Below are positions 1-64,000 of a stretch of DNA of 64,000 nucleotides, piece after piece. How positions within the stretch are numbered: position 1 is the stretch's first letter; each line of letters starts with the position of its first letter. This DNA is from Roridomyces roridus (lineage: Eukaryota > Basidiomycota > Agaricomycetes > Agaricales > Mycenaceae), in the NCBI GenBank assembly GCA_029378245.1, contig JARKIF010000017.1:558001-622000 (forward strand), written 5' to 3'. The translations under genes and the position numbers were made by a program. The notes under the pieces were generated by a model. The model made no database searches and had not been told where the DNA came from. It worked only from the letters and a program-made list of their open reading frames with translations.

Positions 1-333
1 ATCCGCCGCAATCTCCAAAATATCCCGAAGCTGCGCTGGTGCCGGTGCCTATGCCAATTTTCAATGCGTGCCTCGAAATTTGTCAAAAGACTCACCTACC
101 GACGTCCCGAGTGCGCTGCCCCCTTGTCGTACAATGTCAAGCTGCCTCTTAAGAAAGGCATTCTCCTCCTCGGCAGCCTTGCACCTCGCTTCCAGATCCG
201 CAATATACTGCGACTTTCTGGCCCGATAGTCGCGCTGCATAGTCAACCCGCGCGTGAGTGGGATGGTTAAATCCTTCTTGCGTCCTCGGGCCATGGATTC
301 AGAGGTAAGAGCACCAGTCAAAGTCGATTCCAT
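1..333 (-). CDS. bZIP-like transcription factor, 5' part (runs off left edge)
   Basis: Partial gene read leftwards. Exon 1 (333-100) encodes a basic stretch followed by QRDYRARKSQYIADLEARC and a heptad-like EEENAFLKRQL segment. This resembles the basic region plus short zipper of fungal bZIP proteins that bind DNA as dimers. In exon 1 an in-frame stop would follow soon, but a donor at 99 (GTAGGTGAG) and an acceptor ending at 49 (CATAG) remove a 51-base intron. Exon 2 (48 to beyond 1) then reads APAPAQLRDILEIAAD in phase. The ATG at 333 begins MESTLTGALTSES; no better start is seen. Family assignment is from motif memory, and target genes cannot be inferred. Confidence 0.7.
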
Positions 334-1545
334 ATCGCATTCAGAACATTGATTTTATATATCCGACAGGTTGATTTTGAAAATCATCTGTCTGATGTCG
401 AGGCGTGAGTACTTCAAGGCACGAGAATGACCCCGGAAGCAATTTACACGCTGACATCGACCTACAAAGGAATCTCATCGCCCACCGTCTCTGAACACTT
501 CCGTCCACTTCCGAATATCCGCCTGGCAGATGACCTCGGACGTAATTTAAACGCTGGAATCAGCTCGCAAAGGAATCGCGTCTCCCACCCTCTCCAAACT
601 CTTCCGTCCATTTCCGAAATCCCCTTCCAGAACACGCACTTCGGGGGCTTTAATCTTCTGCTCAACGGTGGCCAATCGGGTGTACACGCGTACCATTCCG
701 CACAGTCCAAGACTCGAGCTGAAAACGTGAGGATGCCGACTCCAAGATTGTGAGCCGTGTTTTTCATCAAGGATGAAACTGGCTCGGATCACAGACGACA
801 TCACGCCTCTCTGGAGTCCGCCGCGGACGGACTTCCCTTTTGGGCTTGCGATTTATGATCCGTCGCTCGGGCATCACGTCTCGATTAGATCCCTATCCTG
901 CTCTTCCTGCAACCACCAGCTCCGTTCTCTCAGGCGACCATGTGACAGCTTCAACTGCGCAAACTCAAACTTGTCCCTTTGCATTGTTGGCGGAGGTTAC
1001 GGAGTCGAGAGAATATCCCTTTGCCGACTCTTTTCGAACTTTTTCGGGCGGTGACCCCGGAGTCACTGCGTTCCGAGGTGCCGTCGACGAACGTTGGGCG
1101 ACATGTGTTGACGGGTTGCGGACCTTAGCCGACCCCTGGAAACCCATGTGCGGCCATCAAAGATAGCACAGCATTGCTGACATGTGCCGACTAGTGTGCA
1201 GCCATGTGCCGACTTGGCGTCCACACCTCGTCCACACACCTCCGCCCCTCTGCGCCCTGTTGTCGGCACCATAATGCATATTGCTCGACGAGTCGGTTGA
1301 TGAAAATCCGAGGTTAAAAGTGATCATCTTTCATGGAGACTCTTCTCCCGTCGACCCTGGCCGCGCTGGCAACGACCAGCGCCGCCTCTTTCTCCCATTC
1401 CACCACCATTCCCTTCGCTGGTCGCGGGCATGCATCTCAGCCCAAACAACTTCGCATCCGCTTCGCCACCGTCACTGGCAGGCTTTCAATACGGTCCAGG
1501 CGCACCCCAGGGCGATGTAAGAGAGTTTCATAGGGCGGGACCACC
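334..1545. other. Intergenic, repeat-like
   Basis: No coherent gene is visible; short ORFs on both strands lack family signal or consistent splice structure. Bases about 1040-1270 hold a GTGCCGAC/GTGTGGAC-rich segment that shares an exact 16-base string (cctcggaacgcagtga, inverted here) with 3785-3805, so it is probably one copy of a dispersed repeat. Confidence 0.5.
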
Positions 1546-2115
1546 GTGCGTCGCTACATTTCTGCCGTTAGATTGAGGCAATTAACACCCTTCCTCAGAG
1601 CCGTCACGCCTGAACACGATTTAGCCATTGCGTGTGGTCGCTTGACTGGTTCTCGATCCCGAAGTGGCACCCTTGACCCCTTCCGCGGCGACGCCGCTGC
1701 CAACCCCACTGCAGCTCCATACCGCATCTCGGCACCTCCCTCTCATCCTTCACGCCCGCCGCAGTTGTACCCTCCGCCCCAATTTATTGCCCAGATGGAC
1801 TACCTTGTCCAGGGCATGCAAGTGCTTCTCAACGACAACACTGAGCTCAAACGGCGAGTCGCCAACCTGGAGCAGCGAGTATCCGGTGCTGAGAACACGC
1901 TCAATCAGCGCGGCGGGCGAGTTAGTCACGCCAAGACGAGAACTACGAATGTAGCCGTCTCTCATCAACACAATGATGCCGCCGCGCAGTTCGACAGCGA
2001 TTACGACGCCGAGTATCAAAACATCGACCCTATCCTGCGCCCTCCCCGCCCTAATCCCCGCGTTGAGCACGAGTTCAGTTCAGCCGTCGACACCGACGCA
2101 GGTCCCGCAACTTGA
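1546..2115 (+). CDS. Hypothetical protein with coiled-coil segment (doubtful)
   Basis: Open frame of about 190 codons. The first half is Pro/Ser/Ala-rich. A clear amphipathic heptad stretch follows around residues 82-115 (LLNDNTELKRRVANLEQRV), then a Gln/Asp-rich tail. The coiled coil suggests oligomerisation. The codon at 1546 is not ATG, so a start further upstream (for example ATG 1333 or 1430) with an intron near 1516 (GTAAGAGAG) is possible but unproven. I recognise no family. It may be a real small gene, a gag-like fragment of a retroelement, or a chance ORF in a repeat-rich zone. Confidence 0.3.
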   Translation: MRRYISAVRLRQLTPFLRAVTPEHDLAIACGRLTGSRSRSGTLDPFRGDAAANPTAAPYRISAPPSHPSRPPQLYPPPQFIAQMDYLVQGMQVLLNDNTELKRRVANLEQRVSGAENTLNQRGGRVSHAKTRTTNVAVSHQHNDAAAQFDSDYDAEYQNIDPILRPPRPNPRVEHEFSSAVDTDAGPAT

Positions 2116-4022
2116 AGCACTAGAAATTGACTACACCGCCAGAGTGCAGCCAGCTGACCAGCAGCTGGACGTGAGATGTAAACCACATGTAGCTGACGAA
2201 TTGCATCCGGCTGGTGGCAACATGGACGCCAGGTTTCATCTTCAATGGATCCAGGGTGGGACCAGCTCTTATGGGCACCAGCTGGTCAGAGTAGCTGACC
2301 ACAAGCTGCTGCGTCAGTCGCTAATCACTGTTGTCAACCACTCAGCATGTTCATCGCACTCAAAAAAAAACATAAGATAGAAAGGGAATTGATTGCACAG
2401 AGATACATTACAGGACATGGATGTAGAGAAAAAAATGCATTAAACACAGTAGTAAGTACGAGAAAAGATGGCGGGCTGGATGAAAGCGGAGTTGAGAGCA
2501 AAATTGAAGACCAGAAAGGGACACAGAATGCAAGAGTGGAGAGGCATTGATAGGCATTGATGCGGGACACGGGGAGCTTCAAGGAAGGAGGGGAAAGACG
2601 AATGAGGGCGCCGGTGGACAATGGCATTTGACGGGGCTAACCGAGGCTTTGAACGGGCGAGTGACATTGAGGCTTGGAATTTTGAACGGCAGATCATTTG
2701 AGGGTCTTGAGAGGAGCCGACGATGGCTTGGACAGCGAGACCCGCAGGGAAGGAGTTCCAAGTATAGGCGAGATCGGCTTTGAGCCTTGTGTCTTGAGAC
2801 TTGCAGACTTGGAGGATTATGACTTGATGCCGCTTGAAGAGGAAAGGGTTTGAAGGATTGGATGTCTTGAGGTGACCGCTGCGAGGACTCGTGATCGCTG
2901 AAAGTGGGAGGACAGAGGAGGGAAGGTGGGGGAAGAGAAGAAAGAAACGGGGATGACTCCGAAATCACGCCATTTTATAAAACAACGGGTTACCATGGAG
3001 CCGAATCAGCGCCGGGTGGAGTGTGGAGTGATGAATGTGATCGTTAACTTACGGCAACGCGGTTTTGAGATCTCCGGCCCTCGGCAATGGACTTAGCAAC
3101 TCTTTTCAAGTCCTCGTCTCCTTCAGGGTAAGCCCATTCTGATTTTTTTTTGGCTCTTGGGATTAGCAAGAAATGAAGGAAAAGCCCAAGAAGTATCATT
3201 TTGTTGCCCAGGACTCGAAATATCGAAATAAATAAATACAGTCTTCCAGCTGGACACACCCATGCCAACCGGCATGGATGGCCAGGCGGCTATCAGCTGC
3301 GAATAGTGGCTGGACCACTCAGCTGGAGCCCAGCCGGTCTCCGGCTGCATCCAGGATAAGGATCATCTGGTGTTCGCATGGGCGCGCCGGCTGGGTGCGG
3401 CCTGACGGCACTTTGGCGGTGTAGAAATGAGGAGTCGGTGGATGGCGTTGGGTGCGAAGGAGGACTGGGTCGGTGTTATGGGATGGAAAGGGTTATATTG
3501 TGCTGCTAAGGTAGTCAGAATGTGCAGCGTCGATGTAGCAGACCGGGATGACATTGAATCGTCACACGTGATCGCCACGTCACGTTGACCAACCATCAAC
3601 TGACAAGCATATGCAAACTTTATCGGCAGATCAACGGATTGTAACCAAGTACAACAGGGCGGGCGAAAGCCGAGGAGCAGAGTCAACGTATGTCTGCGGG
3701 ATGCCGCACAGGTTCGCGAACCTGTGCGGACATGTGTGTGTGTGGAGCTGTGCGGACTGGGGTCCACACATCCCTGTGCGGACGAACCCTCGGAACGCAG
3801 TGAGTCTCGGTCCCTCGGACTCGCTACCCCGCAGCGGTACCATTTGTAAGACTGAGACTTCTCTCTCAGTAATGTGGGTGCTCAGTAAGCGTCCAGCTTT
3901 GGTCATCCTGGTCCTGGGTCGCGACATTAATTCGGAGTATAAAAAGGGTCTTTCGTGAAGCGCAGGCTATCCACATCTATCTACTCGACTCTCCCATTCA
4001 GCTCAAACTTACTTTGATTCCA
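2116..4022. other. Intergenic, repeat-rich
   Basis: Two segments (about 2130-2310 and 3235-3370) are dense in CAGCTG/AGCTGG motifs, like subterminal motifs of a transposon, but I could not define matching ends. A purine-rich tract lies at about 2360-2990. At 3690-3840 is a direct-oriented copy of the repeat seen inverted at 1040-1270. No gene is supported. Confidence 0.45.
3938..3945 (+). promoter_or_regulatory. TATA box of OYE 1
   Basis: TATAAAAA lies 85 bases upstream of the ATG at 4023. This fits a focused fungal promoter. Confidence 0.6.
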
Positions 4023-5307
4023 ATGTCAAGCCACAAACTCTTTCAGCCCGCCCGTATTGGGGACATTGACGTCGCACACCGTGTCGTCTTTGCTCCGGCC
4101 ACAAGATTCCGCGCCGACGCCAACCACGCGCCGCAGCCTCACGTCGCCGAATACTACAGCCAGCGCGCCAGCACCCCTGGAAGTCTACTCATCACAGAGG
4201 CCACGCTGATCGCAGCGCGCGCGGGGGGATATAATTACATTCCAGGAATTTGGTCGTCAGACCAGATCGCTGCGTGGAAGAAGGTAGGTGCCATCTTTTC
4301 GTCCTGCAGGATATTAGGGCTTAGGGATCTCTGTTCAGGTTACGGACGCTGTTCACGCCAAGGGCTCGTACATCTACATCCAACTGTGGGCTCTAGGGAG
4401 AACTGCTGAAGCGCCCATACTCGCCGCAGAAGGCCTGCCCTTCGTCTCCGCTTCTGACGTCCCCGTTGCTGGTACCACCGACATTCCCCGTCCGCTCACG
4501 ATCGAAGAAATCAAGGAGTACGCGCAGCTCTGGGCCACGGCTGCATCCAACGCCGTTCATAAAGCGGGGTTTGACGGTGTCGAGGTCCACGGAGCCAACG
4601 GGTATCTTCTCGACCAATTCCTCCACGATCGGAGCAACATCCGAACAGATGCATATGGCGGCTCTGTCGAAAACCGTGCGCGTTTTCCGCTCGAGGTGGT
4701 CGAAGCTGTCGTCAACGCCGTCGGTGAAACGAAGACTGGATTCAGGATTAGCCCGTGGGGAACTTACAACGGTGAGTTGCTTCAAATTTTCGCTCGTGTC
4801 TCTAACTATCTACCTCAGACATGCGCTTCGACCACCCCAAGCCGACGTACACCCACCTCGTGACCGAACTCCGAGACCGTTACCCCCATCTTGCATACCT
4901 TCACGTCGTCGAAGCGGACGTAGGCGACTGGGATACCGTGGAAGCCAGAGAAGGCACCTCGAACGACTTTATTCGTGACATCTGGGGAGACCGCCGGCTG
5001 ATCAGCGCTGGAGGGTATACCCGCGAGACAGCCCTCGCCACGGCGCAGGACAAGGGCGATTTAATTGCCTTTGCGAGGGGGTACATTGCCAACGTGAGTC
5101 CCAGTTGGTCGTGATACGAAATACCTCAGATTCACTTGCATTTACTCACTACAGCCGGATCTTCCTTACCGGCTGCTGCACGACATCGCGCTCACAGTGG
5201 GGAATCGTGCGCTGTACTACGCGCAGGGGGGTGTAAATCCTGCGGGGTATACTGACTATCCGTTTGCGGTGCCTGCTACATTAGAAGAGGGAGTGGCGGT
5301 AATATAG
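4023..5307 (+). CDS. Old yellow enzyme family NAD(P)H:flavin oxidoreductase (OYE 1)
   Basis: Four exons: 4023-4283, 4339-4771, 4819-5093, 5155-5307; 373 residues, normal for the family. OYEs are FMN-dependent TIM-barrel enzymes that use NADPH to reduce activated C=C bonds. Recognisable blocks are KLFQPARIGDIDVAHRVVFA near the N-terminus, the substrate-binding His/Asn pair in GFDGVEVHGANGYLLDQFL, RTDAYGGSVENR after it, RISPWGTY, and AGGYTRE near the phosphate-binding end. Thr in APATRFRA corresponds to the flavin-tuning Thr of yeast OYE1, although the usual Leu before it is Ala. All introns are 47-61 nt with GT-AG ends. A second OYE at 37.35 kb shares the three intron positions. Physiological substrate unknown. 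Confidence 0.93.
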
Positions 5308-5675
5308 CTACTCGAACGAAATGTACGAAAATCCGACTTCTGAATCGTCTTTGAAAGAATCCTTGAATTTTCGGTTGACTGCGATGCCTGACTGGAGGAG
5401 AGGTTCATTAGAGCTCCCACGACGCAAATACATTGTTATCGGCTAACGCCTAGCTGCGCGCCCAAGTCCCACTTGACACCATCGGTATCGTACATACGCA
5501 CGTAACGCACCCGTTGTTTCCGACGTCCGGATGCATACATATATACGGCTCGTACTTTGTAATTACGCATCTAAACAGGCTTATGGTCAAAGAGATATAC
5601 ACTCCAGGGGATATAAAAGACCGTAGCATCCTCACTTGTTGAACCAGGAAGTTCCCAGAACCTCAGATCTCAAAC
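5308..5675. other. Intergenic, 3' region of OYE 1 and promoter of next gene
   Basis: No ORF of note. The distal part carries the TATA box of the small secreted-peptide gene. Confidence 0.5.
5612..5618 (+). promoter_or_regulatory. TATA box of small peptide gene
   Basis: TATAAAA at 64 bases before the ATG at 5676, within the context ggggatataaaagacc. Confidence 0.6.
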
Positions 5676-5897
5676 ATGCGTCTGCTGAACTACCTGTTCG
5701 TCCTCGGCGCCATCTGCGTTGGGATTCCCGCTCTGGCCTCCCCCATGTACGTGCTTACGGGTTCCCCGTGTGCAGCCTGCCCTCATCTATGATTGTGTAG
5801 GCCAAACGCAGATGGAGATGTTGCAGCTCGACAGTATGAGCCTCCGGGTTGGAAGAGACAAGCCGGCACTGCGCCGGACTGGAAGAGACAGGGCTGA
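5676..5897 (+). CDS. Secreted small precursor with two WKRQ repeats (Kex2-type peptide candidate)
   Basis: Two exons (5676-5746, 5801-5897) give 55 residues. Residues 1-21 (MRLLNYLFVLGAICVGIPAL then A) form a strong signal peptide. The tail holds two related segments, YEPPGWKRQ and GTAPDWKRQ, each ending in Trp-Lys-Arg-Gln; Lys-Arg is the cleavage site of the Golgi protease Kex2. Processing would release short peptides such as QAGTAPDW. The intron (54 nt, GTACGT...TGTAG) interrupts the Met-24 codon and must be removed to read the repeats. The gene has its own TATA box and sits 370 bp after OYE 1. It has no C-terminal CAAX box, so it is not a standard basidiomycete pheromone. The function is unknown; secretion and cleavage are inferred. 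Confidence 0.6.
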
Positions 5898-6129
5898 AAT
5901 CCGTCACAGAACGGCATCCCGCCGTGGCGGACAAGGCTGAATTGATATTTGAAGCCGTGATGTACGGGATGAGAATCTGAATACTAGTGAATCGTTTATC
6001 TGAAGTCCTTCGAAAATTATCAGTCTCGGAAATGAAAAACGGAGAGATGTATGCACCTTCATGGTAGGTTTCATGCACTACCGTACCACTCGTCTGTTGA
6101 AATAACATAGCACAGCCCTTTAATATATG

Positions 6130-6994
6130 AATCCCGATGGGCGTCATATGCGAGCGAGTGGGAGGGAAATCACACGTACGATCCTGCTCGTTACGCCGCC
6201 GGTTCTCGATAAACTGCTCCGCACGATACCAATAGTCCAAGCCACATTTAACCCCCATAAGCCAATCATACGCTGGGTTCCAGTCCCATACATATAGTGT
6301 ATCCTTCATTCGGCAGACTACAAAGCGCGGGTCCTCTGTGAGACGGGAGTCAAAGTGATCTGAAACTCCATCTTTGTCGAAGAGAAACAGGATCTTGACG
6401 TGCGCATATCCATCAGAATTACAGGATATGTGCGTGAGGTGCGATAGGGTCTAGAAGTGGCGGGGAACCAGAGCGCGGACCTCGCCCATGAAATCGATGT
6501 GCGGTAGATTGGCGAAGAGAGGGGATGTCAGGGATGAACATTTAAGCCCAGAGATGTATAGGCGTTTGAGATTGAAGGGTTCTAGCGTGTACAGGCCCAT
6601 GTCGTAGAAACTGTATCCGGGGATCCATAGGTTCTCTACGCCTGGACACGCAGATAATATCTCGTCGGAGTAAGGAGAGCACGTAAGGAATAGGTTTCGA
6701 ACTAGACGACGGAATTTATCGGGTTTGGATTGGATGGCAGGTGCGAACGAGTTTGGCTCGGGAGTGCGATAACCGGCCACAGCGCGAGAGTGCTGACTGA
6801 CAGCGAGGGTCCGGAGAGGATGGGTTCAGTCCTGTGGGAGAGAGATGAAGATCACTTCGGAGATCCTGTGCTGGAAGAAGGGAAAAGACAGACCACTCTT
6901 TGACGCGCCACGGGGCTCGACAGCGCACGCTTCGAATATCTGGCGTTCCAGCTCTGGCGGGAAGAAGGGACCTCCGTCTTCCTCGACATCCATG
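6130..6994 (-). pseudogene. Decayed F-box-like 'FPPELER' family gene
   Basis: Read leftwards from ATG 6994: the start PFFPPELERQIFEACA matches the intact paralogue at 28.7-29.7 kb. The block encoding 'VLITKLMLVA' is missing before WRVKEW, which shifts the frame. A one-base loss occurs in the 'EPILYRT' region, and a TAG at 6453-6451 stops the frame at RALVPRHF. After that stop the family C-terminus continues in the same frame (LTEDPRFVVCR, YDWLMGV, GLDYWYRAEQFI). Three independent lesions argue for a pseudogene rather than read errors. Confidence 0.65.
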
Positions 6995-8134
6995 TGAGAT
7001 AGATGGTGGATGCGGAAGGGAAAAGGGGATAAACAAAGCCAAAGGGTGTGCCGACTCCGGGATGATACAACTGATGGATTGATTGATGAGATTGGGTAAG
7101 CATCACGTGTGCTCGGAACCTTGCTCGACCAAGGATTAATGTGCTGAGCTGAGGGCTCTCGCTTTCTCCGCAAGGGATCATATTATTCTCCCCGTCCTGC
7201 CTCACGCGCGCTGTTAGCCGCATAAACATCGGGATCTGAATTCAGTCGAAATTCAGTTCAAGCGGAAGAGTCCGAGTCAAAATTAGCCCTGAGTCAGGAA
7301 ATGCAAACAATGCGATACATCTGAAGGTCGCCTCAAAAATAGTCGCGATGCAGGGACCTCCGGACGCGATCGGCGTGGGTCTTTTCTTCTGTGTGATTCA
7401 ACTGGTGTGGAGAGGTGTCTTTTTCGACCTCGGACACTTGTGGTTCGGCTACTGAGAAGATCACCTTCGGCCCTTCTTCCTCTGTCAAGCCATCGTAAAA
7501 GCAAAGCAAGAAAGAAATGAACGCAAAAAATGAACCCTGATGATTCAAGTCCGCCGCGGAAATACGGTTGACAGACAGCCGGCGGTGTGTCCAAACACGG
7601 GATGTTCCATATTTTTGGGCGCAAAACATAGATATCCTTGAGATCTAAGCGGCGCGATGCGGCGACAAATTACGTTCACCACCCACGGCGTGCAGTGGCG
7701 TCCATAGGCACAGTTTCACAGGACCTGGCGATGGCTCTGCAGGCTTGCTTTTGCATGCATAAAGCATCAAGTTCTGAGCAAGGTTGAAGATCCTGGTATC
7801 ACATTCCGCCCGTTCAAATTTCCCGGTGCATTTCTTCGACAGCGACCACTGTGGAAAGCCTTGAAGGTATCAAAAAAAAGAGGGAACGTGGCCAAGACCT
7901 TGGCGTATTTGGACTCTGCACCCGACGCCACAAATTGCCAGATTTGCCCGGACAGAGTGCTATATCTGGTTTCTTCCCTTTAACGCCGATGATTGCTGAG
8001 TTCGAAGACCATCTTATCTGCTTCGGCCGACGCGGGAAACAGACGAACAGAGCGGGGGTGTCAAGTTGTTCAAACCCAGGCCAACCGTATAAAAACCTGA
8101 GACGAATGAACCTGGATCTCCAACAACTCTTACC
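6995..8134. other. Intergenic, upstream of HYD1
   Basis: No gene recognised. The last 50 bases carry the HYD1 TATA box; the rest shows only short ORFs without support. Confidence 0.45.
8088..8095 (+). promoter_or_regulatory. TATA box of HYD1
   Basis: TATAAAAA sits 47 bases upstream of the HYD1 ATG (8135), as in highly expressed fungal structural genes. Confidence 0.65.
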
Positions 8135-10474
8135 ATGAGGTTGCTTTCACTCCTTTCTCTTCTCTTCGTCTCTCCTCTTTCCCTCATCGGCTCCGCCAAG
8201 GGATCACCCAACGCACTCGACGGAATCTCCTTGGAGGCTAGAGGTAAGGGTCCGTTGTACCAAGTGAAGGCGAAACTAATCTCTATGCATAGCACCCTTC
8301 CAGTGCAGCGGCCAGACAACTTTTTGCTGTGATGCGTTCATATCCACGGAGGGCATAGTCATTTTCGACCTCCTTCTCGGAAAGAAGGTGCCGCCGGCTC
8401 TTCAAGGCGGAGATATCGGTATCGGATGCAAAGTGCCTGCTGCTGGGGCCGTTTGGTAAGTTTTCCGTTCTCTGCCTATACGAATACGCGTACTCATCCA
8501 ATCCAATCCAGTGCCGCGCCCGCGTCGTTGAACACTTGCTGCACGAACACCTTGGGTGTTGGAGTCACCGTAAACTGCAATCCTGGTGAGTGGAGAGAAC
8601 TTGGATGTTAAGAGATGGGGATTAAACCTTTGAATTGCACTATTTAGTGACCCCCACTCTCATCGTGAGCTCCGCGCCGGTTTCGTCGATTCACCCAAGC
8701 AGTTCTGCTCCGGTTTCCTCAGTGCGCCCGAGCAGCTCTGCCCCCGTATCGTCTGCACCTGGGTCTTCAATTCGCCCAAGCAGTTCGGCGCCCGTGTCGT
8801 CTGCACCTGGGTCTTCAATTCGTCCCAGCAGTTCGGCGCCCGTGTCGTCTGCACCTGGGTCTTCAATTCGTCCCAGCAGTTCTGCGCCGGTGTCCTCTGC
8901 ACCAGGGTCATCGATTCGCCCGAGTAGTGCCCCAGTTTCGTCTGCACCGGTCTCGTCGATTCGGCCAAGTAGTTCCGTGCCGGTGTCCTCTGCACCAGGG
9001 TCATCGATCCGCCCGAGTAGTGCCCCGGTGTCTTCTGCACCAGTGTCATCAATTCGGCCCAGCAGTTCCGTGCCGGTGTCCTCTGCACCAGTGTCATCGA
9101 TTCGTCCCAGCAGTTCCGTGCCGGTGTCCTCTGCACCAGGGTCATCAATTCGCCCGAGTAGTGCCCCGGTTTCGTCTGCACCAGTGTCATCAATTCGCCC
9201 GAGTAGTGCTCCGGTGTCGTCTGCGCCAGTCTCGTCGATTCGGCCAAGCAGTTCCGTGCCGGTCTCCTCTGCACCACTGTCATCGATTCGGCCAAGCAGT
9301 TCCGTGCCGGTGTCCTCTGCACCAGGGTCATCGATCCGCCCGAGTAGTGCCCCGGTTTCGTCTGCACCAGTGTCATCGATTCGGCCAAGCAGTTCTGCCC
9401 CAGTTTCGTCTGCGCCAGTCTCGTCGATTCGGCCAAGCAGTTCCGTGCCGGTCTCGTCCATTTCCGTGCCACCAGGGTCATCAATTCGCCCTAGTAGTGC
9501 CCCAGTTTCGTCTGCGCCAGTCTCGTCGATTCGGCCAAGCAGTTCCGTGCCGGTCTCGTCCATTTCCGTGCCACCAGGGTCATCAATTCGCCCTAGTAGT
9601 GCCCCAGTTTCGTCTGCACCAGTGTCATCGATTCGGCCAAGCAGTTCTGCCCCAGTTTCGTCTGCGCCAGTCTCGTCGATTCGGCCAAGCAGTTCCGTTC
9701 CAGTGTCCTCTGCACCAGGGTCATCGATCCGCCCGAGTAGTGCCCCGGTTTCGTCTGCACCAGTCTCGTCGATTCGGCCAAGCAGTTCCGTGCCGGTTTC
9801 GTCTGCGCCAGGGTCATCGATTCGCCCGAGTAGTGCCCCAGTTTCGTCGGCGCCAGTCTCTTCTGCACGCCCCAGCAGCTCTGCCCCCGTATCGTCTGCG
9901 CCGGTGTCGTCAGTGCGCCCAAGCAGTTCTGCGCCAGTCTCGTCCGTTCGTCCCAGCAGCTCTGTCATAAACACGGTATCAGTATCTCGTAGCAGCTCGG
10001 CAGGCAAGTCCCATAATTACCGGCCTCAGGCTCGTTCAATACTAACCCGTGTGCTTCAGCGAGTCCCGGACCTACGGCAATCACCTGCGCCGCCAAAGCC
10101 ACGTTCTGCTGCGATGCGCTCGAGGCTTCGCACGGCGCCACTGGGATCAGCGCTCTCCAGCAGGACGGGATCAACCCCGCCGATACGGGTCTTGGACAGA
10201 TTATTGGGATTAAATGCGCGCCGATTACAGTTCTGCGCGGGATTCAGAAATGGTGCGTGCGCGTACATTCGTATTGGATCGCCAGTAAACTTACCCGCCA
10301 ACCGCATCACAGCAAAAACACGCAGGTGGCTGCGAAATGTTGTGGGAACCTTGGAGGGACTAGCCATAGCACCGCGTTCAAGTGCGCGTTCGGTAAGCTT
10401 CCGAATTCACCTATGGACCTCAACGATGATGCTGAGGTGCATTTACAGCGCCTGCGGATGGTTTCCCGGTTTAA
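8135..10474 (+). CDS. HYD1: double hydrophobin with long Ser/Pro repeat linker
   Basis: Seven exons (8135-8243, 8293-8455, 8512-8585, 8648-10003, 10060-10252, 10313-10392, 10449-10474), summing to 666 residues with consistent phases. Residues 1-22 are a signal peptide. Residues about 40-112 carry a hydrophobin cysteine pattern C-X6-CC-X32-C-X8-C-X8-CC-X11-C. Residues about 115-567 are repeats of the type SSAPVSSIRPSS, probably O-glycosylated. Residues about 573-657 hold a second full pattern, C-X6-CC-X34-C-X11-C-X8-CC-X13-C. Hydrophobins self-assemble at air-water and cell-wall interfaces, so two heads on an extended stalk could bridge surfaces (inference). Intron 4 has a GC donor (GCAAGT) and a perfect TACTAAC branch site. 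The large open minus-strand frame here is a composition shadow. Confidence 0.85.
8660..9966 (+). repeat. HYD1 linker minisatellite
   Basis: Degenerate in-frame tandem repeats coding units such as SSAPGSSIRPSS and SSVPVSS, with runs differing by one or two third-base changes. Repeat length varies around 36-54 bases. Third-position variation with conserved residues suggests selection on the protein. Confidence 0.85.
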
Positions 10475-11029
10475 GGAACACCGCCTAAACGAAATCAATA
10501 GACGACCCACCTGTGGTCGCGGTTTATACCCTTCAAAATTGTTTTTCTTTTCTCCTTGTTTCTAGCGGGTGGATATACTGAGCGGAATTAAATTTCTTTC
10601 TGGAACTTCTGGGTATCAATGACTCACTCACTCACTTTACTTACTGTGCTATCTTATAACCCTTTTAAAGGCCGTGGATACCAACGCGGTCTGGCTTGTA
10701 TATTTAATTTACATCTATATGAATGAAACAGTTTTACTGTGAGTTGGACTGGACGTTGATGAGAAGAGAAAGAAACGACACGGACCAACGAGTCGGCTCG
10801 TTCGCACTTCGAGACAGCATTCGGTGTGCGCAAACTCTGGAGTCTGAGGCGCAATGACTGAATCATGAGCTCAGCGGAGGACGGTGGTGTATCCCGTCGT
10901 CTGGTTTGAGGAAATCCAAGATGATGGAAGAGGACAAGAAGGATTTGATGGCATCGTCATCGTGACCGTTACATAACCACATCTTCAAATGTTCCGTATG
11001 TACTTAAATTCATTTACAGACCAGAGTCT
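10475..11029. other. Intergenic
   Basis: 3' region of HYD1; a short ACTC microsatellite lies near 10620. No gene is seen. Confidence 0.5.
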
Positions 11030-11935
11030 TCAAACCTCTTCAAACACAGTCGGATCTGGGTGGTACAAGGAATAACCAAGCTCCCGCGCAACATCCTGGC
11101 TATCCGGATTGAATCCCTTGGCTCGATGGAAATCACCGAGTCCCTCGTAGATTGTGGCATCCCACGAGGCCAACCACGCCTGAGAGCTCAGCTCAATTCC
11201 GGGAAATCCCACAAGCGCTGCGTCTTCAGCAGATAGCCGATTCCCACCCGTGGTGTCGAGGGACCAGAACCACGGAGAGTGGTCGTGGAGTGGCCACCCA
11301 ACTGAGGCAGTTCCGATGTTGAGGTCCTCCACGGGGCAGACGAATAGATAACCCTCTTGAGGATCTACACCCGGTATAGAGGTTGGCGTCATCTCGAACC
11401 ACACACTCGCCACGATCGCTGTTGATAAATGCGCCCGGTGAGATGAATGCAACCGACCAGTCACGAGAATACGTACCGAAATCCTCATGAAAATCCGCAG
11501 TGATACCAAAGGGCCCCAAAGATATAGCACATCCACCAAAAGGATACTCACATGCAGTGCATCATCGCCTTCGTAGAACATGACCGTCATATCGGAGTCT
11601 GACCCAAAGATCTTGGCTGAATACACCCTCCGCGCTTGACTCCGTGCACGACGCCAACGGAATACAATGCCATTCTCGTCGCAAAATATCTCGCGCTGGA
11701 GGTCAATGTCACCAAACGGGAGTCTCCTAAAGTCTGCAATCTCCGAGCATTCGGGCCTTGACGGGTATATGTGGTTGGTAACGCTGCTCGAGAAGACGCC
11801 GCCTTGAATCGTCAAGGAGTGCGATCCGGGGAAGAAGGCGCCTGCGTATCCATTGGGAGATTGTGGTGGGACTGGGATATACGATCGCGAGGAATCGTGG
11901 CCTCGAGACCCTGAGCCGGAGTGCAGGTCGTTCAT
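11030..11935 (-). CDS. Kinase-like 'GDIDL/RRVYSAK' family protein, internally shortened
   Basis: Read leftwards from ATG 11935. The N-terminal third has RLPFGDIDLQREIFCDENG and ARRVYSAKIFGS followed by VMFYEGDDAL. These match motifs I remember from a family expanded in mushroom genomes whose middle part is kinase-like. The C-terminus (EGYLFVCPVEDL, FHRAKGFNPDSQDVARELGY) also fits that family. The central region is much shorter than remembered relatives and is low in family signal. A good donor (GTGAGT) occurs at 11551 after ALH. So this is either an internally deleted remnant that still reads open (301 codons) or a gene with an intron in the middle. I am sure of the kinship, not of function. 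Confidence 0.45.
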   Translation of the reverse strand: MNDLHSGSGSRGHDSSRSYIPVPPQSPNGYAGAFFPGSHSLTIQGGVFSSSVTNHIYPSRPECSEIADFRRLPFGDIDLQREIFCDENGIVFRWRRARSQARRVYSAKIFGSDSDMTVMFYEGDDALHVSILLVDVLYLWGPLVSLRIFMRISVRILVTGRLHSSHRAHLSTAIVASVWFEMTPTSIPGVDPQEGYLFVCPVEDLNIGTASVGWPLHDHSPWFWSLDTTGGNRLSAEDAALVGFPGIELSSQAWLASWDATIYEGLGDFHRAKGFNPDSQDVARELGYSLYHPDPTVFEEV

Positions 11936-12347
11936 CGATCGGTGGTGAAGGTGGGGGTATGCGTGTGGCGGCTACAGCCTTTGTGGCGCATGTGGGACTT
12001 GCGCATCGCAGTTCTTCTGTGGACGTGTGGAATGAAGTATTGAAGTCTTCGTACCAATTCAGGCGTGGGGAAGGGATGCCCCAAGGATGCCCGGCCTCAG
12101 ACGAAGAGGTGCGGCTCTGCGGGTTTACGGGCCTCACTGATACTTTGGCTAGTGTACGCTTCAGTTCAGATCGTAAGCACGACGGCTGCAGCGTGTCATC
12201 ATGGTCGTGGTCAAGAAAGAAGAGAGACGATTGGCACGTGACACAACGCGTCTTGCCTTAGACGTCCATCTTGCGTCCATCTGGTCCGTATGTATCATCG
12301 CTCCACTATGCCAAGCTCCGCCCCAGATCTCCGTCTATGGCACTTGT
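11936..12347. other. Divergent intergenic region
   Basis: Lies between the minus-strand kinase-like gene and the plus-strand F-box-like remnant. No gene evidence. Confidence 0.4.
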
Positions 12348-12979
12348 ATGCCACAGCCCGTCTTTCCACCTGAATTGGAGAGGGGCATCTTTGAAACTTG
12401 TGCGCTGTCGCGCCCAGTCTTGATCCCAAAACTCATGCTGGTAGCGGGGCGCGTCGAATTGACGTCGAAGAATGGTATGTGGCTGATTTCATCCGTCAGT
12501 TATGTTTTTAAGAGTCGTTCCCAGGCTCGAGCCACTCCTCTACCGCGCAATCGTCTTGTGCAAGACTTGTGCAAGACTGCCTATCGACGACCACCCAAAG
12601 TTTACTCTCAGGCAATTACTCTCCACCATTGACTCGAAGCCACCCGAGCTACTGCGCCACTCGGTGCGGAACTTGCACATCATCGTCGAATCTCCTGGCT
12701 ACGAGGAGGTCGTACTTGCCTGTTCCCGCGTCCAAAACTTTCAAAATATCATCCGCCGATGGTGCATCAACTCTTTCTCTGACCACCACCACTTCGCCGG
12801 CAGCTTCCTACATCAAGCTTGGAATCTTTGGGACACCGCTTACCACAGTCATTCAACCTGTTTCGAGCATCCCGTTTCTTGGTCTCGACTACCGCGGCAA
12901 AGATATCGATGACATCTCGAACTCTGAGTGCTCCGCGGCGTCACGACTCGGACCCACGGGATTATGGAGCGCGTCATAA
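12348..12979 (+). pseudogene. Decayed F-box-like 'FPPELER' family gene
   Basis: Starts MPQPVFPPELERGIFETCA and VLIPKLMLVAGRV like its paralogues. At 12470 an 11-base insertion (ttgacgtcgaa, partly duplicating gtcgaa) breaks what should be RVEEW before the donor GTATGT. The second exon (acceptor CCCAG near 12530) continues LEPLLYRAIVLC, LRHSVRNLHIIVE and VVLACSRVQNFQNI in the family frame, then loses similarity. Two frames stay open after that, but neither resembles the intact copy. Confidence 0.6.
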
Positions 12980-13095
12980 TTAGGCGCCAAAACTCCACCC
13001 GCACACACACGGGGAGCTCACCACATGACCCTTGACTTGCTTCTATACCACGCCTCGTGAGTAAGTGCTTGCTTTCTTCTTCTCCCTAACCCACC

Positions 13096-14728
13096 ATGCC
13101 CAGCCTCACAGTACCTCAGGTACCTCACTACGCCAGCGCTCCAGTAACAAAAGAGAATTGTGAGTCGATTCAGCACTACTACTCGTTCAAGACATCAATC
13201 TCGCAGTGCAATACGCCGACTTGGCTGTGATCGACCTCGCCAAAGCCCACGATGTCGAAGGGCGGGCTCAACTTGCCCTCGAGGTGGCGGAAGCCTCCAA
13301 AACGCAAGGTTTTTTCTACGTTGTTAACCACGGGTACACCGCTGCACAGGTAAGTGGAGATTGCGTTCGTGTTCGTCTGACTGACTCTCCGCGGCAACTT
13401 CAAGACAGAGCGCATGTTTGACATCGCAGACGTGCCGTTCAGCTGCGTGGAGGCGGACGACAAAATCGCATACACGGCGTCGATCAAAGAGACTGGGTCG
13501 TTCGAGGGATACAAGCCTCGTCAGTATTGGGTATGTTTTCAATTCGGACTTCAATGGGCGAGGCGCAAGCTCATTGCGAGTCGCTAGCATGTTGACAACG
13601 GCGTCCACGATCAGGTGGAGAATTACAGCAGTGGGTCGCCTGCGGATCCTCAAGTACACATTTAATTCTGCCAATTCCCAGTCCATCGCGATGTGACCAA
13701 GCGCGAGCATCCCAAGGCGCTCCGTCCCTTGCTCCCCGAAATCGACGCTTTCGCGCAGCATACTCATTTCAATGTACTGCACCCCATCCTCCGGTGAGTG
13801 ATACTGAGCTTGACGAAAGCGTGCTCGCTCATATAAGGACGTCGACTCAGGCTCCTTGCGCTCGGACTTGAACTTCCGGAGGAGGAATTCGTCAAGCTTC
13901 ATGGGTTTTCTGCCAAGGGCGCGGCTTATGGTAGGTCCTCCTTCGATATCTCATCTCAACTATTGAATTGGTTTACAGTCAGATTCATGAAATAGTCCGT
14001 TCGCTTTACAGAGTTGAGCTGAAAGTCATGGTTCACTTAATGACCCAGTTATCCTCGTTCCGTGGACGACGAGTTGAAAACCAACAACGTCTGGCTCAAG
14101 GGGCATACCGGCCAGTTCATTCTTTTGTATATCATTGCCTCTCATTCAACGTCTTGTGGCAGACATGGGCACGATCACGGTGTTATACAGTCAGCCCGTG
14201 TCGGCGTTGCAGATCCTTGGAAAGGACGGGAAATGGCGATGGATCAAACATATTGAGAACGCGCTGGTAAGTGTGCTACGATTCCACACAATGCAATTGC
14301 ATTTCCCGTTAATTTAGGTCATCAACACGGGCGATACCTTGGAGTTCCTCAGCGGGGGATATTACAAGGCTACAATCCACAGGCACGTTCAGTCCTCTCG
14401 AAGTTCTTCCCAGTTCCCCTTCTGAAATCATATGCTACGATGCAGAGTCGTTCAACCCCCCGCCGACCAGCAAAACCACACCCGTCTGGGTCTCTTTTAC
14501 TTTGGTATGACAGACGACGCAGTCAAGCTCGTACCCTTTTCTTCTAGCCCTCTCCTCCAACGGGTCGGCATTACGAGGCGGTTTGAAGACAAGGATGCGC
14601 CAACGATGGAGGAATGGGGTAAGGCGCGGACGAGTGCTTATGGGACGACTGTTTTGAAGGCCGCGGAGGATGGGAGCAAGTTCGAGGAGGAGGTGATTGC
14701 TGGGGTGGTGGTTAAGCATTTTAATTGA
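13096..14728 (+). CDS. 2OG-Fe(II) dioxygenase A (isopenicillin N synthase-like)
   Basis: Eleven exons: 13096-13159, 13207-13349, 13405-13530, 13588-13630, 13682-13793, 13851-13930, 13979-13994, 14049-14110, 14163-14266, 14318-14382, 14446-14728; about 360 residues. The N-terminal DIOX_N-like region has YADLAVIDLAKA and QGFFYVVNHGY. The catalytic double-stranded beta-helix carries the iron motif HxD in WLKGHTDMGTITVL and the distal His in YKATIHRVVQPP, followed by HTRLGLFYF. Such enzymes couple 2-oxoglutarate decarboxylation to hydroxylation, desaturation or ring closure of small molecules. Exon 7 is only 16 nt. Introns 8 and 10 have GC donors (GCCAGT, GCACGT). Paralogues B and C lie 8 kb downstream and broken copies at 55.7-59.1 kb. 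Substrate unknown. Confidence 0.9.
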
Positions 14729-15201
14729 AGAAGCCAGGACTAGTCACGGTATTCACTGCGTTTTGGGCAAAGTGTCCATGATACGGATAGGGTTATTGAA
14801 TCACCTACTTGAACGATATTTGAAAGCGCCTTGCGTCCAAACCAAATATCACGCACCCGGGATTCATCGCCACTTGTTAGCAACTTGCAAATTGAGTCGA
14901 GTCTTGGTCGAGTCAAAGTTTAGTCCGAGTCGGAGTTGTGATGGGTCTAGACCGATCGGCCTGAGATATTGATCCGTTACACAGCATTTCGGCTTTTGTC
15001 CTCATCCTTGCCTCATCCACCGTGCCACCAGTGACCACCAAGGCGAACGCAGCAGTCCTTTCAGCCCATGGATCTCTCGTGCAGTGCATACATACCCCGA
15101 CAAGGCGCGTCTCCAACATCCGACAGCCGGACAATCATCGGTGAGTGAGCTAAGTATCAAAATGCCGATTCTTCAAGGCTTCACTGGCGTGGTCAGCTCC
15201 G
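14729..15201. other. Intergenic
   Basis: 3' region of oxygenase A. Nothing recognised. Confidence 0.45.
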
Positions 15202-15533
15202 ATGATATATGTCGCCTTCATGAACGGCAAAAACCGCGGCCGAGCAATGAGCAACACGGCAGATTCGATGCGCCAGCAAGTAAGTACACGTTTTGAATGA
15301 AGTCGGCCAACTCATCCACTTGTGCGTAGGCAGCCGCCGATGTGTATCGTGACCTTCGGAACCTCCAACCCGGCTGGATCGGCCTCGGCATGCGTCTGAC
15401 TCCCCCTTTTCTTTCTCCCCCCATCCTCTTCAATCTTTCGCGCCTCCGAGTCCTTCCATTGATGCGCCGCAGCCAAGAGCTCGTTCGCGTGGCTGCCTTG
15501 CTGTCGAGGTCATTTGACGACAGATTGCATTGA
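15202..15533 (+). CDS. Small hypothetical protein (weak)
   Basis: Two candidate exons (15202-15279, 15330-15533) joined by a clean 50-nt GTAAGT...TAG intron give about 93 residues. The sequence begins MIYVAFMNGKNRGRAM and continues SMRQQAAADVYRDLRNLQP across the splice. Composition looks coding, but there is no family match and the 3' end may extend (possible acceptor CTTAG near 15590). It may be a fragment of a former gene. Confidence 0.3.
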
Positions 15534-15829
15534 TGGTGTGCCGTGCCGCCCAGTTTTTATGCGGGAGAATACTAACAACGTGGCTTAGACGATGCCCTCA
15601 GCAACAAATTGAATTGGGTCGGATATTCTTGGCTCATCGTCTCCCAATTTGGACATGGATATCTTATCGACGTTGGCCAGCGCACCAAATGCTCGCTGAA
15701 ACTGCATGAATCCAGCTGGCGAGGTAATTCCACTTGCAAGCGGCATTCATTCCATTGAAGCAGGCTCCTCAGGTTGGGCGTTTAAAAGCCTAGGATGGAT
15801 TCCACTCCACTCCATCTTCAAGCCAGCTC

Positions 15830-18800
15830 ATGCGGTCCCATTCTCTCCTCGTCTTCTCTGCTCTCGCCTTCGCCGTAGATGGGGCGGTTCTCAGTACTCA
15901 CCCTCCCGGTGGAGGCACTTTAGCTGCTCGAGGATCGAGTACGTGATATCCTCGTGCACAAAATAAAGCTGACATCGTCTAGGTTTTGTCTGCACATGCA
16001 AGAAGACCTTTTGCTGCAGCTCCTTTGTCTCCACGGCTGGCGTGGACATCGAGAACCTCATCGGAAGTCACAGCGTCCCCAATGAGGCTCGCGGAAGTCA
16101 GGTTGGCATTGGATGCTCGCTCACCACTGGGAATAGCTGGTACGACGGGATTCCTTTCCTTTCTTCGCAAGGACCGGTTCTCATCTTCGTGTCAGTCCCA
16201 ATAACAATCACCAAGCCACATGCTGCGAAACTTTACTCGGATACAACGGAATTGCCATCGACTGTACTCACAGTGAGTATTATCCGCTGGAGTACCGAAG
16301 ACGATGCTGACGACGATTTACAGTCACGACCGGTACTCAGGCCTGCCCATCTCCCGCCCCTGCATCGGCATCGACCGTTCATCCTAGTTCCTCGGGAGCT
16401 TCCTCGGTCAGGGCGAGCTCATCGGTGGCGTCGTCTGCGAAAGCCAGCCCGGCGTCCGCGTCTTCGGTCGCTGCCTCGTCAGCCCATGCTAGCTCTGCCC
16501 CAGCGTCAGCGCCAGTTTCATCACTTGCAGCCTCGTCGGTCAAAGCGAGCTCTGCCATTGCCTCCACACCGGCATCCTCTGTTGCTGTATCATCAGCCCA
16601 TGCTAGCTCTGCCCCAGCGTCAGCGCCGATTTCATCAGTTGCAGCCTCGTCAGTCAAAGCGAGCTCCGCCGTTGCCTCCGCACCAGGTTCATCTATTGCT
16701 GCTTCATCAGCGAAAGCAGCCAGCTCTGTCGCTGCCTCCGCGCCGGTTTCGTCTGTGGCTGCTTCATCAGCAAAGGCAAGCTCCGCCGTTGGCTCCACAC
16801 CGGTTTCGTCTGTGGCGGCTTCATCGGCGAAAGCGAGCTCCGCCGTTATCTCCGCACCGGTTTCTTCAGCCCCTGCTTCCTCAGCGAAACCCGCCAGCTC
16901 TATCGCTGCATCTGCCCCGGTTTCTTCTGTTGTTGCTTCATCGGCCAAACCGGCCAGCTCTGTTGCTGCCTCCGCACCGGTTTCGTCTGTGGTTGTGTCA
17001 TCAGCCAAACCAGCCAGCTCTATTGCTGCATCCGCGCCGGTTTCTTCCGTTGTTGCTTCATCAGCCAAACAAGCCAGCTCTGTAGCTGCATCTGCACCGG
17101 TGTCTTCTGTGGTTGCGTCATCAGCCAAACCAGCCAGCTCTGTCGCTGCCTCCGCGCCGGTCTCGTCTGTGGTTGCTTCATCGGCCAAGCCAGCGAGCTC
17201 TGTCGCAGCCTCTGCACCGGTGTCTTCTGTGGTTGCGTCATCAGCCAAGCCAGCGAGCTCTGTCGCAGCCTCTGCACCGGTGTCTTCTGTGGTTGCGTCA
17301 TCAGCCAAACCAGCCAGCTCTGTAGCTGCATCTGCACCGGTGTCTTCTGTGGTTGCATCATCAGCCAAACCAGCCAGCTCTGTCGCTGCCTCCGCGCCGG
17401 TCTCGTCTGTGGTTGCTTCATCGGCCAAGCCAGCCAGCTCTGTTGCTGCCTCCGCGCCGGTTTCTTCCGTTGTTGCTTCATCAGCCAAACCAGCCAGCTC
17501 TGTAGCTGCATCTGCACCGGCTTCCTCAGCTGCTGCTTCATCCGTGAAAGCAGCCAGCTCGGTCGCTGCATCCGTACCGGCTTCATCGGTTGCTGCTTCA
17601 TCAGTGAAAGCTGTGAGCTCTGTTGCTGCCTCCGCGCCGGCTTCTTCCGTGGTTGCATCATCGGCCAAACCGGCCAGCTCCGTTGCACCCTCCGCACCGG
17701 CCTCTTCGGCCCCTGCTTCGTCAGCGAAAGCGAGCTCTGTTGCCGCCTCCGCGCCGGTTTCGTCTGTGGTCGCTTCATCAGTGAAAGCTAGCTCCGCCGT
17801 TGCCTCCGCACCGGTTTCGTCTGTTGCTGCTTCATCAGCGAAAGCGAGCTCTGCCGTTGCCTCTGCGCCGGTTTCTTCGGCCCCTGCTTCCTCAGTGAAA
17901 CCTGCCAGCTCTATTGCTACATCTGCACCAGTTTCTTCCGTTGTTGCTTCATCAGCTAAACCAACCAGCTCTGTCGCTGCATCCGCCCCAGTTTCGTCTG
18001 TCGCTGCATCATCAGCCAAACCGGCCAGCTCCGTTGCTGCCTCCGCACCAGTGTCGTCTGCTGCTGCTTCATCAGTGAAAGCTAGCTCCCCCGGTGCCTC
18101 CGTGCCGGTTTCTTCTGTGGTTGTATCATCAGCCAAACCAGCCAGTTCTGTTGCTGCATCCGCACCGGTTTCGTCCGTCATTGCTTCATCAGCCAAGCCA
18201 GCGAGCTCTGTTGCAGCCTCTGCACCAGTTTCTTCTGTGGTTGCGTCATCAGCCAAACCAGCCAGTTCTGTCGCTGCATCCGCACCGGTTTCATCCGTCG
18301 TTGCTTCATCAGCTAAACCAGCGAGCTCTGTCGCTGCATCCGTACCAGTTTCTTCTGTGGTTGCTTCCTCAGCCAAACCAGCCAGTTCTGTTGCTGCCTC
18401 CGCCCCAGTTTCGTCTGTCGTTGCATCATCAACCAAACCGGCCAGCTCCGTTGCTGTCTCCACACCGGTGTCATCTGCTGCTGGTTCATCAGTGAAGGCT
18501 AGCTCCCCCGTTGCCTCCGCGCCGGTTTCTTCTGTGGTTGTGTCATCAGCCAAACCAGCCAGTTCTGTTGCTGCATCAGCACCGGTTTCGTCCGTCGTTG
18601 CTTCATCAGCCAAGCCAGCAAGCTCTGTTGCAGCCTCTGCACCGGTTTCGTCTGTCGTTGCTTCATCAGCCAAACCAGCCAGCTCCATCGCTGGATCTGC
18701 GCCGGCTTCATCCGTGATTGCCTCATCAGCTAAACCAGCCAGTTCTGTTGCTGCATCCGTACCGGTTTCGTCCGTAATTGCTTCATCAGCTAAACCAGCC

Positions 18801-20551
18801 AGTTCTGTTGCTGCATCCGTACCGGTTTCGTCTGTTGTTGCTTCCTCAGCCAAACCAGCCAGCTCCATCACTGCATCTGTGCCGGCTTCTTCGGCCCCTG
18901 CACCGGTTTCGTCTGTGGCTGCTTCATCAGCAAAAGCGAGCTCCGCCGTTACCTCCCCACCGGCTTCTTCGGCCCCTGCTTCATCAGCCAAGCCAGCGAG
19001 CTCTGTTGCAGCCTCTGCACCGGTTTCGTCTGGGGCTGCGTCATCTGCCAAAGCAGCCAGTTCTGCTGCAGCCTCCGCACCGGCCTCTTCTGTGGTTGCT
19101 TCATCAGTTAAAGCCGCCAGCTCCGCCGCTGCCTCCGCACCACCTTCTTCAGCCCCTGCTTCGTCAGTCAAGGCAGCCAGCTCTGTGGCTGCATCCACGC
19201 CGGTCTCATCCATTGTTGCTTCATCAGCCAAAGCAGCCAGTTCTGTTGCTGCATCCGCACCGGCTTCGTCCGTCGTTGCTTCATCAGCCAAAGCAGCCAG
19301 CTCTGTCGCAGCCTCTGCACCGGTGTCTTCTGTGGTTGCGTCATCAGCCAAACCAGCCAGCTCTGTCGCTGCATCCGCACCGGCTTCGTCCGTCGTTGCT
19401 TCATCAGCCAAGCCAGCGAGCTCTGTCGCAGCCTCTGCACCGGTGTCTTCTGTGGTTGCGTCATCAGCCAAACCAGCCAGCTCTGTCGCTGCCTCCGCGC
19501 CGGTCTCGTCCGTCGTTGCTTCATCAGCCAAGCCAGCGAGCTCTGTCGCAGCCTCTGCACCGGTGTCTTCTGTGGTTGCGTCATCAGCCAAACCAGCCAG
19601 CTCTGTTGCTGCCTCCACGCCGGTCTCGTCTGTGGTTGCTTCATCGGCCAAGCCAGCGAGCTCTGTCGCAGCCTCTGCACCGGTGTCTTCTGTGGTTGCG
19701 TCATCAGCCAAACCAGCCAGCTCTGTTGCTGCCTCCGCGCCGGTCTCGTCTGTGGTTGCTTCATCGGCCAAACCAGCCAGCTCTGTCGCTGGATCCGGAC
19801 CGGCTTCTTCGGCCCCTGCTTCATCAGTGAAAGCAGTTTCATCGGCCGCTGCTCAGGCTTCCACCATCTTTTTTGTGCCCAGCGCCGCCTCGGCTTCAAC
19901 CGTTGTTAGTACATCCTCCGCTCGTGCTGGTGCTAGCGGTTTGGCTGCATCCTCTGTTGCCGTTGCGTCGTCGAGCGTTGCTTCCCGGTCTGCCAGTAGT
20001 TCCGGTGAGTCTGCAATTTTCGATGTGAGACTTTAAACTGACCTTCTACCAGCTGCATCTGTGCCTACCTCCGTCTCGCGTCCAGGTGCCGCTCCTTCGA
20101 GCTCTGCGCCCTCAATTTCTCGCTCGTCCTCTGCCGCACAACCTAGTCCATCCGCCGGTACAGGTACATGCACCTCCCAGGCGACGTTCTGCTGCAAGAG
20201 TATCGCTGAGGCGATTGGTACGAGTGGGCGTCAGTGCCTCGCCAACCATGGGCTACAGCCTGGCGATGCGGGTGTCGGGAATATCATTGGGATTGAATGT
20301 TCGCCGATTATGGTTTTGCGCGGGATGCAAGTTTGGTGCGTATTCGAATTGAATCGCGAGCGCGAGAATTGAACTGACTATTTGTAGCAACGAAGGTGAT
20401 GTCGCCGCACAGTGCTGCGACCCGCTTGAAGATAACACGACGGGGTTGGATTGCAGTCCAGGTGAGAGTCAACCGTTTGTGAATGCAAGACGGGGACTTA
20501 TAGATGATTGTAGTGTCTCCGTGGAACACAGCGACTGGGAGTGCCGTCTAA
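15830..20551 (+). CDS. HYD2: double hydrophobin with giant Ser/Ala repeat linker
   Basis: Seven exons (15830-15938, 15983-16139, 16196-16272, 16324-20004, 20053-20335, 20388-20461, 20514-20551), 1,472 residues. The plan matches HYD1, including an identical 109-nt first exon and equivalent phases. After a signal peptide (MRSHSLLVFSALAFAVDGAV) comes a hydrophobin domain (residues about 40-113; first Cys doubled as VCTC; CC-X32-C-X7-C-X8-CC-X12-C). About 1,230 residues of SSVVASSAKPASSVAASAPV repeats follow, about 52 units of 60 nt. A second domain spans residues about 1377-1460 (C-X6-CC-X34-C-X11-C-X8-CC-X11-C, one extra Cys), ending SPWNTATGSAV. Likely secreted to wall or aerial surfaces. The 1,130-codon open frame on the other strand is a by-product of repeat composition. 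Confidence 0.85.
16425..19830 (+). repeat. 60-bp coding minisatellite of HYD2
   Basis: Period is exactly 60 bases over about 3.3 kb; successive units are in register, each coding about 20 residues with SSAKPA or SSVKAS followed by AASAPVSS. Several 120-bp higher-order blocks (for example 19261-19800) are nearly identical, indicating recent unequal exchange. Confidence 0.9.
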
Positions 20552-21108
20552 ACCAACGAACCTAGACCTTCCACGCAGTTTTCCTGTTCTCTCCTTGAAA
20601 TCAATCCATATAGTATTTACGAAGATATTTTACGAGTCCCACTGATATACGAATACGGCCTGGATCGAATGCTGTTTAATGTAGATACGCTGTTGAATGC
20701 ATTTCGTTTTTCTCGCCTCCAACTCGACTTGAGTCGAGTGCAACTTGAATTTGAAGATCTGGATCGAAAGTTGACGAGAGTTTGGCCAGCCATCAAATGG
20801 CCTTGCATCACGCCTTCATGTCCTCAGATTTCGTCGTCGCCCATCGGGCTCGGTGAGGGTGGAGTATGCCGGGCTCGCAAAGTGTGTTGGATATTTCAGT
20901 GCCGTGAGTCATTGTCTAACTCGTTTACTAGGCCAGATACGATGGTGCATGCAAAATTGAAAGCCACCCTCTGGATGGAGTCATTCCAGGTAAGTCGATG
21001 ACTGTATGTCGTCCCGGCGGATTGAAAAAGTCGGCTGTACATACACATGACCTGCGCCATGGGAATCAATCGGCACCCGGACCTGTTCTTTCCCATACGC
21101 CCTCCACC
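20552..21108. other. Upstream region of oxygenase B
   Basis: From about 20738 onward this DNA has an inverted counterpart ending near 59470, so it lies inside the duplicated block. No gene. Confidence 0.6.
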
Positions 21109-22675
21109 ATGCCCAGTCTCACCGTCCCACACGTCCCGCACTACACTCACCCTGCGGCGACTCAGCAGGAGTGTACGTCCATCCATTCGGACTACCTACC
21201 TTGTAGTTGGGCTGACGAGGAGTGTTAGTGGATTACGCAGATCTAGCCATCATCGACCTCTCGAAAGCCGGCGATGCGCAAGGCCGTGTGGAACTCGCGG
21301 CGCAGGTTCGTGAAGCGATGAAGACGCAGGGGTTTTTCTATATTGTGAATCATGGGTATACGGAGGCACAGGCCCGTGTACTTCTCTTCTCATCCTCCCG
21401 TGTTGACCCTTGACTTTCGATTTCAAGACCGAGCGGATGTTTGACATTGCAGACGTATCGTTTAGCGGAGTGGAGGCAGAGGAGAAGCGTGTTTATACGG
21501 CGCAGATGAAGCAGACGGGGTCGTACCAGGGGTATAAGCCTCGTCAATATTGGGTGAGTAATCCGCCTCTCAGTCGAGTCCGTTGGTCTCATGTCGTTGG
21601 AGCATGTTGACAACGGAGTGCGAGATCAGTTGGAGCACTACAATAGTACGTCCAATTCCTCTGTGAATTCCACCTACGAATTGATTTCCCTCGGCAGTCA
21701 ACAGGGATGTAACGAAAAAACAACACCCTGAGGCTCTGCGTCCCCTCCTCCCGGAAATCGATGCGTTCGCGCGGCACACGCATTTCAATGTATTACACCC
21801 GATACTCAGGTAAGGTTACGGTCTACCAATCATTTCAAGTACTGAGATGGATGATAGACTTATGGCTGTGGGTCTCGAACTCCCGGAGGAAGAGCTTGTT
21901 AACCTCCATGGGTTTTCGTCTGTGGGTGAGACGTATGGTGCGCCTCCGAGTGCTAGAGTTTATTTTCACACTGAGAGACCAATAGTCAGATTCATGAAAT
22001 AGTACGTACTGCGAGCCGTTCCGGGTCGTGGCAATTCTAATTGCAAAGAAAGCTACCCGCGTTCCGCTGAAGACGAACTCAATACGAAGAATGTGTGGTT
22101 AAAAGGCCATACGGGTGTGTACTATCTCCACCTCCGCTTGAACGCACACTCACTTTCGATGGAGACTTTGGTACGATCACGGTGCTCTACAGTCAACCCG
22201 TCGCAGCGCTCCAAATTCTTGGAACGGATGGCAAGTGGAAGTGGATCAAGCATCTCGAGAATGCGTTGGTCATTAACGCGGGAGACGCCATGGAGTTTTT
22301 GTCTGGTGGATATTACAAGGCGACTATTCACAGGTAAATTCAATTATTTGATTGCCTACTATCATTTCTATTTGAGCTTATCCCACACGTAGAGTCGTCC
22401 AGCCCCCTCCAGACCAGCGGAATCATACCCGGCTCGGGGTCTTTTACTTTGCCATGACAGACGACAACGTGAGACTCGTACCTCTTGCCTCGAGCCCAGT
22501 TTTACAGCGCGTCGGGTTCACGCGCCGGTGTGAGGACAAGGATGCGCCGGATATGGAGGCGTGGCGCCGCGGGCGGACGAGTGCGTATGGGCAGAGTGAG
22601 TTGAAGGTGGCCACTGCTGGCGCAGAGGTTGAGGAGGAGGTCATTGGTGGCGTGGTGGTGAGGCATTATAATTGA
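21109..22675 (+). CDS. 2OG-Fe(II) dioxygenase B
   Basis: Ten exons: 21109-21172, 21229-21371, 21428-21553, 21603-21645, 21698-21809, 21858-21937, 21986-22001, 22053-22114, 22165-22333, 22393-22675. Same family and same exon sizes as A for exons 1-7, including the 16-nt exon 7; the intron inside the A 'ENAL/VINTGD' region is absent. The HxD motif lies across exons 8-9 (KGHT then DFGTITVLYSQP), the distal His in ATIHRVVQPPPDQ. Intron 2 begins GCCCGT, a non-canonical GC donor; its near-identical inverted copy at 58.8 kb has GTCCGT there, so the change is recent. Tandem with C (128 bp gap), which suggests local duplication and possibly related substrates. Confidence 0.88.
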
Positions 22676-22802
22676 ACTTTGACATATGTATGAACGAAAC
22701 GAATGAAGGAGATCTTTCTCATGTTGGGAGTTTTCTGTCCACATGACTCTTTGTGGTGTGAATTTTCTCATCGAGAGACGACCACCATCCAGCTAGCCAC
22801 CC

Positions 22803-24338
22803 ATGCCCAGCCTCACAGTACCCCAAATCCCTCATTATACGCCCCCACCGCGGACGAAGGAGGAGTGTACGTTCGAGTCTTGAGTTCAAGGGTCGTCACC
22901 GTCTAACCCTGCGACAGTGCACTGGGCGGATTTAGCCATAATCGACCTCGCAAAAGCACAAGACCCGGACCCAGTTGTTCGCTCTGAGTTGGCGCGTCAA
23001 GTTGCCGAGGCGTCCAAGACGCAGGGGTTCTTTTATGTTGTGAATCATGGGTGGAGCGCTGCTCAGGTTGGTGCGGACTCCCTCGGCTCTCTTCTCTAAT
23101 CTCTGACGACGTCTCTGTGAGGTCGAGCGGATGTTCGACATTGCCGACGTCGTTTTCAGTCCCGCTGTGGATGCAGAGGAGAAGAAGGTGTATACGGCGA
23201 ATATCAAGCAGACGGGGTCTTATCAAGGATACAAACCGAGGCAATATTGGGTGGGTGTTGAACCCTTGCTTGTCCTCGACTTACCCTCGGACTGTACAGC
23301 ACATTGATAACGGGTGTGTCTTGCGCGTCATACCCTCGCTCGTCATCGACTCACTCTCGGGATAACAGGGTCCAAGATCAAGTGGAAACCTACTCCAGTG
23401 CGTTCTGGTCTCATTGTAATTTTGATTTTGCTTCTGAACACCGTGCTTGGCAGTCCACCGCGACGTGACGATGCGCCAACACCCTCAAGCCCTCCGCCCG
23501 CTCCTCCCAGAAATCGGCGCTCTCGCACGACACACGCATTTTGATGTGTTGCATCCGGTCCTCAGACTCCTTGCCCTGGGTCTCGAGCTACCGGAAGATT
23601 CGCTCGTCAAGCTTCATGGGTTCGAGGCTCCTGGGGCGTCTCATCGTAAGATAATCCTGAAACTGAATGCATCTTTTCTGATCTCAGGATAGTTCGATTC
23701 ATGAAATAGTTGGTGTCCGCATTCTGCATCTTTTGAATTCAATTTGACCGTACTTGAAACCAGTCATCCACGCTCCCCTGAAGATGAGCTGAAAACCAAG
23801 AACGTCTGGCTCAAAGGGCATACTGGTGCGGATTCAACCCAAATGCACCTGGCATAGCGATTTGATCCTGATGTTGAAATGTCTAGACATCGGCACCGTC
23901 ACCGTGTTGTACAGCCAACCCGTCTCGGCGCTCCAAATTCTTGGGAAAGACGGAACGTGGCGGTGGATCAAGCACATCGAAAACGCCATCGTCATCAACA
24001 CGGGGGACTCGATGGAATTCCTCAGTGGTGGATTTTACCAGCCTACCATCCATCGAGTCGTCCAACCCCCCGCTGATCAGCAAAATCACACCCGGCTCGG
24101 ACTGTTTTATTTCGCCCTGGCGGATTTCGAGGTACGGCTCGTACCGTTCGAGGAGAGTCCGATGTTGAAGCGCGTCGGTATCACACGGCGCTTCGAAGAC
24201 AAGGATGCGCCGACGCAGGAAGAGTGGGGCCGGGCGCGGACCAGTGCGTATGGGAAGACTCAGTTGAAGGCTACCTCGGAGGAGAGGAAGGTTGAGGAGG
24301 AGGTAATTGGCGGGGTGATTGTTCGGCATTATAGTTGA
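22803..24338 (+). CDS. 2OG-Fe(II) dioxygenase C
   Basis: Nine exons: 22803-22866, 22918-23066, 23122-23250, 23300-23313, 23369-23397, 23454-23645, 23693-23708, 23764-23825, 23887-24338. It starts MPSLTVPQIPHYTPPP; the iron ligands lie in KGHT-DIGTVTVLYSQP and TIHRVVQPPADQQNH. Relative to A it lacks the intron before 'LLALGLELP' and both late introns. It carries an extra intron splitting HIDNG/VQDQ, which leaves a 14-nt exon 4. That extra intron resembles the one just upstream. The gene appears intact and about 350 residues long. Confidence 0.88.
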
Positions 24339-24403
24339 AAGATTTTACTCAAAAAGACGATGTATTATTCTGATTGAACGAACACGAAACCGCTATTATT
24401 TAT

Positions 24404-25697
24404 TTAATGGTGCTGGACCTGGGCGTTGACAGCGTTCAACTCGTGAATCGCCCGCTCGAGCGCGCCACTCGCAGTGGTCCACGCCGCGCCGACAAGTTGG
24501 TGCTCAGCCGGGACGGTCATGGCGTTCTGCAAGCCGGGGAAGATGCTCTGCGTACGAAAAAAAAAATGGATTGGAATCAATGATACTAGGGAGGAACGGT
24601 GGACGTACGCTGCCCCCAGAAAGCAATCCCTGCAACGCGCCCCCCAAGCTGCTGAGGACGCCCGCCAACGAGCCGAGGGGGTTCGACTGCGCCGAGGAGC
24701 CGATTGCTGATTGGATTGCACTGAGAGTATTCAGGAGGTTGGCTAGGATCGCCGTGAGCTACGACGAGATCATCAGTATTCCCGCTGGATGGATAAATGG
24801 AGTAGAAAGTTCACGCACTCCATTACCGAAACCCGTCATCCCGCCCGTCACAGTGAGGACGGTACCGGGGAGAATGCTGAGCGAGTTGGCGGGTCCATTG
24901 GCGAGATCGCCCTGAACAAGTACGGCTAGTTTAGTCGTTGGACTCAATAGAAGACACACAAAGACATACCGAAAGCCCGCCGATCTGCTGAAGCTGCGAA
25001 GTGGCTTGATTGACTGTGCCAGTCAGCTGGCTGAGTCCAGACATGATCTGAAAGCAGGCACGACTGTTAGCTAGCCTGACTTGCACGGAACTTGAACAAG
25101 ACGAATACGCACACTTTCCAGGATGGCCGAAGGATCCTTCATGATAGGTTCAGAATCCTTAGAATTGCAATTCAACGCCACACTTACAGGGTTAGCCCCA
25201 AGTAGCCCCGTGTTGATTCCGAGGGGGACGAGCATGTTGCCCTGAGATCCGGCGAAGAGGGAGCCGAGTTGATTCAAGATGTCGGTGATGGAGCCGCTGA
25301 TGGTTCTGTCTACGAGGCGCGCGGCGTGGCTGGTGAGATGACTGCCCGCGGCAGTAGCAGCTGCATGGCAGCCGAAGGGACTGGTGGGAATGGGCGGCGT
25401 TACACTGGGCCGCCCAGTTGGAAGGTTGGTCGGCACAGGTGGAAACAAACCCGTCACACCCGTCGGGAAGCCCGGGAGAGTAGGGAGAGCTGTGGGAGTA
25501 GGCGGTGCCGCACCAGTGGGGAACTCCGGCAGATTCGGGAGCGTCGGAAGGTTGGGGAAGCCTCCCAAGCCTCCCAGTCCGCCCAACCCGCCAAAGAAGG
25601 GTTCCGGTGCTGGCGCGGGAGCGGGGGAGGGAGCCGCGGTAGAGAGAAGACCGGAGCTGGATAGAAGGATGGCAATGGAGACGAGTCTAAAATGCAT
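24404..25697 (-). CDS. Secreted Pro/Gly-rich protein, unknown family
   Basis: Read leftwards from ATG 25697. Exon 1 (25697-25188) encodes signal peptide MHFRLVSIAILLSSSGLLST, a PAPAPAPEP stretch, GGLGGLGGLGG, then NLPTLPNLPEFPTG-type repeats. The following exons (25136-25113, 25047-24970, then three more joined at GTGCGT and GTACGT donors near 24830 and 24608) encode a helical, small-residue region with SQLTGTVNQATSQLQQIGGL and LTAILANLLNTLSAIQSA, ending AQVQHH at 24404. One exon is only 24 nt. The order (signal, flexible Pro/Gly part, amphipathic helices) suggests a wall or surface protein. No named family is recognised. It directly follows the hydrophobin/oxygenase block, convergent with oxygenase C (65 bp apart). 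Confidence 0.7.
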
Positions 25698-25759
25698 CTT
25701 GAAGGCTGGAACTCAGAACACAAGGCGAGTTGGGAGCGAGTTGAGGTATTCGGCGTCGA

Positions 25760-25766
25760 TTTTATA
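25760..25766 (-). promoter_or_regulatory. TATA box of the secreted Pro/Gly-rich gene
   Basis: TATAAAA on the minus strand, 63 bases upstream of the ATG at 25697. Confidence 0.55.
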
Positions 25767-25836
25767 CTGGGGCCAAGTGCTTAGTGAATTCCGCATACTG
25801 GTCGACGGCCGTCGTTCTGCCTGTGCTCTGAAGTAA

Positions 25837-27075
25837 TTAAATCAGACTTGCCTTTACATCCACAAGTGTAGGCTCCCCGCGCAGGACCTTGAATGAAACT
25901 CGACGGCCGTTGCTACTTACGAGACGCGTGATCCAAATCGATATCGTGATTCTTCTCTGCGTGAATGTAATAGTACAAGGGTTCGTATTCTCGTGTCCTG
26001 AATCTTGCCATTCCTGCAGAAAGTCAGTCCGTCTACCGTTCGAAATCGGTGCACAAACCTTTATTGGGAGTACGTTAAGACCATGGATTAATTCTGGGGA
26101 TGTTTCTCTCGATCCTGGCACCAACTCTGGGCCTGTGAGATTTGGGTTAAATCCGGGACAGGGACTATCGAATAACATACAATCGATGCCTCTGTTTTGA
26201 GAAAGATTCATCGGCCTGCGTGCATGACCAAGGGAAACTGAAGTGAAACTTACTTTCCACTGAAAGGAAATAAATATTGACAAGTTTGTAGATGGAGGAG
26301 AAACTCACTTGTTGCTAGAGACAGGCATGAGACGAGGAACATACGCGAAGAACGTTGAACTCACAATCTTTTGAATGAGTCGTCGGCATGATTGAACAGG
26401 TACTCGGACACAGAGAGTTCTTACTTGCTATGCGATGAAATTCTCGGGTGAGCAGTAGCTCATGGTACCATAAATAGTCCTTACTCGCTGTCGAACGGAA
26501 TTTTGCGGTAAGAGGAGATTGAAGAAACAGCGACACAAACTTACCTCCTGTGGTAATCAAACACCGGTTTGCACACCACGAAATGAGAAGACGCACAGTC
26601 TGTAGAAGAGATCAGAACATGCACTTGCCAGCTACAAGGACTCACAGTCTGTCCCAGGAATTGTAGCGCACTGAGGTACATAGTGTTTACTATTTAGATG
26701 GGACTCACCCACTAATAGCGGAGAAATCTCGTCGAGGGATGTTTGCAATTCGTGGATGAGGACTTACAAACTTTGCGCGGTAAGCACGGAATGTTTGCAG
26801 CACTGAAGAACACTTACAAACTATCGGCACAGTAAATCCAAGTAGCTCGACATTCCACAACATGCCCAGATCACTCACCCGCTGAAGTAACGCATCCACA
26901 GTAAATTGTACCCAGATCGCCCAGAAAACGGCTGGGAGTTTACTTACCTCCTAGAAAAGTGTGTCAGTTTGTCTGCGTGCAATTTACTTTGGACATACAT
27001 ACATAGACGACTTGTATCATGCGGAATGATTCTCTGTGATCTCCGTGCGAGCTGTGGAGCAGTCAATGTTCGCAT
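25837..27075 (-). CDS. Candidate gene with an array of 3-nt and 6-nt microexons
   Basis: Read leftwards. Exon 1 27075-26999 starts MRTLTAPQLARRSQ. Then come consecutive YAG|NNN|GTRNGY units: 26950-26948, 26881-26879, 26820-26818, 26770-26768, 26711-26709, 26648-26646, 26599-26597, 26547-26545, 26487-26485, 26427-26425, 26367-26365 (all 3 nt), then 26314-26309 and 26259-26254 (6 nt). Longer exons follow: 26215-26181, 26132-26059, 26013-25921. Introns are 38-66 nt. All micro-units keep the same phase, and the spliced frame reads through as SGFFGLLSDKFNNGKPMN then LSQNRGIDC and PELVPGSRETSPEL without a stop. The end is uncertain (TAA at 25837). About 112 residues, no known family. Not proven: RNA is needed, and it might be the 3' part of the adjacent ubiquitin-like gene. 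Confidence 0.5.
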
Positions 27076-27264
27076 GTACCGTATGTGGCGGCGACGGCCA
27101 CCCACAAATCCTGAGTTGAGCACTGTTGCTTGACCATGCTTCCGTTGACGACTATGATGGTGTTAATAAAGTATGAGCTCTGATACCGTAGTCTGCACTC
27201 GTGTTGGGAGCTAAGAACGGAGAGGTGTGGACTTTTAGTACTCGACGACTGCTGAATCACACGC

Positions 27265-28429
27265 TCACCAATCGATCCACAGCTTGTCTACGGCTACCTC
27301 TGCGTTGGCCTGACCACACTGCGGGCAAGTCCCATACTGCTGAGGCAGGTTGCGCGCGCGTTTGATAATACCAACATCAAACTTCATCCCTTCTTTCACT
27401 CCCCCGAGTCGAAAGTCGCGTTGCGTGATAATCTGACCGTCTGTGGCGACAATACTGTAGTCACCTCGATCAATGTAGCTGCTCCCCGCTTCAGGGTTGT
27501 CGCAGAGATACGCTTTGAGGATCCGATCCAAATGCTGTGGTGGTAAGGATCGAGGGCAAGAATTTCAGCAAGGAACGTACATCAAAACCAGAGAAGTGGT
27601 GCAGTGGAATTGGTATGGATCGGCCCACTGGGTCTATCAGGTAGAAAACGGGTTCCCGGATATGGTGCAGCGCCATTGCGGCGATCAATTGCTGAACACC
27701 GGCATCGACTTGTCGTATGTCGGACAATGCTTTGCGAATCTCGATCCCTCTTTGAGAAATTGCAGCCGACAGAAATGTCGAAAGGACCCTGCGGCGACAC
27801 CGATCAGCTGGTACTAATGAAAAAAGAATGAAATTGCCACGAACACATTAAGGGTTCCGAAGTTGCCAACGTTGAGCACTTGTGATTCGACCGAATCGAC
27901 CCGGGATCCGATATATTGCACCTGTGAGCCAACCCGTCCAATGTGGTCTCCTAGTTCATGCAATCGAATACTGTAGTTGGCCAATAAGCACCACAGTAAC
28001 ACATATAAAAGAGACGAACCTATTCGATGAAGCCAGCAGATCGCGCAGCGCTTCGCGACGCTCAGAGATCCTCACCCTCCAAGAAGCCAGATCCCTCTCC
28101 TCCACCGCAACCGACCACGTTTTCCGGAAAAGGCCCACAAGGCCAGCGGTGTCATTTACGTTGATTTTGGCGGAGAAATCGTCCAGAAGTGAACGACAAA
28201 GGTCGACCTCGGCCCAAAGTCTGTCGGTGAATCGGTCTTGGTCAAAGACAAACGTGAGCTGGCTCATGTCGTCGCACAAGCCCTCCAGAGTGGCCATGAG
28301 CGCCCGACGACGGGATGATTGCTCCGAGGCACTCCGGAGTACATCGATGATGCGTTTCGCGATGTGGGCCGCCTCCAAGATATCCCCGAACGATCCAAAG
28401 GTGAGAGCGACGGCCACAGCGGAGGGCAT
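27265..28429 (-). CDS. Ubiquitin-like-domain protein with zinc-ribbon-like tail
   Basis: Read leftwards. Exons: 28429-28020, 27970-27847, about 27809-27581, 27534-27265. The N-terminal part (MPSAVAVALTFGSFGDILEA, then helical ALMATLEGLCDDMSQLTF) resembles the STAND-associated helical region common in mushroom proteins. The middle has a coiled coil with repeated IGxxVxxV motifs. The C-terminal half has PVFYLIDPVGRSIPIPLHHF and the fold DRILKAYLCDNPEAGSSYID, which I recall as a ubiquitin-like domain in agaricomycete proteins. A CPQCGQAN half zinc-ribbon follows, ending KLWIDW at a TGA (27267-27265). That TGA overlaps a GTGAGC donor, so further exons are possible. Function unknown; a signalling or scaffold role is only an inference. 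Exon 2/3 joint is approximate. Confidence 0.6.
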
Positions 28430-28689
28430 TCGCGCAAGGAGGATGTGAGAGCTAGCAAGGCACGCACTGCCACAAATGCTGTCGAGCTAAATATAACTGG
28501 ACGCGGCAATTTGCCCGGATTGAGAGACGGGAGTGGAATGTAAGCAGCTCCGATACAAGTACATACACGACTTGCCAAGCGCGTCAGGCGCTGGCGCTTC
28601 ACCCCTGCCATCGTGAATCGAGGGCTCCTCTCGTTGTGTCGGACGTACGTTCCGTTCCGTCCACGCGCTACGCGCTGCTATACCATTCG

Positions 28690-29673
28690 TCACGCGCAAT
28701 GGTGAAAATCGACGCTAGATAAAATCCACTGAGCCATCAAGCGACAAAAGTGAGAATGACGCGCACCATCTATCTCACCCGCCCGACGCTTGGCAATGAA
28801 CCGCTCAGCGCGACACCAATAATCAATTTCGGAATCTACGCCCATCAGCCAGTCCTCCACCCAATTCCAATCCTGGAGATAATCCACTCGACAGACGACG
28901 AAGCGAACATCCTTCACCAGACTGTCCTCGTCTGCGAAGGGTCTGTCGCGTTTGCCATCGAAATGTAGAAGAACTTGCAGTTGCAGGCAGTTCTGCAGGA
29001 TGGAGAGAAAAATGTCCTCCAAATCCTGGTGATTGAAAGATAGGTGGGTGAGCTGGGGAAGGGACGTGATTGACGAAAGGTAGATCTCGTCTAGAGGCCG
29101 AGGATAGGACACTCCGAGGATCTCCAGGTGCGTGAGATGGGGGAAGACGGTGTGCGAGCTTCCGGGTGAACTCAAGAGCGGATGCGGGAGGTTATCCATG
29201 TGCAGTCTCTTCAGCATCGGTACCACCGCTGAGAGGTCGCTCGAATGTCCGGTGTTCTGTGATGAGCCGCAGAGGTATAAATTCTCTAGGCGGCAACATC
29301 CTTCGAGGATCTGCTCCCATTGATCACAATGGAGGACGAGGAGATTCCGACATGAATGCCGGAAGCGCTCGCGTGATTTCCCTCGCGAGTCGTGGATAAC
29401 GCCAGATAAGAAAGACGAAACGGGATAGCCATAGGGGCAAGGGTTGGTGTAGCCAAGCAAGATGGTCCTGTAAAGAATGGGTTCCAACCTAAAAGGAGAA
29501 AATACACATCTATTCGGAAATGAGGGGCACATTGGGCGGATACGCACTTACCACTCCTTGACACGCCACGCGACCAGCATGAGTTTGGTGATCAACACGG
29601 GGCTTTGATGGGCGCAGATTTCAAAAATGCAACGCTCCAACTCTGGCGGGAAGACGGGGTCGCTGGACCTCAT
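28690..29673 (-). CDS. F-box-like 'FPPELER' family protein (intact copy)
   Basis: Read leftwards; two exons (29673-29552, 29488-28690) joined by a 63-nt intron that splits the Trp of VKEW. About 306 residues. It begins with PVFPPELERCIFEICAH, a degenerate F-box-like helix, and continues VLITKLMLVAWRVKEW, LEPILYRTILLGY. A leucine-rich part follows (NLLVLHC, LENLYLCGSS, FPHLTHLEILGV, PQLTHLSF) and a conserved end DYLQDWNWVEDWLMGV then YWCRAERFIAKRR. Such proteins may recruit targets to SCF ubiquitin ligases, but a Skp1-binding role is not shown. It is the reference for three decayed copies in this window and lies head-to-head with one of them. Confidence 0.75.
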
Positions 29674-29822
29674 GGTGGTGGTGCGGAAAAGAGAAGGATT
29701 GGATGACTCATGAGGCTGTGCATCATCACGTGGCCTTGGACTGCTCTCTTCCACAACGCCTCTTCTTAGGACTTTCCAACCGTGCCTTCTGCTGAACTTC
29801 CACATCCAATACATACCTACCG

Positions 29823-30697
29823 ATGGAGTCCTCGGCAGCAGCGAAACCGCCCATTTTGCCCCAGACGTGGAACGCCGAATCTTCGAAATCTGTGCCATCG
29901 CGCGTTGATCGCGCGACCGGTTTTGATACCCAAGCTCATGCTGGTTGCCTACCGCGTCAAGGAATGGTGCGTGAATCCATCTACTATCTATTTCTCCGCC
30001 TGAAAATGGCACGAAACCCGAGCTACTCCGCCGCTCCGTTCACAATCTCCTTCTCCTTGAAAACGGTGGCTTCAAGGACATTTTAGCCGCCTGTTGCCGC
30101 GTCCAGAATCTTCTTTTCTTGACGCTGCGACGATGGCGTCCAGCCGATCTTTCGATGCTCGAGCCGGGAAATTTGAAGAAACTAAGCATTACCCACTTGC
30201 CCGATTTATCGGCTCGCGCCGTTTTCTCGCAACTCACTCATCTGGACATCGACGTCTCAGGAGATAACCGTATGAACGATGTCAGCTCGGAACACATCAG
30301 CACTTTCTACTCCTCAGTCATACTCCTGCCACGTCTCACCCACCTGTCCTTCTCCAACGAATGCTTCGAGTCCATCTTCCTCGACCTCTTGCAGAATTGC
30401 CCATCTCTCCAAGTCCTGTTCTACCTCGCACATCATCAAGAGCGGGTCAGAAAGCAGGGAAACCTAGCTGCCGACAGTCGATTTGTCGTCCTTCGACTTG
30501 ACACGTTCGACAGGCTGGGAAGTGGTTGGGACTGGTTCGATGACTGGCAGTTTGGGGTGCACCGTGGGATGGATTTCTGGCTCATTGTGGAGCGCTTCAT
30601 CTCCAAACGTCGTCAAGCTACGGGAGAAGATGGTGCGTCTCCAACTTCTATCGCAGACACATCTCTCACTGCAGCACAGGAAAGCGCAACGAAATGA
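29823..30697 (+). pseudogene. F-box-like family gene with frameshift and missing exon-2 start
   Basis: ATG 29823 opens MESSAAAKPPI, but the family motif VERRIFEICAIA lies in another frame. A GCGCG duplication near 29910 shifts frame again before ARPVLIPKLMLVAYRVKEW. The 'LEPLLYR' part that should follow is absent. From about 30010 the copy is well preserved and open to 30697 (ENGTKPELLRRSVHNLLLL, LPRLTHLSFSNECFESIFLD, GWDWFDDWQFGVHRGMDFW). It could be expressed from a different first exon, but as it stands it looks inactivated. It converges with STT3, whose stop lies 173 bp downstream. Confidence 0.5.
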
Positions 30698-30870
30698 CTT
30701 TCGATGACTCGGAGTGGTATGTGATACCAAAGTGAAAGGAGACTCGAAATCCACCATTGGAAAGGTACGGTGCACACACTGTTTCCGCTCATACTGATCC
30801 TTGAAATTCCAGGCCCCTTCCCACTTGGTCGTCCGACGGCGTATTGTACAATCTGAATGTCCGTTTTTAT

Positions 30871-33696
30871 TTATACAACGTGAATATCCAACGGACGTCT
30901 CCTGGTCAAGACTCTCTCTGGATATGGCCCGCGCTTCACTCCACTCACAAACGCATTCGCACTCTTCAAATCACGCCCGAGAACGTCTTCTCTCTTGACC
31001 TTGTAAATCCTTACCTGCCAATTTGGCGTCAGATTTTGAACAATGTAAGTGGACAATGTGCCAATCATACCATCCAATTCTCCGTGCTGAACGCTTCCTC
31101 TGAAGGCCGTGGTGTCAGCCGATATTCAAAGAGATCCTGGAATGGCGTCGACGCACCTAGATAATCCAAACTCACCCCAATTGGCGCTGGTTGATTCCGA
31201 ACACGGTCCATAACAACTCGAGAACGCCCTTGATTGAATCGAATACGATCCGCAAAGCTGCAATTGCCGTCGAATAAGTCACATAAACTTAACGAGACCT
31301 GAATTTACTGACCGATAGTAACTCATCTTGAACAACAAGCTTTCTCTCATAGCCTCTATCGCCCCGTACTCCCCCTGTGCATCCAAAAATCTGGCTTCTT
31401 GAATCTCATCTGGCCAAACACCCTCTGCAATCCGCACCATCCACATAAACTTGTTGATATCATCCCCGGAGAAACCGATCACGCCGCCAAAGAGAATGAG
31501 GATGTAGTCCACGTCGAGGTTGCGTAGGAGAGGATATGCGATGGATTCGGGGCTGGACATGATTTTGCCCACGGTGGCGATGTGCGCTTGAATATTGTGA
31601 GTGGCAGCGTCGAGAGAGAGATGGAGAGAAACGCACTGTTATTCCACGTATTATTATCCACTATCGTCGTCCGCTGCGCCATCCCGGCAATCTGGTACCC
31701 GTAATCCCACCAACTCAGCACCACAGCGTCCTCGGCCGTATTCTGCCTCAACCAGGCATACGCTTCACGAAAGTCGTCTACGATATTGCGCGTGCCGTCT
31801 CTGTTGTACGTGGCCAGGACGACGGAAGGTGAGGAATAGGAGACGTCTGTGACCCAGGTGCTGTGGAGGATGAAGAACGCGAGGAGGCTGCAGAGGGGGA
31901 GGATGACGGCTAGGCGGGTGTCGAGACTGTGGATGTGTGGGCCTGGGCGTTTTGGCTTCGAGGCGGCGTCGGCGTCTTCCGCTTCTGCTATTTCCTTTTC
32001 CTTTTCCTTTTCCGTCCTCTCCTCACTTCCCACATCCAAATAAACGTCCAACATCTCAGAAACCGCCATTGCAGTCGCAACACACACCACCGGCGTCAGC
32101 GTGAGCACCAATCGGTTCATCACACCCGCAAAATAACTCGCTGCAACGGCGTATAGCACCACAAAGACGTGCTCGTCTCTGAGGTGGTAGAAACATAGTG
32201 CGAGCCCGGCGGGGAGGAGGAAGAGCAGAAATTGGAGGTCCCGGAAGAGGGAGGGCCAGGCGGTGGGTTGGTGTTCGGAAACTGACGCGATTATGGGGAT
32301 GTGTCTGTGGGGAGGGTGAGTGGGGCGTGAAGACGAAGATGAGAAGGAGGACGTACTTGGCAGCGTAGCTTGTATCCCAGAGAGAATAGAACCGACCCGT
32401 CCATGGGGCAATCATGCCTCTGTAAGTCATCCCGGCGAAAGCAATTACTCCCAGGGCCAGTATCAACCCAGCGGAAAGCAAGCCCTGGAATTGAGTCGAC
32501 GAGACATGGCTCTTGACCACTTGAGTCAATGCTACGATCTGCACCAGCCCAAATACACCTTCAACTGAATTGAGCTGTGATTTTGGAAAGAGAAAGAATT
32601 GATACCCAACGCAGCCATATGATCGCTCGTCGAAACTGGCTGAAAGCCGACAAACGGAACTTGCATGCTGGCGAGTGTGCCGATTGCATACCACGTCGAA
32701 TATGCGACATACAGCCGGCCGGTGTACCGACCCATCAACATGAGGGCAAGTGCGTGCAGAGGAATCATGTTCGTGATGAAAACGTATCCGCCTAAAAGGA
32801 AAGATTCGTTAGCCAGCCAATATCTCGGCAGGGAGTCGCGCGCACCCCAAGCGGCAACCATATAAAAATAAAACATCGCTGCCACCGTACCAAATAGCGC
32901 GCTACCCAGCTTGAGTGCTTTGATCCACGAGTAGAACGTGATCATAAGGAGGGTTATTGCGATCGCCTCGTTGTCGTAAGACCCCGCCACCGAGCGCGAA
33001 ATGTACCCCGGTGCGACGGCGATGAACGCGGCGGCTAAAAGTCCTGCACTCTCGTCCTTCATCTCTTTCGTGAACCTGTAGCGCAAAGAAGGTGTCATTG
33101 ATACTGGGAGCTTTCAGGGAGGAAGGGAAATAAAGAACGAACATGTAAGTCGCCCACGCAGTCAACGCGCTGAAGCCGGGCGCGAGAAGGACACAGATGT
33201 TTCGGATGTCCACAGGCAGATTCATAGCGTGCAGAACGGCGTAGATGATCCCGCTTGTGGCCATGAGCCCGGGGTAGACCGTTCCACCGACGACACGTCC
33301 GAGTGGATACCAAGCATTTGCGTCGAACCAGTTCCAGAACTCCTGTGGACACTGATTAGCAATGACGGGCGGGCGGCGAACATGCCGAGCTAACGTGAAA
33401 CCCTTTGGATGTGAGAATGCGCGTCGCACGACTGCAAGTGGTATCGTCCAGTCATCTCTCGGAGGATGCTGCCGAGCCACCTACTAGTTAAACCACGGAT
33501 CGCTGAGAAGAATCATCGTCAGAAGACAGAACCCAGAAACGATTGAAAACAATCACAATTCATGTATGATGCTCTCGAATTCCACGACAGAGAACAGACG
33601 AGGTGCAATGGCGGCTCCGGAGATCAGGCCCAGAGCCACGAGGCGGAGGAGTGAAGTTATCGTGAGCGCGGTTTGCTGGGAAGGAAGTGGAGGCAT
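30871..33696 (-). CDS. STT3: Oligosaccharyltransferase catalytic subunit STT3
   Basis: Read leftwards, twelve exons: 33696-33557, 33502-33485, 33431-33395, 33342-33143, 33075-32846, 32791-32606, 32558-32357, 32304-31637, 31586-31313, 31257-31157, 31099-31071, 31014-30871; 742 residues, normal for fungi. The multi-span ER protein transfers the Glc3Man9GlcNAc2 glycan to Asn in N-X-S/T. Signatures: EFDPWFNYRATR with the catalytic Asp near the N-terminus, [15 protein letters not shown], the WWDYG motif in [19 protein letters not shown], and DNNTWNN. An 18-nt second exon completes DPWFN. The last exon ends [16 protein letters not shown]. An internal acidic stretch, [16 protein letters not shown], lies in a loop. 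Essential housekeeping gene; no sign of damage. Confidence 0.95.
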
Positions 33697-34236
33697 TATG
33701 CGCGCTGGTACTGCGTCCTGAGCAAGGTGCGACGACGTGTCCCGACCGGGGTCAGTCGCAAGATTAGACCAGGAGATTCTGGCATGCTATTGATCCGATG
33801 TTCATCCGGCCGAGAGGTCCAGTTCAGTGCGATTCGTGGCTGTTGAAACCATTATTTGAGATCAGGGACTCGCGACGCGCGCCAGACGCACGGCGTAGTG
33901 CAAAGGGCGCGTCTGACCAGAAAGATCGACAATCGATTGGGGGTGCGTCCAGGCAGATCGACAAGATTCCAGCAGAGATCCTCTTGCAACCCACATGCGC
34001 AGCGGCAGCCGCCGCCGCCCGGGCCGCCAGCGATACCGATCGGCGGCGAAGATGGGGGTTTGGGATCAAGAAGTGATGCAGTCACATGAGCAAAGACCGG
34101 GCCGACCTTGGCCGACCGGGCTTTGGATCTTGTTTGTCGCCTTCTTATCCACGACCACGACCACGACCATTTCCAGTTTGCCACACAGGTAAGCCGAATC
34201 GGCACATTTGTCCGACACTCGCAGACCTCTCGCAGC
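33697..34236. other. Divergent promoter region of STT3 and F-box gene
   Basis: GC-rich; no independent gene supported. Short ORFs on both strands overlap each other. Confidence 0.5.
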
Positions 34237-35403
34237 ATGGCTCTCTCGACGCAATCCCTATTCACCGTCCAAGAGCTTACCGACTACTGCATTGACTTTT
34301 TGCATTCGTCGCACGGCGATTTGATGGCCTGCGCTCTCGTGCACCGCTCTTGGACCGAAACATCACAGACACATCTCTTTCACCACCTCTCCATCATCGA
34401 CCCCTTCACGCGCAGTGCCAGCAGCCATCTTGAAGCTGCAGATTCACGCTGGAAACACCTATGTGATGTCTTGGCCACTTCTGCCAGACTTCGTGGCTTT
34501 GTCAGGGGCCTCGAAATTGACATGCAAGGAGTGTCTGTCGAAAATTTCAACCTCATCTTCTCGCTTTCCTTTCCTCGCATCCGGGAGGTCAAAATCCTGG
34601 GTACCTGGACCAGTAGCGCCATTTTAGAAGCCCAGACTCTCTTGCGTCTTCCAACAGTCACCAGGGTCACTCTTGGTGGCATATTCGAGAACCTTGTGAC
34701 CCTTGCGCAAGTTCTGGAGAGTTGTTCCTCACATCTGCACGAACTCTCCTTATTCTTGGTCCAAATCACCGAGGTGGCCCTCGCAGATCACCCTCCCATC
34801 ACAAAACAGGTTGCTATGAAGCACCTGCTCCTGTACAACTCCAGCGATGCTTTCCGGTGGCTCAGCTCTACCCAGTGTCCCCTGGTCTTCACGGAGCTCA
34901 AAAGCCTGACATTGGACACCGTCAGTGCCCAAACCCTTTCTCAGCCCCCGCTCTCCACGTTGATTTCCAAGATTGAATATCTTGACCTACAAAAGGATCC
35001 CGCCGTGCGTTATATCATGCCATGCCCTCCTTACCCAACAATCTCATTCAATATCACACAGTCTGATACACCCATTTCCCTGGCGGAATTCACCGGTCTG
35101 AAACATCTTGAGGTGGCCGTTGCTCTCAATGCGATCGATGAAGTTCCCTGGGCTTTGGGGCTTCTCAAGACTCTACCACGCTCCAATCGGCTCGAGAAAA
35201 TAGGCTTCGCAGTGTTAGAGTCCAGTTTTTTCGATAACGACTCTTGGGCATCCTACGACAAGCAGATACTGTCTAGTCGTACTCCACACCTGAAGATGGT
35301 GCAAGTCCGGTTTGAACGAGAAACGACTCCTGTTCTGCCCGATCCTTCGGGCACATTCCCCCTTCTGAACGCGCTGGGGCTTGTTCGGGTGTGTTATTTC
35401 TAG
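34237..35403 (+). CDS. F-box/LRR-like protein, single exon
   Basis: Start chosen at ATG 34237 (MALSTQSLFTVQELTDYCID); the frame is open further upstream but lacks family signal there. 388 residues. Residues 8-45 (VQELTDYCIDFLHSSHGDLM then ACALVHRSW) are an F-box-like helix set typical of mushroom F-box proteins. The rest has irregular leucine-rich repeats (SSHLHELSLFLVQI, LKSLTLDTV, IEYLDLQ, TGLKHLEVAVAL). Predicted role is substrate choice for an SCF ubiquitin ligase; partner unknown. No introns, unlike its neighbours. Agaricomycetes carry hundreds of such genes, so specific function cannot be assigned. Confidence 0.72.
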   Translation: MALSTQSLFTVQELTDYCIDFLHSSHGDLMACALVHRSWTETSQTHLFHHLSIIDPFTRSASSHLEAADSRWKHLCDVLATSARLRGFVRGLEIDMQGVSVENFNLIFSLSFPRIREVKILGTWTSSAILEAQTLLRLPTVTRVTLGGIFENLVTLAQVLESCSSHLHELSLFLVQITEVALADHPPITKQVAMKHLLLYNSSDAFRWLSSTQCPLVFTELKSLTLDTVSAQTLSQPPLSTLISKIEYLDLQKDPAVRYIMPCPPYPTISFNITQSDTPISLAEFTGLKHLEVAVALNAIDEVPWALGLLKTLPRSNRLEKIGFAVLESSFFDNDSWASYDKQILSSRTPHLKMVQVRFERETTPVLPDPSGTFPLLNALGLVRVCYF

Positions 35404-37352
35404 GTGAGTGAGGGATCTCCGAAACAAATGTGCTGTGGTCTTATTTCCAAAAGGTTATCGATGTTGTTTGGCACAATTAACAAGTCTTTCCACCAATCGT
35501 CAATCAAAGGTTCCATTACGTTCCTCATGGGTGTTCGACGACAGTGCGAGTGAGACGAGGTGAGAGATGATTGTGATACGAAAATGCCATTTCAATCGGG
35601 TCCATCTCCCGAGCAAAATTCCACACTGACGCTGAGGTTCAACGTTTAACTTTGGAATCGAACCAGAAGTCGCAGCCGCGATGAACGGGTGCACCGCTCA
35701 ACTAAGAAGTGAGTCTCTCTTGAAACCAGTGGTGACTTCTGCTCCCTTCGAGGGTTCGCAGAGCATTTCCGTAATTTGTACAAACAACAGGGACCGCTGA
35801 GATCCGGGGCGCCTGCCACAAATTGTTTTCAACACCTCAAGTTGAGACCATCAACAGATTCCCTGCGATACTTCTCTGTTCAACGATCCTCAGAGTCCGC
35901 GGTAAGCTCCACCCTCGGCTGACAACAAGCTGGCAATCGATTTTGTTATTCGAGAGTGCCCATCCACCTGAGCAAAAATTGGCTGGCCATGTTCTCGGTG
36001 ATGTTCTGGGCAACATCCAAGCACTCCCAATCGAAAAAAGACGTTGGTCGAGACTCAATCCGTGCTCTTGGTGCAGTGGCAGATTCGATGCGGCCCGATC
36101 CATGAACATTTTGAACGTCTTCCATAAATCCGCCAAGAAGGAAGGGGAAAAACATAGCACTGGTTGAATGGGATCACCCGACGCCGATTCGAACGTCATC
36201 GAGAAGAATTCCACCCTTGAGTGTGAATAGAGTCTTCATTTGGGTCTCGTTTTGCCCAAGGACTGCACAAGTAGTCAGGCGTCGCTAGAATGATACCGCG
36301 AGTTTTTCCGAACCTGATCGCTTTCGTCAATAAACTGAACCGTGAGAATTGACGTCTCCGCTCATTCGGAACCCGAATGCTCGGCTCCTGGGTCGCGACT
36401 CAAGTGCTTCCCGGGAAGCTCCTCTTTCGGCCCGCAATGAGACTGAGACCGTTGTGTCCCATCTGGCGTTGACTCTGAGTGATGACCGGCACGTGTCTTT
36501 GGTTCGCTCCAAGATGAAACATGGATCATTTGCACATGGTGAGTTTTTTTTTTTCTTGCGGCAGGGTTTCACGTGATTTAAATAACGTTGACTTCAGGAA
36601 ATTCCTATGTGACAACAGGCATCCAGCTGGAAAAAAAAAGTCGTATACAACGTTCACGCAAGGACTCGGAATCGAACAGAGATCTAGACCTTGCTTGAGG
36701 AATTGTCAGCGCCACAGGACTAATATTGGCAGACACCCAGTCGTATAATGCCATCTCTTTGAAGACCCTCGGGTGATGGACTGCTGCAGCCGCCTACTTC
36801 GTCGTGATTCTTTGGACACCAACCTCGACGAGAGAAAAAGTGTATGGATGGCTTTGGGAATCCTTAGGAGGCCGAAAGGATAACCATGATGCATACTCGA
36901 ACATATTCTGAGATTGAGATTGAAATGGTTGAACGGTCAACACGGAAGCGCCTGGCGCTGAATCAAAGCATGAATAGATACTTTGGTCGATGATTCGATC
37001 TGACATCTTCCATGCATTCTCATTTTGCCGAAATCCATTCAGATGTAGGCCCGCGGTAGAGATTTCATCGACACGCGATAGCACAGGGTGTGTTTCATGG
37101 GATCAAGTGGTTCTCGCAGAGGGTCTCCGTTCGATTCGGGGTCGCATGATCAAATAATCAAGTCTCTCTTTTTTGTTTGATTATTCTTCACCCATTTCAG
37201 CGAGCGCAACTCGTCAGAGTGTGTCTAGATGTGCTCTGAAAAGAACCTTCGAATATGTCCGGCTCTGCCAACTGAACCGTGGGAGCCGACACATCTCCGC
37301 CGATCCGGCACCGGCTGACATATCGCCGGTACCTCTCTTGTCATCCACCACC
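35404..37352. other. Intergenic with tRNA-like fragments
   Basis: A minus-strand tRNA-like piece at about 35640-35712 has both a B box (GGTTCGATTCC) and an A-box-like TTAGTTGAGCGG, probably a SINE or tRNA pseudogene. Another T-arm-like piece is at about 36668. No protein gene is supported; the facing ORFs at 35.8-36.2 kb look like chance. Confidence 0.45.
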
Positions 37353-38661
37353 ATGGCCGAGTCTGCTCTATTCTCGCCCATCCGTCTGGGCAACCTCAAA
37401 CTCGCCCACCGCGTCGTGATGGCCCCACTGACCCGCTTCCGCGCCACGAAGGAGCACGTTCCCCTCCCACACGTCCAGGACTACTACGCCCAGCGCGCAA
37501 GCATTCCTGGCACCCTTATCATCTCCGAAGCGACCTTCATTGCGCAAAAAGCGGGAGGCTATCACAACGCGCCGGGTATTTGGTCTGCGGAGCAGATCGC
37601 TGCATGGAAAGAGGTGCGTGGGCGACACAACTGCTACTCAAAAAACGATCTAACGGTGCGGGACTGCAGGTCACGCAAGCAGTACACGCTCGCGGCTCTT
37701 TCATCTACATGCAACTCTGGGCTCTGGGCCGCGCACCACGCCCCAAGGATCTCTACGCCGAGAATGCCAATTTCTCCTACGTCTCCGCCTCGGATATTCC
37801 CCTTCGCGAGCGCCCCGCCAGCGACCCTGCACCTCGTGCCCTCACGCTCGAGGAAATCCAAGAGTACATCCAACTGTACGCTACCGCTGCCGCCAACGCT
37901 GTGCACCAAGCGGGGTTCGATGGCGTTGAGATCCACTCTGCCAATGGGTACTTGCCGGACCAGTTCTTGCAGAGCGTGAGTAACGTTCGGACTGATGCCT
38001 ACGGCGGCTCTGTCAAAAATCGGTGCAGATTTTCGTTGGATGTCGTCGATGCGGTTGTCAAGGCTGTCGGCTCCAGGAAGGTGGGTATCCGCCTGAGCCC
38101 ATGGGGGACTTATCAGGGTACGTCGTCCCTGCTTCCGGTGTACGCATTATTGACGGTCAACAGACATGTTAATGCCCGATCCCAAACCCACATTCACGTA
38201 CCTTGCAACTCAACTCGCACAACGGCACCCCACGCTGGCATACATCCACGTCGTTGAGCCGCGTGTCAGCGGTATCGAGACGCGCGAGGTCGTCCCCGAG
38301 GGATGGGACAATGACTTTCTTAGGGAGATCTGGAAGTCGGGCCAGCAGGACGTCGAGGAGAGGCGGTACATCTCGGCTGGGGGTTACACGCGTGCACAAG
38401 CTATTGGGGATGCCGACAACGGGGATTTGGTTGCGTTCGGCAGGCGGTTTATATCGAATGTGCGTTCCCTCCCTCTCATATTTGCCCTTTAACCGTGAAT
38501 GACTCTTTCGCTGGTAGCCGGACCTCCCCGACCGACTGAAGAACGACTTGCCCCTTGCGCCCTATGACCGAAAGAAGTTCTATAGGCCGGGTAGTTTAGA
38601 GCCGGAGGGGTTTACTGATTATCCCATGTTCGCGGATGAGAAGAGTCAAGGGAAGCTTTAG
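37353..38661 (+). CDS. Old yellow enzyme family oxidoreductase (OYE 2)
   Basis: Exons 37353-37613, 37670-38117, 38164-38459, 38518-38661; 382 residues. FMN-dependent ene-reductase. It has ALFSPIRLGNLKLAHRVVMA with the canonical APLTRFRA, the His/Asn pair in FDGVEIHSANGYLPDQFL, and RTDAYGGSVKNR. Two unusual changes are visible: LPDQFL instead of LLDQFL, and VKNR instead of VENR. Exon 1 is 261 nt and the introns fall at the same three places as in OYE 1 at 4.0 kb, showing common descent. ATG 37353 is chosen because the preceding 60 open codons lack family similarity. The first enzyme is closer to the consensus at the last two sites. Substrate unknown. Confidence 0.92.
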
Positions 38662-40111
38662 ATTGGGGTAGGGATATTTAGATATGGGGAGTGGATCTAG
38701 ATGCTAGTTTGCTACTCAAGTTGAAGCAACTTGGATGAGCTAACGAAACAGAGCCAAAAAGTGCGCGCTGAGCCCTGCCTGGACGCGGACTGTGTCGTAG
38801 ATGGAACATGCACAGAAAAAACGGGAACTGTTCCAAGCCGCCTACGTCTCTTGCCAGAATCGAACTGAGCATTCTGGACAAATAACAATGGAGTCTCAGT
38901 TTCACAGCTTTACAGATAACGAAGCTCCGACCCCCCGGTCCTCCTGTTCCATTTGCTGCATACAAAAATCCTTACGGGATTTTGTGCAAACTAGGGGTCT
39001 TCAAAGTTAGATTTTTCACTGGATTATCTATTTCATTCACATTTTTCACAAACTTGGGCAACGAAGTCTGTGCCTGGCTATCATGATGTGCATCGTCTGA
39101 CTCGTAAACTTGTCCAATAAACACTGTCTGGTTCACAATTCTTCCAGCTGAAATCGAAAGTTGAAATGAACATAATTTTGGCTACAAAAAGTTACATACA
39201 GCTGCATGCTAGTATCGTGACTCGTCAGCTGTATCATAGTCTGTCTACGAGAGAAAGAGTTTATATTTCTATGCATCGTGGCAGGGTCGAACCGGCGGAA
39301 CTGGTCTCGGTTGCTTACCGAATATTCACGCTCCTGTGGGCCGGCTGCGAAAGCTCTGGTCTAACGTAGTCCGTCCGACGAGATTTCAAAGTGCGCCAAG
39401 TCGGCTGGAGGAAAAAAAATCGGCCTGTCGAACGTAGCCAGTGTCTGGTTCCAGAATCGAACTGAATGCAATGCAGTGACTTGCTGGGACTGCAGTTGGC
39501 CAGCAGCTTCATATGAGGTCTTTCCTACCGTGCTGAACTAAGCCTTATGAACGGGGTATGTTGTTTCTCTCAAGCAACTCTCAAGTCCACTCGACGGCTG
39601 CATCACTGCTGTCGAACGTTGAGGGGCGAGACTAAATGACATGCATACAAGCAGAAGGCTTCTGAGTTTGTCGATCCAGAGGGAAATGTACTGGACGCTC
39701 CCTCAGCGATCACTCGGAGGCCGACCATCCCTAAGTTCTATTTGTTGAATCCCAGCCGAATCCCAAAAAACGGGGCGCTGTCAAAATTATGGGTGGTCCT
39801 ACAGTCGAACTGGGTGCGCTCGTATCCGGAAAATCCTCCGAGTCCTCCGAGTCCTAGTTCTCCCATTAGCCAACATATTATACTCATCTCGCAATGTATT
39901 CACTCTCGAAACAAATGAGTCGCCCGACATCACCGGCCGAGTCATGATGATGTCTGCGGTAGAGTCACTGCGCTGGCAGTGTGCTCCGAAGCAAACTACA
40001 CGTAGGGCTATGTTTTTTATGACGTGTTCGGGCGGGATGGGAGCTCAAAAGAAGGCTGGCAGTTGGCCTGAGCGGCAATAACTGTTCGAAACATCCCTTC
40101 CCGCCATTGGC
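38662..40111. other. Intergenic with scattered T-arm-like fragments
   Basis: Minus-strand ccagaatcgaactga motifs at about 38857 and 39451, and related ones near 39285 and 39803, mark short tRNA-derived repeats. No protein gene seen. Confidence 0.45.
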
Positions 40112-40916
<805 letters not shown>

Positions 40917-41429
40917 ATTCCCTGATGCTACCATCATTGTACTGGAAATTAGAATTGAATTTGAACCAGATCTAATTCGAATGGCTCGGAATACATATAC
41001 ATCGGGCCGAGATCTCAGATTGCTCTGCATCAGCAACTTGAAGAAGAGCGGAGGGCTCCGGCCGGGTTGCGAAAAAAGACACAGAAAACTCGGAATGTGC
41101 TTTATCCGACTCTGAATTGAACGAAGACTACCTACAAATGCATTCGGGTAGCTAGCCTCGGTTCACAGACCCGACTAGTTGCATTATTTAGTAATTACTA
41201 AGTACTTGCCTGTTGCCATGAGATCGGGTCCCGAGCAAGCTATCATAATGCAAAAGGGCACTTGGCAAGCACCTGGCCAAAATTTAACCTATCAAGTCCG
41301 TGAGCACACATCAAGGGGAAGTGCCGATGACGGATCACCGAAAACTGATGCGAATCATGCGACTGCGACCTGATAATCATCGCATCACAGCGCCATGCCG
41401 TGTGCTTGTCTCTGACTCCCACCATCGGG
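40917..41429. other. Intergenic
   Basis: 3' region of the ARF gene and upstream of the F-box-like gene. Nothing else recognised. Confidence 0.45.
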
Positions 41430-42753
41430 ATGCCACTTCCACAAGAGCTGGTCGACCTGATCGTCGACAACCTTCACGAAGACACAACCAGCCTACTATC
41501 TTGCTCACTCGCTGCACGGCCTTTCGTCCGACCGTCCCAACGACATCTCTTCCGGTACATCGAGATTACACCTCCGACGCCCGACGGAGAAGGCCCCAGC
41601 CCTTGCGAGATGCTCCATCGAGCTCTCATCACTTCTCCTCACCTTCATTCTCTGGTTGACGGGCTGCGCATCGTCACGATGGAGTATCAGACGTACAGTC
41701 TCGCAGTGGCGGATGGCGAGGCTGGTACCGTTTCCTGGGCCATGTCGGAACAGAGCCAGCAGATGCTTCAGCAGATTCTCTCTGTTATCAACCTTCAACG
41801 CATACAGATTATCGAGCAGTTCTCCCACCACAGCCACCAGGGACAGATCAGCTTCAACTGGACGACGTTGGACGAGTCCCTCAAATCCGCTCTCACGGCG
41901 ACGTTTTCCTCCACGACGCTCCAGTTTGTACATCTGCGTGGCCTGTTCATTGAGACGCCCAAGCAGATGTTGTTGCCTTTCAGCGACGCCACCTCCTTGA
42001 TCTCGTTCTCGGTCGCTCGCGTGTTTTTCACCCGACCGACGAACGAGCGTCCCGGCTGGCCGAACATTCGATCGGAGCGGTCGTGGAAACCCAAACTCAC
42101 GTCTCTCCTCGTATCGGATATGTTCGGCGATCCGTTGTGCTACCTCTTCTCAAATCCGCTCATGGATTTGTCCGACCTTACCTTCCTGTCGGTGGCCTCG
42201 GACGATGAACAGTGGCGAACCAGAATTCTGGAGCGCGTCGTCCAGATTCGCAGTCCCATCGAGCATCTGCGGGTGTATCATCCAGACTGTGAGTCCCTTT
42301 CTTTGTGACGACCTACCAATATACGCTATTTGACTCACAGCACTCGATCCGCGCTCCATTCTGACACCGACTCTGCGCACCCTACACCTCTTCTCGATAA
42401 ACATGCACCACACGATTCTGTCCACCTTCCAAGCCTGTGCGCAGCGCAGCGACAAGTTGCATCTCGAAACGATCATCTTCGAGGGAGCAGTGATGCCGTA
42501 CCCGGAGAGCCCGCTGCTGGACGATGCGATCAAATCCGCCTTGGAGCATCTACCTTGTTTGAATGTCGTGCATCTCCAAGCGTTTCGAGTCGGACACCTC
42601 GGTGCACCCCATGCCCCCGATTGGGGCGATTGGGTGGAGATGTGGACGACCTCGTTGCATCGGCTGGAGGAGCGGGGGTTGTTGAGGTTTGCAGAATTGA
42701 AAGGTCGGTGGATTGATTCTTGGTGTGATGTTTTGGCTGACTTGCTTTTGTAG
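41430..42753 (+). CDS. F-box-like protein
   Basis: Two exons (41430-42288, 42341-42753), 52-nt intron with GTGAGT donor; about 423 residues. The start MPLPQELVDLIVDNLHEDTT then LLSCSLAARPFVRPSQRHLF is a good F-box helix set of the mushroom type. The rest is loosely leucine-rich (LRTLHLFSINMHH, LEHLPCLNVVHLQAFRVGHL). Likely an SCF substrate adaptor of unknown target. Different from the 'FPPELER' family at 28.7 kb. The frame is intact on both sides of the splice. Confidence 0.72.
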
Positions 42754-43795
42754 GGGCGCATATGTTATCCTGGGAATAACGGTGAAAAAGTTTGTATGCT
42801 TTCATATCTTCCATGTATGTACTATTTACTTGATGCTCGAGGTCCATATGCTGTGTCTGTCCACATGTATTTTCCAAAGCTCCGATGTGTTGCACATCAT
42901 CATCAAGCACCTGGAACGGAAAGTCGGCGTAAGCACGTGGCTGGCTCGCCGCTCATAAGCAAGTCGCTCACTGCACTTGACGACGCTTGATCCTATGTGA
43001 ATCCTAGGCAGCAAGCGGGATAAAAGGAGCTTGAATATCGGATGGACACTGAAGCGGACAACTGAATAGAAACACACTCCCTGTGTGCTCTCTTCGCATC
43101 AAACCAGCCCCGAAGTTGAATACCAAAAAGACCGTTACAATCGACCAAACCAACCCTGGAGTCTAACCAGATCGTCTGCGCAAACACACGACCGATTTAT
43201 TGAGACAAAGGCATTCCGAATGCTGGTTGGGTGTGTATCCCTTCGCAGCCGGGGTGGGAAACGTATGCTGCCGCCGAGAAATATTTTTCGATGACAAAGA
43301 AAGAAAACCAGTCGGGAGCAGACCCAGTATCAGGACCAGATACGACCTGAGCCCACTGACGATGGAGGAGAACGAACGTGCTCGTAGTTTGACCTTTGGA
43401 GCAGCATCAAGATCTCGGATTCCAGAGCGAGCAAGTGATCAAAAAGTATCATCTGGCACCCAAAGAAAGGCCTATTAACCGAAATCCATAGCGGCGCAAG
43501 CGCCGTTCCCCCACTCTGAGAACTCCTCCGGACAGGCATGTGGGTGGGCATCACAATCATGTTGTATCAGAGTCAAATTGGTGATTGAACATCGAACCCT
43601 GATCAAGGACCATTGATCGGACTTTGAATTTTCAAAATCTGTTGCTACAGAAGTCATTGTGATAAAGCTTTTACCCTGAGAAGCTCACTGCAACGATCCA
43701 CAAACGAAGTTCGGAACAGAAAGAGGCAGGGCTCATGGACATCACCGGAGATGATGCAGATCACTGTGAGATTTAACATTACAATTGAACGCTGA

Positions 43796-44534
43796 CACCG
43801 GGGGCAATGTCCGAGGCATGTCAAAATGACATGCCTCGTATGCATGTGTCGACGCATGTGCCGACGCATGTACCAACGGACAAGGAGAACCATTCTGAGA
43901 GGTGTGACGGGTGTGCCGGGGGCGGCGTGGCGCGGCATCGCGGCAGGTCCAACTTAGCATGTATGTGACCTCAGTTAGTACAATTTAGCAAGTTCATCGA
44001 TGAGGGGTGCAATCTTCCGTCCACGGGTGATGGTAGTCAGTCTTGCGGATCAGACGAGTACGACCCGATTGTGACGGCCGTTTTCTGAGGAGCCGGAAGT
44101 TAAGGCAAGCACTGTTCGGCATTTGAGTCTTTGGATTTGGATCAGCATTGCCATTGAATCGGCCAACAGCCGGCAGCCTCGGGAAACCCTGATCTTGATC
44201 ATGTGTGTCGTGAGCATGGCATTTGGTTGTGTGGAATGGTTTCAAGATGAAACTGAACAGGCCCTACGCTCCTTCAGATTTCAAGCTATTCAATGTTCAA
44301 CATGCTGTTCTCCCCAAGGTCTCCCAACGAAATCAATTCAACCCGATATAATTTGGGAAATTGCTCACCACCCCTGACACCTTTCTTCGAAGGGAATAAC
44401 CACCGGATCAGTATCGGCAATCACTGGATATGATCGTGACACCCCTTGTACTTTAGCAACATGTGTGGAGACATGCGTTGAGACATGCATACGAGGCTTG
44501 TCAAAATGACATGCGTCGGACTTTGCCCCCGGTG
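43796..44534. mobile_element. CACTA-like (EnSpm-type) non-autonomous element
   Basis: 739 bp with about 90-bp terminal inverted repeats beginning CACCGGGGGCAA at left and ending with its complement at right. A 3-bp direct repeat TGA flanks it (43793-43795, 44535-44537). CAC ends and 3-bp target duplications are typical of the CACTA superfamily. The inverted repeats contain subterminal ACGCATGT motifs and a small internal palindrome (ATGTCAAAATGACAT). No transposase frame inside. Confidence 0.7.
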
Positions 44535-46596
44535 TGAGTAAATGGCACAAATAAGTGTCAATTGATGGGATGTGTTTTGCGGGAGCTTTGACCATTCAGC
44601 CCCACAGAACCCTCCTCTTGACAGAGTAGGGGACTTCGAATCGAACGAGGACGATTTGAAAGGGTGCAGATGAGCGTTGGGAACGTACAGCGGATAGATG
44701 CTCAGCATTCGCCTGGTGGTTCACGAACAGAGAAAACTGGGTTTTTGTTGTCAAATCCTAGTAAGTATTTCGGGACGCCGCCAGGATGTATTCCTCTGGC
44801 CCCATAGGAAACTGCATCCCTTCGCAGCGCCGACACAGAATCTATAGCTGAGACTGGGAGAGTAAAGACGTCGACCGTAAGAGAAAGGTAGTGTTGGCGA
44901 GACAAGACGAGAGATGATGGCCTCCAAGTCGACATAACTTGGTCGAGTTTTCAAGGAAATCCATTTGGGGCGAAATCAGAGTCCGGTGGTCGATGGTTGA
45001 AAGAAGAAGGCGACTGACTGGCTTGGATTTTCAGCAATGACGCCTGTGCGGAAAAATGATTATTCCGGTCTCTCTACACAGTAGCATCCGGCCCAGAATT
45101 GAACTGAGGACTCACGTTCGCGAGCGAAAGAGCGCTGTGTGATCTCGGATTTATCTTGCGAGTCGTACAAGGCTTGATGAACAGCAATGCAGTTAGCCAT
45201 CGAAACGGAGGAAAGAAGCACCAAGAGTAGAAAAAAACTGACATACACCACCTCACAAGCCGACCTCGAATCGAACGAGGAGGATTGGGAGACCTAACAA
45301 ATCCTCACCATCCGCATCACGGCCCGGGGTAGGTATACTGAATGTGCTGGACGTCGCAAAGCGGCTAGATACTATCGACTTTAGCCTAGCAGCTTCCGGT
45401 GGGGAAGCAGGCAGTCTTAGCAGGGTGGCCATCGGCCGAAACCATAGGGAGGGAGGGGCGATTGATTTGGTTCCCGACGGCGAGGCCTTTATTTGTGAGG
45501 GAGGTCAGTACGCACTGCGCAATGAAACAAAAAGAAAAAGAATTGCCCAGCCCAATACCTAGGGTCAGGCCCAGAATCGAACTGAGTGGACTGACGGTGG
45601 AGTTGCGAACAAGCGAGGTCCTTCAAGGCTGTCTAAACAGCGCCTCTTATTCACAGGCCAACTAGGGGAGATTATTATTACACATTTCTGCAACGTTGGA
45701 AGGAAGTCCTTCGTGTGGGATATTAGGTATGACGCATATTGTAACTGCCAATTAGAATGCGCACGTACATCTGAGGAGGAAGTGGACGCACTCGTCGCTG
45801 GAATTCGCTTAGATAAGCCCAGTTGAATGCCAAAAAGAAGGATGCTTCGAGCACCTAAACCCAGCCTTGGAGTCGAACCAGATCGTCTGCGTAGACCCGC
45901 GGCGGACTCTCCGAATCATTGATAGCAGGAGCATTCCCGAATGCTAACTGGGGGTGGGTTGTAATGTGCAAAACGCATGTTGTGGCCGTGGTTATGAGAT
46001 TCCGAAGAAGGGTTTCACATGGTGACGGGTGACAAAGAAGGAAGAATAGCTGTCCTATGTCAGAATCTCCCTACATCGCGGCGTATGGATATGTCGGGTT
46101 TAAGATTGCGAAAGCCAGAATCAGCGATATCGATGAAGGAGTCGATTGGACGGTTCAAAAAAACATCCTGTACTCCACACCAATTATCCGGCCCAGATTC
46201 GAACTGAGCAGTGAGTGCACCCGGATAGAGTTGTGAAAGGACGCTGTGTGATCCATGAGGTGGTCAAGACTTTCTGAACAGTAACTCTGGTCGACGGTCC
46301 AAGGGAATTGAAGTAAAACTGACAATCAATGGGACAGTATGTAGGACACCACACAGGATCGTAAAAACGGAGATGGATTTGACCTACCCGACGTCGAGTC
46401 GCACGAAGACCGTTTAGGGACGCGGCATATGCGGGCCATGCGCTGTCGCGTGAACGTCGTGAAAGCCCAGGACAGAAAAAAATGTTTCAAAAAGTATTTC
46501 GGCCGCAGCTTGCTGTTTGGGTTGGATATCGCTGTGTGTAAGTACGCATCAAAGAAAGAAACAAAAAGTGAGCTGGTTCCGTTTCACCGGTGTAGT

Positions 46597-47600
46597 GTCA
46601 GGCCCAGAATCGAACTGAGTGCAAGCTGACGGTAAAGTTGTAAAGGTCCTGCGAGGCCTTCTGAACGGCACCTCTGGTTCAAGGTCTTGTGTGGGATCTT
46701 GGGTATGGCGCGACGCCTGGGTCAGCTTTCAGCGACTGGTTGGCCATTTCAGTGATGAGATACTCAGGAAGTTGCAAGTACGCATTGCGCAAAGAAAGAA
46801 AAATGTCCAACAACTCAGTGTCAGGCTCAGAATCGAACTGAGTGCAAGCTGACGGTAAAGGTGTAAAGGCCTTCTGAACAGCACCTCTAGTTCAAGGTCT
46901 CCTGTGGGATCTTGGGTATGGCGGAACGCCTCGGTCAGATTTCAGTGACTGCTTTGCCATTTCAGTGGCGATTCAGAGATTGGAAGTGTTGTAAGCACGC
47001 ATTGCGCAAACAAAGAAAAACGGTCAATGTCCAAAGACTTAGTGTCAGGCCCAGAATCGAACTGATTGCACCAACGGTGGAGTTGAAGAATAAGCGAAAG
47101 CTTTCTGAACAGCAGCTCCTAGAGCGAGTTCAAGGTCTTGTGTGGGATCTTGGGTATGGCGCGACGCCTAGGTCAGCTTTCAGCGATTGGTTGGCCATTT
47201 CATTGACGAGATGGGGAGTATTGTAAGCACGCATTGCGGAAAGAAAGAAAAATGTCCAACAACTCAGTGTCAGGCTCAGAATCGAACTGAGTGCAAGCTG
47301 ACGGTAAAGGTGTAAAGGCCTTCTGAACAGCACCTCTAGTTCAAGGCCTCGTGTGGGAACTTGTGTATGACGCGACGCTTCGGTCAGCTTTCAGCGACTG
47401 ACTGGTTCGCCATTTCAGTGACGAGATGGGGAGTGTTGTAAGTACGCATTGCGCAAGGAAAGAAAAAAACTGTATCATACCGATCGATTTAGTGTCAGGC
47501 CCAGAATCGAACTGAGTGCACTGACGGTAAAGTTGTAAAGGTCCTACGAGGTTTTCTGAACAGCTTCTCTAGTTCAAGGTATCGGAGACTGGCAGCGTTG
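46597..47600 (-). repeat. 224-bp tandem array with tRNA T-arm motif
   Basis: Five units start at about 46597, 46820, 47043, 47269 and 47493, each opening with gtcaggcccagaatcgaac on the plus strand. On the minus strand this is CTCAGTTCGATTCTGGG, a 5-bp stem with a 7-nt loop like a tRNA T-arm and Pol III B box. Units share a later block (ttctgaacagcacctctag, then tgtgggatcttgggtatgg) and cattgcgcaaa. Diverged single copies lie at about 45563 and 46187. Confidence 0.75.
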
Positions 47601-48022
47601 ACACGCTGGACAGAAACTCGTGCCTGCTGTAGCTGAGACTCGAGAGAGCAGATCCGAGAGCAAGACCGTACGACAAAGGCCGTGTGACAGTGTCAGCGAG
47701 GTTACAACAGGGCTGCTTCCACAAGTCTTTCAAGCTTCAAGCGTAGTTCATTCGAAGAAGTCCAGGGAGGATGAGCACGATCATGGAAGAAGATGGAAAG
47801 AAAGTAGCAAGCCATCGCCTTTGTTTGGCCGAGCCCAACAAGGAAAGCCCGCACTTCTGTTCCCGGCCATCGACGTCGTCGCGGTATCGGTATCGACATC
47901 CTTGGGCAACTCTGCAGGCGTCGGAGACCGTGTACTCCCTCGTCCGTCATCATCCTTCTCTCTTCCGCCATTGTCCGCAGCTGATGACGTCTCCGCAGCC
48001 TCACCACTCCACTCTCTTCACC

Positions 48023-50345
48023 ATGGCTCAAGGTGGTGGTGCTGGTGCCCGACTACCCACAGCCGTCCTCGTCGTCGCAGGACTCGCAACCCTCGTCGCA
48101 GTCGTCGTATCCAGCATGTCTATCCATCTACATTTTCGGAATTACCGTAAACCCGCGTTGCAGCGGTACGTGGCTCATCTCATTCGTGCTCTCAGACATG
48201 CGCTCGACGCTCAATGGTCTGTAGGATGGTCATCCGAATCATGGTCATGGTGCCCATCTACGCCGTCTCCTCGCTCATATCACTCTTCTCGCTCGAGGCT
48301 GCGTTTTTCATTGACGCAATTCGGGACATCTACGAGGTGCGTGTGTGTACCTACGCCCGGGGATGGTCCTAACGAACAGGAATCTGCAGGCATTCGTCAT
48401 CTACTGCTTCTTCGTGCTGCTCCTCTCGTACTTGGGCGGCGAGCGCGAGCTGCTTATCATGCTCCACGGCCGACCACCCAAGGACCCAGTCTTCCCGCTC
48501 ACCCTCTTCAAGCGCGAAATCGACGTCAGCGACCCGTACATGTTCTTGTTCCTGAAACGAGGGATCCTACGTGCGTAATCCACCCGCCTCTTCGCTTCGT
48601 ACTCATAGCCCGCAGAATACGTACAAGTCAAGCCCGTTCTTGCGGTGGCGACGCTCATCCTCAAGGCTTGTGACAAGTACGACGAAGGCAACCTCAAGGC
48701 CACGTCTGGGTACCTGTACACCAGTATCATCTACAACGCCAGCATCTGCCTCAGTCTCTACTGCCTCGCCGTCTTCTGGATGTGCGTCAGCGATGACCTC
48801 AAGCCCTTCCGGTACGTCTCCCCCCTTGCCCGTTGTCAGTCCCGTACAAACAACCCTCCCAGCCCCGTGCCCAAATTCCTCTGCGTCAAAGGCATCCTCT
48901 TCTTCTCCTTCTGGCAAGCGCTCTTCATCTCCATCCTCGTCTCCGCCGGCGCCATCACCCACATCGGCGGCTACACACGCGTCGAGGACCAAGACAAGAT
49001 CGCCCTCGCCCTCACTGACCTCCTCATCTGCATCGAAATGCCCTTTTTCGCCATCGCACACGCCTATGCGTTCGCACACACGGATTTCATTGACCGTACG
49101 ACGACCTACGTCGCCCGTATGCCCGCGTACTACGCTATTCGGGACGCCTTTGGTCTGCGGGACGTCGTTGCAGACAGTCGGGCGACGCTGCGTGGCGAGG
49201 GGATGGACTACCGTGCGTTTGAGCCGAGCGAGGGGTACATGCACCAAGGCGAGGGGCGGGACCGCCGGATTCGGGCAGGGCTCAGATATGCCCAGGGCGG
49301 GAAGCGCAAGTACTGGCTACCGCGACCGGCGGAGTGGGCAGAGGTCGGATCAGGTGGTGGACGTGTCAGGGACGCGTTGCTGCCTAGTCCAGGGCTAGAT
49401 GACGTGCATGCACCGTTGATGGCGCAGCAGGAGGCTGATGCGGTGCATTTGGCGCCAGACCTCGTTGCTGCCGAGGCAGAACGCGGGCAGCAGGAGCCGA
49501 ATATCTGGGGTGGACTCGAGACGCGGGTGAATATCGGCTCTCCGGACGATGAGGGGTACGAGCTGCCGTTTGGGGAGCCTGATGAGCTGGGGGATGAAGA
49601 GCTGTTTGAGCATAGCCGGCAGTTTATGTTTGGGGACTACAACTATCCGACGATTGATGTGAGTTCGGAGCAGGCGAGGGAGAGTATGTGGGATGAGGAG
49701 GAGAGGGTGTTGAGGGATGAGAGGAGTGCGTGGTTTTCGAGGCATCCGATGTCAACTGCCGAGGCGAGGGAGAGGCCGAGGTGGGAGGGGTATGGGGCTG
49801 TGGGGAGCACGGCTGCGAGGAAGGGCACGCCGACGCCTCCGCTCTCCAGTGGACTGGGGCTTGTCGTGGACCATAACGAGGGGGACCACAGTAACGACAA
49901 AGGGGATGTCAGGATGAAGTGGACGAGGCAGCAGCAGCAGCAGCCGCGCCCGACGTCCCTCCCTCAGTCGCGCGTCAACTCTGCGCGGGGGTCTGTGCCT
50001 GGGACGCCAGCTTCGGGGTCCAGTCCTAGGACGCCGACGAATACGCATACGCCTCCTGCTATGGGATCCCGACAAAACTCGTCCCTGCCAGCAGATGCGG
50101 TAGATCTCGTGGTCGAGAGGGATACTGGGACGCCTGGGGCTTCGGGGCTACGGCGGGTCTATGGGGCTGGGGAGGAGGAGGAGAGCAGGGATAGTCCCCT
50201 CGTTGACGAGTCCGAGGAAGAGCAGGAGCAGGAAGAAGATGGGGTGGTGGCGACTGTGGTGACACCGCCTGCGAATGTGCATCATAGGCACTTTTTGCCG
50301 CCTTCGTCGAGTGAGAGTGATGGGGAGGGTAATCCTTGGGCGTGA
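48023..50345 (+). CDS. TMEM184/Ost-alpha-like multi-pass membrane protein
   Basis: Exons 48023-48165, 48225-48336, 48390-48570, 48616-48811, 48863-50345; 704 residues. The N-terminal 290 residues have about seven hydrophobic spans (LVVAGLATLVAVVVSSMSIH, PIYAVSSLISLFSLEAAFF, AFVIYCFFVLLLSYLGGE, ILFFSFWQALFISILVSAG). Conserved motifs MVIRIMVMVPIYAVSS and FVIYCF identify the organic-solute-transporter alpha family (PF03619, DUF300). Fungal members are vacuolar or plasma-membrane proteins of uncertain activity. The last 400 residues are a cytosolic low-complexity tail: acidic, with a QQQQQ run, TP/SP motifs and EEEQEQEEDG. The tail may carry phosphorylation sites. The gene looks intact. Confidence 0.85.
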
Positions 50346-52707
50346 GGTCGTGATGCACATCGTCGTTCTGACTTGGTCGCATGGCTCATCCGACCCACGC
50401 TCTCCTTCCACTTTATCAGTGCAATCCCAAAGTACGCATACCAACTCACAACGACAAGTTTTGTACTGCATTTTCACGTATTTATGCGATCTATCTTACT
50501 CTACCTCTCTCTATATTCAGGCCTTTTCTTTTCATTACCCAATCCATCCAGTGTATCAGTAGCGTACACATTACGCACGCATTCAAGCATTCATGTGGCT
50601 TTCCTGTGATTCAAGCCTTGAACTAACGCCAATGGTCTTCGTTCGATTCGGAGTCTGGGGTCTAGGATTGGCCTCCAGAGCTGCCCATTTTTAGGTTCGT
50701 CCGTGACTCTTTGGTTTCCCTGATACAACAAAGGCTGACGGAGTATGATTGGGTAACCTTGAGGCCTTCGCTGCTCATTTCAAGCATTCATGTGGCTTCT
50801 GAGTAGGCATAAGCTCCTCGGGCCTGAGGGCCTAATATTTCGCTGATCCTGCTGGTCTTCGTTCGATTCGAAGTCTGGGATGTTGCCGGATGGGTTCGAA
50901 GGATTTTTTGAGCCTTCCGTTTTGGACCTCATTAGCGTACTCCCAGCTTTCTTGCTTGCGGCGGAAATTCGCGTGCGTGCGTCCATCTTTGGTTTACCTG
51001 ATACAACTGCTCACAACTAGGGGTATAACGGAGAGATAGGGTGATCCTGACGCCCGTTACTCAGCGCCCGCCCCGAATAGATACGCGCGAATGCCCTTTT
51101 TTTTGACTGGCCCCAGCATCTGGCTACCCTCCTGAATACTTTACCCCGACAGGAGGGAATTTCGGCGACTCTCCGACGGAACTACTAGTATCCGAGGCTC
51201 TCAATTCCAGACCTTGTTTTTCGAATACTGCTGCTCGCGTCGTTTCTATCTGATCACAAAATCGACGAGGGCCGCAAGGGCCGCTGGCACCCTGAGGCCT
51301 GATCGTCCAATATGTCACCGCTCCAGATGGTCTTCGTTCGATTCGAAGTCTGGGTATGGATCGATCGCATTCCATTGTTTTGGTACGCTGTCTGGTTGGC
51401 CAACAACTCAACCTATCTCCCGCACCTCGGAGTCAATTTGCTAATCGGGACATTCAGACATCCAAGCTAATAGTTTGCTCTCTGGTTCTTCAGCGTGTAG
51501 ACCCCAGTTCGATTCTGGGTCTGTCAAATGATCAGGCTGCTGAGTGTCAACCTTTTTGTTTCAGCCTCTCCTTTTCTTTAGCTTCCTGGGTGACTCGCAC
51601 CCGGCTACTCGGCGCCCAGCGCTCGTTGAAGTGGATCCCAGTTAGATTCTAATTTCAACTTGGTCCACCCAATGTGCCGTTTCTCCCTTTTGACTGGCTG
51701 CCTTCGGGAATATAATCTATCGCTGGTCCCGCTGGTCTTCGTTCGATTCGGAGTCTGGGATGTTACCGGATGGGTCCGTGGGATTTTTTGAGCCTTCCGT
51801 TTGGACCCCATCAGCATACTCCCAGCTTTCCTGCTCTCCTGAATATATAATTACCCGGCAGGACGGCATTTTGGCGACACTGACGCGAACTATCTGAGGC
51901 TCTCAATTCTAATTCTAAACCTCGTTTTTCGAACACTGCTGCTTACATCATTTCTATCTGGTCACAGCATCGACGTGGGACGCAAGGGCCACTGGCACCC
52001 TGAGGCCTGATCATCCAATATGTCACCGCTCCAGATGGTTCTCGTTCGATTCGAAGTCTGGGTATGGGTCGATGGCATTCCAGTTTTGGTACGCTGTCTG
52101 TTTGGCCCGCAACTCAACCTATCTCACGCGCGCCTTATGATTCACCATGCAAGGTTGCTCTTCATTTCGTCAACTCCCTCACCCCTCGTAATAAAACATC
52201 GCTCATGTGTGTGTGCCCGGTGCTCAGCGCTCAGCGCTCAGCGTTCAAGCTTCAACGCTTGTGACTGGTAAATGGATCTCAGTTTGATTCTGGGTCTGTC
52301 AATTTAAAGAGTGGAAGGCGCGGACTTTTTTCAGCCTCTCCTTTGGGACCAGCTGGCGCACCCCCAATGACATGTCCCAAAAAGGCTAATCGGATCGACT
52401 GGAACTCTACAAGGTCTTCAATCAACGGTGCAGTGGCAGAGGATGTACAGACTCGTGGCCTTCCGCTGTAATCATATCCGAGTCCGTCTGGTGAGTGATG
52501 GGTCCTGGAAGACTCTTCCGCTGACCTGCTTATATACTTAGCGCGGGGCTTGCAATTTACCGACGCTCACGCCACACGCCTGCTTGTGGCAGGAAGAACA
52601 CAGATGAGATATCGATCACACGATGCATTACGTGGGCCGTCCCACCGCCTTACATCCGAGCCGTCGCCCTTCCGTCTTCCCTCCTCCACCCATATCAGCG
52701 CGCTTAG
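50346..52707. other. Repeat-rich intergenic region (3'UTR plus tRNA-like repeats)
   Basis: Bases 50483-50610, just after the TMEM184-like gene, recur at 60423-60500 plus 61140-61195. Further on, a unit of about 710 bp occurs twice (about 51280 and 51990). T-arm-like cttcgttcgattcggag motifs lie at about 50637, 50857, 51332, 51737, 52039. No protein gene supported. Confidence 0.55.
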
Positions 52708-55135
52708 ATGCCTTCCTTCGTGGCAGCTCGACTCCCAAGAATCATACACCTTCTCGCTGCCATCGGAAGCTGCATTCGATACGGATGGCAAAGCCTCCTC
52801 CGAATCTTGCTACGCTGCAATCGCGCACTGAGGACAAACCGCATCCCGGAGGCAAACTTCGACAGAGTTCCTCCCTGCTCAACGCAACCGATCACCAATG
52901 TCATTCGAAGACTGTCCAATGACGCTGGCACCTCTCCACAGACTCGCGCTCTGGCGCCCTCACAGGACCAGGATGACGGAGGCCCAAGCCACGCGGGTCA
53001 TTCCCTTTCATCGAGCCATCCAGCTTTCTTCTGCACCGCCCCGGAGCTACTGCCGAGATACACCATCCGTCCTAAAATGTGAGCTTTCCCTGACCTGAGT
53101 GCGATGCCTGAGCTCTGAACGATACTGGAGTACGAAAACCGGTGGAATCCCGCCTCTCGCGCCCAATACGAGATCTTTCACCCAGTGAGTACGCGCTCGT
53201 CCATATTTGCTGTAGTATCGTTGATTTTCAGGACTGCGGTGGCGAATTGGGCGGTCCACGTGAGTCCAGAGGGGGCGCCTTATTACAGCCATGATTCCGG
53301 CGTGGGTGGCTATCTTTTTGGCGTTGTCCGTTTAGATTTAAAACCACGGAACAGCGGTTCAAGGTATTCACGGAGGCTGCGCTATACGAACAAATCACTT
53401 TCCGCGCCGTCATGGTTTTTCTCCGTCAATTCCAAGTTTTCTGTGCCACACATGCAATCGAGAGGGACCCACAAGTCGAAATGGTTGTCGATTTCGTTCA
53501 AGGACGCGAAGGAAACCCAGCGACCTGTGGGTACTACCTCGCGGACCACGGACGGCGTATCATCTTTTGGTACGATACGTTCAAACCGGAGAATTTGCCA
53601 CGATGCCACGATGTGTATGGTGCCTACTCTTCGCAGCACATCAGTGGGTTCTCGTATGCATACTTTGTCGTGATTACTCAGGTGGGCCCTCGCACAGGAC
53701 TGGAGCTAGAGGCCCAGTATTGGTGAGTTGGCTCTTGTATCTCCCGAGCTTGAGCTATCAGTACTCACCCCACGATACAGGTTCCACTGCGCTCTTTTCC
53801 CTTCCGCATTGTCCGTGACGCATCACCTCTTATACGAGCTGCGTGATGTTGTCACTTTCACCGTCTGTGGTAAGCGAGAGTACGATTGGGTCGACTGTGA
53901 CCGAAACTGGACAGACATTATCACGGCCGTCGAAGCGCCGGTTACTCTGTACAACACCGATATGCTTGGAATCCTCACCGTTATCGACGGTCTGCGAGGT
54001 AGAGATACTCTTTTCGACTTGCGTTGCCATTTTCTTTGAAACCGGGATCCAGAAGAACTAAATGCAGGCCTGGTGATTGGGCCAGGAGCCACATTCATAA
54101 TCGGTGAACACTCAATTATCCCTCGAGGAAGGGGTAGTCAGTCTACTGACGAAGTAAACAGCTCGAATCATGTGGCGTTCTGGTTGAGTTGCTCAGCCCA
54201 CATTTCTGTCATATGGACTCACCACATACAGCGTCGCACAAATTCCTTCAGTTCTACGGGGAGCCCTGCGCGCGCGTCCAGGTAGACACATCCGTATTCG
54301 AAGACGCTTCCAGCAAACGCTCCATCTTCTTCCGTCTCACCGCACCGCTCATGTTCAACGCCTCGTGGGCACATGTCCAAAGTTTGGAGAACATCTACGT
54401 CGACGAGCTGTTGAACAAAGCTCACTGGATCGCTTTCGTTGAAAAGTTGACGTCGGAGTGGCAAGAGCTCACCTTATATGTACGTTTGTCTGCTCCAGTG
54501 GGACATTTATGCGAAGTTCTATTTTCCAGGCTACAGTCCTCTTGAACGCCGACATTGCCTTCTTGTCTGTGCCCACTATTCAACACGGCGAGTCCACGTC
54601 AGTAGGCCAGATTGCGAGCTACGTTTCAGTTATAGGGAGTCTGGGTAGCATCATCCTCGGTCTGGGTCTCATGCGGCAGTATCGGATGCACAGGGAGGGA
54701 AAGTCCATTGTTGAGGTCAATTCTTTCTATACACACAGTTCATATTCTCGCTGATATAACCGATACCCGGCCCAGGCTGCGACTTTTCTCGGACGTCGCT
54801 TTCATTCGACGTTCGGGTTCGAGTCTCTAGCCCAATTATACTCCCTACCATTCGTTCTGCTCATGTGGGGGTAAGCCCGTGCATTTCCTGAATCCCCTTG
54901 CTTATCCAGTTGAAGCACAATCACCTTCCTCGTAGCTTTTCTGGGGATGTGTTTCCAGTCATCTGACAACCTCGCTCGTTCCATCGTCGCTGCCACCACA
55001 TTCTTGGCTGCTGCGGTGGGGATGCGTTGTTATTACTCGAGAAATACTTCGTTCACGGATTGGGTCATGTCACTGGAGTTGCCGCCGATTTCCTGGTGGT
55101 GGAATCGAGAGCCCAAAGATGGACCGGCCGTGTGA
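52708..55135 (+). CDS. WW-like/transmembrane protein of an agaricomycete family
   Basis: Thirteen exons: 52708-53078, 53113-53184, 53232-53301, 53355-53643, 53698-53722, 53781-53869, 53915-53998, 54068-54103, 54162-54182, 54232-54479, 54530-54715, 54776-54870, 54916-55135; 601 residues, phases consistent. A WW-like motif (NWAVHVSPEGAPYYSH) comes after residue 140, then RFKVFTEAALYEQ, CGYYLADHGRRIIFWYD, LEAQYWFHCALFP, and three predicted membrane spans near the end (ASYVSVIGSLGSIILGLGL, LYSLPFVLLMWGTITFLV, VAATTFLAAAVGMRC). I recall this architecture from many mushroom genomes; its function is not known. Exons 5, 8 and 9 are only 25, 36 and 21 nt. N-terminal exon 1 is least certain. Confidence 0.72.
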
Positions 55136-55712
55136 TAAATATGTTACAGTAGAATCTCTCATATGGAATACCCCGCCAAATTCCGTGCTGTGGAATGACC
55201 CCGGAGGCTTCCCCGAATCGCCTTCACCACTGTAAATGGTAGGTCATGTGGAATAACCGCCATCTGGAATAGCCTCGGGCAGGAATTTGGCAGGGCTCCC
55301 AACTTTATTCTATGTGAGCCTCTACTGTACCATCCACACACTATAAAACCCCACATTGTTTGTATAAGACGGGTGCAATCATCTTCAATCCCGACCTGCG
55401 ATTCTCCATGGCGGCCACCACGGATCCCAAGGACCTCGAGGAGCTGGGTCGACAGGTTCTCGACATTACGGAGTTGCTCCCTAATTGAAGGCGGCGGTGG
55501 TGTTCAGTAATATCAGGACGTCGCAGCTGACGAAGGGGGCGGCGGAGTATGCATCGATATCCTTCGACCCCAGGGTTAAGGTGCAGTGGTGTAGATCAGA
55601 TTAGTTTGTTCGTTGAATGCGACTGATCTCCTGCGTTCGAAAATACCTCAATCCAGAGAAGGCGCCGTTATGGCATGTGCCAATTCGTGTGGTTTGTATC
55701 ACAGTCACAGTG
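55136..55712. other. Intergenic with miniature element and gene scrap
   Basis: Holds the 181-bp TA-flanked element and, at 55409-55590, a scrap reading MAATTDPKDLEELGRQVLDI that soon stops. It looks like a gene fragment truncated next to the oxygenase F remnant. Confidence 0.5.
55147..55327. mobile_element. Miniature Tc1/mariner-like element
   Basis: 181 bp with terminal inverted repeats starting CAGTAGAATCTCTCATATGG and ending with the diverged complement (CTATGTGAGCCTCTACTG). TA dinucleotides flank both ends (55145-55146, 55328-55329), the target duplication typical of Tc1/mariner MITEs. No coding capacity. Confidence 0.65.
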
Positions 55713-56056
55713 GTCGGTTTGCATCCTTGATAAGACCCCGTCTGTTTTATATTTGCCGTATACACCTTCTTCTCCTCTGCATCCACAGCGGGACTAAAAA
55801 CGACGTCGGCAACGTCGAACATCCGCTCGACCTCACATAGACGTCATCAGAGATTAGAGAAGAGAGGCGAGGGAGTTCACACCAACCTGTGCAACGCTCC
55901 ACCCATGATTCACCACATAAATGATAAAAGAACCCCTGCGTCTTGGACGCCTCGGCAACTTGGCGCGCCAGCTCAGAGCGAACAACCGAGTCCGGGTCTT
56001 GTGCTTTTGCGAGGTCGATTATGGCTAAATCCGCCCAGTGCACTGTCGCAGTGTTA

Positions 56057-57286
56057 CTGTACTATTTCGACCAATCCTTCACTGGGTGTCACGCGTCACC
56101 GCCAAAGTTCACCAGATAAGAGATTCACCGAGCGGCCATCACATCAAATTTCCTTATATGGACTGATGGCATCCCCCGGATCAGAGATACCGTCCAAATT
56201 TGATGTGAAATCACTGTTTCCCGAGTTGCCGGAGCGAAAATTTTCACCGTCACTCGTCACCAGGTCCAAAACCCTTGATTTCACAAGGCCCCGTTATGGC
56301 AGGATACAGGTAGCAAAATTATTCTGTGAATCAGGAAAATGACACCACCTTTGACACAAAAAATGCACCACTTTGGGCTTTTGGAAAAAAAAGATGCAAC
56401 CTTCAGAATTGAGAAAGTTGAGGGAAATCACAGATGCCGTGGCACTGGCACATGCCGGGACATCAATCATTGATGATTTCCACCAGACGGCAATGGCTCG
56501 GCTGCTGCATTGCTGGAATGATGAATCCACCAAGACCATAGATGGCAACCCTCGGCAGCCTGAGGGTTCATTCAATTCCTGATGCTCCGCTGCTACCGAG
56601 AACCCTACTGTACCATTTCGATCAATTCGAATGGCACTTTGAGGTGTGACTTTTCATACGAATGTTTGCTTTCGTAGCCGACGGCCGGCATGTCCAAAAA
56701 TGGGAATTTGATCCGCCATCAGGCCTCGGCAAGCACCGGCAGGCCTCGGCAGAGCGAGAAAATTGCTTGTGACCCTGTGACATACGAAAATTTGCGTATG
56801 AAAAATGGGTTGTGACTTGTGACCTTTCGAATTGATCGAAATGGTACAGTACTGTCTGATTGCTCAAAGTTTATCTATCTGGAACTCAGTCCCTTGTTGC
56901 GATTCAACATCAGGTTGAATGTGTCAACATTGAATGCTGGCAGAGTGCCGATCAGTGGTACTTAATGATGAAGCTGCCCGATGAAATACTTACCATGGCC
57001 ATCAGCCATCTGGCTGATGGAGCAGTTTGCCATTGATTTTGTTATCACTCGGCAGCAGCATCACATCAGTCTGCATCGGCCACACAAGCTGACGGTGGTG
57101 GTTTCCAATTGGCTTCAAATCTCAAGTGGTGGCACTTGTTTTCCAAGTGGTGCTTTTTTCTCGTGATTCAGCTAGGTGGTGCTTTTTTTCTGTGTGAGTC
57201 CTTCAGTGGTGTTGCAAATAATTTTGCTACTCATATCCTTCCATACCCCGTCACGCGTCACTGAATCTTTGGTCGAAATAGTACAG
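56057..57286. mobile_element. TA-flanked inverted-repeat transposon in intron 1 of oxygenase F
   Basis: 1,230 bp; ends CTGTACTATTTCGACCAA and the complement, then a partly conserved inner repeat (acgcgtcac). TA on both sides (56055-56056, 57287-57288). Oxygenase C has the empty site (CACCGTCTAACCC in intron 1), confirming the borders. No complete transposase frame; short ORFs only. Tc1/mariner-type by target site. Confidence 0.75.
56608..56849. mobile_element. Miniature element nested in the 1,230-bp element
   Basis: 242 bp with nearly perfect 25-bp inverted ends (CTGTACCATTTCGATCAATT at left, complement at right) and flanking TA (56606-56607, 56850-56851). Its ends resemble those of the host element (CTGTACTATTTCGACCAA), so both belong to related families. 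Confidence 0.75.
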
Positions 57287-57518
57287 TAGACGGTGACGAC
57301 TCTTGAACCCAAGACTCGAACATACACTCCTCCTTCGTCAGCGGCGGGGGCGTATAATGAGGGATTTGTGGCACTGTGAGGCTGGGCATGGGTGGCTGGA
57401 TGGTCGTCTTCTCAATATTCACACCACAAACAGTCACGTGGACGGAAAACTCTCCCAGCAGAAACTCAGCATGAGAAAGACGCTCCTTCATTCGTTTTGT
57501 TCATACATCTGTCAAAGT

Positions 57519-59068
57519 TCAATTATGATGCCTCACCACCACGCCACCAATGACCTCCTCCTCAACCTCTCCGCCAGCAGTGGCCACCTTCAACTGACTC
57601 TGCCCATACGCACTCGTCCGCCCACGACGCCACGCCTCCATATTCGGGGCATCCTTATCCTCACACCGGCGCGTCACCCCCACGCGCTGTAAAACTGGAC
57701 TCGACGCAAGGGGTACGAGTCTCACGTTGTCGTCTGTCATGGCAAAGTAAAAGACCCCGAGCCGGGTATGATTCCGTTGGTCTGGAGGGGGCTGGACGAC
57801 TCTACGGGTGAGATGAGCTCAAATAATGACAGTGGCAATCAAACGATTGAATTTACCTGTGAATAGTCGGCTTGTAATATCCACCAGACAAAAACTCCAT
57901 GGAGTCTCCCGCGTTAATGACCAACGCATTCTCGAGATGCTTGATCCATTTCCACTTGCCATCCTTTCCAAGAATTTGAAGAGCCGCGACGGGTTGACTG
58001 TAGAGTACCGTGATCGTACCAAAGTCTCCATCCAAAGTAAATGTGCGTTCCAGCGGTGGTGGAAATAGTACACACCTGTATGGCCTTTCAACCACACATT
58101 CTTCGTATTGAGCTCATCTTCAGCGGAACGCGGGTAGCTTCTCTGCAATCAGAGTTGCCACGACCTAGAACGACTCGCAGTACGTACTATTTCATGAATC
58201 TGACTATTGGGCTCTCAGTTTGAAGATAAACTCTAGCACTCCGAGACGCACCGAATGTCTCACCCACAGAAGAGAACCCATGGAGGTTAACAAGCTCTTC
58301 CTCCGGGAGTTCGAGGCCCAGAGCCATAAGTCTATCTTCCATCTCAGTACTGGAAATGATTGGTAGACCGAAACTTTACCTGAGGATCGGGTGCAATACA
58401 TTGAAATGCGTGTGCCGCGCGAACGCATCGATTTCCGGGAGGAGGGGACGCAGAGCCTCAGGGTGTTTTTTTTTCGTTACATCCATGTTGACTGCCAAAG
58501 GAATCAATTCGTAGATGGAATTCACAGAGGAATTGGATGTACTATTGTAGTAACTGATCTCGCACTCCATTATCAATATGCTCGAACGACATGAGACCAA
58601 GGACTCGACAATGAGAGGCGGATTACTCACCCAATATTGACGAGGCTTATACCCCTGGTACGACCCCGTCTGCTTCATCTGCGCCGTATAAACACGCTTC
58701 TCCTCTGCCTCCACTCCGCTAAACGATACGTCTGCAATGTCAAACATCCGCTCGGTCTTGAAATCGAAAGTCCAGGGTAAACACGGGGGGATGAGGAGAG
58801 AAGTACACGGACCTGCGCCGCCGTATAGCCATGATTCACAACATAGAAAAAACCCTGCATCTTCATCGCTTCAACAACCTGCGCCGCGAGCTCCACACGG
58901 CCTTGCGCATCGCTCGCCTTGGAGAGGTCGATGATGGCTAGGTCCGCGTAATCCACTAACAGTCTTCGTCAACTACGAGCTGGGTGTAATCTGAATGGGC
59001 GTACACTGCTCCTGAGTCACCGCCGGGTGAATGTAGTGCGGGACGTGCGGGACGATGAGACTGGGCAT
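57519..59068 (-). pseudogene. 2OG-Fe(II) dioxygenase E, frameshifted copy of B
   Basis: Read leftwards from ATG 59068 (MPSLIVPHVPHYIHPAVT). The exon layout copies B: exon 1 59068-59005, exon 2 58955-58813, exon 3 58756-58631, exon 4 58580-58543, and the last exon ends at 57519. Exon 4 lacks 5 bases (GGAGC, between 58552 and 58551) present in B, so it is 38 not 43 nt. The spliced frame then reads DQLLQ and shifts to a stop. Intron 2 has a normal GTCCGT donor where B has GCCCGT. The catalytic part is otherwise intact (DFGTITVLYSQP, TIHR). If introns 3 and 4 were retained the frame from 58747 to 58376 stays open, but no active enzyme is expected. Confidence 0.7.
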
Positions 59069-59454
59069 GGTGGAGGGAGAGGAGAGTATGGGAAAGAACA
59101 GGTCCGGGTGCCGATTGACTCCCATGGCGCAGGTCATGTGTATGTACAGCTGACTTTTTTTTTCAATCCACCGAGACGCTAGCCGGTCATCTGCCCATCC
59201 AGCCGTTGCTGCGAGACAGTGTCTTTCACTTTGCATGCACCATCGTATCGTGCCTGGTAAACGAGTCAGACACTGATTAGAGTGTACTTATTCGCGGCAA
59301 TGAAATATCGAACACGCTTTGCGAGCCCGGCATACTCCACTCTCACCGAGCCCGATGGGTGACGACGAAATCTGAGGACATGAGGGCGTGATGCAAGGCC
59401 ACTTTGATGGCTGGCCAAACTCTCGTCAACTTTCAGTCCAGATCTTTGCCAGAT

Positions 59455-59660
59455 CTTCAATTTCAAGTGGCAAGCAACAAGCGGGCAAGCAATAAGCAAT
59501 AAGCAACAAGCGGGCAAGCGATATGCAACAAGCATGCATCAAGCCGTCAGGCGATTGAGCAACAAGCAATAAGCAATAAGCAGCAAGCGGAGAAGTGAAC
59601 AAGCAACAAGCGGGCAAGCAAATGCACCAAGCATGTAACAAGCGGACACACAACAAGCAC
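59455..59660. repeat. AAGCAA/AAGCGGGC low-complexity repeat
   Basis: Imperfect short-period repeat built of caagcaacaagcgggcaagc and caataagcaataagc. It starts exactly where homology of the inverted duplication ends. Confidence 0.7.
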
Positions 59661-60500
59661 GGACTAGCAAAGGGTTTCAGCAATGCACGCACGAGTGAGT
59701 AGCACCGAGAGGTCAGTGCGCAGCAGTGGCGGTGGTGGGCAGCGAGACGGCACGCGCGCGGTCGATTCAGATGGCATGGTGTTGACACCCGCTGTCCGTC
59801 GCGTGGCAGATGCGGCCACACAGGGCGAGCACGATTCGGTGTAGGCACATGCCGGGGTGCTTTCATAAATGCGACGGTAATGTTTGACCTAAACGGACAG
59901 ATAGTGGCTGTGGACTGGAAGAGGAAAGCAAGTGACGCGGCTGTATACACCAAGGAGGCAATGACAGCCCCTCCAATTCCCATTTCGAAATAAATTTACG
60001 GCGCACGCGACAAGTTTGCGACCAGTAAACTGCGCGGGGACGTGTCGGCGCGCTGAAGGTGAGAGCCTTGATGGGTTCGGCGCGTCAGGTGGTGCAGCTG
60101 GACGTGTACGTGCGCTGATCGCATGGGGGAGCGCCTGAGCTTGTGCAGGGATCGAGTTGGAATCCCCAAGTATTAGGAGGCGCCGTGTGCCGTGGCCGAC
60201 TCCGCTGGAAACTCGATTCACCAGAGGTGCTTGTAAACTCTCCAGTATCGATGAAAAAGAAAAGGAAGCCGACGACTCAGCGCTCTGCTCTTGAAGAGCT
60301 CTTGAGGAACGTCGGCGGCGGCATTGTGGTGGCACGAAAGCGGAACTGTCACGCCTGTGACTTTCTCTCGAACAAAAACCTAACTCTTTGGCACGCTCGT
60401 GCCTCACTTAGCCTAGACTAGCAATTTATACGATCTATCTTACTCTACCTCTCTCTATATTCAGGCCTTTTCTTTTCATTTACCCAATCCAGGGTATCAG

Positions 60501-61139
60501 TAGGGATGCACACCGCCCGTCTACGGGTGACGGCCGTCAAATTGACGGCACGAGACGGGTACGGGCCGTCAAATCAACGGCCGTCTTTTGACATCCGACC
60601 GGGCCCGACGGGTACGGGACGGCAAAAATGACGGGTACGGCCGTCAAAAGACGGGTCTCTTGTCAACCTCATCAAACCGCAGGCATTTTAATTCTATAGA
60701 AGAGGGATCCGCCACAGATGTGTTGTAAATGCCATTCCCTTTGATTCTGCTCAGCCAACAGCTATTCCACAGTCATTGACACTGGTTTGATGTGAATTTG
60801 ATGTCAGAGATTCCATCAATCAGGCTTCAATCAGCAGATAAAGCAACGATAGAAGCCCCGGATCTGAAATAGGCGGGCATTTGGCGGGCATCATGAGTCA
60901 CACAAGTCTCCCGATGACTGGCCCATCAAGTGCGCGCCCAAATTCCATCTGATCCGACCCACACGGACGCCAACCCGTAGACGGCCCGTCAATCTCGCAG
61001 ATTGACGGGACGGACGGCAATGTTGCCGTCCCGTACCCGTCCCGTACATTTGTTCGATCAAGAGCCGGACGGGTACGGGTACGTACCCGTGTACGGACGG
61101 CCATCAAACGGTTTGTGACGGGTACGGTGTGCATTCCTA
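60501..61139. mobile_element. hAT-like miniature element with 8-bp target duplication
   Basis: 639 bp; ends TAGGGATGCACACCG and the complement of TAGGAATGCACACCG. Flanked by perfect 8-bp direct repeats GGTATCAG (60493-60500, 61140-61147). The interior is packed with ACGGGTACGGG and GACGGCCGTC motifs able to form hairpins. The related sequence at 50560-50600 lacks the insert (gtgtatcagtagcg), giving an empty site. No transposase. Confidence 0.8.
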
Positions 61140-61266
61140 GGTATCAGTATCGTAAGCATTACGCACGCAGTCAAGCATTCATGTGGCTTTTGTGTGGGAG
61201 GTTCACAAAGCTAGCACCAAGCACCTCGAAGGCTCGGGCCTAGGGCCTGCTTTGTCGTTACTCCAG

Positions 61267-63145
61267 ATAGTCTTCGTTCGATTCGGACTCTGGAGTCTGG
61301 GGTGGATTTCTAAAGCTCCCAATTTTTTGGAGCCCTCTTCCATTGCCATTTATTTCTCTGCATAATTCCCAGCTCACGCTGCAAGTCGCTTTTTCTGACG
61401 AAAATCCAGGTTCGTCATTCGATCTTTGGTTTCCCTAGTACAACAAAGACCAACAAAGACTCACAACGAAGTATAACAGAAAGATTGGGTAACCCTGAGG
61501 CCTTCGCTGCTCATTTCAAGCATCCATGTCGCTGATCCCGCTGGTCTTCGTTCGATTCGGAGTCTGGGATGTTGCCCGAGGGTATCGTATGATTTTTTTT
61601 AAAGCCTTTCCGTTTGGACCCCATTAGCATACCTGCTTTTAAGGGCCATTGCTATCACATGGCAATCCGAGTCCAGGGTGGATAAGATGCAACCGGACGA
61701 TGAGGGTGACAGGGCGACAGACTACAGTATGTAGGACGATGTCGGGGCAATCCACCCAGGTCAAGGGGTACGCGCATCAGAAACTGTCAACATCGGGTTG
61801 TCGTGAGAGAGCTTCGGGTCAGCAGTGATGCGATTGATCGTTTCCGCCAAAATTGACGTGATCCGATCAAATCATTACGTAGGGAGGGGTGCTTCACCTC
61901 AAAAACTTTTTCCGAAAAGTGCTCAGAATGTCTCGGTATGCCCGAAAAAATTCGGCATCACTGGATTTCCTTTTTGGGATGTCAAAACTCTCTCACGATA
62001 CCCTATGTCTGACATTTCTGATGCGCGTACCCCTTGACCCAGGTGGGGCTGGGCACCGTACCGTAACGGACACGGCCGTAATTGATACGGCCGTATTGAG
62101 ACACGGCCGTGACATGACGGCCCGTAGAATAGTAGCATCAATCACTCACGGTACGCTACGGTGCCGTATACGACCGTATTTCCGTAACACGGCCGTAAAT
62201 TGATGGCCAATCATTTCTCATGAGAGTCCGACTTCCTGGATGATTGTGAGCATCGGCGTTGGATCTTATGATATGAAGCACCTCTCCCATACATATCCAT
62301 CCTTCGTCGGGCAGAATTGGGGCGGGGCACGTCCGCCGCCGCCGGCTTTGAAGGTTGATGGCGTGTTTGATGCATTGATGTGGCTACCGTAAATATCGAC
62401 AATACCCGCAGCAGCCGCCAGCTGCCGCCTCATCCAAAGGGGATGGTGTTTCCGCAGCTGTACAAGTTCCCACATGGCTTGGTGAGACAATTCTGACACA
62501 AATCACCCGCGATAACAGTGTTTAGAGGACATTGCCGAGCATTTCCGTATTACGGCCGTAACGGACGGGCTGTGTCAAGACCACTACCAGGGGCCACGGC
62601 ACGGCACCGTATCCGTATTACGGAGCCGTATTCATTGCTAGAATCCAATATGCCGCCGCCCCAGATCGTCTTCGTTCGATTCGGAGCTGGCATTTAGCAT
62701 TGAGCAGATGTACATTTTTCACTGGCTTCACTTGGAATGGGACTCACACAACTGTGAAAGCTCAGTGTTCAACCTTATAGCCTCCCGGCGTCGTTCGATT
62801 CGGAGTCTGGGAGTTATGATCGGAATGCAATACAGTATGTATTGGAGTCGGCTTTTTGACTCGACGTCCGTTGCTGGTAGCGGGTCTCAGTTCGATTCTG
62901 GGTCTACCGAGTTAGAAGGAACAAGCATTCTTTTTCTCTTATGTAATCAAGCCCAACGTTCCCGACTTCAGACAACGTTCTCAGTCTGAGGCTGTCTCTG
63001 TGCCAGACTCTGTTCTCCGAATTGCTGATGGTGTGTTTCCTGTCTCACAAGACCGACTAACAGCAATGGCCGCAGCACCTACCCAACCGCTCCAGATGCT
63101 TTGGTTCAATTCGGAGTCTGGTGGATACTAGTTCGATTCTGGGTC
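61267..63145 (+). repeat. Scattered tRNA T-arm-like repeats
   Basis: cttcgttcgattcggag-type motifs (stem 5, loop TTCGATT) at about 61272, 61547, 62669, 62789 and 63097; ttcgattctgggtct motifs at about 62893 and 63133. Flanks resemble 50.6-52.3 kb, so these are copies of the same SINE-like family. Confidence 0.55.
62050..62630. repeat. CCGTA/TACGG-rich stretch
   Basis: Both ends of this stretch (62050-62215 and 62535-62635) are dense in CCGTAAC and TACGGCCGTA, forming many hairpins; the centre is ordinary. It resembles the interior of the hAT-like element, but matching termini were not found. Confidence 0.4.
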
Positions 63146-63631
63146 CATTGGATATTATTGAAGGCTGCGCGCGCTCCATTTTTTGTATCATACTCACCCG
63201 ACAGCGGGCAGCTCCAGGCAAACCGGTACCGGCGGTAAGTACTTGGACCTTTCACTTTGACCGGAGTATCTGTGTAAATAATCAATTTAATTATCTGGCA
63301 TGATGATGCCGATGAATCAAAGGGCATCTCTGCCTTGTCTGTACGCTTTCAGCTCGGCCTCAGTAGGCATCAGTCCGGTCGATCGCTGTGCTTCACCCGA
63401 GTGGCCCGGGGAATATAACCGTATCCAGGCGACCGATCTAGACCTCCCCACGTTTTTAACCAACAACCAATATTTGACTGATGGTTGTCCGGCCCGCGGT
63501 TGCTGTACCACTCTCTGGTAACCATGTTTTTTGGCGATGACCGCACTTTCTTCCATCTCCCCTTCTCTCTTACGTCCTGAACGCCAAAACGATTCGCCGG
63601 CCCTGCGGCGAGGACCCACCACGATCTTTTC

Positions 63632-64000
63632 ATGCACGCTCCTTTCATTCCCATGCAAAACCGCCAGCGGACCCTCGTAAGCTCCGAAAAGGAGCAACAA
63701 CCGTGGACCCAGAATCGCACCTCTGCTGCTTCACCGCCAACTTGCTCTTCTTCCTCTGTGGGCGGGTGCGAGGATATTCGACGGAGGCAGACGCTAAGCA
63801 GGTGCGTCGTCGCGCGTCCTGCAGCCAGCCCATGATACTAATCCAGGCACCATAGCTCCGCAGCTCCCTCGTCCTCGTCGTCGTCAACGTCGGCGCGGAG
63901 GACTACCACATCTTCCTCTCAGTCCTCCTCCTCAACTTCTCGCTCTGCCTCTCGCTCCGCGTCTTCTTCGGGCTCCAGGTCTTCTTCCAGACCAATTTCT
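63632..64000 (+). CDS. Possible Ser-rich protein, runs off right edge
   Basis: From ATG 63632 the frame reads to TCSSSSVGGCEDIRRRQTL. A GTGCGT donor near 63801 and an acceptor after TACTAATCCAG (about 63850) join to HHSSAAPSSSSSSTSARR and more Ser/Thr/Arg-rich codons to the edge. The TACTAAT branch site is excellent. The Ser-rich tail recalls the linkers of HYD1 and HYD2, but no hydrophobin cysteines or signal peptide are visible in this window. Confidence 0.3.

Follow-up and report, generated by a model that had tools for sequence, protein, structure and literature searches.

Between positions 27002 and 26216 on the minus strand of the window—the whole 64 000-nt stretch of Roridomyces roridus DNA that was analysed—14 candidate introns of 38–66 nt follow one another, with eleven pieces of 3 nt and two of 6 nt between them. 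Very likely, we think, this array is the genuine and conserved 3' end of a protein-coding gene, built of consecutive phase-0 single-codon exons set between ordinary short U2-type introns and perhaps grown by duplication of a unit. A sequence-only reading of the region had taken it for a stand-alone candidate gene; judging from frame and homology, it is instead the unannotated 3' end of a conserved upstream gene, FB45DRAFT_148922, that starts at 28429.

When the frame upstream of the array was spliced by hand, the resulting 337 aa matched 61 proteins—those with an organism name all from Mycena or Roridomyces—and the top match, P0001 (FB45DRAFT_148922), was 100% identical. P0001 carries the ubiquitin-like domain ULD_2 (PF22893) at aa 225–305, with 43.3 bits against a cut-off of 24.5. 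A search of the R. roridus genome with PF22893 returned no match, as did the same search of control genomes, and is hence uninformative. The spliced model encodes 419 aa, of which the first 389, through the first microexon, are identical to the deposited P0001. Its exons measure 410, 126, 208, 266, 105 and 49 nt, then eleven times 3, twice 6, and 51 nt; the 13 microexons hold 45 of the 1257 coding nucleotides, and the TAG ends at 26165. An extra intron at 26180–26133, with a different gene end, is possible when the letters are read by eye. The features of the model are given below from 5' to 3'; the exons numbered 1 to 6 and the last exon come from the spliced model, and the array features come from splice-pattern analysis.

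28020..28429, minus strand: exon 1, 410 nt; model identical to P0001 over the first 389 aa
27845..27970, minus strand: exon 2, 126 nt
27581..27788, minus strand: exon 3, 208 nt
27269..27534, minus strand: exon 4, 266 nt; PF22893 (aa 225–305, profile match) spans exons 3 and 4
27106..27210, minus strand: exon 5, 105 nt
27003..27051, minus strand: exon 6, 49 nt, with its 3' end at the conserved motif FRMIQVVY, up to which the family is similar in alignment A1
26951..27002, minus strand: array intron 1, 52 nt
26948..26950, minus strand: single-codon exon GAG (E); E after VVY also in deposited P0001
26882..26947, minus strand: array intron 2, 66 nt
26879..26881, minus strand: single-codon exon CGG (R)
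26821..26878, minus strand: array intron 3, 58 nt
26818..26820, minus strand: single-codon exon TTT (F)
26771..26817, minus strand: array intron 4, 47 nt
26768..26770, minus strand: single-codon exon TTT (F)
26712..26767, minus strand: array intron 5, 56 nt; TGCAAACAT.CC in common with intron 4 (intron comparison)
26709..26711, minus strand: single-codon exon TGG (W)
26649..26708, minus strand: array intron 6, 60 nt
26646..26648, minus strand: single-codon exon ACT (T)
26600..26645, minus strand: array intron 7, 46 nt
26597..26599, minus strand: single-codon exon ACT (T)
26548..26596, minus strand: array intron 8, 49 nt
26545..26547, minus strand: single-codon exon GAG (E), column 8 of the codon-column comparison
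26488..26544, minus strand: array intron 9, 57 nt
26485..26487, minus strand: single-codon exon CGA (R), column 9 of the codon-column comparison
26428..26484, minus strand: array intron 10, 57 nt
26425..26427, minus strand: single-codon exon CAA (Q)
26368..26424, minus strand: array intron 11, 57 nt
26365..26367, minus strand: single-codon exon ATT (I)
26315..26364, minus strand: array intron 12, 50 nt
26309..26314, minus strand: two-codon exon CAACAA (QQ); the paralogue has a single-codon exon for each of the two columns
26260..26308, minus strand: array intron 13, 49 nt
26254..26259, minus strand: two-codon exon TGGAAA (WK); the paralogue has a single-codon exon for each of the two columns
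26216..26253, minus strand: array intron 14, 38 nt
26165..26215, minus strand: last coding exon, ADESFSKQRHRLYVIR and TAG, 51 nt; the simplest 3' end

All 14 array introns have GT..AG ends and lie in phase 0 in the frame of the host gene: ...FRMIQVVY/E/R/F/F/W/T/T/E/R/Q/I/QQ/WK/ADESFSKQRHRLYVIR, then the stop (slashes mark introns). Every one of the 13 pieces is symmetric, a multiple of three in that single phase. The 3-nt pieces are, in order, GAG, CGG, TTT, TTT, TGG, ACT, ACT, GAG, CGA, CAA and ATT, and the 6-nt pieces are CAACAA and TGGAAA; joined, all 13 make 45 nt, GAGCGGTTTTTTTGGACTACTGAGCGACAAATTCAACAATGGAAA, and encode ERFFWTTERQIQQWK. By length the introns run 38, 46, 47, 49, 49, 50, 52, 56, 57, 57, 57, 58, 60 and 66 nt; nine are not divisible by three, and introns 1, 6 and 10 contain a stop in the gene's frame. 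The pieces have the size of microexons (internal exons of about 30 nt or less between splice sites), the splice sites here being predicted from sequence. Intron 1 starts (27002–26993) with GTATGTATGT, a tandem donor, the second site of which, 4 nt downstream, would shift the frame if used. The numbers of introns and pieces, their sizes and their common phase, all claimed earlier, came out the same when recounted, and the sequence said to be common to two neighbouring introns, 'GCAAACAT', is real and lies in introns 4 and 5. The proposed frame YAG/NNN/GTRNGY was drawn too narrowly: it holds strictly for seven of the eleven 3-nt pieces, the rest having AAG acceptors (introns 4 and 11) or the donors GTAAGG and GTAAGA.

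The deposited P0001 has two more exons, which take it to ...FRMIQVVYE, and goes on as VSKLPAVFWAIWVQF..., a tail that, by eye, reads through array intron 2, splices intron 3 and reads through intron 4. Since the protein passes the conserved motif and then enters the array introns, the array is the 3' continuation of the gene, and its phase is 0. If the single-codon-exon reading is correct, the deposited C-terminus of FB45DRAFT_148922 (P0001; 28429–26165, minus strand) is wrong.

Under a simple chain rule—junctions of the form HAG/3 or 6 nt/GTRNG, linked by introns of 35–75 nt—the array is a chain of 13 junctions. Applied to 528 000 control bases (the array-masked window and twenty 10-kb segments of its contig, each on both strands), the same rule gave no chain longer than 2. 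When the region was shuffled 3000 times under a first-order Markov model, the maximum chain was 0 in 1360 shuffles, 1 in 1583, 2 in 55 and 3 in 2. When exact piece lengths from 1 to 30 nt were scanned, a long chain (11 junctions) appeared solely at 3 nt; other lengths gave 3 or fewer, controls included. A blind scan of 264 kb out of the 90.8 Mb genome yielded no further array of 3- or 6-nt pieces with more than 3 junctions.

A second array, at the same exon boundary and in the same phase, with 14 linked single-codon exons, belongs to a paralogue, FB45DRAFT_523951 (P0011), a gene located from C480:2405902 downwards. After ...FRMVQIVH come GAG, GAG, CTG, CTG, a stretch of 106 nt, then GCG, TTG, GAG, CGG, ATG, TTC, CCA, CAT, GAG, ATT and GAA; the array ends in a last exon, RMNFPIAGSDHVP, and its stop. 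The chain is 14 long under a relaxed rule (donors GT[ACG]NG, introns up to 110 nt) if the 106-nt stretch is taken as one intron, and 7 under the strict rule; controls under the relaxed rule gave a maximum of 3 in 528 kb, and of 4 in the shuffles (2 of 3000). Two lesions are visible. After the first GAG stands GG instead of GT, and the fifth codon has no AG acceptor, which leaves the merged 106-nt intron and no recognisable fifth unit; these lesions could mean decay. Here too the deposited protein reads past its first microexon into an array intron. The paralogue region is present twice, with 3258 fetched bases identical, at C480:2403268–2406525 and C10:78987–82244, on contigs of 2.6 Mb and 0.11 Mb; the second copy is either a recent duplication or an assembly haplotig.

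Between the introns of the two arrays no position-by-position similarity was detected (permutation p 0.41), yet the spacing and nearly all of the splice sites have been kept, which argues that selection has maintained splicing. When the codon columns of the two are compared, the unshifted register is the best, with a BLOSUM62 score of +3 versus −4 to −28 for 12 shifts (permutation p 0.023); three of 15 columns are identical (E1, E8 and R9; p 0.043), and peptide conservation is weak. Neither encoded peptide showed a clear amphipathic helix, the best p being 0.16 among 4 segments in the window and 0.035, best of 7, in the paralogue. Where the window has its two 6-nt exons, the paralogue has four separate single-codon exons, so that the genes differ by intron loss or gain. 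When 40 of the 61 family proteins were placed in a tree (rows chosen by hand, mostly short or partial ones dropped), the two R. roridus genes came out as sisters with a support of 92/91, under the 95/80 mark for firm branches. The duplication is thus most simply placed on the Roridomyces lineage, after the array had arisen.

Base composition, of which the pattern search made no use, is intron-like in the stretches between the pieces, and for this reason we read them as introns. The pyrimidine fraction is 0.604 in the window array, 0.594 in the paralogue array and 0.606 in the five ordinary introns of the gene, versus 0.501 in exons; the mean per intron, 0.610 in the window and 0.599 in the paralogue, compares with 0.479 in 5000 random GT..AG stretches, and none of 20 000 resamples matched the array means. 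Three branch-point patterns were tried. YTNAY occurs in 12 of the 14 window introns, 7 of 16 in the paralogue and 4 of the 5 ordinary ones, against 0.298 of controls; CTNAY in 7, 3 and 3, against 0.142; and CTRAY in 2, 1 and 1, against 0.067. The first two are enriched in the window array, and hardly in the paralogue; the small number of such motifs in the paralogue, like the rarity of CTRAY in both arrays, speaks against the single-codon-exon reading. Donors of the form GTRAGT begin 10 of the 14 window introns and 8 of the 16 paralogue introns, versus none of the gene's five ordinary introns (p 0.011 for the window array); on this small sample, we read the strong donors as making up for the absent exonic half of the U1 site. 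That a coding gene contains a run of single-codon exons, all in one phase, was the central proposal of the sequence-only reading, and with the same architecture in the paralogue and an intron-like composition in support, it remains the best account of the array.

Splice recognition in fungi with short introns is generally considered to act on the intron as a unit (intron definition), and in fission yeast intron definition was reportedly described by Romfo et al. in 2000. Exon size carries little weight under intron definition, and the suggestion that the array would challenge exon-definition models is therefore overstated. Each intron of 38–66 nt would be recognised as a unit, aided by the near-consensus GTRAGT donors. 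With 3 nt between them, neighbouring introns could hardly be processed simultaneously, and we infer from this that splicing in vivo would be sequential: introns would be removed successively, and every step would make the 3-nt piece the end of a longer exon. To skip any subset of the pieces would drop whole codons and keep the frame. Mispairing among authentic sites would likewise cost codons without a shift of frame, so that the array may be tolerated, and the paralogue has apparently been able to lose two units. Retention would be costly, given the nine introns that are not multiples of three and the in-frame stops in introns 1, 6 and 10.

How might such an array arise? An intron-plus-codon unit may have been duplicated repeatedly, each copy adding one residue and one intron; this would explain the exact 3-nt spacing and the constant phase together. 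The array would predate the Roridomyces gene duplication, and its introns would later have diverged beyond recognition while selection kept the splice signals and the 3-nt spacing. Introns 4 and 5 have 12 nt in common, with one mismatch (nominal p 0.037, among 91 pairs), and units 2 and 8 of the paralogue have GAG/GTGAGTTGCAC in common (best of 105 pairs). Adjacent identical codons number three in the window (one pair within CAACAA; p 0.055) and two in the paralogue (p 0.20), for a combined p of 0.020. Neighbouring introns are no more alike than others (permutation p 0.22), the two best of the 91 pairs, 4–9 and 4–6, being non-neighbours, and the traces on which a duplication origin rests are correspondingly weak. 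We judge the chances of such an origin to be about even.

A bolder idea, that the array is a frame-neutral combinatorial device by which a Mycenaceae family varies a C-terminal recognition tail codon by codon through splicing, strikes us as unlikely. Were it true, any subset of the 13 pieces could be skipped, giving up to 2^13 = 8192 open C-termini per gene, and in evolution the array might grow or shrink by single residues.

Frame-neutral skipping can also be turned against the single-codon exons themselves: the introns may be real and the 3-nt pieces mostly skipped, either stepwise, in the manner of recursive splicing, or within a few longer introns, so that exon 6 is joined to the last exon. 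The pieces, all of one or two codons and in one phase, would permit this; very short exons are prone to skipping, according to the part of the source consulted (PMC4674806); and the paralogue seems to be two pieces short with its frame unharmed. If the pieces were discarded, however, there would be no reason for them to be exactly 3 nt, to contain no stops, or to match best in the unshifted register, and the paralogue has kept 14 linked complete units. We regard this reading, too, as unlikely.

Distinctly improbable, in our opinion, is that the array is a relic, decaying in a gene that has lost its function. The two splice-site lesions of the paralogue would fit, as would two more family copies, on the window's contig, that look broken. 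The intact GT..AG ends of all 14 window introns, 10 of them with GTRAGT donors, and a host frame open for 419 codons do not, and since the splice sites are intact although the intron interiors share nothing positional with the paralogue, any decay must be recent. The two further copies, at C79:692977 and C79:695365 (fetched as L028, C79:691477–694875, and L036, C79:694311–697481), are seemingly cut by unrelated sequence. In their fetched flanks there is no array, the maximum chain being 1, and both look disrupted; L036 keeps FRLVQFIY followed by GTAAGA, without an array.

What the rest of the family does at the boundary bears on another possibility, that the early stop of the deposited proteins is the true end, reached by read-through after the tyrosine or the first microexon, and that the array is a regulatory cassette in the 3' UTR, acting for example through nonsense-mediated decay. 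In an alignment of 32 members, similarity stops at FRLVQI-[VF]Y, and from there the deposited tails diverge. The boundary motif is matched by pattern in 33 of the 61 family proteins, and in 13 of these 33 a V directly follows the tyrosine, as expected when a GT donor is read through. In four proteins, P0001, P0004 (Mycena pura), P0012 (M. rebaudengoi) and P0020 (M. amicta), one residue separates the tyrosine from VS, which is the expectation for a single codon followed by GTRAGT. These protein tails hint that the array boundary may be common to Mycena species. The 13 with V after the tyrosine would suit a UTR cassette, as would the in-frame stop within intron 1, 6 or 10 when one of these is retained alone. 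Against it, the deposited tails vary from gene to gene and resemble the guesses of gene-finders, that of P0001 being introns 2 and 4 read through, and UTR introns need neither 3-nt pieces nor a single phase. We give this reading a slim chance.

The array peptide is absent from the family tails and sequences inspected, those of both deposited R. roridus proteins included. A profile search (A1), which scored only the 7995 candidates with most words in common, returned 58 proteins, 3 of them new. Past the FRLVQI-Y boundary, the C-termini of P0028, P0032, P0036, P0039, P0046, P0049, P0058 and P0061 are very different; some may resemble DNA-binding motifs, of an HMG-like kind in P0036 and of a zinc-cluster-like kind in P0032 and P0046. 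Such divergent ends may come either from swapped modules or from fusions made in annotation.

The earlier reading had the joined codons run, without a stop, into a longer exon that ended the gene at 25837. Such an exon is open in the phase-2 frame only; in phase 0, 16 codons lead to the stop at 26165, and position 25837 belongs to another frame. A separate small gene of 141 aa might be built on that frame, with phase-2 introns, a start codon split by intron 1 (AT/G) and an end at 25837; the frame is indeed open across all pieces and for 126 codons more. This model, which was first tried to accommodate the 126-codon tail, was dropped when codon signals proved absent and homology fixed the upstream exon in phase 0, and we find it hardly credible. 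The 126-codon stretch, which is out of frame with the host gene, has GC of 0.48, 0.47 and 0.44 at the three codon positions and so no codon-position signal; its codon score is negative (under a weak codon model, trained on 45 open frames); and equal openness is found at 7.4% of sampled window positions. The 141-aa form had no Pfam match; for the 133-aa form, neither a homologue at E <= 1 nor a paralogue elsewhere in the genome turned up, two weak genomic matches (E 0.2 and 1.6) being disregarded. Probably, the 126-codon frame is untranslated. Finally, the idea that the array is a chance pattern or a degenerate tandem repeat without splicing can appeal to weak similarity among a few units, but in the face of the chain statistics, the intron-like composition and a second array with unrelated introns in the paralogue, its probability is negligible.

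Three other candidates were set aside. A host of intronic snoRNAs was sought, and 25500–27400 gave no Rfam match above the cut-off (one was sub-threshold, E 0.85). Introner-like elements were rejected: when the 90.8 Mb genome was searched with the array DNA, very common words being skipped, the array found no match but itself, and the introns are barely alike. Stwintrons were rejected as well, all 14 introns having their own complete GT..AG ends and no nested donors.

Elsewhere in the window, a gene downstream of the array, running downwards from 25697 on the minus strand, starts, by eye, with MHFRLVSIAILLSSSGLLSTAAPSPAPAP; it is probably a gene with short introns for a secreted Pro/Gly-rich protein. 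Two long tandem repeats, at 8725–9944 and 16470–19810, with units of 48/93/141 nt and 57/60 nt among others, each sit within an open frame on the plus strand, the first of 617 codons and the second of 1203.

We know of no denser intron packing in coding sequence than these eleven single-codon exons, or the fourteen linked ones of the paralogue, would represent. If RNA confirms the single-codon exons, they will be an extreme case of tiny exons, and of a gene tail written one amino acid at a time. The array offers a natural test of the limits of intron packing, of intron definition in its pure form, and of whether introns are gained when a codon and an intron are duplicated together. Annotation, too, has a blind spot here: the deposited proteins of both R. 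roridus genes end inside array introns, and because 13 of the 33 family members extending to the boundary resemble read-through, a family-wide feature may be overlooked.

Exons this small are known singly. A 1-nt exon has been shown in Arabidopsis APC11 (PMC4674806) and another reported, with transcript support, in CYP621A of Fusarium (PMC12940212), and microexons of 1–3 nt are described in plants (PMC8831610) and in Drosophila homothorax (PMC7392893), in each case as far as the parts of these papers available to us go. Like those of the window, they are internal, have normal splice sites and are often unannotated; unlike the 13 consecutive ones of the window array and the 14 linked ones of the paralogue, they are, in the same parts, isolated. 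The most clustered case found there is a pair of neighbouring exons in rice, 5 and 12 nt long (PMC8831610). A 2024 paper states, in the portion consulted, that functional microexons had not previously been described in filamentous fungi (PMC11121469). P450 genes of Phanerochaete, another agaricomycete, resemble the window gene in their short introns and small exons; in the excerpt at hand, their shortest exon is 6 bp and no codon-by-codon array was found (PMC1184071). Fungal introner-like elements and stwintrons (PMC4457414, PMC8469720) are clustered or proliferating introns, as in the array, which differs from their accounts, so far as we have these, in having neither a repeated sequence element nor nested donors. 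Literature searches, covering open-licence PMC papers, brought up no codon-by-codon array of single-codon exons. The micro-exon genes (MEGs) of schistosomes, which make protein variants through alternative splicing, have symmetric exons of 6–36 bp that make up about 80% of the coding region, and their products are mostly secreted or membrane-anchored, according to the part of the source available (PMC5825161). They share with the window array many consecutive symmetric exons that keep the frame when skipped; whereas small exons make up most of a MEG, in the window gene they hold 45 of 1257 nt, are mostly of 3 nt, and complete a protein with a ubiquitin-like domain, a member of the Mycenaceae ULD_2 (PF22893) family.
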